Origin: Halobacteriales archaeon QS_4_70_19
Lineage (GTDB): Archaea > Halobacteriota > Halobacteria > Halobacteriales > Haloarculaceae
Assembly: GCA_003020985.1 (NCBI GenBank)
Contig: PXRM01000017.1
Coordinates: 1-64,000, forward strand
DNA: 64,000 nt
Direction: 5' to 3'
In this document: positions 1 to 64,000 of the stretch, piece after piece
Layout: each line of letters starts with the position of its first letter
How positions within the stretch are numbered: position 1 is the first letter of the stretch
Program-made: the position numbers and the translations under genes
Notes under the pieces: generated by a model
What the model was told of the DNA's origin: nothing
The model's input: the letters and a program-made list of their open reading frames with translations, nothing else
The model's database searches: none

Positions 1-135
1 TCGTCCCGGGCGGGATGGTCCGAGAGCCACTGCTGGAGGTACGGGACCGAGGGAATCAGCGTGACCGTGCGCTGGCCGGTCCTCCCCTGGAAGGTGAGCT
101 GGAAGCGGCGTCGATTTCCTATAACTTTTGTTATA
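1..135 (-). pseudogene. integrase (tyrosine recombinase) fragment, cut by window edge
   Basis: Read on the minus strand, this edge is open and gives a basic stretch containing RRFQLTFQGRTGQ, then TVTLIPSVPYLQQW and LSDHPARD. This resembles the region of haloarchaeal tyrosine recombinases where a basic strand is followed by 'xPYLxxWLxxHP'. No ATG, GTG or TTG was found in this frame on the gene-proximal side, where an AT-rich TATA-like sequence sits. The N-terminal part therefore appears missing, and I read it as a relic of an integrated element. The remainder lies outside the window, so a spliced or frameshifted intact gene cannot be excluded. The family call rests on recalled motif similarity. 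Confidence 0.42.
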
Positions 136-339
136 TAAACCCACTGCTTAAGCGGGATACTATCCGGAGAAATCGACAGATACCAGTGCGATTCATCGAA
201 CCCACTTCGCGGGCCATCAAACTGTTCGACCACCGGTAGGTCCTCCACTGAATAAATGTTGAGGCTCGAGCATCGACACCGGCTACTCCAGATCGACTGT
301 CCGTGGCCCGAGGCGAGACTCGATGACCCGCGAGTATCT

Positions 340-696
340 TCGCGTGACTCCTATCCGCAGGGCTCATCCCGATGTCATTTCCACCGCGGTCGCCGGCCTG
401 CACAAGCTTTCGGCGGCCGAACCGGACGGCGTCATCGCGCGCCTAACTCCGTTCCGGAGCGAACAGCCGGTGACGTTCGAGTTCCTCGCGATCAGCGACG
501 GAACGAACGAGCCGGTGAGTTCTACTACGGGGCCGACACCGAGCTCGATGTCCACCGGGTCCAGCGGCCCGGCGGGGGGACGCTGTGGGTCGAGCGTCGG
601 GGTGAGGTCAAACTGGAGGACGGTGAGTCCGTCCGGGTAACGGGAACCATCTCGGACATCAGCCGCCGTCACGAGACGGGGGACACGTCCGACTAA
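340..696 (+). pseudogene. decayed PAS-domain sensor fragment
   Basis: The last 60 codons before the stop at 696 encode GEFYYGADTELDVHR, then WVERRGEVKLEDGE and VTGTISDISRRHE, which is a typical PAC end of a PAS domain. Upstream, at about 375-520, a different frame encodes AGLHKLSAAEPDGV and EQPVTFEFLAISDG, which also looks like PAS sequence. No single frame joins the two, so a frameshift near 510-525 separates them. Haloarchaeal PAS modules normally sit in long histidine kinases or Bat-type regulators, and nothing of such a protein remains here. Called a remnant; an alternative is two unrelated fragments. Confidence 0.35.
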
Positions 697-748
697 GGGG
701 TTTCGGTCGCGTGAGCGAGCGGGCGCTCCGACAGGGACGGGTGCCCGG

Positions 749-1090
749 TCACTCCCGGTCGGTTCGGTCGTCGCTCAGGCCGTCGACCAGCGACTCGACC
801 CCCTTCAGCGCGAGTCGCGGGCCGAGGGTCCCGAGTTCGAGCGCGAGGCGCCCGGGGTCGTTGGTCCTTACCGTCCGGTCCTCGCCGCTGGAGGCCCCCT
901 CGACAGCCTCCCGGACGTCCTCCGCCGAGGCGACCTCGGGGTCGACCGTGAGGACGGTCTCCTCGTCACCATCGTCGATGGTGACCCGGAGCTGCCCGTC
1001 GTCGGTCCCCCCGGTCGCGTCGTCCGCGTCCGCGGCGGTTGCCTCCTCGATACCGTCGCCCAGATGCGAGTAGCGGTCTTCCTTGGACAT
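749..1090 (-). CDS. small acidic partner protein of the ParA-like ATPase
   Basis: A 113-residue acidic protein starting MSKEDRYSHLGD. A longer reading is possible upstream but would run through the ParA gene. The ATG shares one base with the TGA of the ParA-like gene (TGATG), so the two are translationally coupled. A central segment (LRVTIDDGDEETVLTVDP) looks like a short beta-rich unit and the C-terminus is helical. I recognise no DNA-binding motif and no ParB similarity. Because it occupies the position normally held by ParB or another cargo adaptor, a partner role is plausible but inferred from position alone. Confidence 0.7.
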   Translation of the reverse strand: MSKEDRYSHLGDGIEEATAADADDATGGTDDGQLRVTIDDGDEETVLTVDPEVASAEDVREAVEGASSGEDRTVRTNDPGRLALELGTLGPRLALKGVESLVDGLSDDRTDRE

Positions 1091-1920
1091 CAGTCGTTCA
1101 CCATCGGTTGCCGTTCCGCGTCGAACGTCGCGACGATCTCCGCGAGGTCCTCGTAGGCCGTCAGCAGCGATTCCTGGTACGCGCGCAGGCCGTGCTGGTC
1201 GGCGTACCGGAAGACGTCGAGCCCTGCGTCCCACGCCTGTGCGAGTACGTTGTAGTCCGGCACGGTCACGGGGAGGACCCGCACGTCCTCGGCCTCCGTC
1301 TCCAGTGTGGCCCGGACCTCCTGGTTGAGGCTCGAGCCCCCGACCTTGTTCGGGAGGACGCCGGCGACCCCGAGCCGGAAGTCGGGCTGGGCGCGCTGGA
1401 GCTGCGACTCGAGCGCCTCGACGGTCTCCAGCACCCCACGGATGGACTGCTCGCCCTTGCGCGTCATCTCCATCGGCACGAGGACGTTACCGGTCGCGAT
1501 GAGCGCGTTGTCGACAAGGAGGTTGAGCGTCGCCGGCGGGTCGACGATGACGTGGTCGTACTCCTCGGCGACCGGAACGAGCGAGGAACGGAGCAGGAAC
1601 TCGGCGGTGGAGATCCCCTCGGCGCGGGCCGTGCTCTCCAGCGAGGCGAGCGACTCGTGGCCGGGCACGAGGTCGAACGGCTCGTCCCCGATGACCAGTT
1701 CGCGCAGGTCCCCGTCTTCGAGAAGGATGTCGGTGACGGTCGTCCCGCCGGCGGTCTTGGCGTCGGCGTGACCGGCGGCGGCCGCGAGGCTCGCGGGCTG
1801 GGGGTCCAGATCGACCAGCAACACGTCATCACCCCGGCGCCCGAGCGCGGCCCCGAGGTTGATGGCCGTGGTCGTCTTGCCGACACCCCCGCTCTCGGAC
1901 CACGTCACTAGCTCCGTCAT
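1090..1920 (-). CDS. ParA/MinD-superfamily ATPase
   Basis: A 276-residue ParA-type P-loop ATPase, expected to form ATP-dependent dimers that position DNA or protein cargo. The start MTELVTW is chosen because it directly precedes the P-loop SESGGVGKTTT (residues 8-18) and has a TATA-like CTATTAGG about 30 nt upstream. Walker A' is VDLDPQ (36-41), with a Walker B-like VIVDPPA near residue 130. The canonical deviant Walker A begins with a signature lysine (KGGxGKT); here that position is Ser, as I recall for some haloarchaeal ParA homologues. It is coupled to the 113-residue gene downstream. There is no recognisable ParB or origin nearby, so this is an orphan ParA rather than a replicon maintenance cassette. 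Confidence 0.85.
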   Translation of the reverse strand: MTELVTWSESGGVGKTTTAINLGAALGRRGDDVLLVDLDPQPASLAAAAGHADAKTAGGTTVTDILLEDGDLRELVIGDEPFDLVPGHESLASLESTARAEGISTAEFLLRSSLVPVAEEYDHVIVDPPATLNLLVDNALIATGNVLVPMEMTRKGEQSIRGVLETVEALESQLQRAQPDFRLGVAGVLPNKVGGSSLNQEVRATLETEAEDVRVLPVTVPDYNVLAQAWDAGLDVFRYADQHGLRAYQESLLTAYEDLAEIVATFDAERQPMVND

Positions 1921-2096
1921 TCGATCGTTCCTTCCACGATAGCTCCCTAATAGCTTGCTACGTGGTCTCCCCACCGGCGCGACGACCAGCCGGCCGCGGC
2001 TCGGGTCCGACGCGCCCGCGACCGGGAATCGGACAGCTACTCCGTGTATTATCTCATAATAGTTATTGTAGTCGAGCAAGCCCGATTGTAGGTGAC

Positions 2097-2102
2097 AAAA
2101 AA
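2097..2102 (-). terminator. T-tract downstream of livF
   Basis: A run of six T on the minus strand, 43 nt past the livF stop and without an obvious hairpin. Oligo-T tracts are the usual archaeal termination signal, and this one closes the five-gene liv operon. It lies just upstream of the ParA-gene promoter region. Confidence 0.4.
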
Positions 2103-2144
2103 TGATCGCAGACTCGAAACGGTCCGGACGGCGGATCGGCCGCG

Positions 2145-2903
2145 TTACCCCCCGAGGTAGGTTTCGCGGATGTAGTCGTCGCCGCGGAGCTCGCCGGGGG
2201 TGCCGGTCTTGACGACCTCCCCGTTCTCGAGGAGGTACATCCGGTCGGCGTGGTCGAGCGCGAACGTGACGTTCTGCTCGGTCAGGAGGATGCTGACGCC
2301 CTGCTCCTGGATGGGGTCGATGGCCTGACTGATGTCGTCGAGGATGACCGGCGCGAGACCGATGGTCGGCTCGTCGAGGACGAGGATGTCCGGGTCGCCC
2401 ATCAGGGCGCGCCCGATGGCGAGCATCTGCTGCTCGCCGCCGGACATCGAGCGGGCGTTCTGGTCGGTCCGTTCCTCCAGGCGGGGGAACAGGTCGTAGA
2501 CGAACTCCAGCTGCTTCTCGACGTAGCTCTCGTCGTCGATGGCGTAGGCACCGAGCCGGAGGTTGTCCTCGACGTCCATGAAGCCAAAGAGGTCCCGCTC
2601 CTCCGTACAGTAGATCATCCCGCGGTCGACCAGTTCGTCACGCGGCACGGAGCCGACCTCCGTCCCGCGGAAGGTGACGCTCCCGCCGTACGGGAGGAAC
2701 CCGTTGACGGTGTCACAGAACGTGGTCTTGCCGGCGCCGTTCGGGCCGATGAGCGAGACGAGCTCGCCCTCGCGGAGTTCGAGGTCGACGCCCCGGAGGG
2801 CGGTGACCTTCCCGTACGAGACCTGGACGTCCTCGGCCGTCAGCACCGTCGACCCCGTGGCCGATGCCTCGGTGCCGGTACCCGCTCGCGGCTGGCTGCT
2901 CAT
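2145..2903 (-). CDS. livF: branched-chain amino acid ABC transporter ATP-binding protein LivF
   Basis: A 252-residue ABC ATPase, the second nucleotide-binding subunit of a Liv/HAAT-family importer. Walker A GPNGAGKT is at 53-60, the signature MSGGEQQ at 153-159, Walker B LVLDEPT at 174-180, and the switch His is in LLTEQNV. The sequence after Walker B (IGLAPVI) is typical of LivF. Its ATG overlaps the livG TGA by two bases, so translation is probably coupled. An N-terminal extension of about 20 Ser/Thr/Ala-rich residues precedes the domain. Substrate could be branched-chain amino acids, amides, urea or related solutes; sequence does not decide. Confidence 0.9.
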   Translation of the reverse strand: MSSQPRAGTGTEASATGSTVLTAEDVQVSYGKVTALRGVDLELREGELVSLIGPNGAGKTTFCDTVNGFLPYGGSVTFRGTEVGSVPRDELVDRGMIYCTEERDLFGFMDVEDNLRLGAYAIDDESYVEKQLEFVYDLFPRLEERTDQNARSMSGGEQQMLAIGRALMGDPDILVLDEPTIGLAPVILDDISQAIDPIQEQGVSILLTEQNVTFALDHADRMYLLENGEVVKTGTPGELRGDDYIRETYLGG

Positions 2904-3697
2904 ATCTCATCACCACCGAGGTACGCTTCTTGAACCTTCGGGTCGTCCGTGATCTCGTCGGGCGACCCCTCGGCGATCTTCGCGCCGAACTGGATGACGA
3001 ACGCGCGGTCGATGAGGTTGAGCAGCCCGCGCATGTTGTGGTCGACCACGATGAGGGTCATCCCGTTGTCCCGGAGACTGAGGAGCACTTCCGTCAGCTC
3101 CTGGACTTCGTTCCCGGAGAGGCCGGCGAACGGCTCGTCGACCAGCATCAGGTCGGGGTTGGTGGCGATGGCCTTCGCGAGCTCCAGCTTCAGCATCCCG
3201 GCGTGCGGGAGTTCGCTCGGCGTCTGGTGGAGCTGGTCGCCCAGTCCGACGCGCCGGCAGATCTCCTCCGCCAGGCGCCGTGTCTCGCCACCCACACCCG
3301 CGAGCGTGAACAGCTTGTCCGGCGCCAGCGACAGCGCCACGTTCCGGACCACCGTTCGGTCCGAGAGCGGGGCGAAGTCCTGGAAGGTGCGGGCCATCCC
3401 CTTCTGGACCATCCTGTGTGAGTCCAGTCCGGTGACGTCCTCGCCCTTGAACCAGACGTCGCCGCTGGTCGGCTTGTAGAAGCCGGTGATGCAGTTGAAC
3501 GTGGTCGACTTCCCGGCCCCGTTCGGGCCGATGAAGCCGAGGATCTCCTGTTCCTGGACGGCGAACGACAGGTCGTCGACCGCCGTCAGTCCGCCGAACT
3601 CCTTCCGCAGGTCGTCGGCGACCAGCACGCCGTCCTGGGGCCTGAGGCCGCTCCGCGTGGGCGTGGCGCGCTCGCCGCTCTGTTGATCGGTACTCAT
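2900..3697 (-). CDS. livG: branched-chain amino acid ABC transporter ATP-binding protein LivG
   Basis: A 265-residue ABC ATPase. The start MSTDQQSG lies one base after the livM stop; the longer open frame upstream lies inside livM and is rejected. Walker A GPNGAGKST is at 57-65, Walker B is LMLVDEPFAGL, and the switch His is in VVDHNM. The usual LSGGQ signature is replaced by LPHAGMLKLELAKA, a divergence I recall in some Liv-type ATPases, so it need not mean inactivity. The family-typical C-terminal tail (VQEAYLGG) is present. It should pair with LivF to drive the LivH-LivM permease. Confidence 0.9.
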   Translation of the reverse strand: MSTDQQSGERATPTRSGLRPQDGVLVADDLRKEFGGLTAVDDLSFAVQEQEILGFIGPNGAGKSTTFNCITGFYKPTSGDVWFKGEDVTGLDSHRMVQKGMARTFQDFAPLSDRTVVRNVALSLAPDKLFTLAGVGGETRRLAEEICRRVGLGDQLHQTPSELPHAGMLKLELAKAIATNPDLMLVDEPFAGLSGNEVQELTEVLLSLRDNGMTLIVVDHNMRGLLNLIDRAFVIQFGAKIAEGSPDEITDDPKVQEAYLGGDEI

Positions 3698-3698
3698 G

Positions 3699-4952
3699 TT
3701 ATCGACGCTCGTTGATGATCTCGCGCAGCTCCGTACGGTACTTCTCGATGATCTGTCCGAGGGCGGAGTCCTCGTCCTCGCCGGGGCCCCCCTCGTACTC
3801 CTCGCCGCGGGCCGACGCGAGTACCCGCCGCCCGGTCCGGATGCCGACCCGGAGGACGCCACCGGGGGCGAACACGAGGACGGCCATCGCGGCCGCCAGC
3901 AGCGGCAGCGGGCGCAGGTCTGCGACCGCCACGTTCACTACGGGGATGGTGAAGTCGATGGCGCCGATGACGAGCCCGGTGACGGCGAACAGCACCGCCC
4001 CGATGATTGGCCCGACGATGGTGCCGGTCCCGCCGAGGATGGAGATGATGATGACGTCGATACTCGTCTGGATGTCGTCCTGGCCGAGGATGCCCAGCGG
4101 CGACGGGCTCTTGATGGTGTGGACCCACATGGCGCCGGCGAGGCCGCCGACGACCGCCGACAGGACGAACGCGAACAGCTTGAACTTCGCGCCGTCCAGG
4201 CCGGCCGCGGCGACGGCGTCCTCGTCCTCGCGGATGGCGGTGAACACCGAACCCGCGGACGAGCGGGTGACCGCCAGTAGCACGATGAGCACCAGGACCA
4301 TCAGCCCGAGCGCGGTGTAGTAGTTCGCGAGTGCCGTCTGCTGGATTCCTTCGTAGCCCGAGGCCAGTTCGAAGACGGCCCCGCTCCCGTCGATCCCGAA
4401 CAGCTGGGTCGGCAGGCCGGGCCCGTTTCGGCCACCGAGCCCCTGGGGCGCGATGGGGATTCCGAGCGGGGTCAGCCCGTTGTTGAACAGCGTGAACAGC
4501 TTCGACAGGATGATCGGGACGATGAGGGTGACCAGCGACAGGTAGGGGCCTCGGAGCCGGAGCGCCGGGAGCCCGATGAGGAGGCCGCCGATGCCGGCCA
4601 GCAGCATCCCGATCGGGATACCGACGAGCGGCGTGATGCCGTGTTGCAGGTCGAGGATGGCGCTGGTGTAGCCGCCGACCGCGAAGAAGAACGCGTGCCC
4701 GAACGAGAGCTGCCCGGTGTAGCCGGACACGACGTCCCACGACATCCCGAAGATGGCGAGGAAGACGAGGGTGGTCGGACCACCCATCTGGTCCGGGAAC
4801 AGCTGCGTCGGGAGCAGCACGAACAGCAGCAGCCCCAGCAGCCCGATCTGGTACCGCAGGGGCATCGTGATCGGATTGAGTTTCCGGAGCACCGCCTGCC
4901 GGCGCTCGGTCTGCGATGCACCGCCGACGAGGGATTCGCTTTCGGTGGACAT
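3699..4952 (-). CDS. livM: branched-chain amino acid ABC transporter permease LivM
   Basis: A 417-residue multi-spanning permease. The body carries the LivM pattern SGYTGQLSFGHAFFF near residues 75-90 and the conserved cytoplasmic loop TAIREDEDAVAAAG with GLDGAKFKLFAF, the coupling helix that contacts the ATPase. About eight to ten hydrophobic segments are visible. The C-terminal tail (about 60 residues) is hydrophilic and acidic, longer than usual for LivM. The ATG overlaps the last base of the livH stop (TAATG), and one base separates its stop from livG, so the whole operon is tightly packed. Confidence 0.9.
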   Translation of the reverse strand: MSTESESLVGGASQTERRQAVLRKLNPITMPLRYQIGLLGLLLFVLLPTQLFPDQMGGPTTLVFLAIFGMSWDVVSGYTGQLSFGHAFFFAVGGYTSAILDLQHGITPLVGIPIGMLLAGIGGLLIGLPALRLRGPYLSLVTLIVPIILSKLFTLFNNGLTPLGIPIAPQGLGGRNGPGLPTQLFGIDGSGAVFELASGYEGIQQTALANYYTALGLMVLVLIVLLAVTRSSAGSVFTAIREDEDAVAAAGLDGAKFKLFAFVLSAVVGGLAGAMWVHTIKSPSPLGILGQDDIQTSIDVIIISILGGTGTIVGPIIGAVLFAVTGLVIGAIDFTIPVVNVAVADLRPLPLLAAAMAVLVFAPGGVLRVGIRTGRRVLASARGEEYEGGPGEDEDSALGQIIEKYRTELREIINERR

Positions 4953-5827
4953 TATTCAGCAGCCTCCCGCCCGAACAGGCCTTCGGGCTTGACGAGCAGG
5001 AACACGATTAGCAGCACGAGCGCGGTGAACCCCTGCAGCGAGGAGTCGATGTACTGGGTGGTGAACGTCTCGGTGAAGCCGATGATGTAGGCCCCGACGA
5101 CGGAGCCCTTGATCGAGCCCAGGCCGCCCAGGATGACGATCGAGAACGCCAGGATGAGCGGCTGGGTCCCCATGTTCCAGGCGCCGGTGTTTTTCATCGT
5201 CAGCAGGACACCGGCGATGCCGGCGAATGCCCCGGCGAGCAGCCACGTGATGAGGTTGATCTTCCGCGCATCGATGCCGACGATGGCCGCACCCTTGTCG
5301 GACATCGACACCGCGAGGATCGCCTTCCCGGTCTTCGTCTGGGAGACGAACACGCCCGTGAGGGCGATCAGGATCATCGACAGCAGGAAGATGGTGATGT
5401 CGATGTTGAAGACGCTGATACCAGCGATGTCGGTCTGGCCGGGCGTCACCTGGTCGACGGAGAAGTTCCCCGTTCCGTGGGAGGAGAACACCCGAACCGC
5501 GTGCTGGATGAAGAAGCCGATGATGAAGGTGAGGATAAGCAGCGTCACCGGCTCGTCCTCGACGAACCGGACGACACCCAGGTAGAGGATGGCGGCGACG
5601 ATGGCTGCAGTCAGCATGCCGCCGACGACCCCCAGGGCCGGGTGGAGGCCGAGGTTCGTCTGGTTCGAGATGAGGTACGAGGCCTCGGCCCCGATAGTGA
5701 TTAGCGCGCCGTGCGAGAAGTTCAGCACCCCTCCGACGCCGAAGATCAGGGTGAACCCGAGCGCCACGATGGCGTAGAGGGAGCTGATCGATATCGCGTT
5801 GACGAGTACGTTTGCGAAACTGACCAT
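4952..5827 (-). CDS. livH: branched-chain amino acid ABC transporter permease LivH
   Basis: A 291-residue inner-membrane permease starting MVSFANVLVNAIS. The family N-terminus is clear: AIVALGFTLIFGVGGVLNFSHGA. The coupling loop TGKAILAVSMSDKGAAIVGID and the late segment ILGGLGSIKGSVVGAY are typical of LivH. Length agrees with the family (about 290-300). The long open frame upstream overlaps livK and is not part of the gene. It forms the translocation pore with LivM; a gap of 44 bases separates it from livK. Confidence 0.9.
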   Translation of the reverse strand: MVSFANVLVNAISISSLYAIVALGFTLIFGVGGVLNFSHGALITIGAEASYLISNQTNLGLHPALGVVGGMLTAAIVAAILYLGVVRFVEDEPVTLLILTFIIGFFIQHAVRVFSSHGTGNFSVDQVTPGQTDIAGISVFNIDITIFLLSMILIALTGVFVSQTKTGKAILAVSMSDKGAAIVGIDARKINLITWLLAGAFAGIAGVLLTMKNTGAWNMGTQPLILAFSIVILGGLGSIKGSVVGAYIIGFTETFTTQYIDSSLQGFTALVLLIVFLLVKPEGLFGREAAE

Positions 5828-5871
5828 TGTGTTGTGTTTTGGTGTTGGTTGTTCGTGTGTGCCTGTGTCTC

Positions 5872-7329
5872 CTACTGGTTGGCGGGGTGGTCGCTGGGGT
5901 AGTCGATCCAGTCGGGGTAGGTGTAGTCGGAGGTCTTGTTCTGTTCGGGCGCGAACGAGTGCATGACGCCGTAGTCCTCGGCGACCTCCCGGTCGATCTG
6001 CCACTGCTGCCAGACGGGAACCCCGGTTTCTTTCATCGAGGTCCACTGCGGGTCGTGGGCGTAGTCGGCCTCCGGCGGCGTGAACTTGACCTCCGGCAGC
6101 ACGATTCCCTCCGTGAACTTGTACTTCTCCAGCGCCTTCACCATGTCCTCGTTCGACGGGATCTCCTCGAGGTCGTTGTCGAGGACCCACTGGGCCATCG
6201 CCTGTGCGTACGCACGGACGGCGTCGTACTGGATGGGGCCGGAGTAGACGGGGAAGGTGTCGAACCGCTTCTGGTACCGCTTCATGAAGTCCTGCGTGCG
6301 CGGCGTGTTCGTGGTCTGGGGCGTGACCGCGTTCATCGTGAAGATGTGCTCACACGCGCCCGAAACCTCCTCCCAGAACTCGTACACCTGCGACGGGACG
6401 TGGATGCCGCCCATCTCGAACTGTCGGTTCTGGTTAGACCACTGCTTGACGGCGGCGGTACCGGTCAGCGCCTGCGCGACGAGGTTGAGGTCCGCACCCG
6501 AGGACTCGACCTCGTCGAACAGCGGCGTCCAGTTGGTAGTCCCCGAGGAGGAGCGTTTGAACACCGGCACCTCGGAGACGATGTCGCGGACGGACTCATC
6601 CAGTAGCTCCGCGAAGGGGTCCAGTGGCGCGATGTTCTCGGTGAGCACCGCGACGGAGTCCCAGCCGAGCTGGTCGGCGTAGATGTCGAGGAACTCCAGT
6701 TCCGCTCGCGCGAGGTCGTAGGAGTTGATCGGGCCCGCGCGGAAGTGCCACTTGAACTCGTCGTACCGCTCGTGGACGATGCGTGCCGGTTTCGGCCCGG
6801 CGGCGGCGGTGGTGATGTGGACCGTCTCCGTCGCCTTCATCGAGTTGAAGATCTGGAGGGTACACTGCGTGAGGAACGTCCCGAACGTCGTTTTGCAGCC
6901 CTCCTTCTGGACGAGGCGGTCGAACTCCTCGAGCGCCGTCCCCGGGGAGGCCTCCGTGTTCCCGGAGACCGGCTCCAGCTTCGCGCCCAGAATACCGCGC
7001 CCGCCGATGCCGGGCACGCCGTTCTGGTTGATCTCCTCGACGGCCATCAACGTGGAGTTCCACATCGACTGGCCGATCGGGAAACTGTCCGGCTGCGGTG
7101 CCAGACTCCCGATCCGGATGGTGTTCCCCGAGAGGGGCTGTGGTGGTTCCGTCCCGCTCTCGTTGCCGCCGTCGGCGGTGTTCTCGAACCCGCTGCCGGA
7201 TTGTCTGTCTCGTGTCTTACAACCCGCTGCCAGCGCGGCGGCCCCACCGGCCCCCGCGTATTTGAGGAACGAGCGGCGCCCGCTGTTGCCGCCCGCGTCT
7301 CCTGATTCCTCTGCCATGCTATCTGTCAT
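5872..7329 (-). CDS. Liv-type substrate-binding lipoprotein (periplasmic-binding protein fold)
   Basis: A 485-residue ABC receptor of the Leu/Ile/Val-binding superfamily, the first gene of the operon. The N-terminus has a twin-arginine motif GRRSFLKYAG (17-26) followed by a hydrophobic stretch and a lipobox LAAGC with Cys37, so it should be exported folded by Tat and lipid-anchored. The mature protein begins with a Gly/Ser/Asp linker, then IRIGSLAPQ and MAVEEINQNGVPGI, as in Peripla_BP_6 proteins. Start is ATG at 7329 or MAEESG four codons later. An AT-rich TATA-like element (CTATTAAACG on the minus strand, 7372-7382) lies 45-55 nt upstream. Ligand unknown. Confidence 0.88.
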   Translation of the reverse strand: MTDSMAEESGDAGGNSGRRSFLKYAGAGGAAALAAGCKTRDRQSGSGFENTADGGNESGTEPPQPLSGNTIRIGSLAPQPDSFPIGQSMWNSTLMAVEEINQNGVPGIGGRGILGAKLEPVSGNTEASPGTALEEFDRLVQKEGCKTTFGTFLTQCTLQIFNSMKATETVHITTAAAGPKPARIVHERYDEFKWHFRAGPINSYDLARAELEFLDIYADQLGWDSVAVLTENIAPLDPFAELLDESVRDIVSEVPVFKRSSSGTTNWTPLFDEVESSGADLNLVAQALTGTAAVKQWSNQNRQFEMGGIHVPSQVYEFWEEVSGACEHIFTMNAVTPQTTNTPRTQDFMKRYQKRFDTFPVYSGPIQYDAVRAYAQAMAQWVLDNDLEEIPSNEDMVKALEKYKFTEGIVLPEVKFTPPEADYAHDPQWTSMKETGVPVWQQWQIDREVAEDYGVMHSFAPEQNKTSDYTYPDWIDYPSDHPANQ

Positions 7330-7746
7330 TGTTTTCTGTCTCCGTTAAGCCGTTTCGCTGGGCAAGTCCGGCCGTTTAATAGTCCGTGCAGCCTGTTCTC
7401 GTTTCGCTCTGCCTCCGATATCCTCCGGCTCGGCGGCGTCCTCCGCCCGGTGTCGGCCGATGGAGAACCACATTTCGTCATCCGTGCGACACCCCTGTCT
7501 GGGGAATCAGTATAAATATGGACCTCGTAACGCGCGCCCGAGGTACCCGATCTCCGTTGTCGTCCCTCGGTATGGGGCGCTGGAGCGGTGACCGGTCCCG
7601 GCGCTGATAGAATATTCAGTAAAGTGCCACGGCCCCCGATGGAGAGCGAACGTAAGAACACCACGTCTTCTGATGGCACAGAACATAAATACCCATGTAC
7701 TCCCAGCAAAGGGGTTAGGGTGTGTCGGATTCCGTATGCCTGATAC
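7330..7746. promoter_or_regulatory. divergent intergenic region between liv operon and surface-protein cluster
   Basis: 417 bases without a gene. The minus-strand promoter of the liv operon is near 7372-7382. AT-rich TATA-like blocks at 7510-7520 (GTATAAATATGG) and near 7682-7692 (CATAAATACC) could serve the plus-strand glycoprotein gene at 7747. No further ORF, repeat or tRNA was recognised. Confidence 0.4.
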
Positions 7747-8967
7747 ATGACACGAAACGCAACTGTCGCGGTTCTGGGTGCGGTGGCGGTCCTCGTCGCC
7801 GTCGGCGCCCTGACCGGTGGGGCCGGCGCCGCGCCGTCCGGATCGTCGGTCGGCCACGGCGCGGAGAACGGGAACTACACGGTCGACCTGCCGTTCGCGA
7901 CCGACCACTACCCGCGGGATAAGAACCCAGGTGGCGAGTACAACGCCAGCATCAACCACTACGCGGCCGGGACCCCCGAGGTCTTCGCGGACAACGGGGC
8001 CCCGGGGGGACTCGAGGAGATCGACTTCATCATCATCGGGAACCCGGACATCGACTTCTCCGAGTGTACGACCTCGAACACGGCCGCGTTCGGGATCGAC
8101 CGGGACAACGACGACTCCGGGACGGACACCGACGTCGGACTGCTGAGCTACCGGAGGAACTCCGAGTTCCGCGAACACTCCATCGTCATCGAGTTCTACG
8201 ACGACGAGGATCTCGCCGCGAAGAGCCGCGATGACAAGGGCGGCAAGGAGGCCGGTCGCGAGGACGGTGACAAGGACCCCGAGATGTACCCGGACGACGA
8301 GATCGTGGCCCACCAGGGGTACAAGTCCGGCGGGGGCCCGTGCTACGGGATGCCCGAGGAGCCCGGCTGGTACCAGATCGACGGCTTCCTGAACGGCACC
8401 TCCTTCAGCGGCAACGACGTCGAGCTGAACGTCCCGTCGCACTACTTCTACGTCTGCGAGTGCTCGAGCGAGCAGGAGGCCTACGAGCAGCTCGGTGCGC
8501 CGCCGGGCCAGGAGAACCCGTACGCGGACGGCGACTCGGATGGCGGCTCCGACGGTGGTTCGGACGGCGGTGACGCGACGCCGACGCCGACGCCGGACAC
8601 CGGCGATTCGAGCGACGACTCGACGCCGACACCCACGCCGACGCCGACCGACACTGAGACGGCGACGCCCACCTCAACGGCGACCGCGACACCCACCCCG
8701 GCGAGTGACGACGGTGGGTCCGGCGGTGGCGGCTCGGACGGTGGCTCCGACAGCGGCGGCTCCGACGACGGCGGCTCGGACGGCGGCTCGGCGGGCCAGA
8801 CCGCGACCACCTCGGCCACGGGCGGCGGTGGCCAGGCCGACGACCAGCCGAACCAGCAGGGTGACGGACCGATGACGCCGACGGCGGGCTCCGGTCCGGG
8901 CTTCGGGCTGGTGGCCGCGCTGGGTGGCGTGCTGGCAGCGGCGCTGCTCGCGCTCCGCCGCGACTGA
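7747..8967 (+). CDS. secreted PGF-CTERM surface glycoprotein, copy 1 of tandem family
   Basis: A 406-residue exported protein. A Sec-type signal peptide (MTRNATVAVLGAV...) is followed by a conserved domain of about 220 residues containing NYTVDLP, FSECTTSNTAAFGID, GPCYGMPEEPGWYQI and YFYVCECSSEQEA. A Thr-Pro, Ser-Gly-Asp stalk fills about 255-375, and PGFGLVAALGG with a hydrophobic helix and RRD closes the protein: a PGF-CTERM tail, processed by archaeosortase ArtA in haloarchaea. This copy has an extra lysine-rich insert (KSRDDKGGKEAGRED) absent from the other two. Asn-X-Ser/Thr sequons suggest N-glycosylation. The domain is not one I can name; cell-surface anchoring is strongly supported, function is not. 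Confidence 0.85.
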   Translation: MTRNATVAVLGAVAVLVAVGALTGGAGAAPSGSSVGHGAENGNYTVDLPFATDHYPRDKNPGGEYNASINHYAAGTPEVFADNGAPGGLEEIDFIIIGNPDIDFSECTTSNTAAFGIDRDNDDSGTDTDVGLLSYRRNSEFREHSIVIEFYDDEDLAAKSRDDKGGKEAGREDGDKDPEMYPDDEIVAHQGYKSGGGPCYGMPEEPGWYQIDGFLNGTSFSGNDVELNVPSHYFYVCECSSEQEAYEQLGAPPGQENPYADGDSDGGSDGGSDGGDATPTPTPDTGDSSDDSTPTPTPTPTDTETATPTSTATATPTPASDDGGSGGGGSDGGSDSGGSDDGGSDGGSAGQTATTSATGGGGQADDQPNQQGDGPMTPTAGSGPGFGLVAALGGVLAAALLALRRD

Positions 8968-9372
8968 GGCCGGGTAACCCCCCCGCCAGCGGACCGGGCG
9001 ACCGCTGGTGCCGGGGTCGTTCCTCCGACTCGGCTTTCGACTCGACAGCCGCGCCCCAGCCGCGACCGGCGCCCGGAGTTCCCCCGTATCCCCGTCGCCA
9101 CATCCCCTCGTCCCTCCCGGCAGTCGTGTCGGCCGCCAGTTGCGTTCGGGCCCCCTCCGTCCCCCGGCCGGGCGCCCAACAGGTACTATCCCTCGATTCT
9201 CCCGTTCTCGTCCGAACCCCCCGGAGAGTCCGGTATCCGACAGGTCCGCAGAGAGTACATATTTTGAATTACTTACCCAGATAACGTACAAATACGGCTA
9301 AACAATCGTTCAATACGAAAGACTTTCAAGATATACGCAGGACTTTTCCGTGTCTGTGTGGTTCGTCGGTGT
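8968..9372. other. intergenic spacer between surface-protein copies 1 and 2
   Basis: About 400 bases with no convincing gene. The last 110 bases turn AT-rich and hold TATA-like sequence (ACAAATACGG, AAGATATACG) that probably drives copy 2. The earlier part is GC-rich and shows no recognised structure. Confidence 0.4.
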
Positions 9373-10539
9373 ATGCGAGCTACCCCCCTCGCTATCGTCG
9401 CGGCACTCGCGTTCGCGGCGGTGGCCATCGGTGGCGTCGCTGTGGCGGACAGCGCACCCTCTGCCGAACCGCACGACAACGGTATCGGAACGAACTACAC
9501 GGTGAACCTGCCGAACGAACAGAGCCACCAGCCCGGGGCTTCGAACGCGGACATCCAGCACTTCTCCGCCCCCGACGGACTCTTCCAGGACACTTCCTCC
9601 CCGAAGGGCTTCGAGCGCCTGGACACGCTGATCATCTACAACCAGGACATCAACTTCGGGACGTGTTCCACGGAGGACACGCGGGCGTTCGGAATCGACC
9701 GCGGGAACGACAACTCCGGGACCGAGACGGACGACAGTCTCCTCCAGCACCGCGAGGACTCCTCGTTCAACGAGCACTCCATCTACGTGAACTTCTACGG
9801 TGAGGACTCCATCGCCGGCCAGCCGGTCTCCCTGAACGCGGAGGACCAGATCGTGGCCGTCCAGGATGGCTGCTACGGCATGCCCGACGAGCCGGGCTGG
9901 TACCAGATCAACGCGCGCATCAACGGCACCGGCTACAACGGCAACTACATCGACTCGGACGACCAGGGGACCATCCGGTCGCACTACTTCTACATCTGTG
10001 ACTGCTCGAACGAGCAGGAGGCCCGCGAGAAGCTCGGCCCGCCGCCGTCCGAGTCCGGGAGCGACGGTGAGAGTGACGACGGCGGCGACGCGACGGCCAC
10101 GCCGACGGACGACTCCAGTGACGACGGTGGGAGCGACGACGGCGGCGACGCGACGCCGACGGACGACTCCGGTGACGACGGTGCCGGCGACGGCGGCGAC
10201 ACGACGCCGACGGACGACTCCGGTGACGACGGTGCCGGCGACGGTGGCGCCGACGACGGCGGGAGCGACGGCGGCGACGCGACCACGACCGACGACGGCG
10301 AGGACGGCACGGACACGGGGACGGCGACCACGACCGACGACAGCGAGGGCGGCACGGACACGGGGACGGCGACCACGACCGCTGGCGACGGCGGCGACGG
10401 TGATGCCGGCGACGGCGGTGGCTTCGACGACGACGGCGCCTCCGACACGCCGAGCTCCGGCGACGGTCCGGGCTTCGGCCTGGTGGCGGCGCTGGGCGGC
10501 GTGCTGGCAGCGGCACTGCTGGCACTTCGCCGCAACTGA
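9373..10539 (+). CDS. secreted PGF-CTERM surface glycoprotein, copy 2
   Basis: A 388-residue paralogue of the upstream gene. I start at MRATPLAIVAAL, which begins a good signal peptide, rather than the GTG five codons earlier. The conserved domain has NYTVNLPNEQSH, FGTCSTEDTRAFGID, DGCYGMPDEPGWYQI and YFYICDCSNEQEA, sharing the four cysteines of copy 1. The stalk is Asp/Gly/Thr-rich with repeated TPTDDSGDDGAGDGG units, more acidic than the Thr-Pro stalk of copy 1. It ends in GPGFGLVAALGG plus a hydrophobic helix and RRN, a complete PGF-CTERM signal. A 76-base block (9879-9954) is identical to copy 3, pointing to recent duplication or gene conversion. Confidence 0.85.
   Translation: MRATPLAIVAALAFAAVAIGGVAVADSAPSAEPHDNGIGTNYTVNLPNEQSHQPGASNADIQHFSAPDGLFQDTSSPKGFERLDTLIIYNQDINFGTCSTEDTRAFGIDRGNDNSGTETDDSLLQHREDSSFNEHSIYVNFYGEDSIAGQPVSLNAEDQIVAVQDGCYGMPDEPGWYQINARINGTGYNGNYIDSDDQGTIRSHYFYICDCSNEQEAREKLGPPPSESGSDGESDDGGDATATPTDDSSDDGGSDDGGDATPTDDSGDDGAGDGGDTTPTDDSGDDGAGDGGADDGGSDGGDATTTDDGEDGTDTGTATTTDDSEGGTDTGTATTTAGDGGDGDAGDGGGFDDDGASDTPSSGDGPGFGLVAALGGVLAAALLALRRN
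9879..9954 (+). repeat. 76-bp block identical to 11286-11361
   Basis: By reading, this part of copy 2 (encoding MPDEPGWYQINARING and following residues to YID) matches copy 3 at every base including third codon positions. Flanking codons differ. This supports recent conversion between copies. Confidence 0.75.
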
Positions 10540-10776
10540 ACGACCCACCCCACAACTGCCCGGCCTCTCCCGACCGCCCCGGTGATTCTCGGTCGGGGGC
10601 CTCTCGCAACGGTGAGTGCCCCGTCCCGGTCGTATCACTCCCGGGGCGTCTCGTGATTGCTCACTTATGTCGTCGTTCTCCAGTAACGGTTGATTCATTT
10701 CGGAAATTCCTCCGAGACAGGAGATGTTCTCCCCCGTCTCAAAGAACTTTTCAGTCTGAAAAAGTATCGTCAGGTG

Positions 10777-11877
10777 ATGCGTATCTCGACGTTCACCGTC
10801 GTCGCGGTGCTCGCACTCGCGGCGGTGGCCATCGGCGGGGGGGCCGTCGCGGGGGAGACTTCGTCGACCGACCACGACAACGGTATCGGTGCGAACTACA
10901 CGGTCGTCCTGCCCAACGAGGAGGACCACTACCCGGGGACGGACGGCGGCGCGGCGAGCATCTGGCACCTCGCCGCGGGGGGTGATTCCTTCGAGCAGAC
11001 CTCCTCCCCGGAGGGACTCGAACGGATGGACGCCCTGACGATCCGGAACCGGGACATCGTCTTCGCCAGCTGTACCACGGAGAACACCGCCGCGTTCGGC
11101 CTCGACTACGGGAACAACAACTCCGGCACGGAGACGGACGAGGGGCTCCTGAGCCACCGGAAGGAGTCCTCGTTCAACGAGCACTACATCTACGTGGACT
11201 TCTACGGGCCAGACTCGCTGGCCGGGTCACCGGTCCGGTTCAACGCCATCGACCAGGTGGTGGCCGTCCAGCAGGACTGCTACGACATGCCCGACGAGCC
11301 GGGCTGGTACCAGATCAACGCGCGCATCAACGGCACCGGCTACAACGGCAACTACATCGACACGAAGGACGCGGGCACCATCCGGTCACACTACTTCTAC
11401 ATCTGCGAGTGCTCGAACGAGCAGGAGGCCCGCGAGCAGCTCGGGCCGCCGCCGTCCGACGACACGGGCAGTGGCGGGTCGAGCGGCGATTCCTCGACGG
11501 CGACGCCGAGCCCGACGCCGACGCCCGAGTCCGACGACTCCGGCAGCAGCGGTGACTCCTCGACGCCGACACCGACGGACGCGGTGACGGCCACTGCGAC
11601 GCCGACGCCCGAGTCCGCCGACTCCGATAGCGGCGGTGACTCCGGCGGTAGCTCCGACGACGGCGCGGACGACCGGACCGCGACCGCCACGGCGACGGCA
11701 GCGTCCGGCGGCGGTGGCGACGACGGCGGCGACGGCGGAAGCGACGGGCAGACGGCCACGGCGACGGCAGCGTCCGGCGACGGCCAGCAAGTCCAGCAGA
11801 ACCAGCAGGGCGACGGTCCGGCGACGCCGACACAGCTCCGACGAACCGGGCTCTCGCCGGCCCGGGCGCGCCCGTGA
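10777..11877 (+). CDS. secreted surface glycoprotein, copy 3, lacking the PGF-CTERM anchor
   Basis: A 366-residue third paralogue. Start MRISTFTVVAVL gives a normal signal peptide; the longer upstream reading adds an unlikely charged extension. The conserved domain (NYTVVLPNEEDHY, FASCTTENTAAFGLD, DCYDMPDEPGWYQI, YFYICECSNEQEA) and the Thr/Pro/Ser stalk are intact. After GDGPATPT the sequence departs from the family and stops at LRRTGLSPARARP, so neither PGF nor the final membrane helix is encoded. Another frame shows DEPGSRRPG rather than a clean PGF-CTERM, so this looks like loss by deletion or rearrangement, not one frameshift. The product should be released or held non-covalently. Confidence 0.78.
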   Translation: MRISTFTVVAVLALAAVAIGGGAVAGETSSTDHDNGIGANYTVVLPNEEDHYPGTDGGAASIWHLAAGGDSFEQTSSPEGLERMDALTIRNRDIVFASCTTENTAAFGLDYGNNNSGTETDEGLLSHRKESSFNEHYIYVDFYGPDSLAGSPVRFNAIDQVVAVQQDCYDMPDEPGWYQINARINGTGYNGNYIDTKDAGTIRSHYFYICECSNEQEAREQLGPPPSDDTGSGGSSGDSSTATPSPTPTPESDDSGSSGDSSTPTPTDAVTATATPTPESADSDSGGDSGGSSDDGADDRTATATATAASGGGGDDGGDGGSDGQTATATAASGDGQQVQQNQQGDGPATPTQLRRTGLSPARARP

Positions 11878-11916
11878 AAGACAACGCCTATTTGCAGTCG
11901 CGGCAACCGGCCACGT

Positions 11917-13026
11917 ATGCAACGACGAGTCGCGGCGATCTACCTCGTCTTCTTCGTCGTCATGGGGGCGAGCGCCTACTCCGTCATCGCCACGGCACAC
12001 CAGCCCGCCATCGACGTCGAGGGCGAGGCTCTCACGCAGGGTGACTCCATCACCGTCGACGGGACCGAGTACACCGTCACGAGCCTCGAAGAGCAGGAGG
12101 CCGGCGGTGGCGACGGTCACGGTGGCGGCGGTGGCGGCACGACGCTCGCCGGCACGCTCTCGACCACCAACGACTCCGTCGTCTTCAGCGCCTCACTGTC
12201 GAACGGGACGGCGCTCTCGCCCACCAACTCCACGTGGCAGGGGAAGCAGGGCGAGTACACGGCGACCATCGACGACGGCGACACCGTCAGTTACAACGGG
12301 AGCGAGCAGACCGTCAACGTCTCGGCCGGGAACTTCTCGCTGGTGAACCAGACCGGGAACGCCACGGCCTCGTTCAGCGTCGGCGACACGTTCGAGCACC
12401 GGCGCAACGTCACGACCGTCACCGGGATCGAGAACGGGTCGTCGGCCACGCTGACCTGGGGCGACAACTACCAGGTCGTCATCCCGAACGCCTCGAACCC
12501 CGACGAGTTCCGCGCGCTCCAGCGGTTCAACGTGAGCCAGCGGCTCCGGAACGACCCCGACGTCGAGAACCAGACCTACCAGGGTGAGGACGGCCGCTTC
12601 GTCCGCTACCGGAACGGCACCACTCAGCCCCTCGACGAGTACCTGCCCGCCCCCGGCGAGACGACGTTTGCCGAGGGTGACGCGCTCACCTACCGGGCCA
12701 CCGAGGACCCCTCCGCGCCGGCCAACGAGACCACGGTCGCCAACGTCACCAGCGAGGAGGTGGAGCTCGAGTGGACGGGCTCCCGGACCGAGACCACCGA
12801 GCTGTCGGAGGGCGCGAACGTCACCCTGGGCGACCAGCAGTACGTCGCCCACTTCAAGAACACCTCGACGGTCCTGCTCTCCTCGGACGTCTCCGGTTAC
12901 CAGGACCAGATCCGGAAGCAGGGCTACTACCACGAGCGGATGAACGGTCTCTGGGGCGTCTCCATCCTCTCCGGCTTCGGTGCGCTCCTGGTCGTCGCAC
13001 TCGCCTACCTCCCGACCCGGGGCTGA
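11917..13026 (+). CDS. N-glycosylated bitopic membrane protein of unknown function
   Basis: A 369-residue protein with an N-terminal membrane segment (VAAIYLVFFVVMGASAYS, residues 4-21), a long extracellular region and a C-terminal helix (VSILSGFGALLVVALAYLP). The outer region is packed with about 20 Asn-X-Ser/Thr sequons (such as NGTALSPTNST, NVSAGNFSLVNQTGNAT) and a Gly/His-rich linker (GGGDGHGGGGGG, about 62-73). It starts 39 bases after copy 3 and is probably co-transcribed with it. No enzyme motif was seen. Position beside the surface-protein cluster suggests an envelope role. Confidence 0.75.
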   Translation: MQRRVAAIYLVFFVVMGASAYSVIATAHQPAIDVEGEALTQGDSITVDGTEYTVTSLEEQEAGGGDGHGGGGGGTTLAGTLSTTNDSVVFSASLSNGTALSPTNSTWQGKQGEYTATIDDGDTVSYNGSEQTVNVSAGNFSLVNQTGNATASFSVGDTFEHRRNVTTVTGIENGSSATLTWGDNYQVVIPNASNPDEFRALQRFNVSQRLRNDPDVENQTYQGEDGRFVRYRNGTTQPLDEYLPAPGETTFAEGDALTYRATEDPSAPANETTVANVTSEEVELEWTGSRTETTELSEGANVTLGDQQYVAHFKNTSTVLLSSDVSGYQDQIRKQGYYHERMNGLWGVSILSGFGALLVVALAYLPTRG

Positions 13027-13169
13027 CGGCGCCGCTCCCCGGTACCCCGTTCTCCGGCTCGCGCCACCCACCGTGGAGCGGCCGCACTCCACGACGCGTT
13101 GCAGCGGTGAGTCGTCGCTGTCGGTCACGTTCGCGGTACGAGAACGAATCCGCTCGGGAACCGGTCGAC

Positions 13170-13280
13170 GGGCCGAGAGGGATTTGAACCCCCGACCGTC
13201 TGGTTTCTCCCGCGACCTCCCGAGCGACCGGGAGCGTCGCGCTAAAAGCCAGACGCTCTGCCGGACTGAGCTATCGGCCC
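13170..13280 (-). tRNA. tRNA-Lys(TTT) with a 38-nt intron
   Basis: On the minus strand the gene begins GGGCCGATAGCTCAG and ends with the T-arm GGGGGTTCAAATCCCTC and acceptor strand TCGGCCC, pairing all seven acceptor bases. The anticodon stem is TCTGG/CCAGA with loop C-T-TTT-A-A, so the anticodon is UUU (Lys). Thirty-eight extra bases (13205-13242) sit after loop position 37, the canonical archaeal intron site; they fold into a GC-rich hairpin (GCGAC...GTCGC enclosing CTCCCG/CGGGAG). Mature length is 73 nt; CCA is not encoded. Confidence 0.92.
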
Positions 13281-13355
13281 TCGTCCTTGCGTTCGGGCGA
13301 CCCGTGGGTAACGGTTTCGGTCCCGTACCTCGGTCCCGTCCGTCGAGGGGGCCGC

Positions 13356-14030
13356 TCAGAGGCGTTCGAAGTAGTCGACGAGCGACGCCTCGACGACTTC
13401 CGAGGGCTCGACGTCGTCGAGGGCGGCCCGTCGCCGGAACTCGCGGTAGACGCTGGGGTCCAGCGAGATGGTCAGCTCCCCGAGTTCGACGTCGACCTCG
13501 GCGAGCGCCTCCTCGACGCTCATGCCCTCGTTGACGCGCGAGGCGGCCGCCCGGACCTCCCGGACGGTGAGGTCGTGGTCGAGGGCGGCCCAGGCGAGCA
13601 GGAAGCGGGCCTCGCCGGAGACCCGGGCGATGTGCTTCGCGGCGGTCGGCGCGATGCGCCCGAGGGCGACGTAGCGCCTGACTGACCGGGGCAGGTCGTG
13701 GACGCGTGCCCACTTGCGGATGAACGCGACGGTGGCCTCGCCGCCGGCGCGCTCGGCGGCGGCCTTGTACGAGCCCTCGCCGCGGACGAGCGCGGCGCAG
13801 GCGGCCGCGCCCCTGAGCATGAAGACGTTGTCGTCGCCGCCGGCGGTGTTCTGGGAGAACCGACGGACCACGTCGGCCGCGAGCTCCAGGCTCCCGGGGT
13901 CCGAGGGGTCGAACCCGACCGCCTCGTCGCCCGCGACCTCCGGCTCGCCCCGGATGACGGGCTGGCCGACGGGCGACTCCCGGTCGGCTGGTGGTATCTC
14001 CTCGGGTCCCCGTCCTGTCATTGGAGACAT
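13356..14030 (-). CDS. conserved haloarchaeal HTH-like protein (DUF7119-like)
   Basis: A 224-residue protein starting MSPMTGRGPEE (a second possible ATG lies three codons in; the longer upstream frame lacks family-like sequence). Central motifs DDNVFMLRGAAACAALVRGEGSYKAA, FIRKWARVHDLPRSVRR and APTAAKHIARVSG look like ParB/KorB-type helical DNA-binding segments. A C-terminal LGELTISLDPSVYREFRRRA resembles a ribbon-helix-helix. I recall this as a haloarchaeal protein assigned to DUF7119, from memory only. A nucleic-acid-binding role is inferred from helix content and basic patches. Confidence 0.72.
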   Translation of the reverse strand: MSPMTGRGPEEIPPADRESPVGQPVIRGEPEVAGDEAVGFDPSDPGSLELAADVVRRFSQNTAGGDDNVFMLRGAAACAALVRGEGSYKAAAERAGGEATVAFIRKWARVHDLPRSVRRYVALGRIAPTAAKHIARVSGEARFLLAWAALDHDLTVREVRAAASRVNEGMSVEEALAEVDVELGELTISLDPSVYREFRRRAALDDVEPSEVVEASLVDYFERL

Positions 14031-14113
14031 CGTACGGGCAACCACGGCAAAAACCCCCCGCCCGCGTGCATCTCGACTCAACAGTCGCCGACGCCAGCGG
14101 TCGTCCCGTCGCG

Positions 14114-14254
14114 TCAGTCGTCGGCCTCGGCCGCGCCGTCGCGGCTGTCCGAGAGGTGCTCCCAGACCTCGGCGCAGCCACAGCCGTCCTCGACGTCGTC
14201 GAGATGACTCGTGTCGACCTGCTCCTCCTCGGCGGACGCGGCGTTCTCACTCAT
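14114..14254 (-). CDS. small cysteine-containing haloarchaeal protein (46 aa)
   Basis: A 46-residue acidic peptide whose core DGCGCAEVWEHLSDSR carries a C-x-C pair. I recall similar short haloarchaeal proteins, which supports a real gene. Its ATG overlaps by eight bases the end of the 27-codon ORF upstream (TGA at 14247-14249), as in a coupled pair. Only two cysteines are present, so metal binding would need a dimer or other ligands. Function unknown. Confidence 0.6.
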   Translation of the reverse strand: MSENAASAEEEQVDTSHLDDVEDGCGCAEVWEHLSDSRDGAAEADD

Positions 14255-14330
14255 CACTACCCTCCGTCTCGACCAGCTCCGGTGCGACATCCGCGGCCGG
14301 TGCGACGTCGTTCGATCGGCGATCGGTCAT
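14247..14330 (-). CDS. micro-ORF (27 aa) upstream of the CGC small protein
   Basis: A possible 27-residue acidic peptide, MTDRRSNDVAPAADVAPEL... ending in ETEGSDE. A TATA-like CTTATACG is centred 27 nt before its ATG, exactly the spacing for a leaderless haloarchaeal transcript beginning at this start codon. It overlaps the next small gene. No domain is recognisable; it could be a coding leader peptide or merely the transcript start of the downstream gene. Confidence 0.4.
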   Translation of the reverse strand: MTDRRSNDVAPAADVAPELVETEGSDE

Positions 14331-14353
14331 CACTCCACCGTACGCGGCCTCCC

Positions 14354-14361
14354 CGTATAAG
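14354..14361 (-). promoter_or_regulatory. TATA-like box for the small-protein pair
   Basis: CTTATACG on the minus strand, 27 nt upstream of the ATG at 14330, in a GC-rich background. It fits leaderless initiation. Confidence 0.55.
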
Positions 14362-14439
14362 CGCGTGCGCCCGGACAAGCCTGTCCCCCACTCCCCACTA
14401 CCGGATGATGATACCGCTACCGGGGACGGGGGAGTCCGG

Positions 14440-14898
14440 ATGAACACGGCTCCAGTCCTGCGATTTCCGCGTCGGACGCCCGTCACCACGTCGAACGACG
14501 CCGGCGAGCCTCGCGAGGGACGACACGGTTACCTTCGGCGGGGCGCTCGTTGCGGTGTGGTCACCAGTATCCACCAGCTCGACGACGGGGCGTGGATCAG
14601 TGTCAACGACGTCCGCGAGGTGAACGTGAGCGACCTGTGGTGGCTCGCGCGGGCCGACTTCTGTGACTGCGAGATGAGCGACTTCCTCGCCGAAGGGTTC
14701 GTCGAGGTGGGCGTTCACCCGCCGAACGTGACCGCCCGGATCGCCGGCCAGTGCATCGCCTGCGGCGAGAGCGGCGTCACGGACTGGCTCGTCGTCGGCC
14801 GTGTCGACCCCGACACGGGGACCTTCCGGGGTGTCGACACCGGGAGCGTCCACGTCCCTCGGCGCCGGAGCCGCCTCGCCGGGCCACCCGAGGAGTGA
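14440..14898 (+). CDS. cysteine-rich hypothetical protein
   Basis: Up to 152 residues from ATG 14440, but the first 39 residues (Arg-rich) look unlike coding sequence for this genome; a GTG at 14557 would give 113 residues beginning VTSIHQLDDGAWISV. The confident part carries DFCDCEMSDF and GQCIACGESG, two C-x(1-2)-C pairs that could bind zinc, plus DWLVVGRVDPDTGTF. No family recognised. It stands alone between the small-protein pair and the reductase gene. Confidence 0.55.
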   Translation: MNTAPVLRFPRRTPVTTSNDAGEPREGRHGYLRRGARCGVVTSIHQLDDGAWISVNDVREVNVSDLWWLARADFCDCEMSDFLAEGFVEVGVHPPNVTARIAGQCIACGESGVTDWLVVGRVDPDTGTFRGVDTGSVHVPRRRSRLAGPPEE

Positions 14899-15105
14899 GC
14901 AGCCCTCGACGGCCGGGGGTACGGGCGCGGACCCCCGGAAACAGGTTTCGGTCCGTACCCTGCCACCCATCGACCACTCGCGGACGGCGGCAGCCTGTCA
15001 CTGGCCGGGCCACGATATACCAGCAATATAATCCGCTATCGGGAACCTCCGGGGAGGCTTGGGAAGAGGGGCGTACCTATACGTGGTGGGCTGTTGTTCC
15101 CGGGT

Positions 15106-16878
15106 ATGCCGAGCAAGGTCGAAGGGTGGAAAGACGAGGTCTACGGGAACGAGATCCGTGACCACCTCTTCGAATTCGCAGAACAGGGCTGGGACTCCAT
15201 CCCGGAGGACGAGCAGGACGCCTGGTTCGAGCGCTTCAAATGGTGGGGTCTCTACCACCAGCGGAAGGGCCAGGAGAGCTACTTCATGATGCGCATCGGG
15301 ACCCCGAACGGGGTCCTGGAGCCGGGCCAGCTCCGTGTCGTCGGCGAGATCGCCGACGAGTTCGCCCGCGGCCCGGTCGACAACCCGGAGTTCGGTGGCG
15401 CCTACGCCGACTGGACGACCCGGCAGAGCATCCAGCTCCACTGGATCAAGCTGGAGGACGTCCCGGACCTCTTCGAGAAGCTCGAGGCCAACGGCCTCTC
15501 GACCATCCAGGCCTGCGGTGACTCCTGGCGGAACATCGTCGGCTGCCCGGTCGCCGGGAAGGACGAACACGAGCACGTCGACGCGTGGCCGGTCGCCAGG
15601 CGCCTCCACGAGGAGTTCAAGGGCAACGAGGCGTACTCGAACATGCCCCGGAAGTGGAAGGTCTCGGTCACGGGCTGTGACGAGGGCTGTGGCCAGGGCG
15701 ACATCAACGACCTCGCGTTCGAGCCCGCGGTCAAGGAACTGGACGGCGAGGCGGTCACCGGCTTCAACGTCCGCGTCGGCGGCGGCCTCTCCCGGAAGGA
15801 GCCCCGCTTCGCCCGCTCCATCGACGTGTTCTGCACGCCGGAGGACGCCCCGAAGGTCTCCGCGGGCATCTCCGCGCTCTTCCGCGACTACGGCGACCGC
15901 GAGGACCGCTTCAACGCCCGCATCAAGTTCCTCATGGACGAGTGGGGGCCGGAGAAGTTCCGGCAGGTCCTCCAGGACGAGTACATCGACTACGAGCTCC
16001 CGACGGCGGGCGAGGATCTCCGCGACCAGTACACCTACAACGCCGGCGACGGCGAGCACGGCGACCACGTGGGCGTCTACGACCAGCCCGACGGGAAGAA
16101 CTACGTCGGTCTCTCGGTCCTCACCGGCCGGATGGGTGTCGACGACGTCCTCGAACTGGCCGACCTGGCCGAGGAGTACGGCTCCGGCGAGGTCCGGCTG
16201 ACCCAGCGCCAGAACGTCATCGTCACGGACGTCCCCGACGACGAGCTGGAGGCGTTCCTCGACGAGCCGCTGCTGGCGGACTACTCCCCGGACCCGCACC
16301 CGTTCATGCGTGGCTCGCTGGCCTGCACGGGGACGGAGTTCTGCTCGCTCTCCATCACGGAGACGAAGAACCGCATGGTCCGGTACGCGCGCTGGATGCG
16401 CGACAACGTCGACGTCCCCGAGGGCGTGGAGGACTTCCACGTCCACCTGTCGGGCTGCACGGCGTCCTGTGCCCAGCCCCAGATCGCGGACATCTCGCTG
16501 CGCGGCATGAAGACCCGGAAGGACGGCGAGCCGGTCGAAGCGTTCGACATCGGCCTCGGCGGCGGACTCGGCGAGAACCCGCACTTCGCGGACTGGGTGG
16601 AGATGCGCGTCGCCGCCGACGAGGTGCCCGGCTACATCCAGAACCTGCTCGGCGAGTTCGAGGACCGCCGCGAGGAGGGCCAGTCCTTCCGCGAGTTCAT
16701 CGCCGAGCGCTCCGAGGAGGAGCTCCAGGAGATGGGCGAGCCCGAGGAGACCTCCTACGAGGACCCCTACATGCACAACACGAAGATGACCTGGTACCCG
16801 TACGCCGAGGAGGACGACATGGCCGACAGCCCGGCGCCGACGGACGCGCAGGGCAAGTCGCTGCCGGCTGACGACTGA
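15106..16878 (+). CDS. ferredoxin-dependent nitrite/sulfite reductase (siroheme, 4Fe-4S)
   Basis: A 590-residue assimilatory reductase catalysing six-electron reduction of nitrite to ammonia or sulfite to sulfide. Two ferredoxin-like half-domains each followed by a siroheme/4Fe-4S domain are visible. Cluster ligands are Cys407 and Cys413 in CTGTEFCSLS and Cys451 and Cys455 in GCTASC, the C-x5-C and C-x3-C spacing of the family. The first half has GCDEGCGQGD and RVGGGLSRKEP. Start MPSKVEGW is preferred; TATA-like CCTATACG lies 27 nt upstream (leaderless). The length suits NirA-type enzymes, but sequence alone does not separate nitrite from sulfite use, and no nitrate assimilation genes flank it. 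Confidence 0.85.
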   Translation: MPSKVEGWKDEVYGNEIRDHLFEFAEQGWDSIPEDEQDAWFERFKWWGLYHQRKGQESYFMMRIGTPNGVLEPGQLRVVGEIADEFARGPVDNPEFGGAYADWTTRQSIQLHWIKLEDVPDLFEKLEANGLSTIQACGDSWRNIVGCPVAGKDEHEHVDAWPVARRLHEEFKGNEAYSNMPRKWKVSVTGCDEGCGQGDINDLAFEPAVKELDGEAVTGFNVRVGGGLSRKEPRFARSIDVFCTPEDAPKVSAGISALFRDYGDREDRFNARIKFLMDEWGPEKFRQVLQDEYIDYELPTAGEDLRDQYTYNAGDGEHGDHVGVYDQPDGKNYVGLSVLTGRMGVDDVLELADLAEEYGSGEVRLTQRQNVIVTDVPDDELEAFLDEPLLADYSPDPHPFMRGSLACTGTEFCSLSITETKNRMVRYARWMRDNVDVPEGVEDFHVHLSGCTASCAQPQIADISLRGMKTRKDGEPVEAFDIGLGGGLGENPHFADWVEMRVAADEVPGYIQNLLGEFEDRREEGQSFREFIAERSEEELQEMGEPEETSYEDPYMHNTKMTWYPYAEEDDMADSPAPTDAQGKSLPADD

Positions 16879-17135
16879 CCCCCGTCGACGGCTCGGCACC
16901 GCGGTCTCGTTCTCCGCTCGCGCTTCTCCCGTTCTCGACCGACGAGCGCCAGCCTCGCTCGGTCGACCCGCCGCGGCGAGCGACCGCGCTCCCGGGTGCC
17001 CCCCGTCCCGGGTCGAACCGTCCGCCCGCCGGAGTTAAGCGCGACCACGCCGTGATGCGACTATCCGCCCGCTCACGGAATATCGCTCAACGACTCGAAA
17101 TACGTGGAAAAATCCAGAGTAATACAGTAATTCGG

Positions 17136-17945
17136 ATGATAGTCGTCAAGACGGACGATTTCGAGGTGTACCACGGCGTCGTGACGGAACTCCGCGAGCG
17201 CGGGGTGACGTTCACCACCCTCGACGCCGCCGCGGACGAGCCCCTGCCCGGGGGGACGCGGGCGCTCATCGTCGGTCCCGACGAGGACGTCTCCGTCGAG
17301 GACCCCGTGGAGTTCGTCCGGGCGGACCCGGAGGACCCCCGGGCGGCCGTCGACCACGCGCTCCGGCTGCTGCGCGGGGGCGGGGAGCGGACCGTCGTCG
17401 GCGTGGACCCCGGCGAGCGCCCCGGCATCGCGGTCCTCTCCGGGGAGACGGTGGTCGCGGCGTTCGCGGTGCCGATGGCCGACGCTGCCGACGTGGTCGC
17501 CGACGAACTGGCCGACGCCGGCACGGACCCGCTCGTCCGGGTCGGCGACGGCGCCCGGCTCCAGGGCGCCCAGATCATCGACGGCCTCCCGGAGGACGTG
17601 CGCGTGGAACTCGTCGACGAGACCGGAACGACGCCGTACCTGGGGCAGGGCGCCCGGGGGATGGGCGACGTGCTCGCGGCGGTCAACATCGCGCGCATCG
17701 AGGGCGAGCCCGTCGACTCCCGGCACGTGGAGCCGACCGCGGGGGAGATCAGGGTCGTCAAGACGCGCTCCCGGGAGGTCTCGGCGGAGAACCGCGAGCT
17801 GCCCGACGACCTCGCGCGCCGCGTGGCGCTCGGCAAGCTAGACGTCGAGGAGGCGCTGGCCGAACACCGGGAGGGGAGCGGTTCGGGTGGAACGGACGAG
17901 GAGAACGGGGACGAAGACGGGCCCGCCCCGGAAGATGAACGCTGA
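17136..17945 (+). CDS. RNase H-like/RuvC-fold protein of unknown function
   Basis: A 269-residue protein starting MIVVKTDDFEVYHG (AT-rich TATA-like GGAAAAATCC 26 nt upstream). After an N-terminal region of about 85 residues comes TVVGVDPGERPGIAVLSGE (near residue 90), the first strand and acidic residue of an RNase H-like fold as in RuvC/YqgF nucleases. Later segments (VRVGDGARLQG, YLGQGARGMGDVLAAVNIARI) fit a bound-substrate and helix region. The acidic C-tail is low complexity. A nuclease role is inferred from the fold; only the first catalytic Asp is obvious. It abuts the convergent larC stop with no gap. Confidence 0.65.
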   Translation: MIVVKTDDFEVYHGVVTELRERGVTFTTLDAAADEPLPGGTRALIVGPDEDVSVEDPVEFVRADPEDPRAAVDHALRLLRGGGERTVVGVDPGERPGIAVLSGETVVAAFAVPMADAADVVADELADAGTDPLVRVGDGARLQGAQIIDGLPEDVRVELVDETGTTPYLGQGARGMGDVLAAVNIARIEGEPVDSRHVEPTAGEIRVVKTRSREVSAENRELPDDLARRVALGKLDVEEALAEHREGSGSGGTDEENGDEDGPAPEDER

Positions 17946-19352
17946 CTATTCGCTCTCGTCGTCCAGCCGCTCGTGGACCGCGGCCTCCGCGCGCCGCATG
18001 ACCTCCCGCGTCGGCAGGTCGACGAGGCCGGCGACCGCCTCGCAGTCGTCGTACTCCGCGCTCACGTCGTACACCGCGCCGGCGTCGTCGCTGGCGACCT
18101 TCACCGTCACTTCGTGTGACTCGCCCGCCAGGTCGAGTTCGGCGGTCTCGAAGCGCCGCTCGGCGATCCAGCGGTGGTCGGCGCTCGTCTCGCGCACTCC
18201 GAGCGTGCCGGTCTCCTCGGCCAGGACGCGGGCGACCCGCTGGACGTCCGCCGGCCGGACGACGACCTTCACGAGGTGGCCGGGCCGGGACTTCTTCATC
18301 GTCGCCGGTAGCACCGTCACGTCGCGCGCACCGGCCTCCTGCAGCCGGGACTGCAACCCGCCCAGCAGCTCCGGCGTGGCGTCGTCCAGGTTGGTCTCCA
18401 GCACCCGGACGCCGTCCCGGACGAGGCCGCCGCGCTGCTCGCCCACCGTCGCGCGCAGCACGTTCGGGTGCTCGTCGAAGGTGTAGCCGCCGGCGCCGTA
18501 GCCGGTCCGCTCGACCCGGAGCGGGGGGAAGGAGCCGACGCCCCTCGCGACGTGGGCCATGATGGCGGCGCCGGTCGGCGTCAGGAGTTCGGCCTCGACG
18601 GGGCCCCCCCGGAGCTCCCAGTCGGCCTCGCCGGCGATGTTGACGACGGCCGGCGTCGGCACGGGGTAGGTCCCGTGGCTCATCTCCACGGTCCCACCGC
18701 CGGTGGCGAGCGGCGTCGTCACCACCCGCTCGACGCCGAGGTCGTCCAGCAGGAGGCACGCCCCGACCACGTCCGCCACGGCGTCGTCCGCCCCGACCTC
18801 GTGGAATGCCGTCCCCTCCAGGTCGGTCCCGTGGACCTCGGCCTCGGCCTCCCCGAGGACGGTGAAGATCCGGCGGGCGTCGCGGGCGACCCCCGTGGGG
18901 AGGTCCATCCCGTCCACCAGGTCGACCACCCCGCGGTACGTCCGCGTGTGGCCGTGGTCCTCCGCGTGTGTGTGGTCGTGATGGGAGTGTCCGTGCGCGT
19001 GGTCCTCGTCGTGCGCGTGGTCGTCATCGTCCTCGTCGTGTGCGTGGTCGTTACCGTCCTCGTCGTGTGCGTGGTCGTCGTGTGAATGGCTGTGCGAGTG
19101 ATCGTGGTCGTGCGCGTGGTCGTCGTCCTCGCCATCTCCACCGGCGTCCGTCCCGTCGTCGGCGTCAGTCAGCAGCACGTCGACCGTCGTCGCCCGGATG
19201 CCGTTCTTCGTCGTCCGGTCGACCGCGTAGCGGACGGGGAGCGCCTCCTCGACGGGTTCGAGCGCGTCCCGGTCGGCGCCCGCTGCCAGGAGGGCGGCCA
19301 GGATCATGTCGCCGGAGGCGCCCATCCCCCCGTCGAACGCGAGCGTCTGCAT
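17946..19352 (-). CDS. larC: LarC-like nickel insertion protein with histidine-rich insert
   Basis: A 468-residue homologue of LarC, the CTP-dependent nickel chelatase that completes the nickel-pincer nucleotide of lactate racemase-type enzymes. The start MQTLAFDGGMGASGDM matches the family N-terminus, and GTAFHEVGADDAVADVVG, TPLATGGGTVEMSHG and ETNLDDATPELLG are family motifs. Residues 79-135 form an exceptional insert with 22 histidines among Asp/Glu (HAHDHDHSHSHS), likely metal-storing. No larB, larE or larA gene is nearby. Its stop abuts that of the convergent RNase H-like gene. Confidence 0.85.
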   Translation of the reverse strand: MQTLAFDGGMGASGDMILAALLAAGADRDALEPVEEALPVRYAVDRTTKNGIRATTVDVLLTDADDGTDAGGDGEDDDHAHDHDHSHSHSHDDHAHDEDGNDHAHDEDDDDHAHDEDHAHGHSHHDHTHAEDHGHTRTYRGVVDLVDGMDLPTGVARDARRIFTVLGEAEAEVHGTDLEGTAFHEVGADDAVADVVGACLLLDDLGVERVVTTPLATGGGTVEMSHGTYPVPTPAVVNIAGEADWELRGGPVEAELLTPTGAAIMAHVARGVGSFPPLRVERTGYGAGGYTFDEHPNVLRATVGEQRGGLVRDGVRVLETNLDDATPELLGGLQSRLQEAGARDVTVLPATMKKSRPGHLVKVVVRPADVQRVARVLAEETGTLGVRETSADHRWIAERRFETAELDLAGESHEVTVKVASDDAGAVYDVSAEYDDCEAVAGLVDLPTREVMRRAEAAVHERLDDESE

Positions 19353-19398
19353 GCCCGAACGCGGGGTGCGCGACGCGAAAAACGTGTGGTTCCGTGGC

Positions 19399-20133
19399 CT
19401 ACCACTCTCCGACGTCCGCGAACTCGCCGAGTTCGAACGACCAGTCGTAGTCCCGGAAGCGCAGCCCCGGGTCGACGGTCGTCGGGAAGACGTCGTACGC
19501 CCGGAGGAACGCCGTCGCGCCGTCCGGGCCACCGAAGTCGCCGAGGAACCAGAGCATCGGTCGCGGGGCCCGGACCACGTCCGCGTCCGCGTCGTAGACG
19601 ACCTTCTGGTCGAGGTACGACCGCGTGGCCGTGTCGAGTTCCTCGTCGACGCCGTCCCGGCTGTAGGCCGCGATGGGCGGGCAGGCGGCGGCGCCGCAGT
19701 TGAGCGCGAAGTGGATCCGGGGGTCGCGCTCGCGGACGCCGAACCGCTCGACGAATGCCGACGGGAACGGGTTCCGGACGTAACCCAGTCCCCACTTCGG
19801 TCGGGCCCCCCGCAGCAGGCCGTGCTCGATGTCGTCCAGCGAGAGGTCGCGCCCGGCCACGGTCACGATGTCGGCGCCGAAGAGCCTCGTCCTGTCCGCG
19901 AACGACTCGGGCGCGGCGGCCAGCAGGTCACGGGCGGCGGCGTTGTAGACGTTTACCCAGAACGCGAGTCGGGCGTCGTCGCCGTCCAGCCCGGCCGCGA
20001 ACGCCCCGCGGTCGAGGTCCCGGAGCCGCGAGGCGACCGCGTGCGTGGACTCGCCCGCCCGGACCCGCCGGAGGAACTCGCGGGAGAGAGCGACCGGGTC
20101 GGGCGTGCCGGCCGCGTCGAATGTGGTCGTCAC
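19399..20133 (-). CDS. DUF547 family protein
   Basis: A 244-residue cytosolic protein, start GTG. DUF547 hallmarks are present: AFWVNVYNAAARDLLA, LSLDDIEHGLLRG, DPRIHFALNCGAAACPPIAAYS and the C-terminal DYDWSFELG. The Cys/His cluster in HFALNCGAAACPP resembles a papain-like active region, but catalysis has not been shown for the family as far as I know. It lies 46 bases upstream of larC on the same strand and may share its transcript. Confidence 0.82.
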   Translation of the reverse strand: MTTTFDAAGTPDPVALSREFLRRVRAGESTHAVASRLRDLDRGAFAAGLDGDDARLAFWVNVYNAAARDLLAAAPESFADRTRLFGADIVTVAGRDLSLDDIEHGLLRGARPKWGLGYVRNPFPSAFVERFGVRERDPRIHFALNCGAAACPPIAAYSRDGVDEELDTATRSYLDQKVVYDADADVVRAPRPMLWFLGDFGGPDGATAFLRAYDVFPTTVDPGLRFRDYDWSFELGEFADVGEW

Positions 20134-20277
20134 GCCTCGCCCTTCGCCCGCCCGGACTAAGGCGTTCGGTCAGGCGGGCGGCGTACTCGCACGACCGTCG
20201 CCACCCGGCACGCCCGCCCGGTGGAATCGGCGCACACGACCGGCAGGCTTGTGTCGGCGGCCCGCACACGCCCGGGC

Positions 20278-21066
20278 ATGAGCGGTGTCTCGGCCACCGA
20301 CCGCGTCCGGCGGGCGTACGACCGGTGGTTCCCGGCCGACGACCTCCCCGACCGGCCCGACCTCCCGTGGTTCGTCGCCCCCCTGCCGGGGTGGCTGGAG
20401 GACCTCGGCCTGCGGCTCGTCTGGCTCGTGGTGCTCGTCAACCTCGCCGGGACGGCCTTCGGCTTCTGGTTCTACGGCTTCCAGTTCACCGTCACGGACC
20501 CCGTGATGTGGCCGTTCGTGCCGGACTCGCCGATGGCGACGCTGTTCATCGCTCTGTCGCTCGCCGTCTGGAAACTCGGCTACGCCGACCGGGTGCCCTG
20601 GCTCCACGCGCTAGCCTTCTTCGGCTGCATCAAGCTGGGCGCGTGGACGCCGGTCGTCCTGACCATCTTCCCCGTCGAGCACCCCGCGGGGTCGCTCGCG
20701 GCGCTCGGGACGGTCGGCTTCCTCCGGGAGTACGGGCTCTACACGTTCCTCGTCACGAGCCACCTCGCGATGGTCCTGGAGGCGTTCCTCGTCCACCGCT
20801 ACGCCGATTTCTCCGCGGGCGCCGTCGCCCTCGCGGTGGCGTGGTACACGCTCAACGACGTAGTGGATTACCTCGTCCCAATCGTGGGCGACCCGACGCA
20901 CACGCTACTGAACGCCGAGCCGTTCGTGGGGACCGGCTTCGACCACTCCGCTCCCGCCCACGACATCGCGGCTGCCGTCGCGATCACGCTGACCGTCACC
21001 TGTGTCTTCCTCGCGCTCTCGACGCGGGCGGCGAAGCTCCGGGCCGAACTGGAGCACCGAGGGTAG
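20278..21066 (+). CDS. DUF1405 family membrane protein
   Basis: A 262-residue integral membrane protein starting MSGVSATDRVRR. About six hydrophobic spans are visible, with GTAFGFWFYGFQF, MWPFVPDSPMATLF, FFGCIKLGAWTP and YGLYTFLVTSHLAMVLEAFLVH as conserved family blocks and HAHTLLNAEPF-like PTHTLLN near the C-terminus. DUF1405 proteins are found in archaea and Firmicutes without assigned function. It is divergent from the DUF547 gene and convergent with the CARF-like regulator. Confidence 0.82.
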   Translation: MSGVSATDRVRRAYDRWFPADDLPDRPDLPWFVAPLPGWLEDLGLRLVWLVVLVNLAGTAFGFWFYGFQFTVTDPVMWPFVPDSPMATLFIALSLAVWKLGYADRVPWLHALAFFGCIKLGAWTPVVLTIFPVEHPAGSLAALGTVGFLREYGLYTFLVTSHLAMVLEAFLVHRYADFSAGAVALAVAWYTLNDVVDYLVPIVGDPTHTLLNAEPFVGTGFDHSAPAHDIAAAVAITLTVTCVFLALSTRAAKLRAELEHRG

Positions 21067-21081
21067 TGTGGCCGAGGGCCC

Positions 21082-21993
21082 CTACCAGTCGAACCGCTCG
21101 GAGTCGTCCGCGTGACTGCGGACCCACAGCTCCCCGATGCGCGACAGTCTCGTCCGGTAGGACTTCCCGTGTGACTCCTGCTCGACGTACCCCTTCCCCC
21201 CGGGGCCGAGCCGGTCGACGTTGTAGATGACCTTCGAGCGGAAGGCGTCCGTGTACTCCTCGCCGAGTTCCCGCGCGAGCGTCTGTGCGAGCTCGGAGAC
21301 GGACTCGAACTCCCCGTGCTCGCCCAGCGTGAACAGGATGAGCTTCTCGAACGGCTTCACGTTGGAGAACGACGCCACCGGGAGCTCGACGATGTGGCCG
21401 TCGCCGATGCGCTTTGCGCCGATGGTCGTCCCGCGCTCGTCGAACTCGCCGAGCAGGTCGCGGGCGCTCTCCAGCCGCTCGCGCATCCGCTCGTTGTCCG
21501 CGGTGCCGTCGTCGAGCAGGTCCTCCAGCAGGTCGGCCTGGGTCCGGAGCTCCTCCGCGAGCTCCGTCTCCAGGTACTTTTCGGGGACCGTGTAGTAGGT
21601 GTGGATGCGGTTGCGGTCGCCCTCGCGCTCGACCATGATGGAGTGGGCCGCGGTCGCGAACGCGAACGACACCGTCCGTGGCATCGAGCTGACGTTCACC
21701 CAGACCTCCGCGTCGCCCCGGTCGAGTTCGGACTCGATGAGCGCGTACGCCGTCTCGAACGCCGTGTCGTAGTCGTAGACGTCGTCGACGACGAACCGTT
21801 CCGTGCTCGCCCCGAGCAGGTTCTGGAAGTCCTGTTCCAGCTTCCCCGCCAGGTTCCGCGAGTACTCCACGTTCGCCTCGCTCCCCACCGCCCCCTCCAG
21901 CAGGACGACCCGATCCACGTCCAGCTGGTCGCGCACCAGCGGCGCGATGAGCCGGTCGTAGTCGAACCCGACCGGGACGATGTGTGTCTGCAT
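21082..21993 (-). CDS. HFX_2341/DUF6293-type transcriptional regulator with CARF-like domain
   Basis: A 303-residue protein starting MQTHIVPVGFDYDR. The first 140 residues have the layout of a CARF/Csa3-like Rossmann domain: strand one followed by a loop (IVPVGFDYDRLIAPL), VVLLEG, and the mid motif VWVNVSSMPRTVSFAFATAA with a conserved NxSS-type nucleotide loop. A helical linker leads to a winged-helix (KLILFTLGEHGEFESVSELAQTL, KSYRTRLSRIGELWVR) at the C-terminus. The HFX_2341/DUF6293 assignment is from memory. No CRISPR array or cas gene is in the window, so it is a stand-alone regulator whose ligand is unknown. Confidence 0.78.
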   Translation of the reverse strand: MQTHIVPVGFDYDRLIAPLVRDQLDVDRVVLLEGAVGSEANVEYSRNLAGKLEQDFQNLLGASTERFVVDDVYDYDTAFETAYALIESELDRGDAEVWVNVSSMPRTVSFAFATAAHSIMVEREGDRNRIHTYYTVPEKYLETELAEELRTQADLLEDLLDDGTADNERMRERLESARDLLGEFDERGTTIGAKRIGDGHIVELPVASFSNVKPFEKLILFTLGEHGEFESVSELAQTLARELGEEYTDAFRSKVIYNVDRLGPGGKGYVEQESHGKSYRTRLSRIGELWVRSHADDSERFDW

Positions 21994-22019
21994 ATGCTGT
22001 ACGGTGGGGGTGTGCTTGT

Positions 22020-22400
22020 GACATCCTCCCCCCCCTGCTCGCGCCTTCGGCGCTCGTTGAGGGTGGGGCTTCCCACGAAGCCGGTTTTCGCTGGGTCGGG
22101 AACCTCGGGTTCGCATCCCGTCGTGATACAGGGAGTGCCACGCTCCCGTTATCCCTATCCTCTCGTGAGGATTCGGGAGTACCTGCGTTGTTTTCTGACG
22201 GCATCCACAGCGGACGGGTCGACGGGGATACCGTCGAGCGCCCGAGTGGACCTCCCGATACTGTCTCATTACATCGGGCGCATGGAGCGCCTCGGTCAGT
22301 ATCACAGACAGGCTATGCGTGTGTAAATCTATTGATGACGGCGCTGTATCCCCTCCCTGCTCACTCCCGTTGGTCGTTCGCTGAGGGTGGGGTCTTAGCG
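22020..22400. mobile_element. IS200/IS605-like element relic (non-autonomous or degraded)
   Basis: Two similar end-like blocks lie 322 bases apart: 22031-22071 (CCTGCTCGCGCCTTCGGC, then TCGTTGAGGGTGGGGCTT) and 22353-22396 (CCTCCCTGCTCACTCCCG, then TCGCTGAGGGTGGGGTCTT). The first contains the hairpin GCGCC-TTC-GGCGC and is preceded by ACATCCTCCC. Such blocks accompany tnpB/IS1341-type elements in haloarchaea, from memory. Between them no transposase frame survives. The relic lies immediately 5' of the CARF-like gene and next to a truncated SRPBCC gene. Confidence 0.42.
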
Positions 22401-22532
22401 CCTGTTGAAACAGATGAAAAACACCAGTCTCCCGACCATACGAACATCCATCGACGATACGCGTCGGTCCGCCGTCTCCGGGTTCTCGGTGGTCGAACGA
22501 GTGACTGCCCTCCCTCGACTGTCGTCCGGCCG

Positions 22533-22889
22533 GTGTACCGCCGACCCCTCCAGCGGGTTCTCGGTGACGCCGGCAGCGTGACCGCGACGGACGGGGACCG
22601 GCAGCGGTGGACCGTCCACGGGCCGAAGGGCCGGGACGTGTCCTGGGAGATGCGGCTGGACACGTCCGACGAGCGGCTGCGGTGGCGGCCGGTCGATAGC
22701 TCGGCCCTGTTCGAGGAGTGGGCCTTGGAGTTCGAGTCGACGCCGGGCGACCGCGGGACGCGGGTGAGGCTTCGGTTCGACCTGCCGGGCGGGCAGCCGG
22801 GGCGTGACGCGCTGGAGCGGGCCCCGGAGATGTACGAGACGTTCAACGACGAGGAGGACGGCTGCATCAAGATCACGATGATGCCCTGA
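22533..22889 (+). pseudogene. truncated SRPBCC (polyketide cyclase-like) protein
   Basis: The open frame ending at 22889 encodes VLGDAGSVTATDGDR, WTVHGPKGRDVSWEMRLD, LRWRPVDSSALFEEWALEF and PGDRGTRVRLRFDLPGG, which is the central and C-terminal beta-sheet of an SRPBCC/cyclase-dehydrase domain. The usual N-terminal 30-40 residues (start, first strand and WxxVxxLP region) are absent; upstream sequence is the element relic. A GTG at 22533 gives a nominal 118-residue product. I interpret this as a gene whose 5' end was lost at the insertion junction. Confidence 0.5.
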
Positions 22890-22963
22890 ACGGCAGCGGA
22901 GACGGGCTCCCGGCGGCGCGGATGCTCGCCCGGTCGGCGTGTCCGCCCGTGGCCGGAGGCGAC

Positions 22964-23635
22964 CTACTCCCCGACCTCGGCCGCGGCGTCCGGGGGGCCG
23001 TTCTCGACCTTCGAGGTCACGAGGGCCTCCTGGGCACGCCGGAGGCACTCCGAGAGCGCCTGGTGGGAGACGTCCAGTTCCTCGGCGAGCTCCTCGAGCG
23101 TCGCGTTGCGGGGGATTTCGTAGTAGCCGGCGTCGATCGCTGTCTGGAGCACCTCGCGCTGCTTGTCCGTGAGCAGATCCGCCCCCGCGGCGGCGTCGTT
23201 CCCGCTCGTGATGGACTGGTAGTTCATCGTCACGCCGTAGTCCTGGAACGCGTCGGCCGTCTCCGAGAGGGCATCGCGGTCGGGGAAGCGGACCTCGAAC
23301 GTCCAGCGGCCGTCCGTCCCGTACGCCTCCTCCACGGTGCCGCCGTGCTCCTGGATGACGTGCCGGGGGATGACGAGCCCGTTGTCGAGCTCCAGTTCGT
23401 AGAGCAGCTCGTCACCGTCGTCGCTCACTCTGAGGAAGCTCTCGACGGAGGGGTCGGCGGTCAGCCCGGCCTCCAGTTCCTCGTGATTGACGCCGGTGAA
23501 CCACATCGACAGGGTCCGGTCGTCGGCTCCGAACGCGGATTCCTCGACTCGGAAGCGACAGCCCGAGAGCCGGTCGAACGTCTCCGTGAGCGGCATCTCC
23601 GATACCGGGGCGGACAGAACGGCGATCGTCCACAT
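22964..23635 (-). CDS. Bat-type HTH_10 transcriptional regulator
   Basis: A 223-residue regulator of the bacterio-opsin-activator class. Start MWTIAVLSAPVSE is preferred because the upstream extension overlaps an AT-rich region with GGTATATG. An N-terminal sensory half (GADDRTLSMWFTGVNHEEL, ETADAFQDYGVTMNY) is followed by the HTH_10 signature LTDKQREVLQTAIDAGYYEIPR with TLEELAEELDVSHQALSECLRRA at about 165-215. No GAF or PAS domain precedes it, the common short haloarchaeal form. Targets unknown. Confidence 0.85.
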   Translation of the reverse strand: MWTIAVLSAPVSEMPLTETFDRLSGCRFRVEESAFGADDRTLSMWFTGVNHEELEAGLTADPSVESFLRVSDDGDELLYELELDNGLVIPRHVIQEHGGTVEEAYGTDGRWTFEVRFPDRDALSETADAFQDYGVTMNYQSITSGNDAAAGADLLTDKQREVLQTAIDAGYYEIPRNATLEELAEELDVSHQALSECLRRAQEALVTSKVENGPPDAAAEVGE

Positions 23636-23831
23636 ATACCATGGAGGAAGCCGTCGGTATCGTATGAGTGTTTTCAGCCTACAGGACGAATAAATAACGC
23701 GTAATACGCCGGGTGACAGACGGCCCGGGGTCCGCCCCGCTCTCGCCCTTCTACCACTCGCTGTTCCGTCCCGAGGCAGTCGCTCTCTCCCCGGGCAACG
23801 GCGGTCACTCCCCTGGGACACGTCCCGCCGT

Positions 23832-23954
23832 TCACGCAGGTGCGTCCCGCCGGTCCATCACAGCACCGAGAACCCGGACCCCGAACGGCACCCCGACCAC
23901 GACCGCGTACATGAGCACCAGCGTGGCGAACGCCGGTACGGGGAGGACCACCAT
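23832..23954 (-). CDS. small membrane protein (40 aa)
   Basis: A 40-residue ORF, MVVLPVPAFATLVLM..., with one hydrophobic span of about 22 residues and a basic C-terminal end (VMDRRDAPA). An ATG and a single clean helix support it, but there is no homology I can name. It lies 54 bases downstream of the CsaA-like gene on the same strand and could be co-transcribed. Confidence 0.45.
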   Translation of the reverse strand: MVVLPVPAFATLVLMYAVVVGVPFGVRVLGAVMDRRDAPA

Positions 23955-24007
23955 ACCTCGTCCCTCGGGTTCCGGAACAAAAACTTGTCGGCTATCGTGC
24001 CGGTCGC

Positions 24008-24352
24008 TCAGTACACGCGCGTCCCGTCCGCCACCTCGCGTTCGGGCTGGAGGTGGACCACGTCGCCGTCCGCGTCGTCGACGCCGAGCACGAGACACTG
24101 CGACTCGAACCCCGCGATGGAGACGGTCCCGAGATTGACGACGGCGACGACCTGCCGCCCCTCCAGTTCGTCCGTCGTGTAGCTCGTCAGGCCCGCCGCG
24201 GACTGGCGGATCTCCTCGCCGAAGTCGACCTCCAGTCGGTATACGTCCTTGCGCGCCTCGGGGAAGGGGGCGGCGGAGCGGATGGTCCCGATGCGGGTCT
24301 CCACGTCCTCCAGGAAGACGGCCGGATCGATGTCGGGTTCCTCGATTCCCAT
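24008..24352 (-). CDS. CsaA/MetG-C-type tRNA-binding domain protein
   Basis: A 114-residue single-domain protein of the tRNA_bind (OB-fold) family, as in CsaA and the C-terminus of methionyl-tRNA synthetase. Family features are DVETRIGTIRSAAPFPEARKDVYRLEVDFG at the N-terminus and the pair LEGRQVVAVVNLGTVSIAGFESQ plus CLVLGVDDADG. Length matches stand-alone members. Predicted to bind tRNA or unfolded protein; which is not decidable here. Confidence 0.85.
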   Translation of the reverse strand: MGIEEPDIDPAVFLEDVETRIGTIRSAAPFPEARKDVYRLEVDFGEEIRQSAAGLTSYTTDELEGRQVVAVVNLGTVSIAGFESQCLVLGVDDADGDVVHLQPEREVADGTRVY

Positions 24353-24696
24353 ATCGGCCGGTCGCGTGGCGGGGCAAAGAGGATACGGACCAGGCCGGCC
24401 GTGATACGTTCGACCCGCTCGGCCGCCGGCACCGTCTCGATCACGAACCCGATACCGCTGAGCGTGCGCTCCGCCCGGACATCCGCGAAGCCCGCGTCGC
24501 GGAGCCGGCCCTCCACCTCGTCGACGGGGTAGGTCCGGGCGCCGAGTGTCACGCGGTACGTGAGGTCGACGAGCCGGGTGCCGGCTCTGGCCATCGGGGT
24601 CCGGCCGTCGCCGGTGAACTGGTCGAGGAACGGGCCGGGCCCCCGGTCGAGCCGGAGGACGACTAGCCGCTCGAGCAGGTTCGGGACTACCGGCAT
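24187..24696 (-). pseudogene. C-terminal fragment of a SAM-dependent methyltransferase
   Basis: The frame from ATG 24696 encodes LDRGPGPFLDQFTGD, ARAGTRLVDLTYRVTLG, YPVDEVEGRLRDAGFADVRAERTLSGIGFVI, which resembles the C-terminal third of class I methyltransferases (the 'GF..V' closing strands). No SAM-binding motif (GxGxG) lies upstream in any frame. The frame runs on past the homology (about residue 90) and overlaps the CsaA-like gene by 166 bases, which a real gene would not do. Interpreted as a relic; family call is moderate. Confidence 0.35.
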
Positions 24697-24988
24697 CCCA
24701 TCGCCTCCGCTACCCGGAGGGGGTGCCGCACCATCGGTCGTGTGCTGTCTGTGGGCATCTGTGCCGGTCGCTGTCGAACAGCGTCGGTGGAGAGAACGAC
24801 TGGGGATCACGTCTCCCCTTCGCCGCTCCCGGGTCGTCACCGCTCGTCGCGCCGGACTCAGCCGATGAGCATCGTGCCAACCCTTTTACAGCCGTCGGGC
24901 CGTCAGATACGATTGCACATGGGTTACCTCATGGGCAGTTCACCATCACGCGGTTCACCAGCCAGCCCCCACCCGGGGCAGTTCGCAC

Positions 24989-26485
24989 ATGCCGGACACA
25001 GCCAAATACCTCATCCACGCACGTATCAGCGCCGACGGAGTGGTCGAACGGAACGACGTCGTCGGGGCGGTCTTCGGGCAGACGGAGGGCCTGCTCGGGG
25101 ACGACCTCGACCTCCGGGACCTCCAGGACTCCTCGAAGGTCGGCCGGATCGACGTCGAGATCGACTCCGAGGGCGGCCAGTCCTTCGGCCACCTGACGAT
25201 CGCCACCAGCCTCGACAAGGTCGAGACGGCCATCCTCGCCGCGGGACTGGAGACCATCGACCGCGTCGGTCCCTGCCGGGCTGACCTGGAGGTCACCCGC
25301 ATCGAGGACGTCCGCGCGGCGAAGCGCCGCGAGGTCGTCGACCGGGCGAAGGAGCTGCTGTCGGGGGCGTTCCAGGGCTCGATGATGTCCTCGGAGGAAC
25401 TCGTCGAGGAGGTCCGCCGGTCCATCCGCGTCGAGGACATGGGCGAGTTCGAGGGCTACCCGGCCGGCCCCAACGCCGGCGACAGCGACGCCATCATCGT
25501 CGTCGAGGGACGTGCGGACGTCGCCCGGCTGCTCGGGTACGGCATCAAGAACGCCGTCGCCGTCGAGGGGACCAACGTCCCGGAGGCGGTGGCCGACCTC
25601 ACCCGCGAGAAGACGGTGACGGCCTTCCTCGACGGCGACCGCGGGGGCGATCTCATCCTGAAGGAACTCGTCCAGGTCGGCGATGTCGACTTCGTCGCGT
25701 TCGCCCCCGAGGGCCAGTCCGTCGAGGACCTCTCGCGCCACGAGGTGATGGCGGCGCTCCGTGACAAGGTGCCCTACGAGACCATCGCCGACCGCTCGGA
25801 CGGGGCGGCCCACGAGGTCGCCGCCACGGACGGATCGAGCCGCCCGGCTCCCGACGCGGACACCCCGCCGGATGCCGAGGGCCTCACCGCCCCACAGCCG
25901 CCGGCCCCCGAGCCGGGAGCGACGACCGACGGGTCCGCCGCCGAGACGGAAGCGGAGCCGACGGCCGACCCGACCCCGGCATCCGAGGACGCTCCGTCCC
26001 CGGTGCAGCCCGCACCCGACGAGGACGCGGCTGCCGGCTCGGTCGCGGCGGGTACCGACACCGCCGTGGCCCCCGGTGGCGACCCGGCCGTCGACGAGCC
26101 GGCGACGGAGCCGGAGGACGACGCGGACGAGGCAGCCGCCGAGGAGTCCGACGGGCCGGCGACCGCGGACGAGCCGTCGGTTCCCGGGACGCTCCGTGGC
26201 CACGTCCGCGCGGTCGTCGACACCGAGGAGGTCCGGCTGCTCGACGACGAGATGGGCGTCCTCGAGACGGCACCCGTGGACGAGGCGTTCGACCTGATCG
26301 AGGCGGCCGCCCCCGTCCCCGTGGTCGTCGTTCTGGACGGCGGGCTAACCCAGCAGCTGCTCGACGTCTGCGCCCAGCGCGGCGTCGAGCAGGTCGTCGC
26401 GACCTCGCTCGGCGAGCTGGTCAAGCGCCCCACTGGCGTCCGCCTCCGGACGGTCGAGGACCTACTCGAGGTCCCGGACCAGTAG
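24989..26485 (+). CDS. dnaG: archaeal DnaG primase
   Basis: A 498-residue DnaG-type protein. The archaeal N-terminus (DTAKYLIHARISADGVVERNDVVGAVFGQTEGLLG) leads into the TOPRIM domain, with acidic residues in IIVVEGRADVARLL (about 170-183) and TAFLDGDRGGDL. TOPRIM is followed by a 120-residue Ala/Pro/Glu/Asp-rich linker (about 270-395) that is longer than in most archaeal DnaG, then a conserved C-terminal domain (LRGHVRAVVDTEEVRLLD, LDGGLTQQLLDVCAQRG). In archaea DnaG associates with the exosome as well as replication. Its 3' end overlaps the convergent GNAT gene by 24 bases. Confidence 0.92.
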   Translation: MPDTAKYLIHARISADGVVERNDVVGAVFGQTEGLLGDDLDLRDLQDSSKVGRIDVEIDSEGGQSFGHLTIATSLDKVETAILAAGLETIDRVGPCRADLEVTRIEDVRAAKRREVVDRAKELLSGAFQGSMMSSEELVEEVRRSIRVEDMGEFEGYPAGPNAGDSDAIIVVEGRADVARLLGYGIKNAVAVEGTNVPEAVADLTREKTVTAFLDGDRGGDLILKELVQVGDVDFVAFAPEGQSVEDLSRHEVMAALRDKVPYETIADRSDGAAHEVAATDGSSRPAPDADTPPDAEGLTAPQPPAPEPGATTDGSAAETEAEPTADPTPASEDAPSPVQPAPDEDAAAGSVAAGTDTAVAPGGDPAVDEPATEPEDDADEAAAEESDGPATADEPSVPGTLRGHVRAVVDTEEVRLLDDEMGVLETAPVDEAFDLIEAAAPVPVVVVLDGGLTQQLLDVCAQRGVEQVVATSLGELVKRPTGVRLRTVEDLLEVPDQ

Positions 26486-27028
26486 CACGCCGTCCGTCTG
26501 ACCGGGCCCGTCCGTCCCCTCGGCCGCCCGCTGCCCGTCGTAGTAACCGGGCAGCGTCCGGACCTCGTGGAACCCCAGCGAACCGTAGAACGCCCGCGCA
26601 CGCTCGTCGTCGGCGCGGGTGGTGAGCCGGAGCTGGTCGCGCTCGGGGTGCCGGGCCGCCACCGCAGCCAGCAGCCGCCCCCCGTGTCCCCGGCGCCGGT
26701 GCCCCGGCGCGACCGCCAGCTCCGCAACGTACACCGACTCGTCGTCGACCGTGAACAGCGCGTAGCCGACCGGCTGCGCCGACGCCGGCACCTCGTCCCT
26801 GGTCAGGGCCGCCGTCTCGGCCGGGCCCTCGGTCGTCACCAGCGCGAGTCCCGTTCGGACGCCGTTCCGGAGGAGTGTCCGGTGCGGGGCAGGGAACGCC
26901 GCCGTCTGGATGGCGAGCAGCCGGGGCAGGTCCGACTCCCGGGCGGTGCGGACTGTCGGGACGGCCGGCTCTGCCGTCGAGAGTGCCGTGTCGTCGGTCG
27001 GTGTGTCACTCGGCGGTTCGTCGCTCAT
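26462..27028 (-). CDS. GNAT-family N-acetyltransferase
   Basis: A 188-residue acetyltransferase, start MSDEPPSDTPTDDTA. A disordered acidic leader of about 25 residues precedes the domain: VRTARESDLPRLLAIQ, YVAELAVAPGHRRRGHGGRLLAA (motif A, acetyl-CoA pyrophosphate loop Q/RxxGxG/A) and ARAFYGSLGFHEVR (motif B). The Ala-rich stretch may have RimI-like substrate use, but the acceptor is unknown. ATG overlaps the DUF92 stop by four bases (ATGA-type), suggesting an operon with DUF92 upstream. Confidence 0.85.
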   Translation of the reverse strand: MSDEPPSDTPTDDTALSTAEPAVPTVRTARESDLPRLLAIQTAAFPAPHRTLLRNGVRTGLALVTTEGPAETAALTRDEVPASAQPVGYALFTVDDESVYVAELAVAPGHRRRGHGGRLLAAVAARHPERDQLRLTTRADDERARAFYGSLGFHEVRTLPGYYDGQRAAEGTDGPGQTDGVLLVRDLE

Positions 27029-28368
27029 ACGAGGGCCAGGGCGAGCGCGAGGCCCGCGCTGACGACCGCGCCGGCGAGCGTGGCGAGGAGGTTGACTCCC
27101 TGGTTGTCGAGGACCGGCCCCTCGAGCGTGGCCCCGAGCAGGCTGTCCGCGAGCGTGCCGGCGACCCCGCCGGCGACCACGAGCCCGGTCGCGAGCGGGC
27201 CGAGGTCGAAGAAGACGGCCGCGATGCCCGCGATGATGCCGGCGCCGACGAGGCCCGCCACCTGCCCCTGCCAGGTGATGGCGCCGTCGGTGCCGGGCTC
27301 GACGCGTCCGAGGGTGGTGATGAGCCGCGGCTCGTCGAACAGGCCGCCGATCTCGCTGGAGAGCGTGTCCGCCATCGCGGTGGCGACGCTCCCGGCGAAG
27401 GCGTAGCGGAACAGCTCCGGTGGGACGCCGACGCGCCCGGACGCCGCGAACAGCACCACGGCGACGAGCGCGACCGCCGAGTTGGCGAGGACGTTGCCGC
27501 TGCCGCGGGCCCCCTCGTTGTCCTCGGCGATGCCGCGCTCGCGCTTCTCCTCGTAGCGGTACTTCGAGGAGAGCCCGCCCAGACCGAAGAAGGTGATCAG
27601 CAGCGCGAACCAGCCGTAGCCGCCGAGCACGATGGCCAGCAGCGCCAGCAGCACGCCCGTCAGCATCCCCGTCAGGGAGGCGGTTCCGAGCGCGAACGCG
27701 ACGTAGCCCAGGAGCGCCGAGACGCCGATGCCGACACCGACCCGGACGGGGGAGGCGACGATGCCGAGTTCGAGGAAGCCCCACAGGAGGAGCGCGACCG
27801 ACACCAGCACGAGCGGGTCGTCCCGCTCGAACAGCGCGGTCCGCAGCAGGGCGGCGACGAGCGCCTCGATGGCGGCGAGGAAGGTCACCAGCGGGAGCGC
27901 CAGCCGGCCGCCGGTGATTAGCCCGACGGCGACGAAACCTGCCGCCGCCGCCACCAGTCCGCCGAGTGCGAAGCCGACGGTCGCCGCGAACGGGTCGGTG
28001 GTCCGGAGCCGGACGAGTTCGGCGGCCACGTTCCCGACCACGAGCGCAGCCACGCTCCCGACGAACGCCGACGGCGGGAGGCCGAACTGGCGGAGCGGGA
28101 CCAGCAGCGCGAGGCCCGCACAGGCGAAGGCGAACGCGGCGAGGCCGAACAGCCGGCTCTCCTCGTAGTCGCCCGGGCGGGCCAGCAGGTCGAACAGCGG
28201 TCCCTCGTCGACGACGTACAGTGCCGCCAGGCCGACGGCGACGAAGGGGAGCGCGGCGGCCCCGGCGGTGGTCAGGGGGTCGAGCCCCCGGACGGCGAGC
28301 ACCGGAACGACCAGCGCGAGCGAGCCAATCAGGGCGTAGGCTCCGGCCCGCCGCACGTTCCCGGTCAC
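27025..28368 (-). CDS. DUF92 family membrane protein
   Basis: A 447-residue membrane protein with about 11 hydrophobic spans. Start GTG at 28368 is chosen because a TATA-like GTTAAGTA is centred 27 nt upstream and the longer frame overlaps the neighbouring gene's 5' end. The C-terminal half is the DUF92 domain: LITFFGLGGLSSKYRYEEKRERGIAEDNEGARGSGN, DTLSSEIGG, GTLADSLLGATLEGP. DUF92 includes the plant VTE6 phytyl-phosphate kinase, so a CTP-dependent isoprenoid-phosphate kinase is conceivable. It lies divergently to a cis-prenyltransferase-like gene. The N-terminal ~220 residues are an additional hydrophobic module. Confidence 0.83.
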   Translation of the reverse strand: MTGNVRRAGAYALIGSLALVVPVLAVRGLDPLTTAGAAALPFVAVGLAALYVVDEGPLFDLLARPGDYEESRLFGLAAFAFACAGLALLVPLRQFGLPPSAFVGSVAALVVGNVAAELVRLRTTDPFAATVGFALGGLVAAAAGFVAVGLITGGRLALPLVTFLAAIEALVAALLRTALFERDDPLVLVSVALLLWGFLELGIVASPVRVGVGIGVSALLGYVAFALGTASLTGMLTGVLLALLAIVLGGYGWFALLITFFGLGGLSSKYRYEEKRERGIAEDNEGARGSGNVLANSAVALVAVVLFAASGRVGVPPELFRYAFAGSVATAMADTLSSEIGGLFDEPRLITTLGRVEPGTDGAITWQGQVAGLVGAGIIAGIAAVFFDLGPLATGLVVAGGVAGTLADSLLGATLEGPVLDNQGVNLLATLAGAVVSAGLALALALV

Positions 28369-28390
28369 GGCCCCTGCTTCCCGCGACGCG

Positions 28391-28398
28391 TACTTAAC
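28391..28398 (-). promoter_or_regulatory. TATA-like box for DUF92 gene
   Basis: GTTAAGTA on the minus strand, centred 27 nt before the GTG start at 28368, consistent with a leaderless transcript and used to choose that start. Confidence 0.6.
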
Positions 28399-28549
28399 GC
28401 TCCCGAAGGGGGTGGTCCGTCCGGGGTTCGATGGCCCGGCAGGGACGGTCGCTCCGGTCGCCGCGGCGGGGGCGGTCCCGCTGCACGGGCGGCCGCCAGC
28501 GAGCCACGCTTCCACATGGTTTAGACCCCTCCGCGGTCAACCGGCGCCC

Positions 28550-29158
28550 GTGGGCATCTACGACCGGTACCTCGAGGCGCGGATCCGGACGAGCGACGCC
28601 GACCGCCCCGAGCACGTCGCGCTGGTGATCACGGAGCGCGACCTGCTGGAGCCGGGCGCCTACGGGACGCTGGCCGACCTGTTCGGGTGGGCGTTCGACC
28701 TCGGCGCCGAGCGCGTGACGGTGTACGTGAGCGTGCTCGACGAGGAGGCCGTGCCGACGCTCCGCCGGGCGTTCGACGAGATGGAGGCCCCCCGCGAGGC
28801 CGCCATCCGGGGCCCGGGCGACGAGGAGCGGGCCCACGCGCCCATCCGGGTCTCCATCGGGCTGGGCGGGCGCGACGAGTTCGCCGCCGCCGCCCGCGGC
28901 GTCGCCGAGGAGGTCCGCGAGGGCGACCTGGCCCCGGAGGACGTGACCGAGGCCGACATCGAGGACCGACTCGTCTTCCCAGAGTCCCCGGACCTGGTGC
29001 TGAAGACCGGTGCCGAGCGCCTCTCCGATTTCATGATCTGGCAGTCCGTCTACTCCGAGCTCTACTTCACGGACGTCAACTGGCGGGACTTCCGCTACCG
29101 CGACTACCTCCGGGCGGTGCGGGACTTCCAGGCCCGTCAGCGGCGGTTCGGCCGGTAA
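28550..29158 (+). CDS. cis-prenyltransferase-like (UppS family) protein with atypical active site
   Basis: A 202-residue member of the undecaprenyl/dehydrodolichyl diphosphate synthase family. Start GTG 28550 follows a TATA-like TTTAGACC by 27-29 nt; longer reading adds unrelated sequence. The C-terminal half carries the family signature: DLVLKTGAERLSDFMIWQSVYSELYFTDVNWRDF. The N-terminal region expected to hold the catalytic loop MDGNxRW reads EHVALVITERDLL, so the catalytic Asp and Asn appear replaced. It may be a non-catalytic partner, as NgBR/Nus1 is in eukaryotes, or use altered chemistry. Divergent from DUF92. Confidence 0.7.
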   Translation: MGIYDRYLEARIRTSDADRPEHVALVITERDLLEPGAYGTLADLFGWAFDLGAERVTVYVSVLDEEAVPTLRRAFDEMEAPREAAIRGPGDEERAHAPIRVSIGLGGRDEFAAAARGVAEEVREGDLAPEDVTEADIEDRLVFPESPDLVLKTGAERLSDFMIWQSVYSELYFTDVNWRDFRYRDYLRAVRDFQARQRRFGR

Positions 29159-29229
29159 CCGGCCGGGTGGACCTGGCGGAACGCGCCCCCTCCGCAACCG
29201 TTTCCCGCCGCCTTCGCCTCCCTCCGGCC

Positions 29230-29550
29230 ATGACCGAGTTCGACCCCGGGAAGTTCGAGGAGAAGTACGTCCACTGCTTCGAGGAGCTGGAGGCGGCGTA
29301 CTCGAACGCCTACCAGTCGCTCCACGGGGAGCGCGACTCCGAGCTGCTCCGGGCCATCGACCGGCGGGTGCTGGCCGAGAGCGAGCCGTTCTACGAGGGC
29401 GACGGGACCTTCCGCGTCGAACTCCCCGCGGACCTCTGCGAGCTGGCGGGCCGCCCCGGTGACGAGACCGCGTTCGAGGCCGTCCTCGACGACCTCGTCG
29501 CCGAGATCGAGGCCGAACTCCGCGCGGTGTTCGACCTCGACGACGCCTGA
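29230..29550 (+). CDS. DUF5783-type haloarchaeal protein
   Basis: A 106-residue acidic protein, MTEFDPGKFEEKYVHCFEEL..., largely alpha-helical. I recall this N-terminus for haloarchaeal proteins assigned to DUF5783; function is unknown. It lies 71 bases after the cis-prenyltransferase-like gene on the same strand. Confidence 0.7.
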   Translation: MTEFDPGKFEEKYVHCFEELEAAYSNAYQSLHGERDSELLRAIDRRVLAESEPFYEGDGTFRVELPADLCELAGRPGDETAFEAVLDDLVAEIEAELRAVFDLDDA

Positions 29551-29644
29551 TACAATCCAGTTATATCACCAGATTTTAGCCTCCGGGTCACGGACGGCCG
29601 CCCATGCAGCGACGCCGTCCGGCGACGAACGGAGGGGAGCGGGG

Positions 29645-31159
29645 ATGGTGAGCACCGGTCTCGCGCTGGGGGCGACCGTGGTGACGCTGGCGGCGTTCGC
29701 CGCCATCGGCCTCCGGTACGGGCGCGGCGACGGGACCGTCGAGTCGTTCATCACCGCCCGCGACAGCGTCAGCGGCTACCGAATGGGCGCCACGGTGCTG
29801 GCGTCGAGCATGGGCGCGTGGATCCTCTTCTCGCCGGCGGAGGCCGGCGCCGCGTTCGGCGGTGTCAGCGCCGTCGCGGGGTACGCGGCCGGGAGCGCGC
29901 TCGCACTGCTAGCGTACGTGTGGCTCGGCCCTCGCATCTGCGACCTCATCCCGGAAGGACACTCGCTGACCGAGTACGCCTACGTCCGCTACGGGCCGGC
30001 GGTGTACGCGTACGTGCTGGCGGTGAGCGTGGCGTACATGTTCGTCTTCCTCGCGGCGGAGTTCACCGGCATCGCCGGGGCGCTCTCGCTGGTCGCGGGC
30101 GTCCCGGCCTGGCAGACTGCCGCCCTCGTCGGCGGGTTCGTCCTTCTCTACACGGGGTACGGCGGCCTGCGGGCGAGCATCGTGACCGACACGGTCCAGA
30201 CGGTCGTCCTCCTGCCGCTCGTGGCGGTCGGCTTCGTCGGCGCCGTCGTCGCCCTCGGCGGCCCCGGCGAACTCGTCCGGGAGACGGCCGCCTCGAACCC
30301 GGACCTGCTGGACCCGGGATTCCTCCCCGGCCTGGAGTTCGGCGTCTACGTCGTCGTCGCCATCGTCGGCGCGGAGCTGGTCAACCAGGCGTGGTGGCAG
30401 CGCATCTACGCCGCGGCCGACGACCGGAGCCTCCGGCGCGGTTTCGGCCTCGGCGCGGCGCTCGTGATCCCGATGGTGCTGTTCGCGGGGCTGCTCGGCG
30501 TCTTCGCCGCGGGGACGGGCGCGCTCGCGGAGGGCGAGGCCTCCATCGCCTTCTTCGTCCTGCTCCAGCAGTCGTTCCCCGACTGGGTCGTCCTCGTGGT
30601 GGTGCTGGTCGCGGTGCTTCTGGTGACCAGTTCGGCGGACACGCTGTTCAATGCCATCGCCAGCCTCGTCACCTCGGACCTGCCGCGGCTGCTGGACGAC
30701 CCCTCCGACGAGCGGCTGACGGCGGCCGCGCGCGGACTGACGGCGGTCGTCGCGCTCGCGGCGACGTTCGTCGGCGCCCAGCAGTACAGCGTCCTCGCGG
30801 TCTTCCTCACGGCGGACCTGCTGGCCGCGGCGACGTTCGGCCCGCTGCTCGCGGGGCTGTACACCCGGCGCCTCTCCGGCGGCGCGATGCTGGCCAGCAG
30901 CGTCGCGGGACTCGTCGTCGGGCTGGTGTTCTTCCCGCTGGCCCGCGGCGTCCTGGCGGAGCTGCCCGTCGCGGGCGCGCTGCCTACCCCCTCGTTCCTG
31001 TCCGCCTTCTCCGGCGCGGCCGTCGTCTCGCTCGGCCTGGCGGCCCTCGCCACGCGCGTCGTACCCGCCGACTACGACCTCGACCGCCTGTCGACGGAAA
31101 TCCGGACGCTCGACGGGCCCGCGGGCGGGAGCGAGGACACGACACCCGCGGACGACTAG
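29645..31159 (+). CDS. sodium:solute symporter (SSS family)
   Basis: A 504-residue transporter with about 13 hydrophobic spans starting MVSTGLALGATVV. Family motifs: ESFITARDSVSGYRMG, TGYGGLRASIVTDTVQTVV (the conserved 'GGxxAVxxTDxxQ' motif), and LVTSSADTLFNAIASLVTSDL. SSS proteins import sugars, amino acids, carboxylates or other solutes with Na+; the substrate is not evident. The TATA-rich stretch TTATATCACC at 29560 is about 85 nt upstream, so a short 5' UTR is likely. Confidence 0.88.
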   Translation: MVSTGLALGATVVTLAAFAAIGLRYGRGDGTVESFITARDSVSGYRMGATVLASSMGAWILFSPAEAGAAFGGVSAVAGYAAGSALALLAYVWLGPRICDLIPEGHSLTEYAYVRYGPAVYAYVLAVSVAYMFVFLAAEFTGIAGALSLVAGVPAWQTAALVGGFVLLYTGYGGLRASIVTDTVQTVVLLPLVAVGFVGAVVALGGPGELVRETAASNPDLLDPGFLPGLEFGVYVVVAIVGAELVNQAWWQRIYAAADDRSLRRGFGLGAALVIPMVLFAGLLGVFAAGTGALAEGEASIAFFVLLQQSFPDWVVLVVVLVAVLLVTSSADTLFNAIASLVTSDLPRLLDDPSDERLTAAARGLTAVVALAATFVGAQQYSVLAVFLTADLLAAATFGPLLAGLYTRRLSGGAMLASSVAGLVVGLVFFPLARGVLAELPVAGALPTPSFLSAFSGAAVVSLGLAALATRVVPADYDLDRLSTEIRTLDGPAGGSEDTTPADD

Positions 31160-31215
31160 GGGCGAGCCGTGCCGCCAGCCCGGGGTTCAGGATGCTCGCG
31201 CCCCGACGGTCCCCC

Positions 31216-31671
31216 GTGAGCGACGACGGCCCGGAGTACGACACGGACTTCCGCGAGCACCCGACCGAGTACCGCGTCGGCCGCGGGGAGGAGGACGTGT
31301 TCAAGGTCGAACCCTACAAGAGCGAACTCCTCCCGCTCTGGGGCATCAAGACCGTCGCGGAGGCCGAAGAGGGAGCGGCCGCCATCCGCGAGCGGTTCGA
31401 GCAGTACCGCGAGGACGACGAGTTCCCGGGGATGGACATGGCCCGCAAGTACCTCCAGATGGGCTGGACGCGGGCGATGCGCTACGCCAAGTACCCCGGT
31501 GGGCAGAAGTACGAGGAGCGAGACGGCGAGCGGGTCGAGCGCGAGCCCCAGCAGTGGTACGACGAGGAGAAGCGGGAGATCGCACTGGTCTACAGGGAGG
31601 CGCTGGACGCGGTCAGGGACGACGAGGCGTACCAGCAGCGGAAGGCCGAGTGGACGGAAGCGTACGGATGA
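31216..31671 (+). CDS. DUF4385-like protein
   Basis: A protein of about 151 residues beginning GTG-encoded VSDDGPEYDTDFREHP; an in-frame ATG at 31192 (MLAPRRSP...) would add eight residues. The DUF4385 pattern is clear: YDTDFREHPTEYRVGRGEEDVFKVEPYKSELLPLWGIKT followed by GMDMARKYLQMGWTRAMRYAKY. The family occurs in bacteria and archaea with no assigned role. It lies 56 bases past the symporter on the same strand. Confidence 0.8.
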   Translation: MSDDGPEYDTDFREHPTEYRVGRGEEDVFKVEPYKSELLPLWGIKTVAEAEEGAAAIRERFEQYREDDEFPGMDMARKYLQMGWTRAMRYAKYPGGQKYEERDGERVEREPQQWYDEEKREIALVYREALDAVRDDEAYQQRKAEWTEAYG

Positions 31672-31743
31672 GGAGTACCGGAGAGAGCCGGAATTTTCTG
31701 GAACATACCGCGGATATCTCGGGAGACTCGCGCTCTCGACACG

Positions 31744-32652
31744 TCATCCCAGTCGAACCGGATTCTCCGTCGGCACCACGTCCACCGTCACCGCGTCGCC
31801 GACGGCGTAGTCGTGGTCCCGGACGACCACCTTCGCACCGAGTTCCCTGCGCCCGACGAACAGCGACAGCCCCGTCACCGGCTCCCCGTCGAGCCGGACC
31901 GCCACGTCGCCCCAGCGGACGTCCCGGCCCTCGGCGACGCCGACGCGCTGCCCGAACAGGGAGACGGGGCCGTCCGGGAGCGCGTTCGCGTCAGCACCTC
32001 TGCTCGACCCGAAACGACCCCCGCCGGCGTAATGCCGGAGCCCGCCGTCGAGCGGGGCCCCGTCGTCGGCGGCGAGCGCGGCCCAGCCGTCGCCGGGGTG
32101 CGCGGGGTCATCCAGTCGGACGTACGTCCCGCCGGTCTCGACCACCGTGCCGCGGCCGTCCCACGCGACCGGGTCGACGGTCACGTCCCTGCCGAGAGCG
32201 AGTCGCGGCGACCCCTGCGCCCGGAGCAGGTTCGCGTCCCGCCGCCGGAGTTCGAGGTGGACGTGGTTGGCGACCCAGGGGGCGAAGAAGCCCGAGCGGA
32301 CGAGCCGACCCAGCGACTCGCCCGGGTCGACGCGGTCGCCCGGCGCGACGGTCGGGTCGACGTGGAGCACCCGCGCGACCCACGCCCCGTCGTCGGGCAG
32401 TGCGAGTCCGGGCGTCGACTCGGCGTCGACCGCGATGAGCAGCACCGTGTCGGTGGCCTCGGCGTACGCCTTCGCGGGGACGCGCCGCTCGTGAATCTCG
32501 AGCACTTCCCCGGCGACCGGCGAGGGGGCCCGGTCGTCGTCGCGGTCGGGGTAGAGGTCGACCGCGCAGCCGCGGGCGTGTGCGGGGTACGGGGAATTGT
32601 ACAGTGAGAAGCGCGGGTACCGCGAGAGGAGCGCGTCCCCCAGCGTTGGCAT
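31744..32652 (-). CDS. M23-like peptidase-fold protein
   Basis: A 302-residue protein. The M23 (LytM) fold is indicated by YPAHARGCAVDLYP (first His and Asp), SPVAGEVLEIHE, VLHVDPTVAPGDRVDPGESLG and NHVHLELR (the HxH-type motif). No signal peptide or transmembrane helix was seen, unlike bacterial wall hydrolases; archaea lack peptidoglycan, so it may act on another substrate or be non-enzymatic. The C-terminal part is a separate beta-rich domain (GDVAVRLDGEPVTGL, YAVGDAVTVDV). Metal ligands His/Asp/His are present. Confidence 0.72.
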   Translation of the reverse strand: MPTLGDALLSRYPRFSLYNSPYPAHARGCAVDLYPDRDDDRAPSPVAGEVLEIHERRVPAKAYAEATDTVLLIAVDAESTPGLALPDDGAWVARVLHVDPTVAPGDRVDPGESLGRLVRSGFFAPWVANHVHLELRRRDANLLRAQGSPRLALGRDVTVDPVAWDGRGTVVETGGTYVRLDDPAHPGDGWAALAADDGAPLDGGLRHYAGGGRFGSSRGADANALPDGPVSLFGQRVGVAEGRDVRWGDVAVRLDGEPVTGLSLFVGRRELGAKVVVRDHDYAVGDAVTVDVVPTENPVRLG

Positions 32653-32700
32653 ATGCCCGGTTGGGGTGGTGGGGGTTTAGCCGCGTCGCTACCGGCGGGC

Positions 32701-32838
32701 TCAGACCCCGTACTCGGTCACGCCGAGTATCGCCCCGCAGGCGTCGCACTCCCGGACGGCGGCGTCGCTGAACTTCGCGTCCGTGTCGCTCTCGACGACC
32801 TCGACCAGTTCCTCGCCACAGGCGATGCAGTGCCCCAT
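32701..32838 (-). CDS. small zinc-ribbon-like protein (45 aa)
   Basis: A 45-residue protein with two CxxC knuckles, HCIACGEE and ECDACGAI, the minimal layout for one zinc site. Its ATG has a TATA-like ATTTAATC centred 27 nt upstream, so a leaderless promoter supports it. The genomic neighbour is the M23-like gene. Such one-finger proteins are common in haloarchaea and few have known function. Confidence 0.72.
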   Translation of the reverse strand: MGHCIACGEELVEVVESDTDAKFSDAAVRECDACGAILGVTEYGV

Positions 32839-32860
32839 GCGCGGATTTCATATCACGGAG

Positions 32861-32868
32861 GATTAAAT
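32861..32868 (-). promoter_or_regulatory. TATA-like box for the zinc-ribbon gene
   Basis: ATTTAATC on the minus strand centred 27 nt before the ATG at 32838. Confidence 0.55.
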
Positions 32869-32880
32869 CCTCGTCTGACG

Positions 32881-33273
32881 CTACGCCAGCCCCAGTTCCG
32901 TCGCGACCTCCGCGTAGGTCCCGTAGAAGGCGGCGGGTTCCGCGAGCGCGCCGGCCGCGACGCCGAAGACGTCGACCGTGGCCTCGCCCTCGGGCCCCGT
33001 CAGCGCGACCGACCAGTTGAGTCGGCCCTGCTGCCAGTCGCCGTCCAGGCTCCGGACCAGGGTCTCGCCGAAGTAGCTCCCGAACTGGACCGCCACGCCC
33101 GAGAGTGCATCAGGGTCGCTGTCCACGTCGTCGGGGCCGTAGTAAGTGTCGACCAGCGAGTCGAGGTGGCGCAGCGACCCGGGAGTGAAGTCCAGCGGGT
33201 AGTCGTCCCAGTATTCGACCACCTGCTCGGCGGCGACGCGGAACGACTCGGGCGGGTCGGGGGCCGCGGACAC
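32881..33273 (-). CDS. conserved hypothetical protein (130 aa)
   Basis: A 130-residue acidic protein from a GTG start. Segments such as LSGVAVQFGSYFGETLVRSL and WSVALTGPEGEATVDVFGVAAGAL suggest a small mixed alpha/beta fold; the 'GSYFGETLVR' block recalls DUF3806-type proteins, which I state with low confidence. No motif assigns a function. It lies 42 bases downstream of the 95-residue gene in the same direction. Confidence 0.6.
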   Translation of the reverse strand: MSAAPDPPESFRVAAEQVVEYWDDYPLDFTPGSLRHLDSLVDTYYGPDDVDSDPDALSGVAVQFGSYFGETLVRSLDGDWQQGRLNWSVALTGPEGEATVDVFGVAAGALAEPAAFYGTYAEVATELGLA

Positions 33274-33315
33274 GCCTCGTCCTGGGACCGCGACCGCCGA
33301 AGCCCTTGCGCTCGC

Positions 33316-33603
33316 CTACTCGAACAGCGGCTCCTCGGTGACGGGGATCTCCGTCGGGCCGTCCGGGTCGTTCTCGGCCCCGACCTCGCCGCCGTCCGGC
33401 ACCATCGTCGGTTTCGCCCGCTGCTTCACGTCGTCGAGGACGCTCCCGGCGACGTAGCCGAGGGCGCTCCCGAGGCCGGCGTTGAAACCGACGGCGAACG
33501 GGCCGCCCTGTTTCGCGCCCACCTTCGTCCCGAGGGAGGCGCCGGTCTGGGCGCCGTAGCGGGCGCCGCGGTCGCTGCTCGACGTGCAGGGACAGAACTT
33601 CAT
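33316..33603 (-). CDS. glycine-rich helical protein (95 aa)
   Basis: A 95-residue protein. Its first 55 residues are Gly/Ala-rich with regularly spaced small residues (GASLGTKVGAK, NAGLGSALGYVAGSV), as in glycine-zipper or membrane-associating helices. The tail is acidic and Pro-rich. The N-terminus MKFCPCTSS has two nearby cysteines. No family recognised. A hairpin lies 21 bases upstream of its start. Confidence 0.6.
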   Translation of the reverse strand: MKFCPCTSSSDRGARYGAQTGASLGTKVGAKQGGPFAVGFNAGLGSALGYVAGSVLDDVKQRAKPTMVPDGGEVGAENDPDGPTEIPVTEEPLFE

Positions 33604-33623
33604 GTGTGGCTCTAGCGTGGGGC

Positions 33624-33645
33624 GGGACGGACTTGAATCCGTCCC
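33624..33645. other. perfect 8-bp hairpin between helicase and 95-aa gene
   Basis: GGGACGGA, six-base loop, TCCGTCCC. It sits after the helicase stop and just before the next start on the minus strand, so it could be a 3' processing or attenuation structure. No T-tract follows. The loop is tRNA-T-loop-like but no tRNA body surrounds it. Confidence 0.5.
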
Positions 33646-33691
33646 CGGCGCGGCGGCAGAACCGCCCGAGTGCGCGGGCGCCCGCTCGCCG

Positions 33692-35731
33692 TCAGTGTTC
33701 GTCCATCAGCTCGATGTCGGCGACGAGCCCGTCCGGCGAGCGCCCCTTCCGGATGCCGTCCAGCAGCGTGAACGCCTCGTCGGGGGCGAGGAAGTGCCGG
33801 CAGACGGCCCGGCCGAGCGGCGTCGGTTCCAGCCCGTCGATGAACCCGTACTCCAGGAGCTTCCCGAGCGCGTGCTTCGTCGGCACCTCGCCGACCATCC
33901 GGGCGTTGAGCCGCCGGGTCTGGTCGCCACCGACGACGAGGTTGGCGAGCGTCTCCTCGACCGCGGCGGCCCCGTCGTACGTCGTCACGACGGGCTCCAT
34001 CTCGCCCTTCAGGAGCTTGAACGCCACCTCGTCCTCCGACATCTCCATCGAGCTGTGGTAGCTGCAGTCCGGCTCCACGAGCAGGTAGACGGTCCCCTTG
34101 TCGTGGTAGTCCGGGCGGCCGGCCCGGCCGAGCATCTGGGAGAACTCCTGCACGGAGAGCCACTCGATGCCCATCGCCAGCGAGTCGAAGATGACCCGCG
34201 AGGCGGGGAAGTCGACGCCGGCGGCGAGCGCCGCCGTGGTCACCACGGCCGCGAGGTTCTGGTCGCCGAACTGCTGCTCGACGCGCTTGCGGCGCTTGTA
34301 GTCGAGGCCGGCGTGGTACGGCGCCGAGTCGTACTGGAGCCGGCGGGAGACCTCGTGACACCGCCGCCGGGAGTTGGTGAAGATGATGGTCTGCCCGCGG
34401 TATCCCTTCGACGACTTCGTGTCGAACGCGCGCTTCACCAGCCGGTCCTCGATGTCGACCTTCTCCTGGCTGTCGGCGAAGGTCACGTGGCGCTCGATGG
34501 GGACCGGACGCTCCTCGAACTCGATGAGCGTGGCCTGCAGTGACTCCGCCAGCGACTCCGGGTTCCCGACCGTCGCGGAGAGGTAGACCCACTGGGTGTC
34601 CTGGTTCCGCGTCTCGGTGTAGTACTTCAGCCGCGAGACGAGGCCGTCGAGGCGGTGGCCCCGCTCTTCCTCCCCGAGCGTGTGGACCTCGTCGATGACG
34701 ACGGTGCCGATCTCCCCGAGGTCGCGCCCGGTACGGAGCGCGTGGTCGATGCCCTCGTACGTGCCGACGATGACGTCGGCGCCGGGGTCGAACTGATTCC
34801 CGCCGTCGTTGACGCGGGACGCGCCGACCCGGAGCGTCACGTCAACCACGTCGCTGTACTCGTCCTGAAAGTCGTCGTACTTCTGGTTGGCCAGCGCCAC
34901 GAGCGGGACGAGAAACAGCATTTTCCCCTTCCCGTCGAGCGCGCGGTCGATGCCGGCCATCTCGCCCACGAGGGTCTTTCCGGTCGCGGTGGCGCTCACG
35001 ACGAGCTGGTCCTGCCCGTCGAGGACGCCGTTGGCGACCGCCAGCGACTGCACCGGGAGCAGCGTCTCGAACCGCGGCTCCAGCTTCGACTGGATGCCCG
35101 GGTGGAGGTCGAGCGAGGACGTCGGCACCGGGTCGACCTCCTCGACGGTGGCGGAGATCTCGTCGAACTTCGTCAGGTCCGGGTCGAGGTTGCCCGACAG
35201 GAGGTTCCGGATGCGCTCCAGGTCGCCCACGTCGAGGAGGAGCTCCTCCAGCCGGTCCCGGGCGCCCGAACGGAGCCCGCGGTACTCGGCCTCCCGCTCC
35301 AGTTCCCGCATCGCACAGTCCGGGCAGACGTGCTCGTCGTTGGCCTCGATCTGCCGCTCGCTCGTGAGCGGGGAGTACCGGCCCGCGCTCGCGCACTTCC
35401 GGCAGGTGCGGACCGCCTTCGTCCTGTCGTCGAGCTGGTAGCCGGCGAACAGCTCGCGGAGCCGCTCGCGGGCGTCCGGGGCGGTCTGCTCGGAGATGCG
35501 GATGCGCGTCGCTCGCCGCGCGATGTCGACGAACTGGTCCGGGGAGCGGGGTTCCTCGTCGTCCCCGCGGACGACGCGGAACCGGCCCGGCCGGGCGCCC
35601 GCGTCCGTCTCCTTCAGCTGGAGCCGGCCGCGGAACACCCGCTCGCCGTCCCGAATGGCGGCGATGGTGAAGTCGTCGCCGCCCCGCTGGTGGCAGAACA
35701 GCGTGTCCACCGACGCGACCTGCTGTGACAC
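33692..35731 (-). CDS. DEAD/DEAH-box SF2 helicase (DUF5814-type)
   Basis: A protein of 679 residues from the GTG at 35731 (VSQQVASVDTLF); upstream residues look non-coding. N-terminal region contains a four-cysteine zinc motif, CRKCASAGRYSP and CPDCAMREL. Core helicase motifs follow: P-loop SATATGKTLV (motif I), VIDEVHTLG (motif II, DEVH), YLSATVGNP (III), FTNSRRRCHEVSRRL (IV region), QMLGRAGRPDYHD (VI). Motif order and VI sequence are Ski2/Hel308-like, without its long C-terminal ratchet domain. I recall this haloarchaeal group as DUF5814. Likely DNA or RNA unwinding; substrate unknown. Confidence 0.87.
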   Translation of the reverse strand: MSQQVASVDTLFCHQRGGDDFTIAAIRDGERVFRGRLQLKETDAGARPGRFRVVRGDDEEPRSPDQFVDIARRATRIRISEQTAPDARERLRELFAGYQLDDRTKAVRTCRKCASAGRYSPLTSERQIEANDEHVCPDCAMRELEREAEYRGLRSGARDRLEELLLDVGDLERIRNLLSGNLDPDLTKFDEISATVEEVDPVPTSSLDLHPGIQSKLEPRFETLLPVQSLAVANGVLDGQDQLVVSATATGKTLVGEMAGIDRALDGKGKMLFLVPLVALANQKYDDFQDEYSDVVDVTLRVGASRVNDGGNQFDPGADVIVGTYEGIDHALRTGRDLGEIGTVVIDEVHTLGEEERGHRLDGLVSRLKYYTETRNQDTQWVYLSATVGNPESLAESLQATLIEFEERPVPIERHVTFADSQEKVDIEDRLVKRAFDTKSSKGYRGQTIIFTNSRRRCHEVSRRLQYDSAPYHAGLDYKRRKRVEQQFGDQNLAAVVTTAALAAGVDFPASRVIFDSLAMGIEWLSVQEFSQMLGRAGRPDYHDKGTVYLLVEPDCSYHSSMEMSEDEVAFKLLKGEMEPVVTTYDGAAAVEETLANLVVGGDQTRRLNARMVGEVPTKHALGKLLEYGFIDGLEPTPLGRAVCRHFLAPDEAFTLLDGIRKGRSPDGLVADIELMDEH

Positions 35732-35821
35732 GATATCGGGTAGGGGAAGGGGGGATTTCAGCGTTCGGAGTCCGTACGCGGGCGTCGCCCGCACCCGTCC
35801 CGCGCCCAGCGCCCCCGGCTC

Positions 35822-36250
35822 TCACTCCTCCGCGAGTTCGATGCTGTCGTCGCCGGTCGGCACGGCGCAGATGAACGCGCCCTCCGTGTCGCCCTCGTTG
35901 CGGTACCAGTGGACGGTCCCTGCCGGGATGAGCAGGGAGTCGCCCTCGCGCACGACGTGCTCCTCGCCGCCGGCGGCTTCGCCGCCCTCGGGGGCCGTCT
36001 CCGACGACCCACTCATTCCGACGACGTACTCGCCAGCGAGCACGTACTGCTCGTGCTCGATCTCGTTGGTGTGTCTCGGGACGCTGGCGCCGGGGTCGAG
36101 GACGAACCGGCGGAGGGCGAGGTTCGGGGCGCCGTCGGCCTCGTCGACGAGGACGCCCTTGTGCATCCCTTCGGCGGCGTCGACCGTCTCGTACTCCACG
36201 GCGTCGGCGCGACGGACCAGCGGTTCCGGCCCGGCGTCGGACTCACTCAT
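35822..36250 (-). CDS. cupin-fold protein
   Basis: A 142-residue single-cupin protein, start MSESDAGPEPL. The two cupin motifs are visible: PRHTNEIEHEQYVLAGEYVVG (H-x-N-x-x-x-H-E, metal ligands) and HVVREGDSLLIPAGTVHWYRN (PxG...H). Three His and a Glu form a plausible metal site. Typical members bind small metabolites or are dioxygenases or isomerases; the substrate cannot be read. TATA-like CATATACCG is centred 27 nt before the ATG. Confidence 0.85.
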   Translation of the reverse strand: MSESDAGPEPLVRRADAVEYETVDAAEGMHKGVLVDEADGAPNLALRRFVLDPGASVPRHTNEIEHEQYVLAGEYVVGMSGSSETAPEGGEAAGGEEHVVREGDSLLIPAGTVHWYRNEGDTEGAFICAVPTGDDSIELAEE

Positions 36251-36272
36251 AGTGGCGCCTCCGCCCGCCGAC

Positions 36273-36281
36273 GGTATATGT
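36273..36281 (-). promoter_or_regulatory. TATA-like box for cupin gene
   Basis: CATATACCG on the minus strand, 27 nt upstream of the cupin ATG, spacing for a leaderless start. Confidence 0.6.
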
Positions 36282-36418
36282 GTATCTCGAATCTGCCGTG
36301 CAGCACTCTGGTCGGTTATATATCTATATAGTAAACGATTGATTGGTAATTCGGCGAAGAAGTGCAGCATATGTCTCTCAAGGGTAGATATTAGTGGCCG
36401 TACATTCTCCCACCACGT

Positions 36419-36910
36419 ATGTCGACAGATCGCGAGCGGATGGCACCACCGGTGGCCGACTCAACTGTCGAGGACGTCGCGCCGTCGCTCCCGGAGGGCG
36501 TCTCGGTGACGCTGTGGCTCCGCGGGTCGGCCCCGAACGTGGCGGTGGAACGCCAGGACCGCATCCGGAGACGGGTCGCGACGTTCGACGACGCCGGCGT
36601 CCCGACCAGCATCCGAGAGTGGCCCAGTCGCGTGACGGACCCGACGACCGACCGCCAGCGGACGGCCGTCGAGGCGTTCGACCGCTACCGGGCCGTCGCG
36701 GGGATACGCGGCGTCCGACTCGACCCGTTTTTCGAGTGCCGGTCGAACCCGGACGGGTCGCGCACGGTCCGGTTCCCGGTCGCCTGCCTCGCGCTCGAAC
36801 GGGACGGCGACCTCACGGGGCTGTACCCGTGCTACGACGGCGGCGAGCACGTCGCCATCGAGGACGGACTCGACGCCATCGCGGCGGGTGGCGCCGAGAA
36901 CCTGCGGTGA
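36419..36910 (+). CDS. HTH-associated haloarchaeal protein, copy 1 of a tandem family
   Basis: A 163-residue protein. Conserved blocks: SVTLWLRGSAPNVAVERQDRI, FDRYRAVAGIRGVRLDPFFECRSN and CLALERDGDLTGLYPCYDGGEHVAIEDGLDAI. I recall comparable haloarchaeal proteins annotated only as 'HTH domain-containing' (DUF7552-like), whose architecture is an N-terminal sheet with Arg-rich helix and a C-terminal effector-like half. The upstream 170 bases are AT-rich (GGTTATATATCTATATAG). Copy 2 is the next gene on the same strand. Confidence 0.65.
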   Translation: MSTDRERMAPPVADSTVEDVAPSLPEGVSVTLWLRGSAPNVAVERQDRIRRRVATFDDAGVPTSIREWPSRVTDPTTDRQRTAVEAFDRYRAVAGIRGVRLDPFFECRSNPDGSRTVRFPVACLALERDGDLTGLYPCYDGGEHVAIEDGLDAIAAGGAENLR

Positions 36911-37144
36911 GGCGTCGCCGCCGTCTCAGTCGGTCCCAGCACGCCTCCTCACGGGCCAGGAGTCCGGAATGGGACCGGCGGACACGAGCGATCGGGGGTG
37001 CGTCGACGGTTCCAATTATTCAAGCAACAACGGATTTACGACGGTAATATACGACCTTCGTGTAGTTTGACTCGAATATACGTATTGAATGAATATTCTC
37101 ATCAGTAAATGGATTATTTGTGGCTGTCACTCGTCCGTCCGCAC

Positions 37145-37648
37145 ATGGGGATGGACAGTGGCGCTGACGAGGGAGGTGTGCTGCTCTCGCGGGACGGCGC
37201 TGTCGAGCCCGAGTCGACGGCGCTCTCCGGGGCCGTCTCCGCGACGCTCTGGCTCCGGGAACGGGTCCCGGAGGTAGCCCAGCAACGACAGGACCACGTC
37301 GAGACGCGTCTCGCCGCGTTCCGGGCGGCCGGCCTGGAGACCAGCGTGCGGACGTGGCCGGCGTGTGTGACCGACCGCCCGGACGAGGAGCAGTCCGCCG
37401 CGGCCGAGGCGTTCGACCGCTTCCGGGCCGTCACCGGCATACGCGGCGTCCGGGTGGACCCGTTCTTCGAGTGCCGGTCCAACGAGGACGGCTCGCGGAC
37501 CATCCGCTTCCCGGCGGCGTGTCTCGCGCTCGAACGGGACGGCAACCTGACCGGCCTCTACCCGTGTTACGTCGACGGTGCGTACCTCGATATCGAGGAC
37601 GGACTCGACGCCATTGCGGCCGACGGTGGCGCGGAGAACCTGCGGTAG
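37145..37648 (+). CDS. HTH-associated haloarchaeal protein, copy 2
   Basis: A 167-residue paralogue of the preceding gene (blocks SATLWLRERVPEVAQQRQDHV, FDRFRAVTGIRGVRVDPFFECRSN, CLALERDGNLTGLYPCYVDGAYLDIEDGLDAI). Start is taken as ATG 37145 (MGMDSGADEG); ATG 37109 would add 12 residues. The 235-base gap before it is AT-rich (ATATACGACC, CGAATATACG), a likely separate promoter. Differences are scattered along the whole length, so this is an old tandem duplication, not a recent copy. Confidence 0.65.
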   Translation: MGMDSGADEGGVLLSRDGAVEPESTALSGAVSATLWLRERVPEVAQQRQDHVETRLAAFRAAGLETSVRTWPACVTDRPDEEQSAAAEAFDRFRAVTGIRGVRVDPFFECRSNEDGSRTIRFPAACLALERDGNLTGLYPCYVDGAYLDIEDGLDAIAADGGAENLR

Positions 37649-37650
37649 GG

Positions 37651-37812
37651 GTGTCGGGGATTCTTTCCGGCTCCGGCGGGTCGGCATCGAACCTCGACCA
37701 CTCGAACGGCCCGTCGGCGGCCGTCTCGGTGACCTCGTGGCTCCGTGACGACGGACTGTCCGCTACCGCGTCACGGCAGGCGCGGCTCCGCGAGCAGGTG
37801 AAACTAGCGTAA
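37651..37812 (+). pseudogene. truncated third copy of the HTH-associated family
   Basis: Directly after copy 2, the reading frame beginning GTG 37651 encodes SNLDHSNGPSAAVSVTSWLRDDGLSATASRQARLREQ before a stop. The segment AVSVTSWLR..ASRQARLREQ matches the start of the family (VSVTLWLR...VERQDRIRRR). Only about 35 residues of the family N-terminus survive; the rest is lost. It documents a third tandem copy. Confidence 0.5.
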
Positions 37813-38021
37813 CGGGCGAGACAGTTCGTACGGTTCACCAAATTACAGCACAGAATGCAGGTATTTTGTTTATCAAATGGTTATTCGGTATAATTATCAT
37901 CCACGATCCGTATCGTTATCACGATACATAATAATCCGGGGTAATATTTTGAACCGGCTGATTATTGGAATACTACCTCCGTTCGGAAACCCATTTACCC
38001 ACGCTCGCGGTACCCCTGCCC
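37813..38021. promoter_or_regulatory. AT-rich leader region before argS
   Basis: A 209-base AT-rich block unlike its surroundings, with several TATA-like elements (GGTATAATTATC, ATACATAATAAT, GTAATATTTTG). The argS ATG follows at 38022. No ORF fits, and the AT content may reflect an older insertion. Confidence 0.4.
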
Positions 38022-39776
38022 ATGTACCTGGCATTCCGCGAGTCCGTCCGCGAGGCCGTCGCGGACGCGCTCGACGCCGCGGGCTACCCGACGGACGACC
38101 TGGGGGTGGAGGACCCGCCCGAGGGCGTGGACGCGACGCTGGCCTCGAGCGTCGCCTTCCGGCTGGCCGGCGAGGCCGGCGCACCCCCGCCGCAGGTGGC
38201 CGCCGAACTCGCCGAGACGGTCGACGCCGCCGACTACGAGTACGTCGCCGCCGTCCGCGCGCAGGGGCCGTACCTCAACTTCTTCACCGACGACGCCTAC
38301 CTCGCGGACACTCTCCACGCGGCGGCCGACCCGGACTGGGGCCACCTCCCCGACCGCGACACGTCGGTCGTCGTCGAGCACACCTCCGCGAACCCGACCG
38401 GCCCGGTCCACGTCGGCCGGGCGCGCAACCCCATCATCGGCGACGCCGTCGCGAACGTGCTCGATGCGGCGGGGTACGACGTCGACCGGCACTACTACGT
38501 CAACGACGCCGGCCGGCAGATGGCCGTCTTCACCTGGGCGTACGAGCGGTTCGGCGAGGGGGACCTCCCCGAACCCGAGCGCGACCGCGCGGAGTACGAG
38601 ATGGTCCGCTACTACCGGAAGGGGAACCAGTTCCTGGAGGACGCGGACGCGGAGGCCGTCGAGGCGGCCGAGGCCGAGATCGACGCCATCCTGCAGGGGC
38701 TCGAGGCGGGCGACGAGGAGACCTACGAGCGCGTCGGCGAGGTCGTCGACACCGTGCTCGGCGGGATGCAGCAGTGCCTCGCCCGCCTGCCCGCCGAGTT
38801 CGACGAGTTCGTCAAGGAGACGCGGTTCATGCGCAACGGCGACACGGACGACGTGGTCGCCCGGCTGAGGGAACTGGACTGTGCGGTCTACGACGAGGAC
38901 GCCTGGCAGCTGGACCTCCCCGACTTCGAGAAGACCCTCGTCTTCCTCCGTTCGGACGGCACCTCGCTGTACACGACCCGCGACCTCGCCCACCACGAGT
39001 GGAAGTTCGCCAACTACGACCGCGCCGTGACGGTGCTGGGCGAGGACCACAAGCTCCAGGCCGGGCAGCTGCAGGCCGCGCTGGACCTACTCGGCGACGA
39101 CGTCGACCAGCTCCGGAACGTCATCTACTCCTACGTCGACCTGCCCGAGGGCGGGATGAGCACCCGGAAGGGGACGGGGGTCGATCTGGACGACCTGCTC
39201 GACGAGTCCGTCGCCCGGGCCCGCGAGGAGGTCGAGGACCGCATGGCCGACCGGCTCCGCGACGACGACCTCGACGAGGACGACATCGAGCGCATCGCCC
39301 GGCAGGTCGGCATCGGTGCCGTCCGCTACGACATCGTCTCCAAACAGCCCACCAAGGGCATCACGTTCGAGTGGGACCGGGCGCTCGACTTCGAGGCCCA
39401 GTCCGCACCGTACGTCCAGTACGTCCACGCGCGCTGCTGTGGTATCCTCAACGAGGCCGGCCTCCCCATCGAGGACACCCCGGTCGGCGACGTGGACGCG
39501 AGCGCACTCGAGACGCCCGAGGAGCGCGCGCTGCTCCACACCATCGCACGGCTCGAAGGCGTCGTCGAGGAGGCCGCCGACGCGCTGGAACCCCACCGCG
39601 TCGCCACCTACACCCGCGAGTTCGCGGAGACGTTCAACGCCTTCTACCGGGAGTGTCCCGTCCTCGGGGCCGACGACGAGGTCCGCGAGGCACGGCTCGC
39701 ACTGGTAGCGGCCTCGCGGCACACGATCGCCAACGCGCTCGCGCTCCTGGGCGTCGCGGCGCCGGAGTCGATGTAG
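38022..39776 (+). CDS. argS: arginyl-tRNA synthetase
   Basis: A 584-residue class I synthetase charging tRNA-Arg. The N-terminal Add-1 domain ([17 protein letters not shown]...) recognises the tRNA. The HIGH-equivalent is [17 protein letters not shown] (HVGR form, near residue 125). The KMSKS region reads [11 protein letters not shown] (MSTRKG form). The C-terminal anticodon-binding helical domain ends [11 protein letters not shown]. Length is normal for the family. Start MYLAFRES is preferred over the upstream in-frame ATG at 37965. Confidence 0.95.
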
Positions 39777-39796
39777 TCGGCGCTCCCTCTCGGCGG

Positions 39797-40897
39797 TCAG
39801 ACCCCGCTGGGGCGGTGGTCGCCGGCCGCCGTCTCCGGGCGCTCCTCGCGGTCGAGCGGGTCCTCGATGTCGCCCATCACCGCCTCCAGGAGGTCCGTCA
39901 CGGTCACCATCCCCACCACCTCGCCGTCCTCGACGACCAGGGCGAGTTCCTGGCCCTCCATCTGGAACTGGTCGACGGCGTCGCTGACGTCCGTGTCCGG
40001 CGAGACCGTCACAGGCGGGGCCGCGAGTTCCGCGAAGTCGATGTCGCCCGCGGCCAGTCCCTCGCGGTGCCGGGCCAGCATCGGGAAGTAGACGATACCC
40101 TCGTAGTCGGTCAGCTCCTCGCCCACCAGCGGGTAGCGGGTGTGCGGGCGCTCGGCCATCAGTTCGAGGTTCTCCTCGACGGAGCGGACCGTCGAGAGAG
40201 CGACGATCTCCCCGGGCGGCACCATCACCTCCCGGATGTGACGCTCGCCGATGCGGAGCGCGTTCAGCACCTCCTCCCGGCGCTCCTCGGTGAGGTTCCC
40301 CTCCTGCAGGACGCTCCCCAGGCGGTTGCGAAGGTCCGCCCGCGACTCGATGACGTCCTCCTCGGTCTCGAGCCAGGCACCGGTCATCTCGACGCCGAAC
40401 AGCTTCAGCGTCCCCTTGGCGACCCAGTCACCCAGCGTGATGACCGGCGAGATGAGCCGGTAGAAGTAGTACAGCGGCGTCGTGCCGTACCGGCAGACCT
40501 GCCGGGAGCGCTCGACGCCGAGGTAGGTCGGTGTCTGCTCGCCGTGGGTGAGGTGGACCAGGTTGATGATGAGGAAGGCGATGAACGAGCCGGCACCGAT
40601 GGCGGCGAGCCGGCTCCCGGCGAACGCGGGCTCGAACAGCGCCGCCAGCGCCGGTTCCGCGACGATACCGACCGCGATGCTGGACGCGGTGATGCCGACC
40701 TGGCAGGTGGTCAGGTAGAGCTCCAGGTCGTCGGTCATCCGCCAGGCGCGCTGGAGCGCCGACCGGTCGCCGACGAACTCCTCCTCGGTGAACTGCCGGG
40801 CGCGGGTGAGTGCGAACTCGATGGCTACGAAGAAGCCGTTGGCCACGATGAGCAACACCCCGGCGACGAGGCGCAGCGAGATCTCGAGCGGGGTCAC
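39797..40897 (-). CDS. hemolysin-C/CorC-type membrane protein with DUF21 and CBS domains
   Basis: A 366-residue protein, start GTG 40897 with TATA-like GGTTTTGA centred 27 nt upstream. DUF21 (CNNM) transmembrane domain: SLRLVAGVLLIVANGFFVAIEFALTRAR, GITASSIAVGI, SFIAFLIINLVHLTHGEQTPTYLGVERS. Two CBS motifs follow: MVPPGEIVALSTVRSVEENLELMAERPHTRYPLVG and VTVSPDTDVSDAVDQFQMEGQELALVVEDGEVVGMVTVTDLLEA. No CorC_HlyC C-terminal domain is present, so it is the short form. Related proteins move or sense divalent metal ions. Confidence 0.88.
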   Translation of the reverse strand: MTPLEISLRLVAGVLLIVANGFFVAIEFALTRARQFTEEEFVGDRSALQRAWRMTDDLELYLTTCQVGITASSIAVGIVAEPALAALFEPAFAGSRLAAIGAGSFIAFLIINLVHLTHGEQTPTYLGVERSRQVCRYGTTPLYYFYRLISPVITLGDWVAKGTLKLFGVEMTGAWLETEEDVIESRADLRNRLGSVLQEGNLTEERREEVLNALRIGERHIREVMVPPGEIVALSTVRSVEENLELMAERPHTRYPLVGEELTDYEGIVYFPMLARHREGLAAGDIDFAELAAPPVTVSPDTDVSDAVDQFQMEGQELALVVEDGEVVGMVTVTDLLEAVMGDIEDPLDREERPETAAGDHRPSGV

Positions 40898-41045
40898 ACC
40901 CGCTCCGTGTTCGCCCGGGCTCAAAACCCCGGCGGCCCCGACACGTACGGCCCCTTCGTGGCACCCCGGCGGCGCCCCGTCCTCCCGGGAGCGACCGGGT
41001 AGCCGTCCCGACACGCTTTCGTCCCCGCCCACACGACCATCCGGT

Positions 41046-41543
41046 ATGTCTCCCATCCACAGCAGTCAGCGGGTCGCCGTACTCGCGGACTCGCAGAACC
41101 TCTACCACACGGCACACAGCCTCTATTCCCGGAACATCGACTACACGGGCCTCCTGAAGGGCGCCACGCTGGACCGCGAACTCGTGCGCGCCATCGCGTA
41201 CGTCATCCGTGCTGACTCGCCCGCCGAGGAGGACTTCTTCGACGCGCTGCGGAACATCGGCTTCGAGACGAAGATCAAGGAGATCAAGACGTTCGGCGAC
41301 GGCTCGAAGAAGGCCGACTGGGACGTCGGCATCGTGCTCGACGCCATCACGCTCGCCGAACACGTCGACGCCATCGTCCTCGCGTCGGGCGACGGCGACT
41401 TCTCCCGGCTCTGCTCGCACGTCCGCCACCAGGGCACCCGCGTCGAGGTGATGAGCTTCGGCGAGTCCACCGCCGACGAACTCATCGACGCCGCCGACTC
41501 CTTCGTGGACATGAGCGAGGACGAGGAGAAGTTCCTGCTCTGA
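41046..41543 (+). CDS. NYN-domain (LabA/DUF88-like) protein
   Basis: A 165-residue NYN/PIN-like protein starting MSPIHSSQRVAVLADSQNL. Catalytic acidic residues of the fold are visible: VLADSQNLYH (first Asp), KADWDVGIVLDAIT (second), and ASGDGDFSRLC (third Asp pair). These usually coordinate Mg2+ in RNA nucleases. The acidic tail (DMSEDEEKFL) is short. The transcript ends near the T5 tract at 41550-41554. Confidence 0.88.
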   Translation: MSPIHSSQRVAVLADSQNLYHTAHSLYSRNIDYTGLLKGATLDRELVRAIAYVIRADSPAEEDFFDALRNIGFETKIKEIKTFGDGSKKADWDVGIVLDAITLAEHVDAIVLASGDGDFSRLCSHVRHQGTRVEVMSFGESTADELIDAADSFVDMSEDEEKFLL

Positions 41544-41569
41544 CGAGCTTTTTCGCGCTGCGGGTTTCC

Positions 41570-41806
41570 TCGGCAGCGCCGAAGGCGCCGGCTGCGGGAA
41601 CCGGCTGGCCGGCTCTGCCGGCGAACCACTCGCGCGAAAAACGCTCAGAGAAAATGCCGGCACTCGGGCGCTGCGCGCCCTCGTGCCGGGGAACCGCGCT
41701 CGCTCCGTTGTCGGGCGACGCGGTCCGAGAATCGCAGAGCGATTCTCGTCATCCCGAAAATCTCCGGATTTTCGGAGACCCGACTGCAAGCGGGACGGAG
41801 TCCCGC
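41570..41806. repeat. cluster of perfect short-loop palindromes
   Basis: Within a 360-base gene-free gap, at least three perfect hairpins follow each other: 41727-41747 (GAGAATCGC, loop AGA), 41754-41775 (CCGAAAATC, loop TCCG) and 41790-41806 (GCGGGAC, loop GGA). Less perfect ones lie at about 41576-41588, 41609-41622 and 41660-41688. Their density and tiny loops are unlike a terminator. They lie between the NYN gene and the 60-residue membrane gene. Confidence 0.8.
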
Positions 41807-41916
41807 CCTGCTCGCACGGATGCAGTATTATAAAATTAGTACCGTTACACGTTGGTTATTTTTCCAATGAGTTCGAAAAAATTCGATAATGAACCGAAGA
41901 CAGCGTGGTTTCTCAA

Positions 41917-42099
41917 CTACACGCTCGCGTCCTCCTCCGACAGCCCCAGCAGCAGCGTGCCGGCGACGACGCCGACCGCGCCGACGGCCGCCGCGAGCGG
42001 GGGGATGGGGCCGTCCCGGAGTCCGTAGCCGACCACGACGACACTGCTGACCGCGAGTAGGAGCAGGCCCAGCGCGACCTTCCGCCAGTCCGAAGCCAT
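41917..42099 (-). CDS. two-span small membrane protein (60 aa)
   Basis: A 60-residue protein, MASDWRKVALGLLLLAVSSVVVVGYGL..., with two hydrophobic helices separated by a DGPIPP turn and an acidic end (SEEDASV). Haloarchaeal small membrane proteins of this length are frequent. A basic N-terminus suggests the N-in orientation. Function unknown. Confidence 0.65.
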   Translation of the reverse strand: MASDWRKVALGLLLLAVSSVVVVGYGLRDGPIPPLAAAVGAVGVVAGTLLLGLSEEDASV

Positions 42100-42209
42100 A
42101 CGCGGTCGCAGGGGTCTCGGGAGCATAAGTCCCGCTCTCCGGGCCGGGTGCTGGGGGGGAGCGCCACCGGGTCGAAAGGCGTTTGCCCGGGCGGGGCGCC
42201 CTTCGTGGT

Positions 42210-42815
42210 ATGACCGGGGACGCTGACACCGACGGGGACGACGCCGGGCCGGTCGCGCCCGGCGAGCGCGTCGGCGTCGACTCGTCCATCGCCGACGACG
42301 AACTGACGCGGCTGCGGACCATCGCGGCCTACCAGTTCGGCGCCGGCGCGGAGCGGCTGTTCACCGGCGACGAGGGGGTCCAGCGGACGAGTTCCGGGCG
42401 CCCGCGGCAGGTGGCGACGGCCGAGGGGCGGCGACTCGTCACGTTCGGCACGGACGGCCGGTTCACGCTCGGCGTCGCCGGGGGCCGACGCCTCCAGGGG
42501 CTCGACGCGCCGGCCAACCGCGTCGCCGTGAACGCCGAGTCGGTCCCGTTCGTCGCCGAGGAGCGCAACGCGTTCGCGAAGTTCGTCGTCGGCGTCGACC
42601 CCGGAATCCGTCCGGGCGACGAGGTGCTGGTCGTCCACGGCGGTCCCACGGTGGGCGAGGGCGTCGACCTCGACGCCGCGGGCGCGCCCGCGGAGCCGGG
42701 CGCGGACGCCGACGAGCGGCTGCTGGCCGTCGGGCGTGCGGAGCAGCCGGCATCCGGGATGATCGACTTCAAGACGGGGATGGCGGTGAAGGTCCGGGAC
42801 GGAACGGATTCCTGA
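42210..42815 (+). CDS. PUA-domain protein
   Basis: A 201-residue protein starting MTGDADTDGDDAG. The N-terminal half (LTRLRTIAAYQFGAGAERLF) resembles the domain preceding PUA in archaeal tRNA-modifying enzymes, and the C-terminal PUA domain is recognisable in RVAVNAESVPFVAEERNAFAKFV and PGDEVLVVHGG...LLAVGRAEQ. PUA domains bind RNA. No catalytic domain remains, so it is likely a stand-alone RNA-binding or accessory subunit. Candidate TATA GGCGTTTGCC is 28 nt upstream. Its 3' end carries one copy of a short direct repeat. Confidence 0.82.
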   Translation: MTGDADTDGDDAGPVAPGERVGVDSSIADDELTRLRTIAAYQFGAGAERLFTGDEGVQRTSSGRPRQVATAEGRRLVTFGTDGRFTLGVAGGRRLQGLDAPANRVAVNAESVPFVAEERNAFAKFVVGVDPGIRPGDEVLVVHGGPTVGEGVDLDAAGAPAEPGADADERLLAVGRAEQPASGMIDFKTGMAVKVRDGTDS

Positions 42816-42850
42816 CACGGACCGCCCACGGGACGGATTCCTGACACGGA
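42804..42850 (+). repeat. 18-bp direct repeat, period 29
   Basis: ACGGATTCCTGACACGGA occurs at 42804-42821 (spanning the PUA gene stop) and again at 42833-42850. This is a local tandem duplication at the end of the PUA gene and just before the TATA-like element of the next small gene. Confidence 0.85.
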
Positions 42851-42883
42851 ACCCCTTTATTCGCGCCTACCCGACGCGCCGGT

Positions 42884-43045
42884 ATGTCCACCTCCGACCC
42901 CGGCGTCCCCGAGAACACCGATATCAGCACGACGTGGATCGTCATCTTCCTATTGCTCGTGTTCGGCCTGGGTGCCGCCGGCATCTTCTTCGCGGGCGGG
43001 ACGCTGATCGCCGACGGAACCATCGTCGCCCCCGGCTTCTTCTGA
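42884..43045 (+). CDS. small single-span membrane protein (53 aa)
   Basis: A 53-residue protein, MSTSDPGVPENTDIS..., with one long hydrophobic helix (WIVIFLLLVFGLGAAGIFFAGG) after an acidic lead and a hydrophobic end. TATA-like TTTATTCG is centred 25 nt before the ATG, supporting a leaderless real gene. Function unknown; located between the PUA protein and amidase. Confidence 0.6.
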   Translation: MSTSDPGVPENTDISTTWIVIFLLLVFGLGAAGIFFAGGTLIADGTIVAPGFF

Positions 43046-43185
43046 GCGGTCGCCCGACTCCCCGGTGCCCGCGGACGAAGCCCCGACCCCCCGGTGCCCG
43101 CCGGCCCACCTTCCGCCGACGGGATCTTCGATGGGCCGTGGTGACGGGCCCTAGACATAAGCCCCGACCGCCCGCAAGCGGGGCC

Positions 43186-44634
43186 ATGACGGTGACCTTC
43201 CAGTCAGCCGCCGATATCGCGCACGCCGTCCGTGCCGGCGAGCGGTCGGCGGTCGACATCGTGGAGCCGTTCCTCGACCGCATCGCCAAGGGGGGCGACC
43301 CCACCAGCGCCTTCGTGACCGTCCTCGACGAGCGCGCCCGCGAGCGGGCCGCTGCCGTGGACGAGCAGGTCGACGCGGGGAAGGACCCCGGTCCGCTGGC
43401 GGGCGTCCCGCTCGCGGTGAAGGACCTCACCGAGAGCATCGAGGGGGTCGCTCACACGTACGGGCTGAAGCCGCTCGCCGACAACGTCGCCGGCGCGACG
43501 ACCGTCACCGTCCGACGGCTCGAAGTAGCCGGCGCGGTCGTCGTCGGCACCACCAACACGCCCGAACTCGGCCACACGCCGCTGACGTACAACGAGCTCC
43601 AGGGGCCGACGTCGACGCCGTTCGACCTGGACCGGAACGCCGGTGGGTCCTCGGGCGGGTCGGCGGCCGCGCTCGCGGACGGTCTCGCGGTGCTCGCCAC
43701 CGGGAGCGACGTGGGCGGGTCGCTCCGGAACCCGGCCGCCTGCTGTGGCGTCGTCTCGGTGAAGCCCTCGTTCGGCCTCGTCCCGAAGGAGATCCGGCCG
43801 GACGCGTTCTACTCGCACTCCCCGTTCGGCGTGCTGGGACCCATGGCCCGCAGCGTCGCGGACGTCGGGCTGATGCTGGACGTGCTCGCCGGACAGGACG
43901 ACGTGGACCCGTTCTCCGTGCCGAGCGACGGCGACTACGCCGCGGCCGCGGCGGGCGGCGTCCCGGCCGACGAGTTTACGGTGGGCTACACGCCCGACCT
44001 CGACCGGTTCGCCGTTGAGGGGTCGGTCCGGTCGGTCTGCCGGGAGGCGGTCGATGCCCTCGCGGACGCGGGTACCGAGGTGGCCGACGCCGAGGTCGGC
44101 GGTCCCTCCAAGCCCGACATGACCTTCGACTACGGGAAGCAGGCGACGGTCTACTTCGCCACCATCGTCGACCGGCTGGAGGATGAGCATCCCGACCTCG
44201 ACATCGAGGGCGAGCACGCCGGCGACGTGTCGCCGTCGCTGCTCAACACGCTCGGGATGGGACGGGGGCACGGCGCCGACGACTACATGGACGCCAACGT
44301 CGGCCGGACGGCGTTCTACGACGCCGTCGAGGACGCGCTGGACGGACGGGACGCGCTCGCGGTGCCCGTCCTGGCGACACCGCCGCTCCCGAACGACGCC
44401 GACTTCCCCACCGAGATCGACGGCGAGAACGTCTCCGGCCTGCCGATGGACTGGATGCTCTCCTGGCCGTTCAACATGAGCGGCCACCCCGTCGTCACGG
44501 TCCCGGCCGGGCTGACCGAGGACGGGCTTCCCGTCGGGCTGCAGCTGGTGGGGCACCGCTACGACGAGGAGCGCCTGCTCTCGCTGGCAGCGGCCTACGA
44601 GGCCGCAAACCCCTGGTCGTACCCCGACGCCTGA
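43186..44634 (+). CDS. amidase (amidase-signature family)
   Basis: A 482-residue amidase-signature hydrolase. The Ser-cisSer-Lys triad is evident: Lys in PLAVKDLTES (about residue 84), and the Gly-Ser-rich motif GGSSGGSAAA with GSDVGGSLRNPA that contains the cis-Ser and nucleophile. The family loop NPAACCGVVSVKPSFGLVP follows. TATA-like CTAGACATAA is 29 nt upstream, so it is leaderless from ATG 43186. Substrate (aliphatic or aryl amide, or amidated tRNA as in GatA) cannot be assigned; the absence of GatB/GatC neighbours favours a free amidase. Confidence 0.9.
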   Translation: MTVTFQSAADIAHAVRAGERSAVDIVEPFLDRIAKGGDPTSAFVTVLDERARERAAAVDEQVDAGKDPGPLAGVPLAVKDLTESIEGVAHTYGLKPLADNVAGATTVTVRRLEVAGAVVVGTTNTPELGHTPLTYNELQGPTSTPFDLDRNAGGSSGGSAAALADGLAVLATGSDVGGSLRNPAACCGVVSVKPSFGLVPKEIRPDAFYSHSPFGVLGPMARSVADVGLMLDVLAGQDDVDPFSVPSDGDYAAAAAGGVPADEFTVGYTPDLDRFAVEGSVRSVCREAVDALADAGTEVADAEVGGPSKPDMTFDYGKQATVYFATIVDRLEDEHPDLDIEGEHAGDVSPSLLNTLGMGRGHGADDYMDANVGRTAFYDAVEDALDGRDALAVPVLATPPLPNDADFPTEIDGENVSGLPMDWMLSWPFNMSGHPVVTVPAGLTEDGLPVGLQLVGHRYDEERLLSLAAAYEAANPWSYPDA

Positions 44635-44739
44635 GAGGGGGCCGATGCAGTCGGCTACGGGCCGCCCGGGGGCCGATGCAATCGGCTGCACACCGCCCGG
44701 GGGTCGGCTGTCCGCCACGCCGTCCCGGGCCCGGCCGCG

Positions 44740-45807
44740 CTATTCCCGCTCGACGACGTCCGTGGTCGTCGCGGCCTCGTAGGCGGCGCGCTCGTCGACG
44801 CCGTTGCCGAGGACGGTGTAGCGGTCGCGGATGGTGTGAGCGGTCGTCACCGCCTCCAGGAAGTCCGCGTCGTCGATGCCCAGCGCCGCCGCCGAGGTCG
44901 GCGCGCCGAGGTTCTCCAGCGCGCTGCGGACCGAGCGCCACTCCCCGTCGGCGCCCGAGTGGAGGTACTCCGTGACGAGCGAGGCGACGCCGACCTGGTG
45001 GCCGTGCAGCGCCGCCCCGGGCGCGATGCGGTCGAGCTGGTGGGAGATGAGGTGCTCGGCGCCCGAGGCCGGCCGCGAGGAGCCCGCGATGGACATCGCC
45101 ACGCCCGACGAGACGAGGGCTTTGATCACGATCCAGGCGGACTCCTCCAGCCCCTGCTTGATGGAGTCGGCGCTCTCGACCAGCATCTCGGCAGTCATCC
45201 GCGAGAGGGCGCCGGCGTACTCGCTGTACTCGACGTTCTTCAGCCGGTGGGCCAGCTGCCAGTCCTTGACGGCGGTGTAGTTGGAGATGATGTCCGCACA
45301 GCCCGCCGTCGTCAGGCGCCACGGTGCCGCCGCCAGCAGCTCCGTGTCCGCTACCACCGCCAGCGGCGGGTCCGCGGCGACGGAGTGGCGGGTGTCCCCC
45401 TCCGGGACCGACCCGCGGCCGGAGACGATGCCGTCGTGGCTCGCCGCCGTCGGGACGGAGATGAGCGCCAGGTCGAGTTCGTCGGCCGCCATCTTCGCGA
45501 TGTCGATGGGCTTCCCGCCGCCGATGCCGATGAGGAAGTCCGCGTCGGCCTCGCGGGCGGTCGCGATGACCTCCTCGACGGCACTGAACGAGGCGTCCTC
45601 GACGACCGTCGTCGCGGGCTCGACGCCGGCGGCCTCGAACTGCGCGGCGACCCGCTTGCCGGCGATCTCGTCGGGCGTCGGCGACGTGACCAGCAGCGGC
45701 CGCCCCGCCAGGTAGAGGTCGTCGACCGCCTCGACCACCCGGTCGAGAACGCCGTGGCCCACGACCACGTTCCGGGGGAGCCGGATCCACGTCGACTTCT
45801 CGAACAT
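44740..45807 (-). CDS. egsA: sn-glycerol-1-phosphate dehydrogenase
   Basis: A 355-residue NAD(P)-dependent enzyme reducing dihydroxyacetone phosphate to sn-glycerol-1-phosphate, the backbone of archaeal ether lipids. Start MFEKSTWIRLP with TATA-like GTTTACG 27 nt upstream. Nucleotide-binding segment FLIGIGGGKPIDIAKMAADE is followed by VPTAASHDGIVSGRGS. Zinc ligands are expected in AGCADIISNYTA (Asp), SGAEHLISHQLD (His) and ALHGHQVGVA (His). Length and order fit archaeal G1PDH. It is convergent with the amidase gene. Confidence 0.93.
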   Translation of the reverse strand: MFEKSTWIRLPRNVVVGHGVLDRVVEAVDDLYLAGRPLLVTSPTPDEIAGKRVAAQFEAAGVEPATTVVEDASFSAVEEVIATAREADADFLIGIGGGKPIDIAKMAADELDLALISVPTAASHDGIVSGRGSVPEGDTRHSVAADPPLAVVADTELLAAAPWRLTTAGCADIISNYTAVKDWQLAHRLKNVEYSEYAGALSRMTAEMLVESADSIKQGLEESAWIVIKALVSSGVAMSIAGSSRPASGAEHLISHQLDRIAPGAALHGHQVGVASLVTEYLHSGADGEWRSVRSALENLGAPTSAAALGIDDADFLEAVTTAHTIRDRYTVLGNGVDERAAYEAATTTDVVERE

Positions 45808-46088
45808 ATCCCCTGTGGTGGGCGGGTCGGCGTAAACGTTCGGCACCGTGGCGGCCTGGCCAATTCTAGCAGACATCCCGTCAAACTTCGATGTTATTGG
45901 GGAATGGTAAAAATTGTAGAATCATATGCCGTAACGGGAATGAACTGTCGTTCTTCGTGCGGTACTACCGAGCGAGGAGGATCAACGCCCCGCCTGGACG
46001 GCGGCAACATCCCCGCCGGGCGCCGACCGTGGGAGGCGCTGACGGACGACCACCCGGAGTTTTCCCACCTCCCCCCGACGGTCGGGGC

Positions 46089-47012
46089 ATGCCCGACTAC
46101 GACAGCCGACGCGCGCTGCTGGTGGACGCGTTCACGGACGCCCCGCTCGCGGGGAACGCGGCCGGCGTGGTCCCGGACGCGAGCGGTCTCGAGGCCGAGC
46201 AGATGCAGGCGGTCGCGGCCGAACTCGGGGCGAGCGAGACGGCGTTCCTGCGGCCGAGTGACGACGCCGACCGGGCCGTCCGCTACTTCACGCCGAGCCA
46301 GGAGGTCGACCTCTGCGGGCACGCCACCGTCGCCAGCCACGCCCTGCTGGCGATGGAGGGGGAACTCGACGAGGGCGAGCACACCCTGGAGACGCAGGTC
46401 GGCGTCCTCGACATCGAGATCGACGGGCGGACGGTGTGGATGACGCAGAACCCGCCGGAGATCCGGGAACTGGACGACCTCGACTACGGGACCGTCGCCG
46501 ACGCGCTGGGGACCCGGGAGGAGGGGCTCCGCGGGCTCTCGGCGGACCTGCCGCTGGCGCGGGCGACGACGGGGCTCCCGTTCGTGATGATTCCCGTCGA
46601 GTACCTCGCGGACCTGAGCGAGATGGAGCCGGACATGGCAGCCATCGAGGCAGTGAGCGACGAGTACGACTGCGCGGGCGTCTACGCGTTCACCTTCGAC
46701 ACGCTGGACGCCGAGTCGACGCTGCACGCGCGGATGTTCGCGCCCGGCGCGGGCGTCCCCGAGGACCCCGTGACGGGGACGGCGTCGGGTGCGTGCGGGG
46801 CGTACCTCGACCGGTTCGGCGCGCTCGACCCGACGCCCGAGCGGATGCGCTTCGAGCAGGGCCACTTCGTCGACCGCCCGGGCCTCGTCCACGTGAACGC
46901 GAGCGACGCGACGGCCGAGGGGCGCGTCCGTGTCGGTGGCGAGGCCGTCGTCGCGCTCGACGGCGAGATCCGGGTCCCGGCCGCCGAGGACGACGACATC
47001 ATCGAGGCCTGA
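46089..47012 (+). CDS. PhzF-family isomerase
   Basis: A 307-residue PhzF/diaminopimelate-epimerase-fold protein. Start MPDYDSRRALLVDAF. Family motifs: VDAFTDAPLAGNAAGVV, LGASETAFL (the catalytic Glu region is typical here), DLCGHATVASHALL and FAPGAGVPEDPVTGTASGACGAYL. These proteins isomerise small molecules by acid/base chemistry without cofactors; the substrate is unknown. It is followed after 68 bases by the arylsulfotransferase-like gene. Confidence 0.88.
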   Translation: MPDYDSRRALLVDAFTDAPLAGNAAGVVPDASGLEAEQMQAVAAELGASETAFLRPSDDADRAVRYFTPSQEVDLCGHATVASHALLAMEGELDEGEHTLETQVGVLDIEIDGRTVWMTQNPPEIRELDDLDYGTVADALGTREEGLRGLSADLPLARATTGLPFVMIPVEYLADLSEMEPDMAAIEAVSDEYDCAGVYAFTFDTLDAESTLHARMFAPGAGVPEDPVTGTASGACGAYLDRFGALDPTPERMRFEQGHFVDRPGLVHVNASDATAEGRVRVGGEAVVALDGEIRVPAAEDDDIIEA

Positions 47013-47080
47013 GCCGCGCCGGCGCGAGCCGGTACGGGCGACCGGATGGTTTTTGCCGGCGGCGGTTCCCCGTCACGCCG

Positions 47081-48502
47081 ATGCCCTCTCCGTGGTCGCT
47101 CGATGCCCTCCGTCGGGGACTCCCGGACGGCCGTCGGAACCTCGCACGGCTCGTCGTCGTCCTGCTCGTCTGCTCGCTGGTCGGCGTGGCCGCGGCCGAC
47201 ACCGCGGCTTACGACCGCCCCCGCCTCCAGTCCGGAACGGTCCAGGAGCCCGCTGCAGGGGAGACGGTCATCTCCGTGCAGGGGGACAACATCGGCGGGG
47301 ACGTCAACCCGAACAAGCCCGCGCGGCTCGTCGGCGTCGGCCCGCGTGGCGAGGCGCGCTGGCGGATCGAGCAGGCCGCGCTGGACGCCACCTACTTCTA
47401 CGACGTGGACCCGCTGCCCGGCGGTGACCTGCTGGTCGTGGGGACCGTCGACCGGCGGACGGTCGTCTACCGGCTCGACCGTGCCACCCGCCGGGTGGAG
47501 TGGGCCGAGGAACTCCCGCTGTGGGACACCCACGACGTGACCCTGACCGCCGACGGGAACCTACTGGTCGCGAACATGCGGAACACGGCGAACGGGACCA
47601 GCGACGACCGGCTGTTCGTCTACAACCGGACGACGGAGGCGGTGGAGTGGGAGTGGCGCTTCCGGGACCACTACCCCGCGGAGACGGACGCGGGGGTCTC
47701 GGCGGCGGACTGGTCGCACGTCAACGACGTGGACGTGCTCGCCGAGGGACGCTACCTCGTCTCCCCCCGGAACTTCGACCAGGTGATCGTAGTGAACCGG
47801 TCGACCGACGAGGTCTCCCTGCGGCTGGGGGCCGACGGGAACCACTCCGTGCTCGACGAGCAGCACAACCCCTCATACCTGCAGACGGAGGCGGGTGCGC
47901 CCGTCCTCCTCGTGGCCGACTCGGAGAACGACCGCGTCGTGGAGTACACCTGTGACCGGGCCGACCCGGCCCACCTGCTGGACGGGGACGTGGAACCCAA
48001 CTGCGACTGGGAGCGGACCTGGGCCGTCGAGGGGTTCGCGTGGCCACGTGACGCCGATCGGCTGCCGAACGGGAACACGCTCGTCACGGACACCATCAAC
48101 CACCGGGTCGTCGAGGTGACGCCCCGGGGGGAGGTGGTCTGGGAGTACCACGCGCCCTGGCTCCCGTACGACGCCGAGCGGCCGGTCCACGGCCGGGAGG
48201 CCGGCGGCCCGACGATGCACGACCTGAACGTCTCGGGCACGTACGCCGTCCACGGCTCCGGGGAGGCCCCCCCGGACCCGGAGGACGAGCCGGCGCTCGC
48301 GGCGCTCCCGGGCTACGACACCGCCGTCGCGACGGCCGACCTCGTCCAGGGAGTGCTGCCGTGGCTTCGCCCCGTCTGGATGCCCGGCAGCGCGTTCCTG
48401 CTCTGCTCGGCGGCGGCCCTGCTGGCGCTGGGCTGGGGCGGCGTCGAGGCGTGGCTGGCGCGCGGTCGGCTCCGGCGGCTGGTCGGCGGGAGACTCGACT
48501 GA
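47081..48502 (+). CDS. arylsulfotransferase (ASST)-like membrane-anchored beta-propeller protein 1
   Basis: A 473-residue protein. An N-terminal helix (LARLVVVLLVCSLVGVAAA, signal anchor) leads into a repetitive beta-propeller with blade motifs HDVTLTADGNLLVA, DWSHVNDVDVLAEGRYLVS, DEQHNPSYLQ, VADSENDRVVEY and WPRDADRLPNGNTLVTDT. A C-terminal hydrophobic helix (GSAFLLCSAAALLALGW) anchors it. Bacterial ASST transfers sulfate between phenols through a His/Arg site; related archaeal proteins are uncharacterised and may simply bind ligand. A paralogue lies at 55738-57093. Confidence 0.82.
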   Translation: MPSPWSLDALRRGLPDGRRNLARLVVVLLVCSLVGVAAADTAAYDRPRLQSGTVQEPAAGETVISVQGDNIGGDVNPNKPARLVGVGPRGEARWRIEQAALDATYFYDVDPLPGGDLLVVGTVDRRTVVYRLDRATRRVEWAEELPLWDTHDVTLTADGNLLVANMRNTANGTSDDRLFVYNRTTEAVEWEWRFRDHYPAETDAGVSAADWSHVNDVDVLAEGRYLVSPRNFDQVIVVNRSTDEVSLRLGADGNHSVLDEQHNPSYLQTEAGAPVLLVADSENDRVVEYTCDRADPAHLLDGDVEPNCDWERTWAVEGFAWPRDADRLPNGNTLVTDTINHRVVEVTPRGEVVWEYHAPWLPYDAERPVHGREAGGPTMHDLNVSGTYAVHGSGEAPPDPEDEPALAALPGYDTAVATADLVQGVLPWLRPVWMPGSAFLLCSAAALLALGWGGVEAWLARGRLRRLVGGRLD

Positions 48503-48736
48503 GGAACGGACGGAGAGACGGCTGTCCGGGAGAGATGACGGGGGAGCGGGAATGGTTATTTTCGCCCTAACGCCCGCCGAGAAGCTACGCCGGGAGCGAG
48601 CCCCGGACCCCGGTTCCTCGACCGGCTGACACGGGAGTTCGAGCCCTCGTTCCGCCGTTCTCTGCGGTTTAGGCCGAGACAACCGACGGTCCGGTAACGA
48701 AGCACCTATGACCGGGGCTGGCGACATTCGGACCAA

Positions 48737-51005
48737 ATGGCTACACCGGACGCGGGTGCGAGCGAGTTCGTCATGTGGCTCGACGACATCGGGTCCGACG
48801 ACCTCGACCTGGTCGGCGGGAAGGGTGCCTCCCTCGGGGAGATGACCGGCACCGGCCTCCCCGTCCCGCCGGGGTTCGTGGTGACCGCGGGGAGCTACCG
48901 CGAGTTCATCGAGTCGACCGGCATCGACGAGGAGCTGTTCGAGGCCGTCGACGTGGACGCGGAGGACTCCACCGCACTCGCCGAGGCCGAGGCCCACGCC
49001 AAGGAACTCATCCTGGAGACGGAGATGCCCGAGGACATCCAGCAGGGCATCCGCGACGCCTACGCGGAACTCGACGACGGGAAGGCGTTCGTCGCCGTCC
49101 GCTCCTCGGCGACCGCCGAGGACCTGCCGGATGCCTCCTTCGCCGGCCAGCAGGAGACGTTCCTCAACATCACCGGCGAGGACCTCATCGACCGCGTGAA
49201 ACGGTGCTGGGCGTCGCTGTTCACGCAGCGCGCCATCTACTACCGGCAGGAGCAGGGCTTCGCCCACGACAAGGTCGACATCGCAGTCGTCGTCCAGAAG
49301 ATGGTCGACGCCGAGAAGTCCGGCGTCATGTTCACGTCCCACCCCTCGACGGGCGAGTCGAGGATCATCATCGAGGCCGCCTGGGGGCTGGGCGAGGCCG
49401 TCGTCTCCGGGTCGGTCTCCCCGGACAACTACGTCATCGACCGGGAGACGGGCGAGATCCTCGACGCCACCATCGCCGACAAGAAGACGATGATGGAGAA
49501 GGACCCGGAGACGGGGTCGACCATCGAGCGCGAGGTCGAGGAGGAGCGACGCGAGGCGCAGGTGCTCGACGAGACGGAGATCGAGCAGCTCATCGACATC
49601 GGCGAGCGCGCCGAGAACCACTACGACGACCCACAGGACGTCGAGTGGGCGATCGTCGACGGGGAGGTGTACATGCTCCAGTCCCGTCCCATCACGACGA
49701 TCAGCGACGCCGACGCCGGCGCGGGAACGGACACGGACGTGGCCGCCAGCGACGGCGGCGGGAACGACGACGACGTGCTGGTGAAGGGGCTCGGCGCCTC
49801 ACCCGGCATCGTGAGCGGCGCCGCACGCATCGTCCGGAAGCTCGACGGCCTCGACAAGGTCGGCGAGGGCGACGTCATCGTGACCGAGATGACGACGCCG
49901 GACATGGTGCCCGCGATGAAGCGCGCGGCCGGCATCGTCACGGACGAAGGCGGGATGACGTCCCACGCGGCCATCGTCTCCCGCGAACTCGGCGTCCCGG
50001 CCGTCGTCGGGACCGGCAACGGCTCCGAGATCCTCGGCGACGGGCAGCTCATCACCATCGACGGTAACAAGGGGACCATCCGAGAGGGGTCCGCCGACGA
50101 GGAGACCACCAAGGAGGACCGGCTGGAGGACGGAGGTCAAGGTGAACGTCTCCATCCCCGAGGCGGCCGAGCGCGCGGCCCAGACCGGCGCCGACGGCGT
50201 GGGGCTGCTCCGGATGGAGCACATGATCCTCTCGACCAACGAGACTCCCGAGCACTACATCGAGAACCACGGCGAAGACGCCTACATCGACGAGATAATC
50301 CAGGGCATCCGCGGCGTGGCCGACGAGTTCTACCCCCGGCCCGTCCGGGTCCGCACGCTCGACGCGCCGACCGACGAGTTCCGCGAACTCGACGGCGGCG
50401 AGGACGAGCCCCACGAGCACAACCCGATGCTGGGCTACCGGGGGATCCGGCGCTCGCTCGATCGACCGGACGTGTTCGCCCACGAACTGGAGGCGTTCCG
50501 CCAGCTCTGGGAGATGGGCTACGACAACGTGGAGCTGATGCTCCCGCTCGTCAACGACGCGGAGGACGTCATCCAGGCCCGCAACCTGATGGAGGCGGCC
50601 GGTATCGACTGGGAGACGCGCAACTGGGGGGTGATGATCGAGACGCCCGCCGCCGCGCTCACGATCGAGTTGATGATCGAGCACGGCATCGACTTCGCCT
50701 CCTTCGGGACGAACGACCTGACCCAGTACACGCTCGCGGTCGACCGGAACAACGGCAACGTCGCCGACCGGTTCGACGAGCTGCACCCGGCGGTCCTGGA
50801 GCTCATCTCGGAGGTCATCGAGACCTGCCGCGAGCACGACGTGGCGACCAGCATCTGTGGGCAGGCCGGCTCGAAGCCGGAGATGGCGCGGTTCCTCGTC
50901 AACGAGGGCGTCTCCTCCATCTCGGCCAACATCGACGCGGTCCGGGACGTCCAGCACGAGGTCAAGCGCGTCGAGCAGAAGCTGCTGCTGGACTCGGTTC
51001 GCTAA
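48737..51005 (+). pseudogene. ppsA: phosphoenolpyruvate synthase, frameshifted
   Basis: A near-complete PEP synthase split by a frameshift near 50133. The first part (about 465 residues from MATPDAGASEF) has the ATP-grasp domain (LVGGKGASLGEM, SSATAEDLPDASFAGQQETF) and the phosphohistidine domain GGMTSHAAIVSREL (His near 409). After KEDRLEDG the next frame begins VKVNVSIPEAAERAA and runs to 51005 with the PEP-binding barrel (GVMIETPAAAL, FGTNDLTQYTL, SICGQAGSKPEM). About 15-30 residues that normally join these parts appear missing, so I favour a small deletion plus frameshift; a sequencing error is possible. A GTG at 50142 could start the second half separately. Confidence 0.85.
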
Positions 51006-51114
51006 ACCGGCCGCTCCCGTCCCTCCGCCGTCCGGCTCGCGGTCGGGTCCCGGAAACGTGACACGACGACCCCAAGCCACGAGGCTTTTATCGGGCCACC
51101 GCCCACCGGCGGGC

Positions 51115-51906
51115 ATGGAACGGTCCCCCATCGCGGTGGTCGCGCTCGCCGTGCTGCTGGTGACGGCCGGCTGTAACGGCCCGGCACTCGGCGGTGACGG
51201 CGGCGGCGACCCGGCTGATTCCGAGGCCGCAAACTCGGTTCCCGGTGTCGAGAACGGACAGGTGACGAACGCGACGGCGCTGCTCGCGGCGCACGACCGC
51301 GCGCTCGTCGAGTCCGGCTTCGAGACGGACGTCCGCGTGAACGCGACGGTGGTCCAGCAGGACCAGGTCGTCGAGGTCCAGCGGCGCCAGCAGACCGTCG
51401 TCGAACCCGGTCGCAGCGAGTTCCAGTACCGGACGGTCAACGGGCAGAACAGCAGCTTCATCCAGTTCGACCACTGGGGGAACGAGTCGGTCTGGGTCGT
51501 CCGCGGGCGGCTGGGTGACACCACCCGCTACCAGGTCCGGGACCAGCAGGTGCCCACCGAGCGCCTCACCGGGACGGCGCTGCTCCGGAACTACATCAAC
51601 GTCTCGAACGCGACCGCCGTCAACGTCAGCGAGGAGGGCGACCTGACGCTGGTCACGTTCGAGACGACGACGCTGCCGAGCAGCCGCGACGGGCTGCCGG
51701 CGAACGGGAGCAACGTCCGCGACTACCGCGCCCGCTTCGTGGTCGACACGGAGGGACGCGTCCACGGGCTCGTCGTCGAGGGGACGTACGACCTCCGCGG
51801 TGAGGCCCGGACGTTCGACGTGACCTACAGTCTGCAGCGGCTCGACAGTCCGACGGTCGAGCGGCCCGACTGGGTCGGGGCGGCCCTGGCGAACAGCAGC
51901 ACCTGA
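51115..51906 (+). CDS. secreted lipoprotein, LolA/DUF7537-like
   Basis: A 263-residue lipoprotein with signal AVVALAVLLVTAGC (lipobox Cys near residue 20), then a Gly/Asp linker and a beta-rich domain with Asn-X-Ser/Thr sequons (NATALLAAH, NVSNATAVNVSEEG). The pattern (VNATVVQQDQVVEVQRRQQTVVEP, ending YSLQRLDSPTVERPDWVG) resembles haloarchaeal lipoproteins I recall as DUF7537. TATA-like GCTTTTATC is 27 nt upstream (leaderless). Anchored on the outer face of the membrane; role unknown. Confidence 0.75.
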   Translation: MERSPIAVVALAVLLVTAGCNGPALGGDGGGDPADSEAANSVPGVENGQVTNATALLAAHDRALVESGFETDVRVNATVVQQDQVVEVQRRQQTVVEPGRSEFQYRTVNGQNSSFIQFDHWGNESVWVVRGRLGDTTRYQVRDQQVPTERLTGTALLRNYINVSNATAVNVSEEGDLTLVTFETTTLPSSRDGLPANGSNVRDYRARFVVDTEGRVHGLVVEGTYDLRGEARTFDVTYSLQRLDSPTVERPDWVGAALANSST

Positions 51907-52073
51907 CCGGCGCCCCCGGGCCCCGGTGTGGACCCGGCGGGGGAGGGGTGACGCCGGGCGCTCGGGCCGCCGCCCGCCGGCGGTTCGACGCGTGTCCCGC
52001 ATCCGCAGTTGTATATCCGCCGTCACTCCGTGGCGCAATACCTAAGAGAACGCCTCTACTGTGACGCGTGTAG

Positions 52074-53159
52074 ATGCAGCGGGTCGAACAGCAGCCACAG
52101 GACTTCGGGCGCGTTCTCTCGTCGATGTGTACGGAGCCGCATCCGGCCGCCCGCGACGCGGCCGAGCGGTTCCTCGCGACGAACCCCGGCGACCCGGGGA
52201 CGTACGAGACCGTCGCCAAACTCGAGCGCCGGGCGGTCGACCTGCTCGGGGAGATCGTCGGGCTGCCGGACGCCGCCGGCTACGTCGCTTCCGGCGGGAC
52301 GGAGGCCAACATCCAGGCGGTCCGCATCGCGCGCAACCGCTTCGAGACCGACACCCGCACGCCGAACGTCGTCGCCCCCCAGCACGCCCACTTCTCGTTC
52401 TGGAAGGCCGCGGACGTACTCGGCGTCGAACTCCGGACGGCGCCGCTCTCGAACCACACGGCCAACCTGGAGGCGGTCAAACAGCAGGTCGACGGGGACA
52501 CCGTCGCGGTCGTCGGCGTCGCCGGCTCCACGGAGTACGGCCGCGTCGACGACATCCCCGCGCTCGCCGACATCGCCGCCGACGTGGGCGCGCTCTGTCA
52601 CGTCGACGCCGCGTGGGGCGGCTTCGTGCTCCCGTTCACCAGCTTCGACTGGAACTTCGCCTCCGCCGACGTCGACACGATGACCATCGACCCGCACAAG
52701 ATGGGCCAGGCCGCCGTCCCGGCCGGCGGCCTGCTCGCCCGCGGGCCGGAACTGCTGGACGAGCTCGCCATCGACACCCCCTACCTCGAATCCACCTCCC
52801 AGGTCACCCTCACCGGTACCCGCTCCGGTGCCGGGGTCGCCTCCGCCGTCGCGGCCATGGAGACGCTCTGGCCGGACGGCTACCGCGAGCAGTACTACGA
52901 GTCACGGGCCAACGCGGAGTGGCTGACGGCGAAGCTCCGCGCGCGCGGCTTCGAGGTCGTGCCGCCCGTCCTCCCCATCGTCGCCGCGGACATGCCCGAC
53001 CGCCTCATCCACACGCTCCGGGACCGCGGCTGGCGGCTCTCCCGGACCGGAACCGACGAGGCCCGCGTCGTGATGATGCCCCACGTCGACCGCTCGATGC
53101 TCCGGGAGTTCGTCGACGACATCGACGCCGTCTTCGCCGAGTTCGACATCGGGCGGTGA
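52074..53159 (+). CDS. mfnA: pyridoxal-dependent L-tyrosine/L-aspartate decarboxylase
   Basis: A 361-residue group II PLP decarboxylase. The PLP-Lys motif is [10 protein letters not shown] (about residue 206); substrate-binding residues lie in [20 protein letters not shown] and [15 protein letters not shown], and the nearby HVDAAWGGF carries the cofactor Asp. The length and [12 protein letters not shown] segment match the archaeal MfnA group. In haloarchaea, which do not make methanofuran, such enzymes may instead give beta-alanine for coenzyme A from aspartate. Symbol given for the family, not for a proven substrate. Confidence 0.85.
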
Positions 53160-53496
53160 GCGTGCGTTCTTGCGGGCACGTGTTCCCGAGAGATGGCGCA
53201 CCGCCGAGATCACCCCCTTCGGTCACTCTGTACGGGATACCGGACGAGCACTGCACACCCGTCCGGTGGAATCGCCCGCTGGATGACCCTTCCGTATCCA
53301 GCACCGAGTGAACGGGGTGATGCTCGTGGAGGAGCGGCCCCCGGTCCGCCCTCACCCCTCCCCTACCTGTGTCAGGTCGTGTGAACGGAACGTGGACGGC
53401 TATAGAACTGAAATGAATACGCGGTAGTTACAAAAATTGGCGAACAGGAATTTTACAACAGATTTTCTATACTTCTGCGCGGAGAAGAGAGTCGTT
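53160..53496. other. intergenic region after mfnA
   Basis: A 337-base gap. The proximal half is GC-rich without a supported ORF. The last 100 bases are AT-rich and contain several T/A tracts (CAAAAATTGG, GAATTTTACAAC) that, read from either side, could terminate the convergent mfnA and aldo/keto reductase transcripts. Nothing else seen. Confidence 0.4.
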
Positions 53497-54606
53497 TCAG
53501 TCTCCAGCCGCGCTCGACAGCACGCCGGCGTCGCGCAGGTCCTCGCCGCCGACGCTCGTCCGGAGGTCCTCGGCGCTCATGCCGTCGTCCTCGGTGGCGC
53601 CGAAGTTCTCGGCGTAGAGCTCCTCGACGCGCTGCAGTTCCGCGTCCGAGAGCGGGGGCGTGTCGGGGGCGGCGGCCCACTCGTCGATGTCCGCGGCGGT
53701 GCGGAACGTCGGCGTCACGGTGGCCATCTCGTCGAACGAGAGGAGCCACTGGATGGCGGCCTGGCCGAGCGTCCGCTCGCCGCCGTTCCCGGACTGCGTC
53801 CGGGAGCTCGACGAGGTTCCCTCGTCGGCGCGTTCGAGGAACCGGACGTTCTCGATCTTCTCCCAGCCGGCCTCGTACCACGCGGTGGGGCGGTGGCCGC
53901 GGTGGTCGCCCTCCGCCAGTTCCGTCTCGGGCGTGACCTGCTCGTTGAGCAGGCCCGAGGAGTGCGGGACCCGCGCCATCAGGCTCGTGCTGGCGTTCTC
54001 GGCGCGGATGGTCTCCAGGAAGTGCCGGCCGGGCGTCTGCTCGAACACGTTGAACACGGTCTGGACGACGTCGAACTCGTGGGCGACGGCGGCGTCACCC
54101 TCCGCGAGCCAGCCGATGGAGGGGCCCAGCGCCCAGCCGACGGCCTCGACGCGGCCCCGCTCGCGCTGCCGGTCGAGCCACTCCAGCACGTCCGCGTCCA
54201 CCTCGTCGGCGTTGGCGTTGTGGAGCTGGAGGAGTTCGACGTGGTCCGTGCCGAGCCGGTCGAGCGACTTCTCGAACGCCTCGTCGAGGTAGTCCACGTG
54301 CAGCTCCTTCGGGAGTTCCCCGTGGCCGGCCTGGGGGTTGTCGTAGAAGTCGTAGCCGACCTTCGTCCCGAGGACGACCTCGTCGCGGTGCTCCGCGAGC
54401 GCCCGCCCGAGGAGGCGCTCGGAGTCGCCGTGGCCGTACACGTCGCTCGTGTCGAAGTAGGTCACGCCCCGGTCGAGCGCGTGCTGGACCATCTCGACGG
54501 CCTGTTCCTCCGTCCGGTCCCCCCACCAGTCCGTACCGACGACCCACGCGCCGAAGCCGACCTCGCTGACCTCGACGCCGGAGTCGCCGAGTTCTCGGTG
54601 TTGCAT
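53497..54606 (-). CDS. aldo/keto reductase
   Basis: A 369-residue NADPH-dependent reductase with an AKR TIM barrel. Start MQHRELGDSGVEV. The catalytic tetrad is visible: Asp and Tyr in FDTSDVYGHGDSER, Lys in VVLGTKVGYD, His in VELLQLHNANA. The NADP site segment near the end reads TVTPTFRTAADIDEWA. The C-terminal region is extended and acidic. Substrate unknown; the family handles aldehydes, sugars and steroids. Confidence 0.9.
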   Translation of the reverse strand: MQHRELGDSGVEVSEVGFGAWVVGTDWWGDRTEEQAVEMVQHALDRGVTYFDTSDVYGHGDSERLLGRALAEHRDEVVLGTKVGYDFYDNPQAGHGELPKELHVDYLDEAFEKSLDRLGTDHVELLQLHNANADEVDADVLEWLDRQRERGRVEAVGWALGPSIGWLAEGDAAVAHEFDVVQTVFNVFEQTPGRHFLETIRAENASTSLMARVPHSSGLLNEQVTPETELAEGDHRGHRPTAWYEAGWEKIENVRFLERADEGTSSSSRTQSGNGGERTLGQAAIQWLLSFDEMATVTPTFRTAADIDEWAAAPDTPPLSDAELQRVEELYAENFGATEDDGMSAEDLRTSVGGEDLRDAGVLSSAAGD

Positions 54607-54746
54607 ACGTTCCACTCGGGAGCGGGCGCACTTAGCGGATGCGGTCATTCCCGGCGAGCGGGACCCGCCCCCCGGCGTGTCGCCGCAGCGCGGTTACACC
54701 CACGTAACGGCAACCCATATGACGCCACGCCATCTACCGGGTGGGT

Positions 54747-55682
54747 ATGACGAAACGACACGTCCGTCTGCCGGTGGAGGCCGAGGAGGGCCTGCAGGCG
54801 TTCCTGGAGGACGTGGACCGGCGGCTGGGCGACCCCGACGAGGACACCTGCGAGGTGGTCACGGAGATGCTGGTCGACCTGTTCGGCGACCGCGACGCCT
54901 ACGACCGCTGGCAGGCCGGCGAGGAGGTCTCCCCCGCCGAGCGCGTCCGGCTCCAGGGGTACGACCCCTGCAACGCCACCCTCGAGTCGGAGTACTACGC
55001 CGAGAAGGACGAGGACACCTTCCAGGAGTCGAAGTACCTCCAGTGGCTCTGGCGCCAGTTCGACGCCACCCCGATGGCCGACAACGTGGAGTTCGCGCTC
55101 CGCTTCCGGCGGATGCTCGCCGATCACCTGTTCGCCGACTGCGGGGAGAACTGCCGCTTCTTCAAGGGCATCTCGATGACCTACGGCCACAACATCGAGG
55201 TGGGGGACAACGTCGTCATCCACGACGACGTCCACCTCGACGACCGTGGCACGCTCACCATCGGCGACCACGTCTCCATCAGCGACGGCGTCCACATCTA
55301 CAGCCACGACCACGACATCGTCGACCAGACCCGGGTGACGAACTTCCACACCATCATCGAGGACGATGTCCGCCTCACCTACGACGCGGTGGTCCAGGCG
55401 GGCAGCAAGGTGGGCGAGAACGCCGTCGTCGGCTCCCGGGCGGTCGTCAAGGACGACATCCCGGCCCACCACATCGCCGTCGGGACGCCCGCCAAGAGCG
55501 TGAAGATCAAGCCCGGCTGGGAGTCCGTCGCCGACCCGGTCGACGCGGAGCACGGGTCCGGGAAGGCCGACCGCGAGATCCCCTACGACCTGCCCGACGA
55601 CCTGGAGCAGTTCGACGAGTTCCAGCGCGACCTCCAGCCGCCGGACCGCCCCGACGCCGACGCGACGGCGGACGACGACTGA
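54747..55682 (+). CDS. hexapeptide-repeat acyltransferase (LbetaH)
   Basis: A 311-residue protein whose central third is a left-handed beta-helix of hexapeptide turns: NIEVGDNVVIHDDVHLDDRG, LTIGDHVSISDGVHIYSHD, VVQAGSKVGENAVVGSRAVV, closing AVGTPAKSVKIKPGW. The HDHDIVD motif with nearby His matches sugar O-acetyltransferases (LacA/Maa group). An N-terminal helical region of about 110 residues is unlike the short maltose O-acetyltransferase leader. Start MTKRHVRLP is chosen; CCCATATG, 29 nt upstream, is TATA-like. Likely acyl-CoA donor and a sugar or lipid acceptor. Confidence 0.87.
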   Translation: MTKRHVRLPVEAEEGLQAFLEDVDRRLGDPDEDTCEVVTEMLVDLFGDRDAYDRWQAGEEVSPAERVRLQGYDPCNATLESEYYAEKDEDTFQESKYLQWLWRQFDATPMADNVEFALRFRRMLADHLFADCGENCRFFKGISMTYGHNIEVGDNVVIHDDVHLDDRGTLTIGDHVSISDGVHIYSHDHDIVDQTRVTNFHTIIEDDVRLTYDAVVQAGSKVGENAVVGSRAVVKDDIPAHHIAVGTPAKSVKIKPGWESVADPVDAEHGSGKADREIPYDLPDDLEQFDEFQRDLQPPDRPDADATADDD

Positions 55683-55737
55683 CGGCCCCCTCCTCCGGCT
55701 CCACTCACTCTCGTCTCAGTCCGTCTGTGGTGGGGTC

Positions 55738-57093
55738 TCAGCCGCTCGTGAACCAGCCCTCGCGGTACCCCTCCCGGAGGAGCGCGACCCCGGCGACGAG
55801 GCCGACCAGGCCCGTGAGGACCTCGCCGACCCCGACCCAGGGCGGGAAGACGAAGCCGAGCCACGAGTCGACCGTCGCGAGCGGGCCACTGTTCGAGGAG
55901 CGGCCCTCCAGCTCGCCGCCGGCGGGGACGTCGTCCGGCTCCTCGGCGAGCGGGTCGTCCGAGGGGCCCAGCCGGTCGGCCTCGTAGACGATGCCCTGGC
56001 GGTCGGCCAGCGAGTACGACCAGACGACGCTCCCGTTGGGGCCGACCTCGATGACGCGGAAGTTGCGCGAGTCGGTCACGAGCGTGTTCCCGTTGGGCAG
56101 CCGGTCGGCGTCGCGGGGCCACGCCAGCTTCGCCCCCGAGCCGGTGCCGTCGTACTCCCAGACGACGGAGCCGTTGCTGGTGTGGACCTCGACGACGCGG
56201 TCGTTCTCGGAGTCCGCGACCAGCAGCGTGTCGTGGCGCTCCAGCCGGTTGGGGTTGTGCTGCTCGTCCATCACCTCGTGGCGCGTCGGCGCGCCGACGA
56301 CGCCGACGATCTCACCCGAGGGACGTTCGACCTCGATGGTGACATCGAAGTTGCGGATTGACATCTGGAAGTTGCCGTTCCCCAGCCGGTCGACGTCGTT
56401 CATGTGGGTCCAGTCGCTCTCCGGGCCGCTCCGGCGGAACGCGTCCTGCTCGTCCTCGGGCAGCGGCGCGACGTACTCCTCCCAGAACGGCGTGCCCGGG
56501 GTGAGGTGGTCGGTCGCGTTCCACTGCCAGGTCACCTCGCCGGACTGGTCGACGGTGAACGTCCGGTCGTTGCCCATGTCGATGATGACCGTCTCGCCGT
56601 TCGCCAGCCGGTCGGCGTCGTGGACCTCGTGGTGGGTCGGGAAGGCGTCGTACCAGGAGTGCTCCCAGACGACCTCGTTCGTGTCGGGGTCCACCTCGAC
56701 GACGCGGTTCAGGATGCAGCCGTTCTGTCCTGCCGGGCGCTCACCGCTGTAGTAGCGGTCCGGACAGCGGACGTTCTCGGCCTTCGGGTTCTGGCCGAAC
56801 GAGACGAGCACGTTCCCGCTGTCCAGCGCCTCGGCGTCGAACACCCAGGCGTTGGGCGGGTCGTACGTCCAGGTCCGGGTGCCGTTCCGGTCGACGGTGA
56901 ACGCCTGGCCGTTGTCCTCGTCGAACCAGCCGTACGCCTGCACGCTGATGAGCGTCTCACCGGGGTAGGCACCCTCGCCGCCCTGCGGGGCGTCGACACT
57001 GCCGGACGACGGGGGTGCCGTGGCGGCCTGCCCGACGAGCAGGGCCACCGAGAGGAGGAGAACGACCGCGGGAACCGCGAGACGGCGATTCAT
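55738..57093 (-). CDS. arylsulfotransferase (ASST)-like membrane-anchored beta-propeller protein 2
   Basis: A 451-residue paralogue of the gene at 47081-48502. N-terminal signal/anchor RLAVPAVVLLLSVALLVGQAA, then propeller blades with HHEVHDADRLANGETVIIDMG, WTHMNDVDRLGNGNFQMSIRNFD, DEQHNPNRLERHDTLLVADSENDRVVEVH and WPRDADRLPNGNTLVTDS, and a C-terminal hydrophobic helix (VGVGEVLTGLVGLVAGVALL). Start MNRRLAVPAVV is chosen. Two cysteines (NVRCPDRYY and GQNGCILN) are specific to this copy and could form a disulfide. Confidence 0.83.
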   Translation of the reverse strand: MNRRLAVPAVVLLLSVALLVGQAATAPPSSGSVDAPQGGEGAYPGETLISVQAYGWFDEDNGQAFTVDRNGTRTWTYDPPNAWVFDAEALDSGNVLVSFGQNPKAENVRCPDRYYSGERPAGQNGCILNRVVEVDPDTNEVVWEHSWYDAFPTHHEVHDADRLANGETVIIDMGNDRTFTVDQSGEVTWQWNATDHLTPGTPFWEEYVAPLPEDEQDAFRRSGPESDWTHMNDVDRLGNGNFQMSIRNFDVTIEVERPSGEIVGVVGAPTRHEVMDEQHNPNRLERHDTLLVADSENDRVVEVHTSNGSVVWEYDGTGSGAKLAWPRDADRLPNGNTLVTDSRNFRVIEVGPNGSVVWSYSLADRQGIVYEADRLGPSDDPLAEEPDDVPAGGELEGRSSNSGPLATVDSWLGFVFPPWVGVGEVLTGLVGLVAGVALLREGYREGWFTSG

Positions 57094-57225
57094 ACACGCC
57101 GAGTACGCGTCCCCGCGCATATGCGTGACGGTCGGGTAGTCCCGGAACTCCGGCGAACCGTGGTGTCCGGTGTCGAGAGGGTCTGGACCGTCCCGCGGGG
57201 CCTCCCTCCGACGATGACCGGCCGG

Positions 57226-57456
57226 TCACCCCATCGCGACGTAGGTGTGGGTGTCCTCGACGCCGTCGATGTTCTGGATGGCGTCCGCGGAGATGGTCTT
57301 GACGTCCGCCGGCGAGTCGACGTCCAGCTTCACGATGAGGTCGACGTCGCCAGCGACGACCGCCGCGTCGACGACGCCGCCGATGGCCTCGATCTCCCGG
57401 AGCAGGCGGTCGGCCTCGCCGGTGTGGGCCTTCACCATCACGTAGGCGCGCACCAT
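57226..57456 (-). CDS. Lrp/AsnC-type ligand-binding (RAM) domain protein
   Basis: A 76-residue protein made only of the Lrp/AsnC effector domain: VRAYVMVKAHTGEADRLLREIEAIGGVVDAAVVAGDVDLIVKLD and DAIQNIDGVEDTHTYVAMG. There is no HTH, so it probably forms oligomers that sense amino acids and acts on a partner. Its start (ATG 57456; a GTG at 57462 would overlap) is two bases after the TrkA-N gene stop, suggesting a coupled operon. Confidence 0.85.
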   Translation of the reverse strand: MVRAYVMVKAHTGEADRLLREIEAIGGVVDAAVVAGDVDLIVKLDVDSPADVKTISADAIQNIDGVEDTHTYVAMG

Positions 57457-57458
57457 CG

Positions 57459-58151
57459 TCACTCACCCCCGGCCGCCGTGGCCATCGGCGCCTTGTCGCC
57501 CCCGACGATGAGCTGCCGGACGTCGCCCAGTACGTCGAACCCGGCGATGACGACGAGGCGGTCGCCCTCTTCGAGGGACTGGTCGGCGTCGGGGATCTCG
57601 ACCGGGCTCCCGGCCTTCCCGAACGCGAGCAGCCGCGCGTTCGCGGGCATCTCCAGCTCCGACAGCGTGTACCCCCGCATCGGCGACTCCTCGGTCACGG
57701 TCAGCTCCACGAGCTGGACCTCCTGGGCCACGTCCGCGATGGCGCGGCTGTTCCCGCCCAGCAGCGCGTTCTTCGCCAGGACCGCCCCCAGCCGCTCCGG
57801 GTAGACGACCTCGTCCACGTCGCTGGCGTACTTCCGGATGACGTACTCGCGGTAGTCGTCGTCGGCCCGGAGGACCGTCCGGCAGCCGTGGTGGTCGGCG
57901 ATCATACAGGCGGTGAAGTTGACGACCAGATCGGGCGTGAGAGCCGCGAGCCCGTCGAACTCCTCCAGATCGAGATCGAGCAGTACCTCCTCGCGGGAGC
58001 CGTCCCCCTCGACGACGGCGAACCCCTCCTCGCGGAGGCGTTCGACCTTCGTTCGGTCCGGCTCGACGATGACCACGTCGTGGCCCTCCTCGCGGAGCAC
58101 CCGCGCCGTCCGCATCCCGACGCGACCGGCTCCGACGATAACGAATCGCAT
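57459..58151 (-). CDS. TrkA-N/TrkA-C potassium-channel regulatory protein
   Basis: A 230-residue KTN/RCK protein. Start MRFVIVGAGRVGMRTARVL. The N-terminal Rossmann RCK domain has GAGRVG (nucleotide loop), VIVEPDRTKVERL, EEGFAVVEGDGSREEVL and ALTPDLVVNF; then comes a TrkA-C domain (LVELTVTEESPMRGYTLSELEMPANARLLAF and QSLEEGDRLVVIAG). No transmembrane segment, so it is the cytoplasmic regulator of a K+ transporter encoded elsewhere. Coupled with the AsnC-domain gene. Confidence 0.88.
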   Translation of the reverse strand: MRFVIVGAGRVGMRTARVLREEGHDVVIVEPDRTKVERLREEGFAVVEGDGSREEVLLDLDLEEFDGLAALTPDLVVNFTACMIADHHGCRTVLRADDDYREYVIRKYASDVDEVVYPERLGAVLAKNALLGGNSRAIADVAQEVQLVELTVTEESPMRGYTLSELEMPANARLLAFGKAGSPVEIPDADQSLEEGDRLVVIAGFDVLGDVRQLIVGGDKAPMATAAGGE

Positions 58152-58410
58152 ACCCGGTCGTTTGCCGGCCGGTGGCAAGTAGCTTTCTCCGGGACGGGAC
58201 TGGTGGTGACGGCGCGGCGCCCGTCGCCGTGCCGCCTGCGACTCCGCCCCGCCGGGCACGGACGGGCAGCAGCGGGGTCCGCTGCCCGCCGAACCGGTCC
58301 GGCGCGCCGCCGACGCCCGGACGGTGCGTGGGGGGAGGTGATCGGGATGGAGCGTCGGGCTTCAGGCTGCGGATATCTATCCAAATACGATTACTATCGA
58401 GAAAAAGCTG

Positions 58411-58532
58411 ACATATATCTTTAGATAGCGTGGTAGTAGATGAAAGTAGCTATCTATGGGGGTACTGGTGCCGGTGTCAGCCCGGCAGCAGCGCCCGGAC
58501 GGACGGCGGGATCCCCTTCGCGGTCAAGATGA
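58411..58532 (+). pseudogene. truncated Rossmann-like gene start with TATA box and inverted repeat
   Basis: A TATA-like CATATATCT (58411-58419) lies about 25 nt before an ATG (58440) that opens a 30-codon frame beginning MKVAIYGGTGAGVS. That is the N-terminal strand and glycine loop of an NAD(P)-binding fold (as in F420-reductase or NmrA-type proteins), but the frame stops 17 codons later. The 8-bp inverted repeat TAGATAGC/GCTATCTA (58422-58429, 58449-58456) straddles the start. Interpreted as an intact promoter in front of a truncated gene; a sensory leader peptide is the alternative. Confidence 0.35.
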
Positions 58533-58612
58533 TGATGATGATTCTGATCGCCCTCGTGCTCCTGGGTGTCGTCATCGTCGTGGACGTGCTCCACTTCCTC
58601 GGCGCGTTCTGA
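58529..58612 (+). CDS. micro-protein with one hydrophobic helix (27 aa)
   Basis: The frame from ATG 58529 encodes MMMMILIALVLLGVVIVVDV and a short end. The four consecutive ATGs make the exact start unclear. It is entirely hydrophobic except one Asp and His. No homology is known to me; it could equally be chance. Listed because the region is otherwise empty and hydrophobic micro-proteins of this type exist. Confidence 0.3.
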   Translation: MMMMILIALVLLGVVIVVDVLHFLGAF

Positions 58613-58716
58613 GCGCCCTCGGATGTTCTCCATTCGGTGTCGTGTGATGGTCCGAGATGGGGTTCGATGGTATCATACCGGTACCCTTTTGCCCCGGGAG
58701 CCGCTAGCAAGGGGTA

Positions 58717-59037
58717 ATGATAGAGCGACTCGTCGACCAGGTGGAGAAGGAGTCCCGCGACCTCCAGGTTCTGCAGGCCGTCATCGACCATCATCCGATC
58801 GGTATCGTCCGTGTCTCGAAGGAAACCGGCATCCCGGAGCACAAGGTGCGCTACTCGCTGCGGATGCTGGAGAACGACGGGCTCGTCGACCCGACCCAGC
58901 AGGGTGCCGTCCCCGCCGACGACATCGAGGAGCGCGTCGCGGAGATCAACGACGGCCTGGACGAACTGGCCGAGCGCGTCCGCGCGCTCGCTAGCGAGAC
59001 CGACGACGTCTCCGCGCCGCCCGAACACGAGGCCTGA
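58717..59037 (+). CDS. winged-helix DNA-binding protein (106 aa)
   Basis: A 106-residue protein with an HTH near its middle: LQAVIDHHPIGIVRVSKETGIPEHKVRYSLRMLENDGLV, a wHTH of the MarR/ArsR-like or PadR-like kind, followed by an acidic coiled-coil-like tail (AEINDGLDELAERVRALA). TATA-like CCCTTTT is about 29 nt upstream. Small size suggests a dimeric repressor. Targets unknown. Confidence 0.78.
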   Translation: MIERLVDQVEKESRDLQVLQAVIDHHPIGIVRVSKETGIPEHKVRYSLRMLENDGLVDPTQQGAVPADDIEERVAEINDGLDELAERVRALASETDDVSAPPEHEA

Positions 59038-59110
59038 CCCGGACGCTTCCTCCCGGCTCACCCCACCCGTGACCGTCAGGTTCAGGCGCGTCGCGCGCCT
59101 ACCGACGACC

Positions 59111-59422
59111 ATGCCGATTCCTTCGGGCGCCGACCACGACGTGGAGCTCCCCGGGTGGGCCCGCCTACTCGTGGTCCTCGCGGTCGGCGTCGCGATCTCC
59201 GGGCTCGCCGACTTCGCACTGTCCAGTGCCGGCTACGCCACCCTCGGCACGTTCGCCTGGGCCGTCGGCTACGCCGGGACCGTGATCATCGTCTGGCTGG
59301 TCTGGGGACAGAAGCTCGAACTCGTCGGCGACACGGGCATCGGACACGACGCCACCCCCGAGGAGAACGCGCACGCCGACGACCACCCCGCCGACGACGG
59401 CGACCGCCCGGACTCGTACTGA
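59111..59422 (+). CDS. two-span membrane protein (103 aa)
   Basis: A 103-residue protein starting MPIPSGADHDVEL. Two hydrophobic spans are visible (LLVVLAVGVAISGLADFAL, AWAVGYAGTVIIVWLVWG) and the tail is rich in His/Asp/Glu (ENAHADDHPADDGDR), perhaps binding metal. No family recognised. It lies 73 bases after the wHTH gene on the same strand. Confidence 0.68.
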   Translation: MPIPSGADHDVELPGWARLLVVLAVGVAISGLADFALSSAGYATLGTFAWAVGYAGTVIIVWLVWGQKLELVGDTGIGHDATPEENAHADDHPADDGDRPDSY

Positions 59423-59890
59423 GCAGCTCCCCCTCGCCGTGGTCCTGGCGAGGTGATTCTCCGACGGTGAGAACGCAGTCGCCGACAGATGCCGCTGACG
59501 GGGTGAAAACGGAATGGGGTGGGGGGTGGGGGGAATGCACGGTCCGCAACTGCGGACCCGGTCCGGCGTATCCCGCGTCGGTACATAAAACGGCTCGAAC
59601 GTTGCACTGTCTTGCCCTCTCTTGCATCGCCCGGAGCCCGGGCGGTCCCGTCCCTCCGGGGCTCACTACTCTTCATCGTACCACGCCCGTGTGTCGCCGA
59701 GCGGCGCGTTCGTGCCTCGGGAGCGCTCGCGGCCCCGGCGCGCAGCGGGGAACTTCTCGGCGGACTGCTGTCGCTACCGACGGTGGAAACGGAAGGGGGG
59801 GGGGGGGTGGGGATTCGCCCGACAAGTCGGGCAACCGGGGAGAAGAGGGCTGATCATTTAAATAAAGTGGCCAAATGCGCAGGGTCGTCC
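59423..59890. other. convergent intergenic region with long G-tracts
   Basis: 468 bases without a gene between two convergent transcripts. It holds GGGG-T-GGGGGG-T-GGGGGG at 59516-59533 and a 13-base G run at 59795-59807 followed by T and GGGG. Both could form G-quadruplexes on the plus strand. A short AT-rich patch (CATTTAAATAAAG, about 59855) precedes the KaiC-like gene end. Confidence 0.65.
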
Positions 59891-60610
59891 CTACCGTGTC
59901 GCCGGACCGTCCAGCCACTCCTCGACGGCCACGTCGTAGTCGACAGGTGTCCACGATTCCGACTCCGAGTCGGCGTCCACACTGATCTCCAGCCGGTCGT
60001 CATCGGATCGGACCCGGACGTGACGGTCGCAGAAATGGCTCAGTGCCGCCACTGTCCCGGGCGCCACGCGGCTGGAATCGACCACGAACACGCCCAGGTC
60101 GTCGGTCGCGATGATCCGACCCGTGAGGAGGTGGACGAACCGGGTCACCTCCCGGTGCGGGGCGTCGGCCAACAGTGACGAGAGCGAGAGCAGGCCGATG
60201 CGGACGCCAGTCGGCTCCCGCGCCGCGAGTTTCTCGTAGAGGAGCGAGAACTCGATCTCGATCGCCGCCAGGTCGCCCGGGCCGTCGATCGGGTCCCCGT
60301 GCGTCGTGAACCGTTCCTCCTCGTGGTCGTCCGTCCCAGTACAGTCGACGATTCCGAGCATCGACCGGGTGACGGGCCACGGTGAGTCGTCGAGTCGCTG
60401 GAGCAGCGCTCGCCCGCTGATATCGGCGGACAGGAGCAGGACGCACTCGCGTCTGCCGGCCGACGCCAGCAGGTTCAGCGCCACCTCGTGCGCACCACCC
60501 CCCGATGGCCCACTGACCAGGAGGTTCGTCCCCGGGGCCGCCTGACTGACGGGGAGGCCGGGCGGGAACCCGTAGGCTGCGTGGCCCTCCTCGTCGGAGT
60601 CCGGCCTCAT
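59891..60610 (-). CDS. KaiC/RadA-like (DUF7504-type) protein with degenerate P-loop
   Basis: A 239-residue RecA-fold protein starting MRPDSDEEGHAAYGF. The Walker A position reads SGPSGGGAHEVAL (33-45): the expected lysine after GxxGxG is replaced, so ATP binding is probably lost or altered. Other fold parts are present: ECVLLLSADISGRALLQRL, GIVDCTGT, LLSLSSLLADAPHREVTRFVHLLTG and LGVFVVDSSRV. I recall haloarchaeal HTR-like proteins of this size (DUF7504). A structural or signalling partner role is inferred. Confidence 0.72.
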   Translation of the reverse strand: MRPDSDEEGHAAYGFPPGLPVSQAAPGTNLLVSGPSGGGAHEVALNLLASAGRRECVLLLSADISGRALLQRLDDSPWPVTRSMLGIVDCTGTDDHEEERFTTHGDPIDGPGDLAAIEIEFSLLYEKLAAREPTGVRIGLLSLSSLLADAPHREVTRFVHLLTGRIIATDDLGVFVVDSSRVAPGTVAALSHFCDRHVRVRSDDDRLEISVDADSESESWTPVDYDVAVEEWLDGPATR

Positions 60611-61192
60611 GCTCGGCCCCTGTCGCCGCCGGACCGGTACTTCCCGTGCCGTCGGCCGTCCCGTTCGGACCGCTGGCTTCCCCGGCCGATGGACCCCTCG
60701 GGGCCGACACACCGAACCGTCGCCTCGTCCATGCGGTGGTCAAGAGAGAACTCCCGCATAAATATTGTCATGGACGATATGAAAGTATATCCGTGCGGTG
60801 CGCTCTCAAGCACGACGGCCCAGCCAGCTACCGCGGCTAGCGTACTGATCCACAGCCTCCCCCGTGGCGTGGGCAGGTCCCTTTGACACGCTCGAAGAGG
60901 AGTCCCCGGAGAGGGGAATCCCGTTGCCAGTGTGGTCACTCGTTCCCGTAGCGATCGCGGCAGGCGGCCACGCCCGATCGCTACACGTGGACGAGGCGGG
61001 GTCAGGCACTTAATCGAAATCACTACCAGCCGGAGAGGTCCAGTGTCGTCGCGACCGGGCCCTCACCCGGTGACGCTCGCGGCTACACCGCTGAGGACTC
61101 GTTCTGCTCGTCCTCGCGGATCCGCCTCCGAGGTCGAGAACGGAGCCGACGAGACACGGCTGTGCCGTGGCCCGTGCTCCCGAACGAGGTAC
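60611..61192. other. intergenic region upstream of the KaiC-like gene
   Basis: 582 bases with no supported coding sequence. An AT-rich block at about 60760-60795 (AAATATTGTCATGG, GAAAGTATATCC) is the only promoter-like segment and would face the minus-strand KaiC-like gene or an unseen plus transcript. The remainder up to the tRNA-Pro gene is GC-rich and shows nothing I can name. Confidence 0.4.
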
Positions 61193-61262
61193 GGGACCGC
61201 CGAGAATTGAACTCGGGTCCTACGGACCCCATCCGCAGAGGATACCACTACCCCACGGTCCC
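61193..61262 (-). tRNA. tRNA-Pro(GGG)
   Basis: Minus strand begins GGGACCG and ends CGGTCCC, pairing seven acceptor bases. The D-arm (GGGTAGTGGTATCC) is short, the anticodon stem-loop is TGCGG-ATGGGGT-CCGTA giving anticodon GGG (Pro), and the T-arm is CCGAG-TTCAATT-CTCGG. Length 70 without CCA, no intron. It lies 36 bases upstream of the divergent MscS-like gene. Confidence 0.95.
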
Positions 61263-61297
61263 TTGCAATCCGGCGAACGGCGGTCCGGGTAAAGAGG

Positions 61298-62260
61298 GTG
61301 TCGTTTCGGTCGCCACGGCCGGCAGCGTCAACGGCCAGCCGCGAGTCGTCCTGCGCATATGCTGCCCTGCCGTTGCAGACGCCGAACGAACACATCGGGA
61401 CGCTGGTGAGCGATCCGGTCGCGGGGGCGGTCGCGTTCGCGGGGGACCTCATCGTCTTCGTCCTGACCGTCGTCGTGTTCTGCCTGCTGGGGCGTACCGT
61501 GGTCGTCCCGGTCGTCACGCGGTTGCTGGACGCCCGGAACGTGCAGCCGACGCTGGCGAAACCCGCGCAGAAGCTCACGCTCGCGGCCGTCGTGTTCGTG
61601 GCCGTCGCGGTCGGGTTCGCCATCGCCGGGTTCGGGAACCTGCTCACCTCGCTGGCGACCATCGCCGCGGCGCTGACGCTGGCCATCGGCTTCGCCTCGC
61701 AGGACGTCATCGGCAACCCCGTCGCCGGCGTCTTCCTCATCGCCGACCCGAAGACCCGCATCGGTGACCGGGTGGAGTGGGACGACCGGAAGGGGATCGT
61801 CGAGGACATCAGCTTCCGCGTCTCCCGCGTCCGGACGTTCGACAGCGAGTTCGTGACGGTCCCGAACTCGGAGCTGGCGAACACGGCCATCGCTAACCCT
61901 GTGGTGAGGGACGAGCTCCGCATCACGTCCCCCTTCGGCGTCGGCTACGAGGGCGACCTCGACCACGCCCAGCGGGTCATCATCGGGGAGGCCGAGAACC
62001 ACGACGACGTCCTCGACGAGCCCGCGGCATCGACGCGCGTGACCGGACTCGCGGACTCGTACGTCGGCATCCAGTCGCGGTTCCGGATCGACGCCGCGTC
62101 GCGGGCCGACTTCGCGAGGATTCGCTCCGAGTACGTCCAGGCCGCCAAGGAGCGCTGCGACGAGGAGGGTATCGACATGCCGTATCCCCACCAGGAACTC
62201 GTCGGCGGTATCGACGTGGAGATGCACGAGGCGGGGGCCGAGGTACCCGCGAACGACTGA
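61298..62260 (+). CDS. MscS-type mechanosensitive channel
   Basis: A small-conductance mechanosensitive channel of up to 320 residues. The MscS core is clear: VGFAIAGFGNLLTSLATIAAALTLAIGFASQDVIGNPVAGVFLIADPK (pore helix TM3) and GDRVEWDDRKGIVEDISFRVSRVRTFDSEFVTVPNSELANTAIANP (beta domain). Start GTG 61298 gives an Arg/Ser-rich 25-residue lead unlike the family; TTG 61373 (LQTPNEHIG) better matches family N-termini and may be the true start. Protects cells from hypo-osmotic shock. Confidence 0.85.
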   Translation: MSFRSPRPAASTASRESSCAYAALPLQTPNEHIGTLVSDPVAGAVAFAGDLIVFVLTVVVFCLLGRTVVVPVVTRLLDARNVQPTLAKPAQKLTLAAVVFVAVAVGFAIAGFGNLLTSLATIAAALTLAIGFASQDVIGNPVAGVFLIADPKTRIGDRVEWDDRKGIVEDISFRVSRVRTFDSEFVTVPNSELANTAIANPVVRDELRITSPFGVGYEGDLDHAQRVIIGEAENHDDVLDEPAASTRVTGLADSYVGIQSRFRIDAASRADFARIRSEYVQAAKERCDEEGIDMPYPHQELVGGIDVEMHEAGAEVPAND

Positions 62261-62344
62261 CGAACGGCGGGATCAGTAGTCGAAACGTCCTTTCCTGTCT
62301 GTAATCGGTGGGGTTCGGAGGTCGTATGGGCCTGTCCAGAGCAA

Positions 62345-63310
62345 TCAGACGAGGACCCGTTCGAGGTCGACCACGACGCCGCGGTCGGCGTCCGGGTCGC
62401 CGACGAGCCGGCCGATGCAGACCGCCGCGTCGTTCGGGAGGGTGCAGGCCACCAGCGGTGCGTCCTCGCCCTCGCCCGGCGCCGGGCTGTCCCCTGCGCC
62501 GCCCCCTCTTTCGGGTGCGTCGACCCCCAGGACGCCGGGCGCGTAGACGGGTGCGCCCTGAGCGACCTCGTGGGCCGCGTTCCGGGCGATCGTCACGCGG
62601 GGAAGGTGTTCGAGCGCCCGTTCGGCCGGCTGGACCACCTCGCGGAGGGGCGACTCGTGGCCGTCCTCGCGCCAGACCGCCAGCGCGTCCGTCAGGACGT
62701 GCATCGTCACGAGCGTCGTGTCGTCGAACGTGCCGGTCGCGGTCCGGCGGAGGTCGCCCATGTTCGCGCCCGTCCCCAGCGCCAGCCCGAGGTCGTGACA
62801 GAGCTTCCGGACGTAGGTGCCGGCCTCGCAGCCGATGCGCAGGAGGACGCGACGGTCCCCTCGCTCCAGCAGGTCGAGGTCGTGGACCGTCCGGACCCGG
62901 AGCCGCCGGCTCACCGCGGACTTCCGGGGTGGCTTCTGGAGCAGCGGCCCCTCGAACTCGGCGACGGTCGCGTCCAGGTCGGCGGGCGCCGGGCGGTGGA
63001 GTTCGAGGACGGCGACGTACTCTTTTCGCGCGTCGTCGAGCGCCTGCGCGGCGCGCGTCGCGTCACCCAGCAGGAGCGGAAGCGACCCCGTCACCTTCGG
63101 GTCGAGCGTGCCGGCGTGGGCCGCGCGGTCGACCCGCGTCGGGGCGTCCGTCGCGGTCAGGGCGCCGGCCACGAGGTCCCGCGCCCAGGCCGCGACCTGA
63201 TGGGCGGAGGGGCCGGGGGGCTTGTCCAGGTTGACGACGCCGAACGCCAGTAGCTCCGGGACGGACCGCTCGTCGGGCGCCGGCCGGAGCGGGGCGTCGG
63301 CGGCCGTCAT
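62345..63310 (-). CDS. truB: tRNA/rRNA pseudouridine synthase Cbf5/TruB
   Basis: A 321-residue pseudouridine synthase; in archaea, catalytic subunit of the H/ACA RNP and also acting on tRNA U55. Catalytic Asp lies in RAAHAGTLDPKVTGSLPLLLG. Further motifs: KEYVAVLELH, LLQKPPRKSAVSRRLRVRTVHDLDLLE, CEAGTYVRKLCHDLG and the C-terminal PUA (VARGAPVYAPGVL-like AQGAPVYAPGVLG). An unusual Gly/Glu/Pro-rich insert (GGGAGDSPAPGEGEDA) lies in the PUA part. One base separates it from cmk. Confidence 0.93.
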   Translation of the reverse strand: MTAADAPLRPAPDERSVPELLAFGVVNLDKPPGPSAHQVAAWARDLVAGALTATDAPTRVDRAAHAGTLDPKVTGSLPLLLGDATRAAQALDDARKEYVAVLELHRPAPADLDATVAEFEGPLLQKPPRKSAVSRRLRVRTVHDLDLLERGDRRVLLRIGCEAGTYVRKLCHDLGLALGTGANMGDLRRTATGTFDDTTLVTMHVLTDALAVWREDGHESPLREVVQPAERALEHLPRVTIARNAAHEVAQGAPVYAPGVLGVDAPERGGGAGDSPAPGEGEDAPLVACTLPNDAAVCIGRLVGDPDADRGVVVDLERVLV

Positions 63311-63311
63311 C

Positions 63312-63890
63312 TCAGAACTCGTACCGGACGCCCTCGACGGGCGTCTTCCCCTCGTCGGCCTCGGGGGTGTAGGACTCGACCACCGCGCGGAGCGCCTCGA
63401 CGACGCCGTCCGGGTCCAGCCGGGAGGTGTTCAGCACGAGGTCGTAGATGGAGAGCTCCTCGATGTCGATGCCGTAGTACTCCCGGTAGCGGGAGGCCTC
63501 GGACGCGGCGCGGGCACGGGTCTCCTCGCGGGCGCGCTCGACGGACTTGTCCTCCCGCTCGGCGATGCGCTCGGCGCGGATTTCCAGCGGCGCGGAGAGC
63601 CAGATCCGGAAGTCGGCGTGTTCGCCGGCCATCCAGCCCGCGAGCCGTGACTCGAGGACGAGGTGGTCGCGCTCGGCGGCGGTTTCGCGGAGCCGCCGGT
63701 CCAGGTCGCGGTCGATGCTGTCGTCCTCCTCGGCCGCCCGGTTCAGCTCCAGCGGCGTCACGCTGCGGTCGTCGGCGAGCGCCCGGAAGATGTCACCCCC
63801 GCTGACGTGGTCGTAGCCGAGCGCCTCGGCGAGTCCGGCCGCGGCAGTGCTCTTTCCACTGCCGGCGGGGCCGGAGATGGTAATCAACAT
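63312..63890 (-). CDS. cmk: (d)CMP kinase
   Basis: A 192-residue archaeal cytidylate kinase phosphorylating CMP and dCMP. Start [19 protein letters not shown], with P-loop GPAGSGKST (7-15); NMP-binding segment [15 protein letters not shown] and [23 protein letters not shown] follow, and the lid-like [32 protein letters not shown]. Co-transcribed with truB, the archaeal arrangement. TATA-like GATTTTGAA is about 30 nt upstream of the ATG. Confidence 0.93.
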
Positions 63891-64000
63891 GTGTCCCCTC
63901 CGTCGCTGGCGTTCAAAATCGTTGTCCTTGTCCCGACTGTTTGCGGCCCCGTGGCGTGGTGTCACGGCGTGGACGGCCTACAGCCGGCCCGGAGGCGCCG
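63891..64000. other. promoter region of cmk and window end
   Basis: Holds the TATA-like element for cmk on the minus strand. No other gene start is seen before the window ends. Confidence 0.4.

Follow-up and report, generated by a model that had tools for sequence, protein, structure and literature searches.

The three consecutive forward-strand genes at positions 7747-11877 of the window (the whole stretch of 64,000 nucleotides analysed) encode stalked proteins whose secreted head domains form a real and undescribed family, yet one of a known kind, namely PGF-CTERM surface proteins with an Ig-like domain. Heads of this family are confined to 4 of the 22 genera of the taxonomic family, in which each genome carries 2-18 copies, and they recur beside ABC importers of the branched-chain type; it is in this importer linkage and copy number that the interest of the family lies. 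The heads are tentatively read, with rather less than even confidence, as surface-anchored ligand-capture modules serving dedicated importers. The features of the locus are as follows.

2145-2846, reverse strand: LivF-like ABC ATPase (PF00005).
2900-3697, reverse strand: LivG-like ABC ATPase (PF00005 and PF12399).
3699-4952, reverse strand: branched-chain-type ABC permease (PF02653).
4952-5827, reverse strand: branched-chain-type ABC permease (PF02653), start by codon-usage call.
5872-7329, reverse strand: LivJ/UrtA-type ABC substrate-binding protein (PF13458) with a Tat/lipobox N-terminus, divergent from copy 1.
7330-7746, no strand: divergent intergenic region of 417 bp between the importer and copy 1.
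7747-8967, forward strand: copy 1 (array type A); signal peptide, predicted four-cysteine Ig-like head of 214 amino acids (7864-8505), G/T/D/S/P stalk, PGF-CTERM.
9373-10539, forward strand: copy 2 (array type B); signal peptide, head of 188 amino acids (9484-10047; modelled with AlphaFold2), D/G/T stalk, PGF-CTERM.
10777-11877, forward strand: copy 3 (array type C); signal peptide, head of 190 amino acids (10885-11454), G/S/T/D/A stalk, without PGF-CTERM.
11917-13026, forward strand: sequon-rich bitopic membrane protein; 18 sequons, N- and C-terminal hydrophobic segments.

The secreted domain shared by the three genes (~190-215 residues) is followed in each by a low-complexity stalk. In the window copies the head extends over 188-214 residues, from an N-Y-T motif to an LG[PA]PP end, and contains the common motifs NYTVxLP, CxTxxT, C-Y-x-MP-EPGWYQI and YFYxCxCS; pairwise head identity is 50-70%, far above chance. 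The four head cysteines are invariant in two alignments of family members (32/32 and 49/49). For copies 2 and 3, codon usage placed the best starts at 9373 and 10777. The spacing of the head genes (~400 and ~240 bp) points to separate promoters and not to a single operon. What an earlier sequence-only reading had described here, namely three tandem genes with a common four-cysteine head and its motifs, stalks of differing composition, PGF-CTERM tails in two of the three copies and a sequon-rich bitopic gene directly downstream, was recovered in full.

That reading also had no family to name for the domain, and the searches agree: no Pfam family exceeded its curated cut-off among 32 members, no NCBIfam family did so among 49, a PDB sequence search with the head returned no match, and nothing on the family was found in the literature. 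DUF4465 was considered and set aside as too weak, with a best E of 0.0048 and matches in only 3/32 members. Profiles of ABC substrate-binding families in Pfam and NCBIfam matched none of the heads. The AlphaFold2 model of the copy 2 head, built with 49 family members, is a mostly-beta sandwich (pLDDT 92.4, pTM 0.86), and the head is confidently predicted to be an Ig-like beta-sandwich. Its best structural neighbours in the PDB are TTHA1873, BslA, YcnI, MSCRAMM domains, Als3 and sortase pilins (Z 8-9, TM 0.4-0.5), which support the predicted Ig-like fold and no particular function; in the VIA-align listing, no family stood out clearly from the rest. For TTHA1873, BslA and YcnI (Z 8.7-9.1) the likeness is one of fold only and does not imply a common function. 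Among viral structures, none matched the head below E 0.001.

All four cysteines are kept in 125 of 136 distinct head matches. In three heads (L137:5304-6383, L140:5799-6866 and L141:5225-6943) the C-terminal CDC has become GDF while the first two cysteines are retained, and no full-length match among the 136 lacks exactly one cysteine. This loss of C3 and C4 together, and never singly, favours disulfide pairs C1-C2 and C3-C4 (cysteines numbered along the head).

The family census, conducted with a profile built from 32 members, identified eight head copies in the genome of the window: three in the window, two on contig C25 and one each on C14, C22 and C1. Three other genomes of the same genus carry 12-18 copies, two Halorarius-type genomes 7-8, one further genome two, and the eleven with genus code g10, Natronomonas species among them, 5-10. 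Named organisms with heads are Haloglomus halophilum, H. irregulare, Halorarius litoreus, H. halobius, Natronomonas gomsonensis and Natronomonas sp. CBA1123. At the end of contig C1 and the start of C40 (loci L052 and L053 of G000, the genome of the window), one head gene is apparently split in its repetitive stalk, the two contigs sharing a TTTD-type repeat and C40 carrying the PGF-CTERM tail.

Beyond these genera, matches across the class are weak (E 1e-4 to 1e-11) and correspond to a distant domain that has no cysteines and carries GIDRGDD and NPxxAGxY motifs (hmmsearch domain hits to 4e-13); it has no Pfam entry of its own. Profile-profile alignment of the heads with this domain (hhalign E 9.7e-13, probability 97.8, 93 columns) indicates that the heads are a cysteine-bearing, lineage-restricted offshoot of a wider, unnamed haloarchaeal surface domain. 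The wider domain, with the consensus GIDRGDDxxGxxVDV...NPxxAGxYxVxxxINPQSSG, shares with the heads the GIDRGxD and NPxxxGxY motifs and often a stalk and PGF-CTERM, whereas it lacks the four cysteines, the tryptophan of GWY and the C-terminal YFYxCDCxxExEAREQLGPPP; the positions aligned with C1 and C2 are hydrophobic in these relatives. It is sometimes fused to DUF7282: at L122, L123 and L124 distant head relatives lie in the same ORF as DUF7282-type sequence, confirmed as DUF7282 for L122.

The array is older than its tandem arrangement might suggest. A tree of 110 heads places copy 2 beside a Haloglomus-group copy from genome G001 (support 97) and copy 3 beside copies from G002 and G003 (support 97), and it joins copy 1 to type A copies at a support of 91, below the starred level. 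A recent triplication is ruled out by this tree, since all three copies have separate counterparts of their own in other genomes of the Haloglomus group. The local triplication proposed by the sequence-only reading therefore gives way to paralogues that predate the species split, in a family that is dispersed, with eight copies here and up to 18 in sister genomes. In sister genomes the array occupies the equivalent position, flanked by the same binding protein and bitopic gene, and comprises four to five head genes.

The history of the C-termini appears to differ from that of the heads. Of the full-length family members listed, nearly all finish with a PGF motif that is followed by a hydrophobic stretch and then by a basic end. 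In the window, the tail of copy 2 exceeds the TIGR04126 cut-off of 24.5 bits (25.7 bits), that of copy 1 reaches 20.8 bits and is near-identical to that of copy 2, and the same profile found no PGF-CTERM in copy 3. Copy 3 keeps to the stalk sequence up to GPATPT, where it passes into other DNA at a junction near 11836 (11836-11877); in sister genomes, the DNA past this junction is the spacer between the last head gene (D) and the bitopic gene. Copy 3 thus appears to have lost its PGF-CTERM by a deletion that fused the gene to the downstream intergenic region, an assembly error being possible in this 46-contig assembly. Between paralogues within one genome, heads are 72% identical and the last 75 bases 88%, whereas between orthologues of different genomes the values are 88% and 87%; heads follow species history and tails look homogenised. 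Gene conversion may be the cause; the comparison is suggestive only, as the tails are short and compositionally constrained. The idea that the locus diversifies cell-surface display while keeping the head is thus the wrong way round for the anchor: the heads are diverged old paralogues, and it is the PGF-CTERM tails that seem to have been evened out. Of the overall interpretation in the sequence-only reading, the conserved four-cysteine head, the variable stalks and the ArtA-type tails in two copies stand, and triplication and display diversification are not supported.

The genome of the window carries two tandem TIGR04125 (archaeosortase A) matches, at G000:C14:86845-87678 and 87972-88886, and together with the tails these point to ArtA anchoring of copies 1 and 2. 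Paired TIGR04125 matches, mostly adjacent, occur in 8/8 genomes checked. Most PGF-CTERM proteins have no assigned role. Where heads number up to 18, the genome gives some 28 PGF-CTERM matches at the limit of the search, so heads make up a large share of the ArtA-dependent surface in their genera.

The divergent LivJ-type importer, which the sequence-only reading missed, offers the best functional clue at the locus. Its operon has the full set of LivFGHMJ/UrtABCDE-type ABC importers (PF13458, two PF02653 and two PF00005 proteins); such systems are not known to have linked stalked PGF-CTERM heads. Across some 62 sampled head-gene neighbourhoods, some of them orthologous and so not independent, Liv importer genes were present in 21. 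Haloglomus, Halorarius, G018 and Natronomonas-type genomes all have the window-type binding-protein clade next to heads, and in the last of these heads flank the importer operon on both sides and on the same strand (L129, L130, L154). Other Liv operons beside heads (L045-L048, L055, L063/L064) are non-orthologous, their binding proteins being only 30-45% identical, and heads also lie beside an SBP_bac_3 importer (L060) and MFS transporters (L049, L057). A third kind of Liv operon, at L055, neighbours a single protein with two heads in tandem (L055:5265-7001). H. halophilum has a branched-chain-type permease operon within 6 kb for four of its nine head clusters (p ~5e-5 under random placement), an approximate count in which the operons are those among the matches listed. 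On the tree of 110 heads, Liv-linked heads require at least six changes of context, so the linkage arose or was kept in several clades.

Counted at E below 1e-100, the window-type binding-protein clade was present in 17/18 head-bearing genomes versus 0/128 without heads, a genome-level comparison whose p-value overstates independence owing to shared descent; the one exception is a genome of 72% completeness. By genus, the clade occurs in 4/4 with heads versus 0/18 without (p 1e-4), and within Natronomonas-like genomes the association has a p of 0.004. An ABC importer is nevertheless absent beside over half of the head loci, and close binding-protein paralogues are located away from heads in three genomes.

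Given anchored, stalked heads next to importers with a membrane-tethered binding protein, a role of the heads in uptake, catching the solute or its carrier farther out, is the simplest interpretation. The three window genes are read as the remnant of a four- to five-gene array belonging to a surface family of the Haloglomus/Halorarius/Natronomonas group. Each protein would be exported, its disulfide-held Ig-like sandwich raised above the membrane by a flexible acidic stalk; copies 1 and 2 would be cleaved at PGF-CTERM and lipid-anchored by archaeosortase A, and copy 3 would probably be released or loosely held in this strain. Working with the divergently transcribed LivJ/UrtA-type importer, the heads would bind or concentrate its substrate (or the carrier of the substrate) at or beyond the S-layer and hand it to the membrane-tethered binding protein. 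Paralogous heads would serve other importers likewise, and others would be under HVO_0513/HTH_10 regulators. Anchoring, disulfides, ligand capture and hand-over are all steps that we infer beyond what sequence, fold prediction, orthology, co-location or co-occurrence themselves establish. With more hesitation, we propose that the heads could constitute a class of accessory proteins new to ABC import in archaea, in which stalked, sortase-anchored Ig-like receptors, several to each LivJ-type importer, catch substrate beyond the S-layer. The nearest parallel, the PGF-CTERM-anchored ABC substrate-binding proteins of TIGR04281, is likewise ArtA-type anchored and linked to ABC import, and matches the heads in the tail region only; unlike these two-lobed proteins, the heads are predicted Ig-like sandwiches and are present in addition to a lipobox LivJ-type binding protein. 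The passage of solutes through the haloarchaeal S-layer to membrane-anchored binding proteins is little studied, and the importer linkage gives the head family a concrete, testable function.

On the substrate, the PDB relative of the binding protein (8tg1) was uninformative, and the neighbouring nitrite/sulphite reductase, DUF7119 and ParA-like genes are not conserved with heads beyond the window-type locus.

Against ligand capture stands the fact that adhesins and pilins figure among the structural neighbours no less than other proteins do, at middling scores (Z ~9). The main rival, which we consider possible though rather unlikely, takes the heads for MSCRAMM-like stalked adhesins or S-layer-associated structural display proteins, whose position next to importers would reflect only that both are niche-specific and are retained or regulated jointly. 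It retains this standing because the succession of a signal, an Ig-like head, a Thr/Ser/Asp-rich stalk and a sorting signal suits it equally well, as does the fold, with ClfA, SdrD, UafA, Als3 and sortase pilins as neighbours, and because paralogues are many and many head loci lack an importer. MSCRAMM-type adhesins (ClfA, SdrD, UafA) and Als3 are, like the heads, stalked Ig-like surface modules (TM ~0.4-0.5, Z 8-9), and the single head sandwich matches one MSCRAMM domain of the DEv-IgG N2/N3 type (Z 8-9, TM ~0.4). However, identity is ~10%, the anchoring differs, no tandem N2-N3 'dock-lock-latch' pair was seen in the heads, and the fold scores are of a size that common arrangements also reach. 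Adhesion also leaves unexplained why heads should lie beside several Liv operons that are not orthologous, beside an SBP_bac_3 importer and beside MFS genes, and why their phyletic distribution matches that of one binding-protein clade almost perfectly.

HVO_0513_N/HTH_10 regulators adjoin heads in 25 of the ~62 sampled neighbourhoods, usually divergent or convergent to the head gene, and most loci other than the importer-linked ones carry such a regulator. The heads might be extracellular sensors or co-receptors whose occupancy is relayed via partners to these regulators, which would switch nearby transporters and oxidoreductases. We regard this as improbable, since the regulators appear to be cytoplasmic and the heads anchored on the outside, a conserved transmembrane partner for signalling was not seen, and the window locus lacks a neighbouring regulator of this kind. 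Very improbable is a defence against haloviruses by surface variation or decoys, in which recombination would shuffle the tandem paralogues. It would suit the tandem arrays of varying size, the homogenised tails and the recombination-type deletion in copy 3, but the heads are conserved one-to-one between species rather than hypervariable, no relatives were found in viral contigs (IMG/VR) or plasmids (PLSDB), and no DNA-inversion machinery was seen. A viral or plasmid origin of the family was rejected on the same absence of relatives in IMG/VR (tblastn-confirmed scan) and PLSDB.

The bitopic gene downstream of copy 3 was considered as a part of the head system and discarded, since its family is present in 134/194 sampled haloarchaeal genomes, most of them without heads; its protein matched no Pfam family over cut-off. 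In Natronomonas-type genomes, the bitopic gene lies beside the ribosomal L16/L10e gene. Further downstream in the window, positions 13356-14081 encode a DUF7119 protein whose synteny with the head array is kept in the Haloglomus/Halorarius group.
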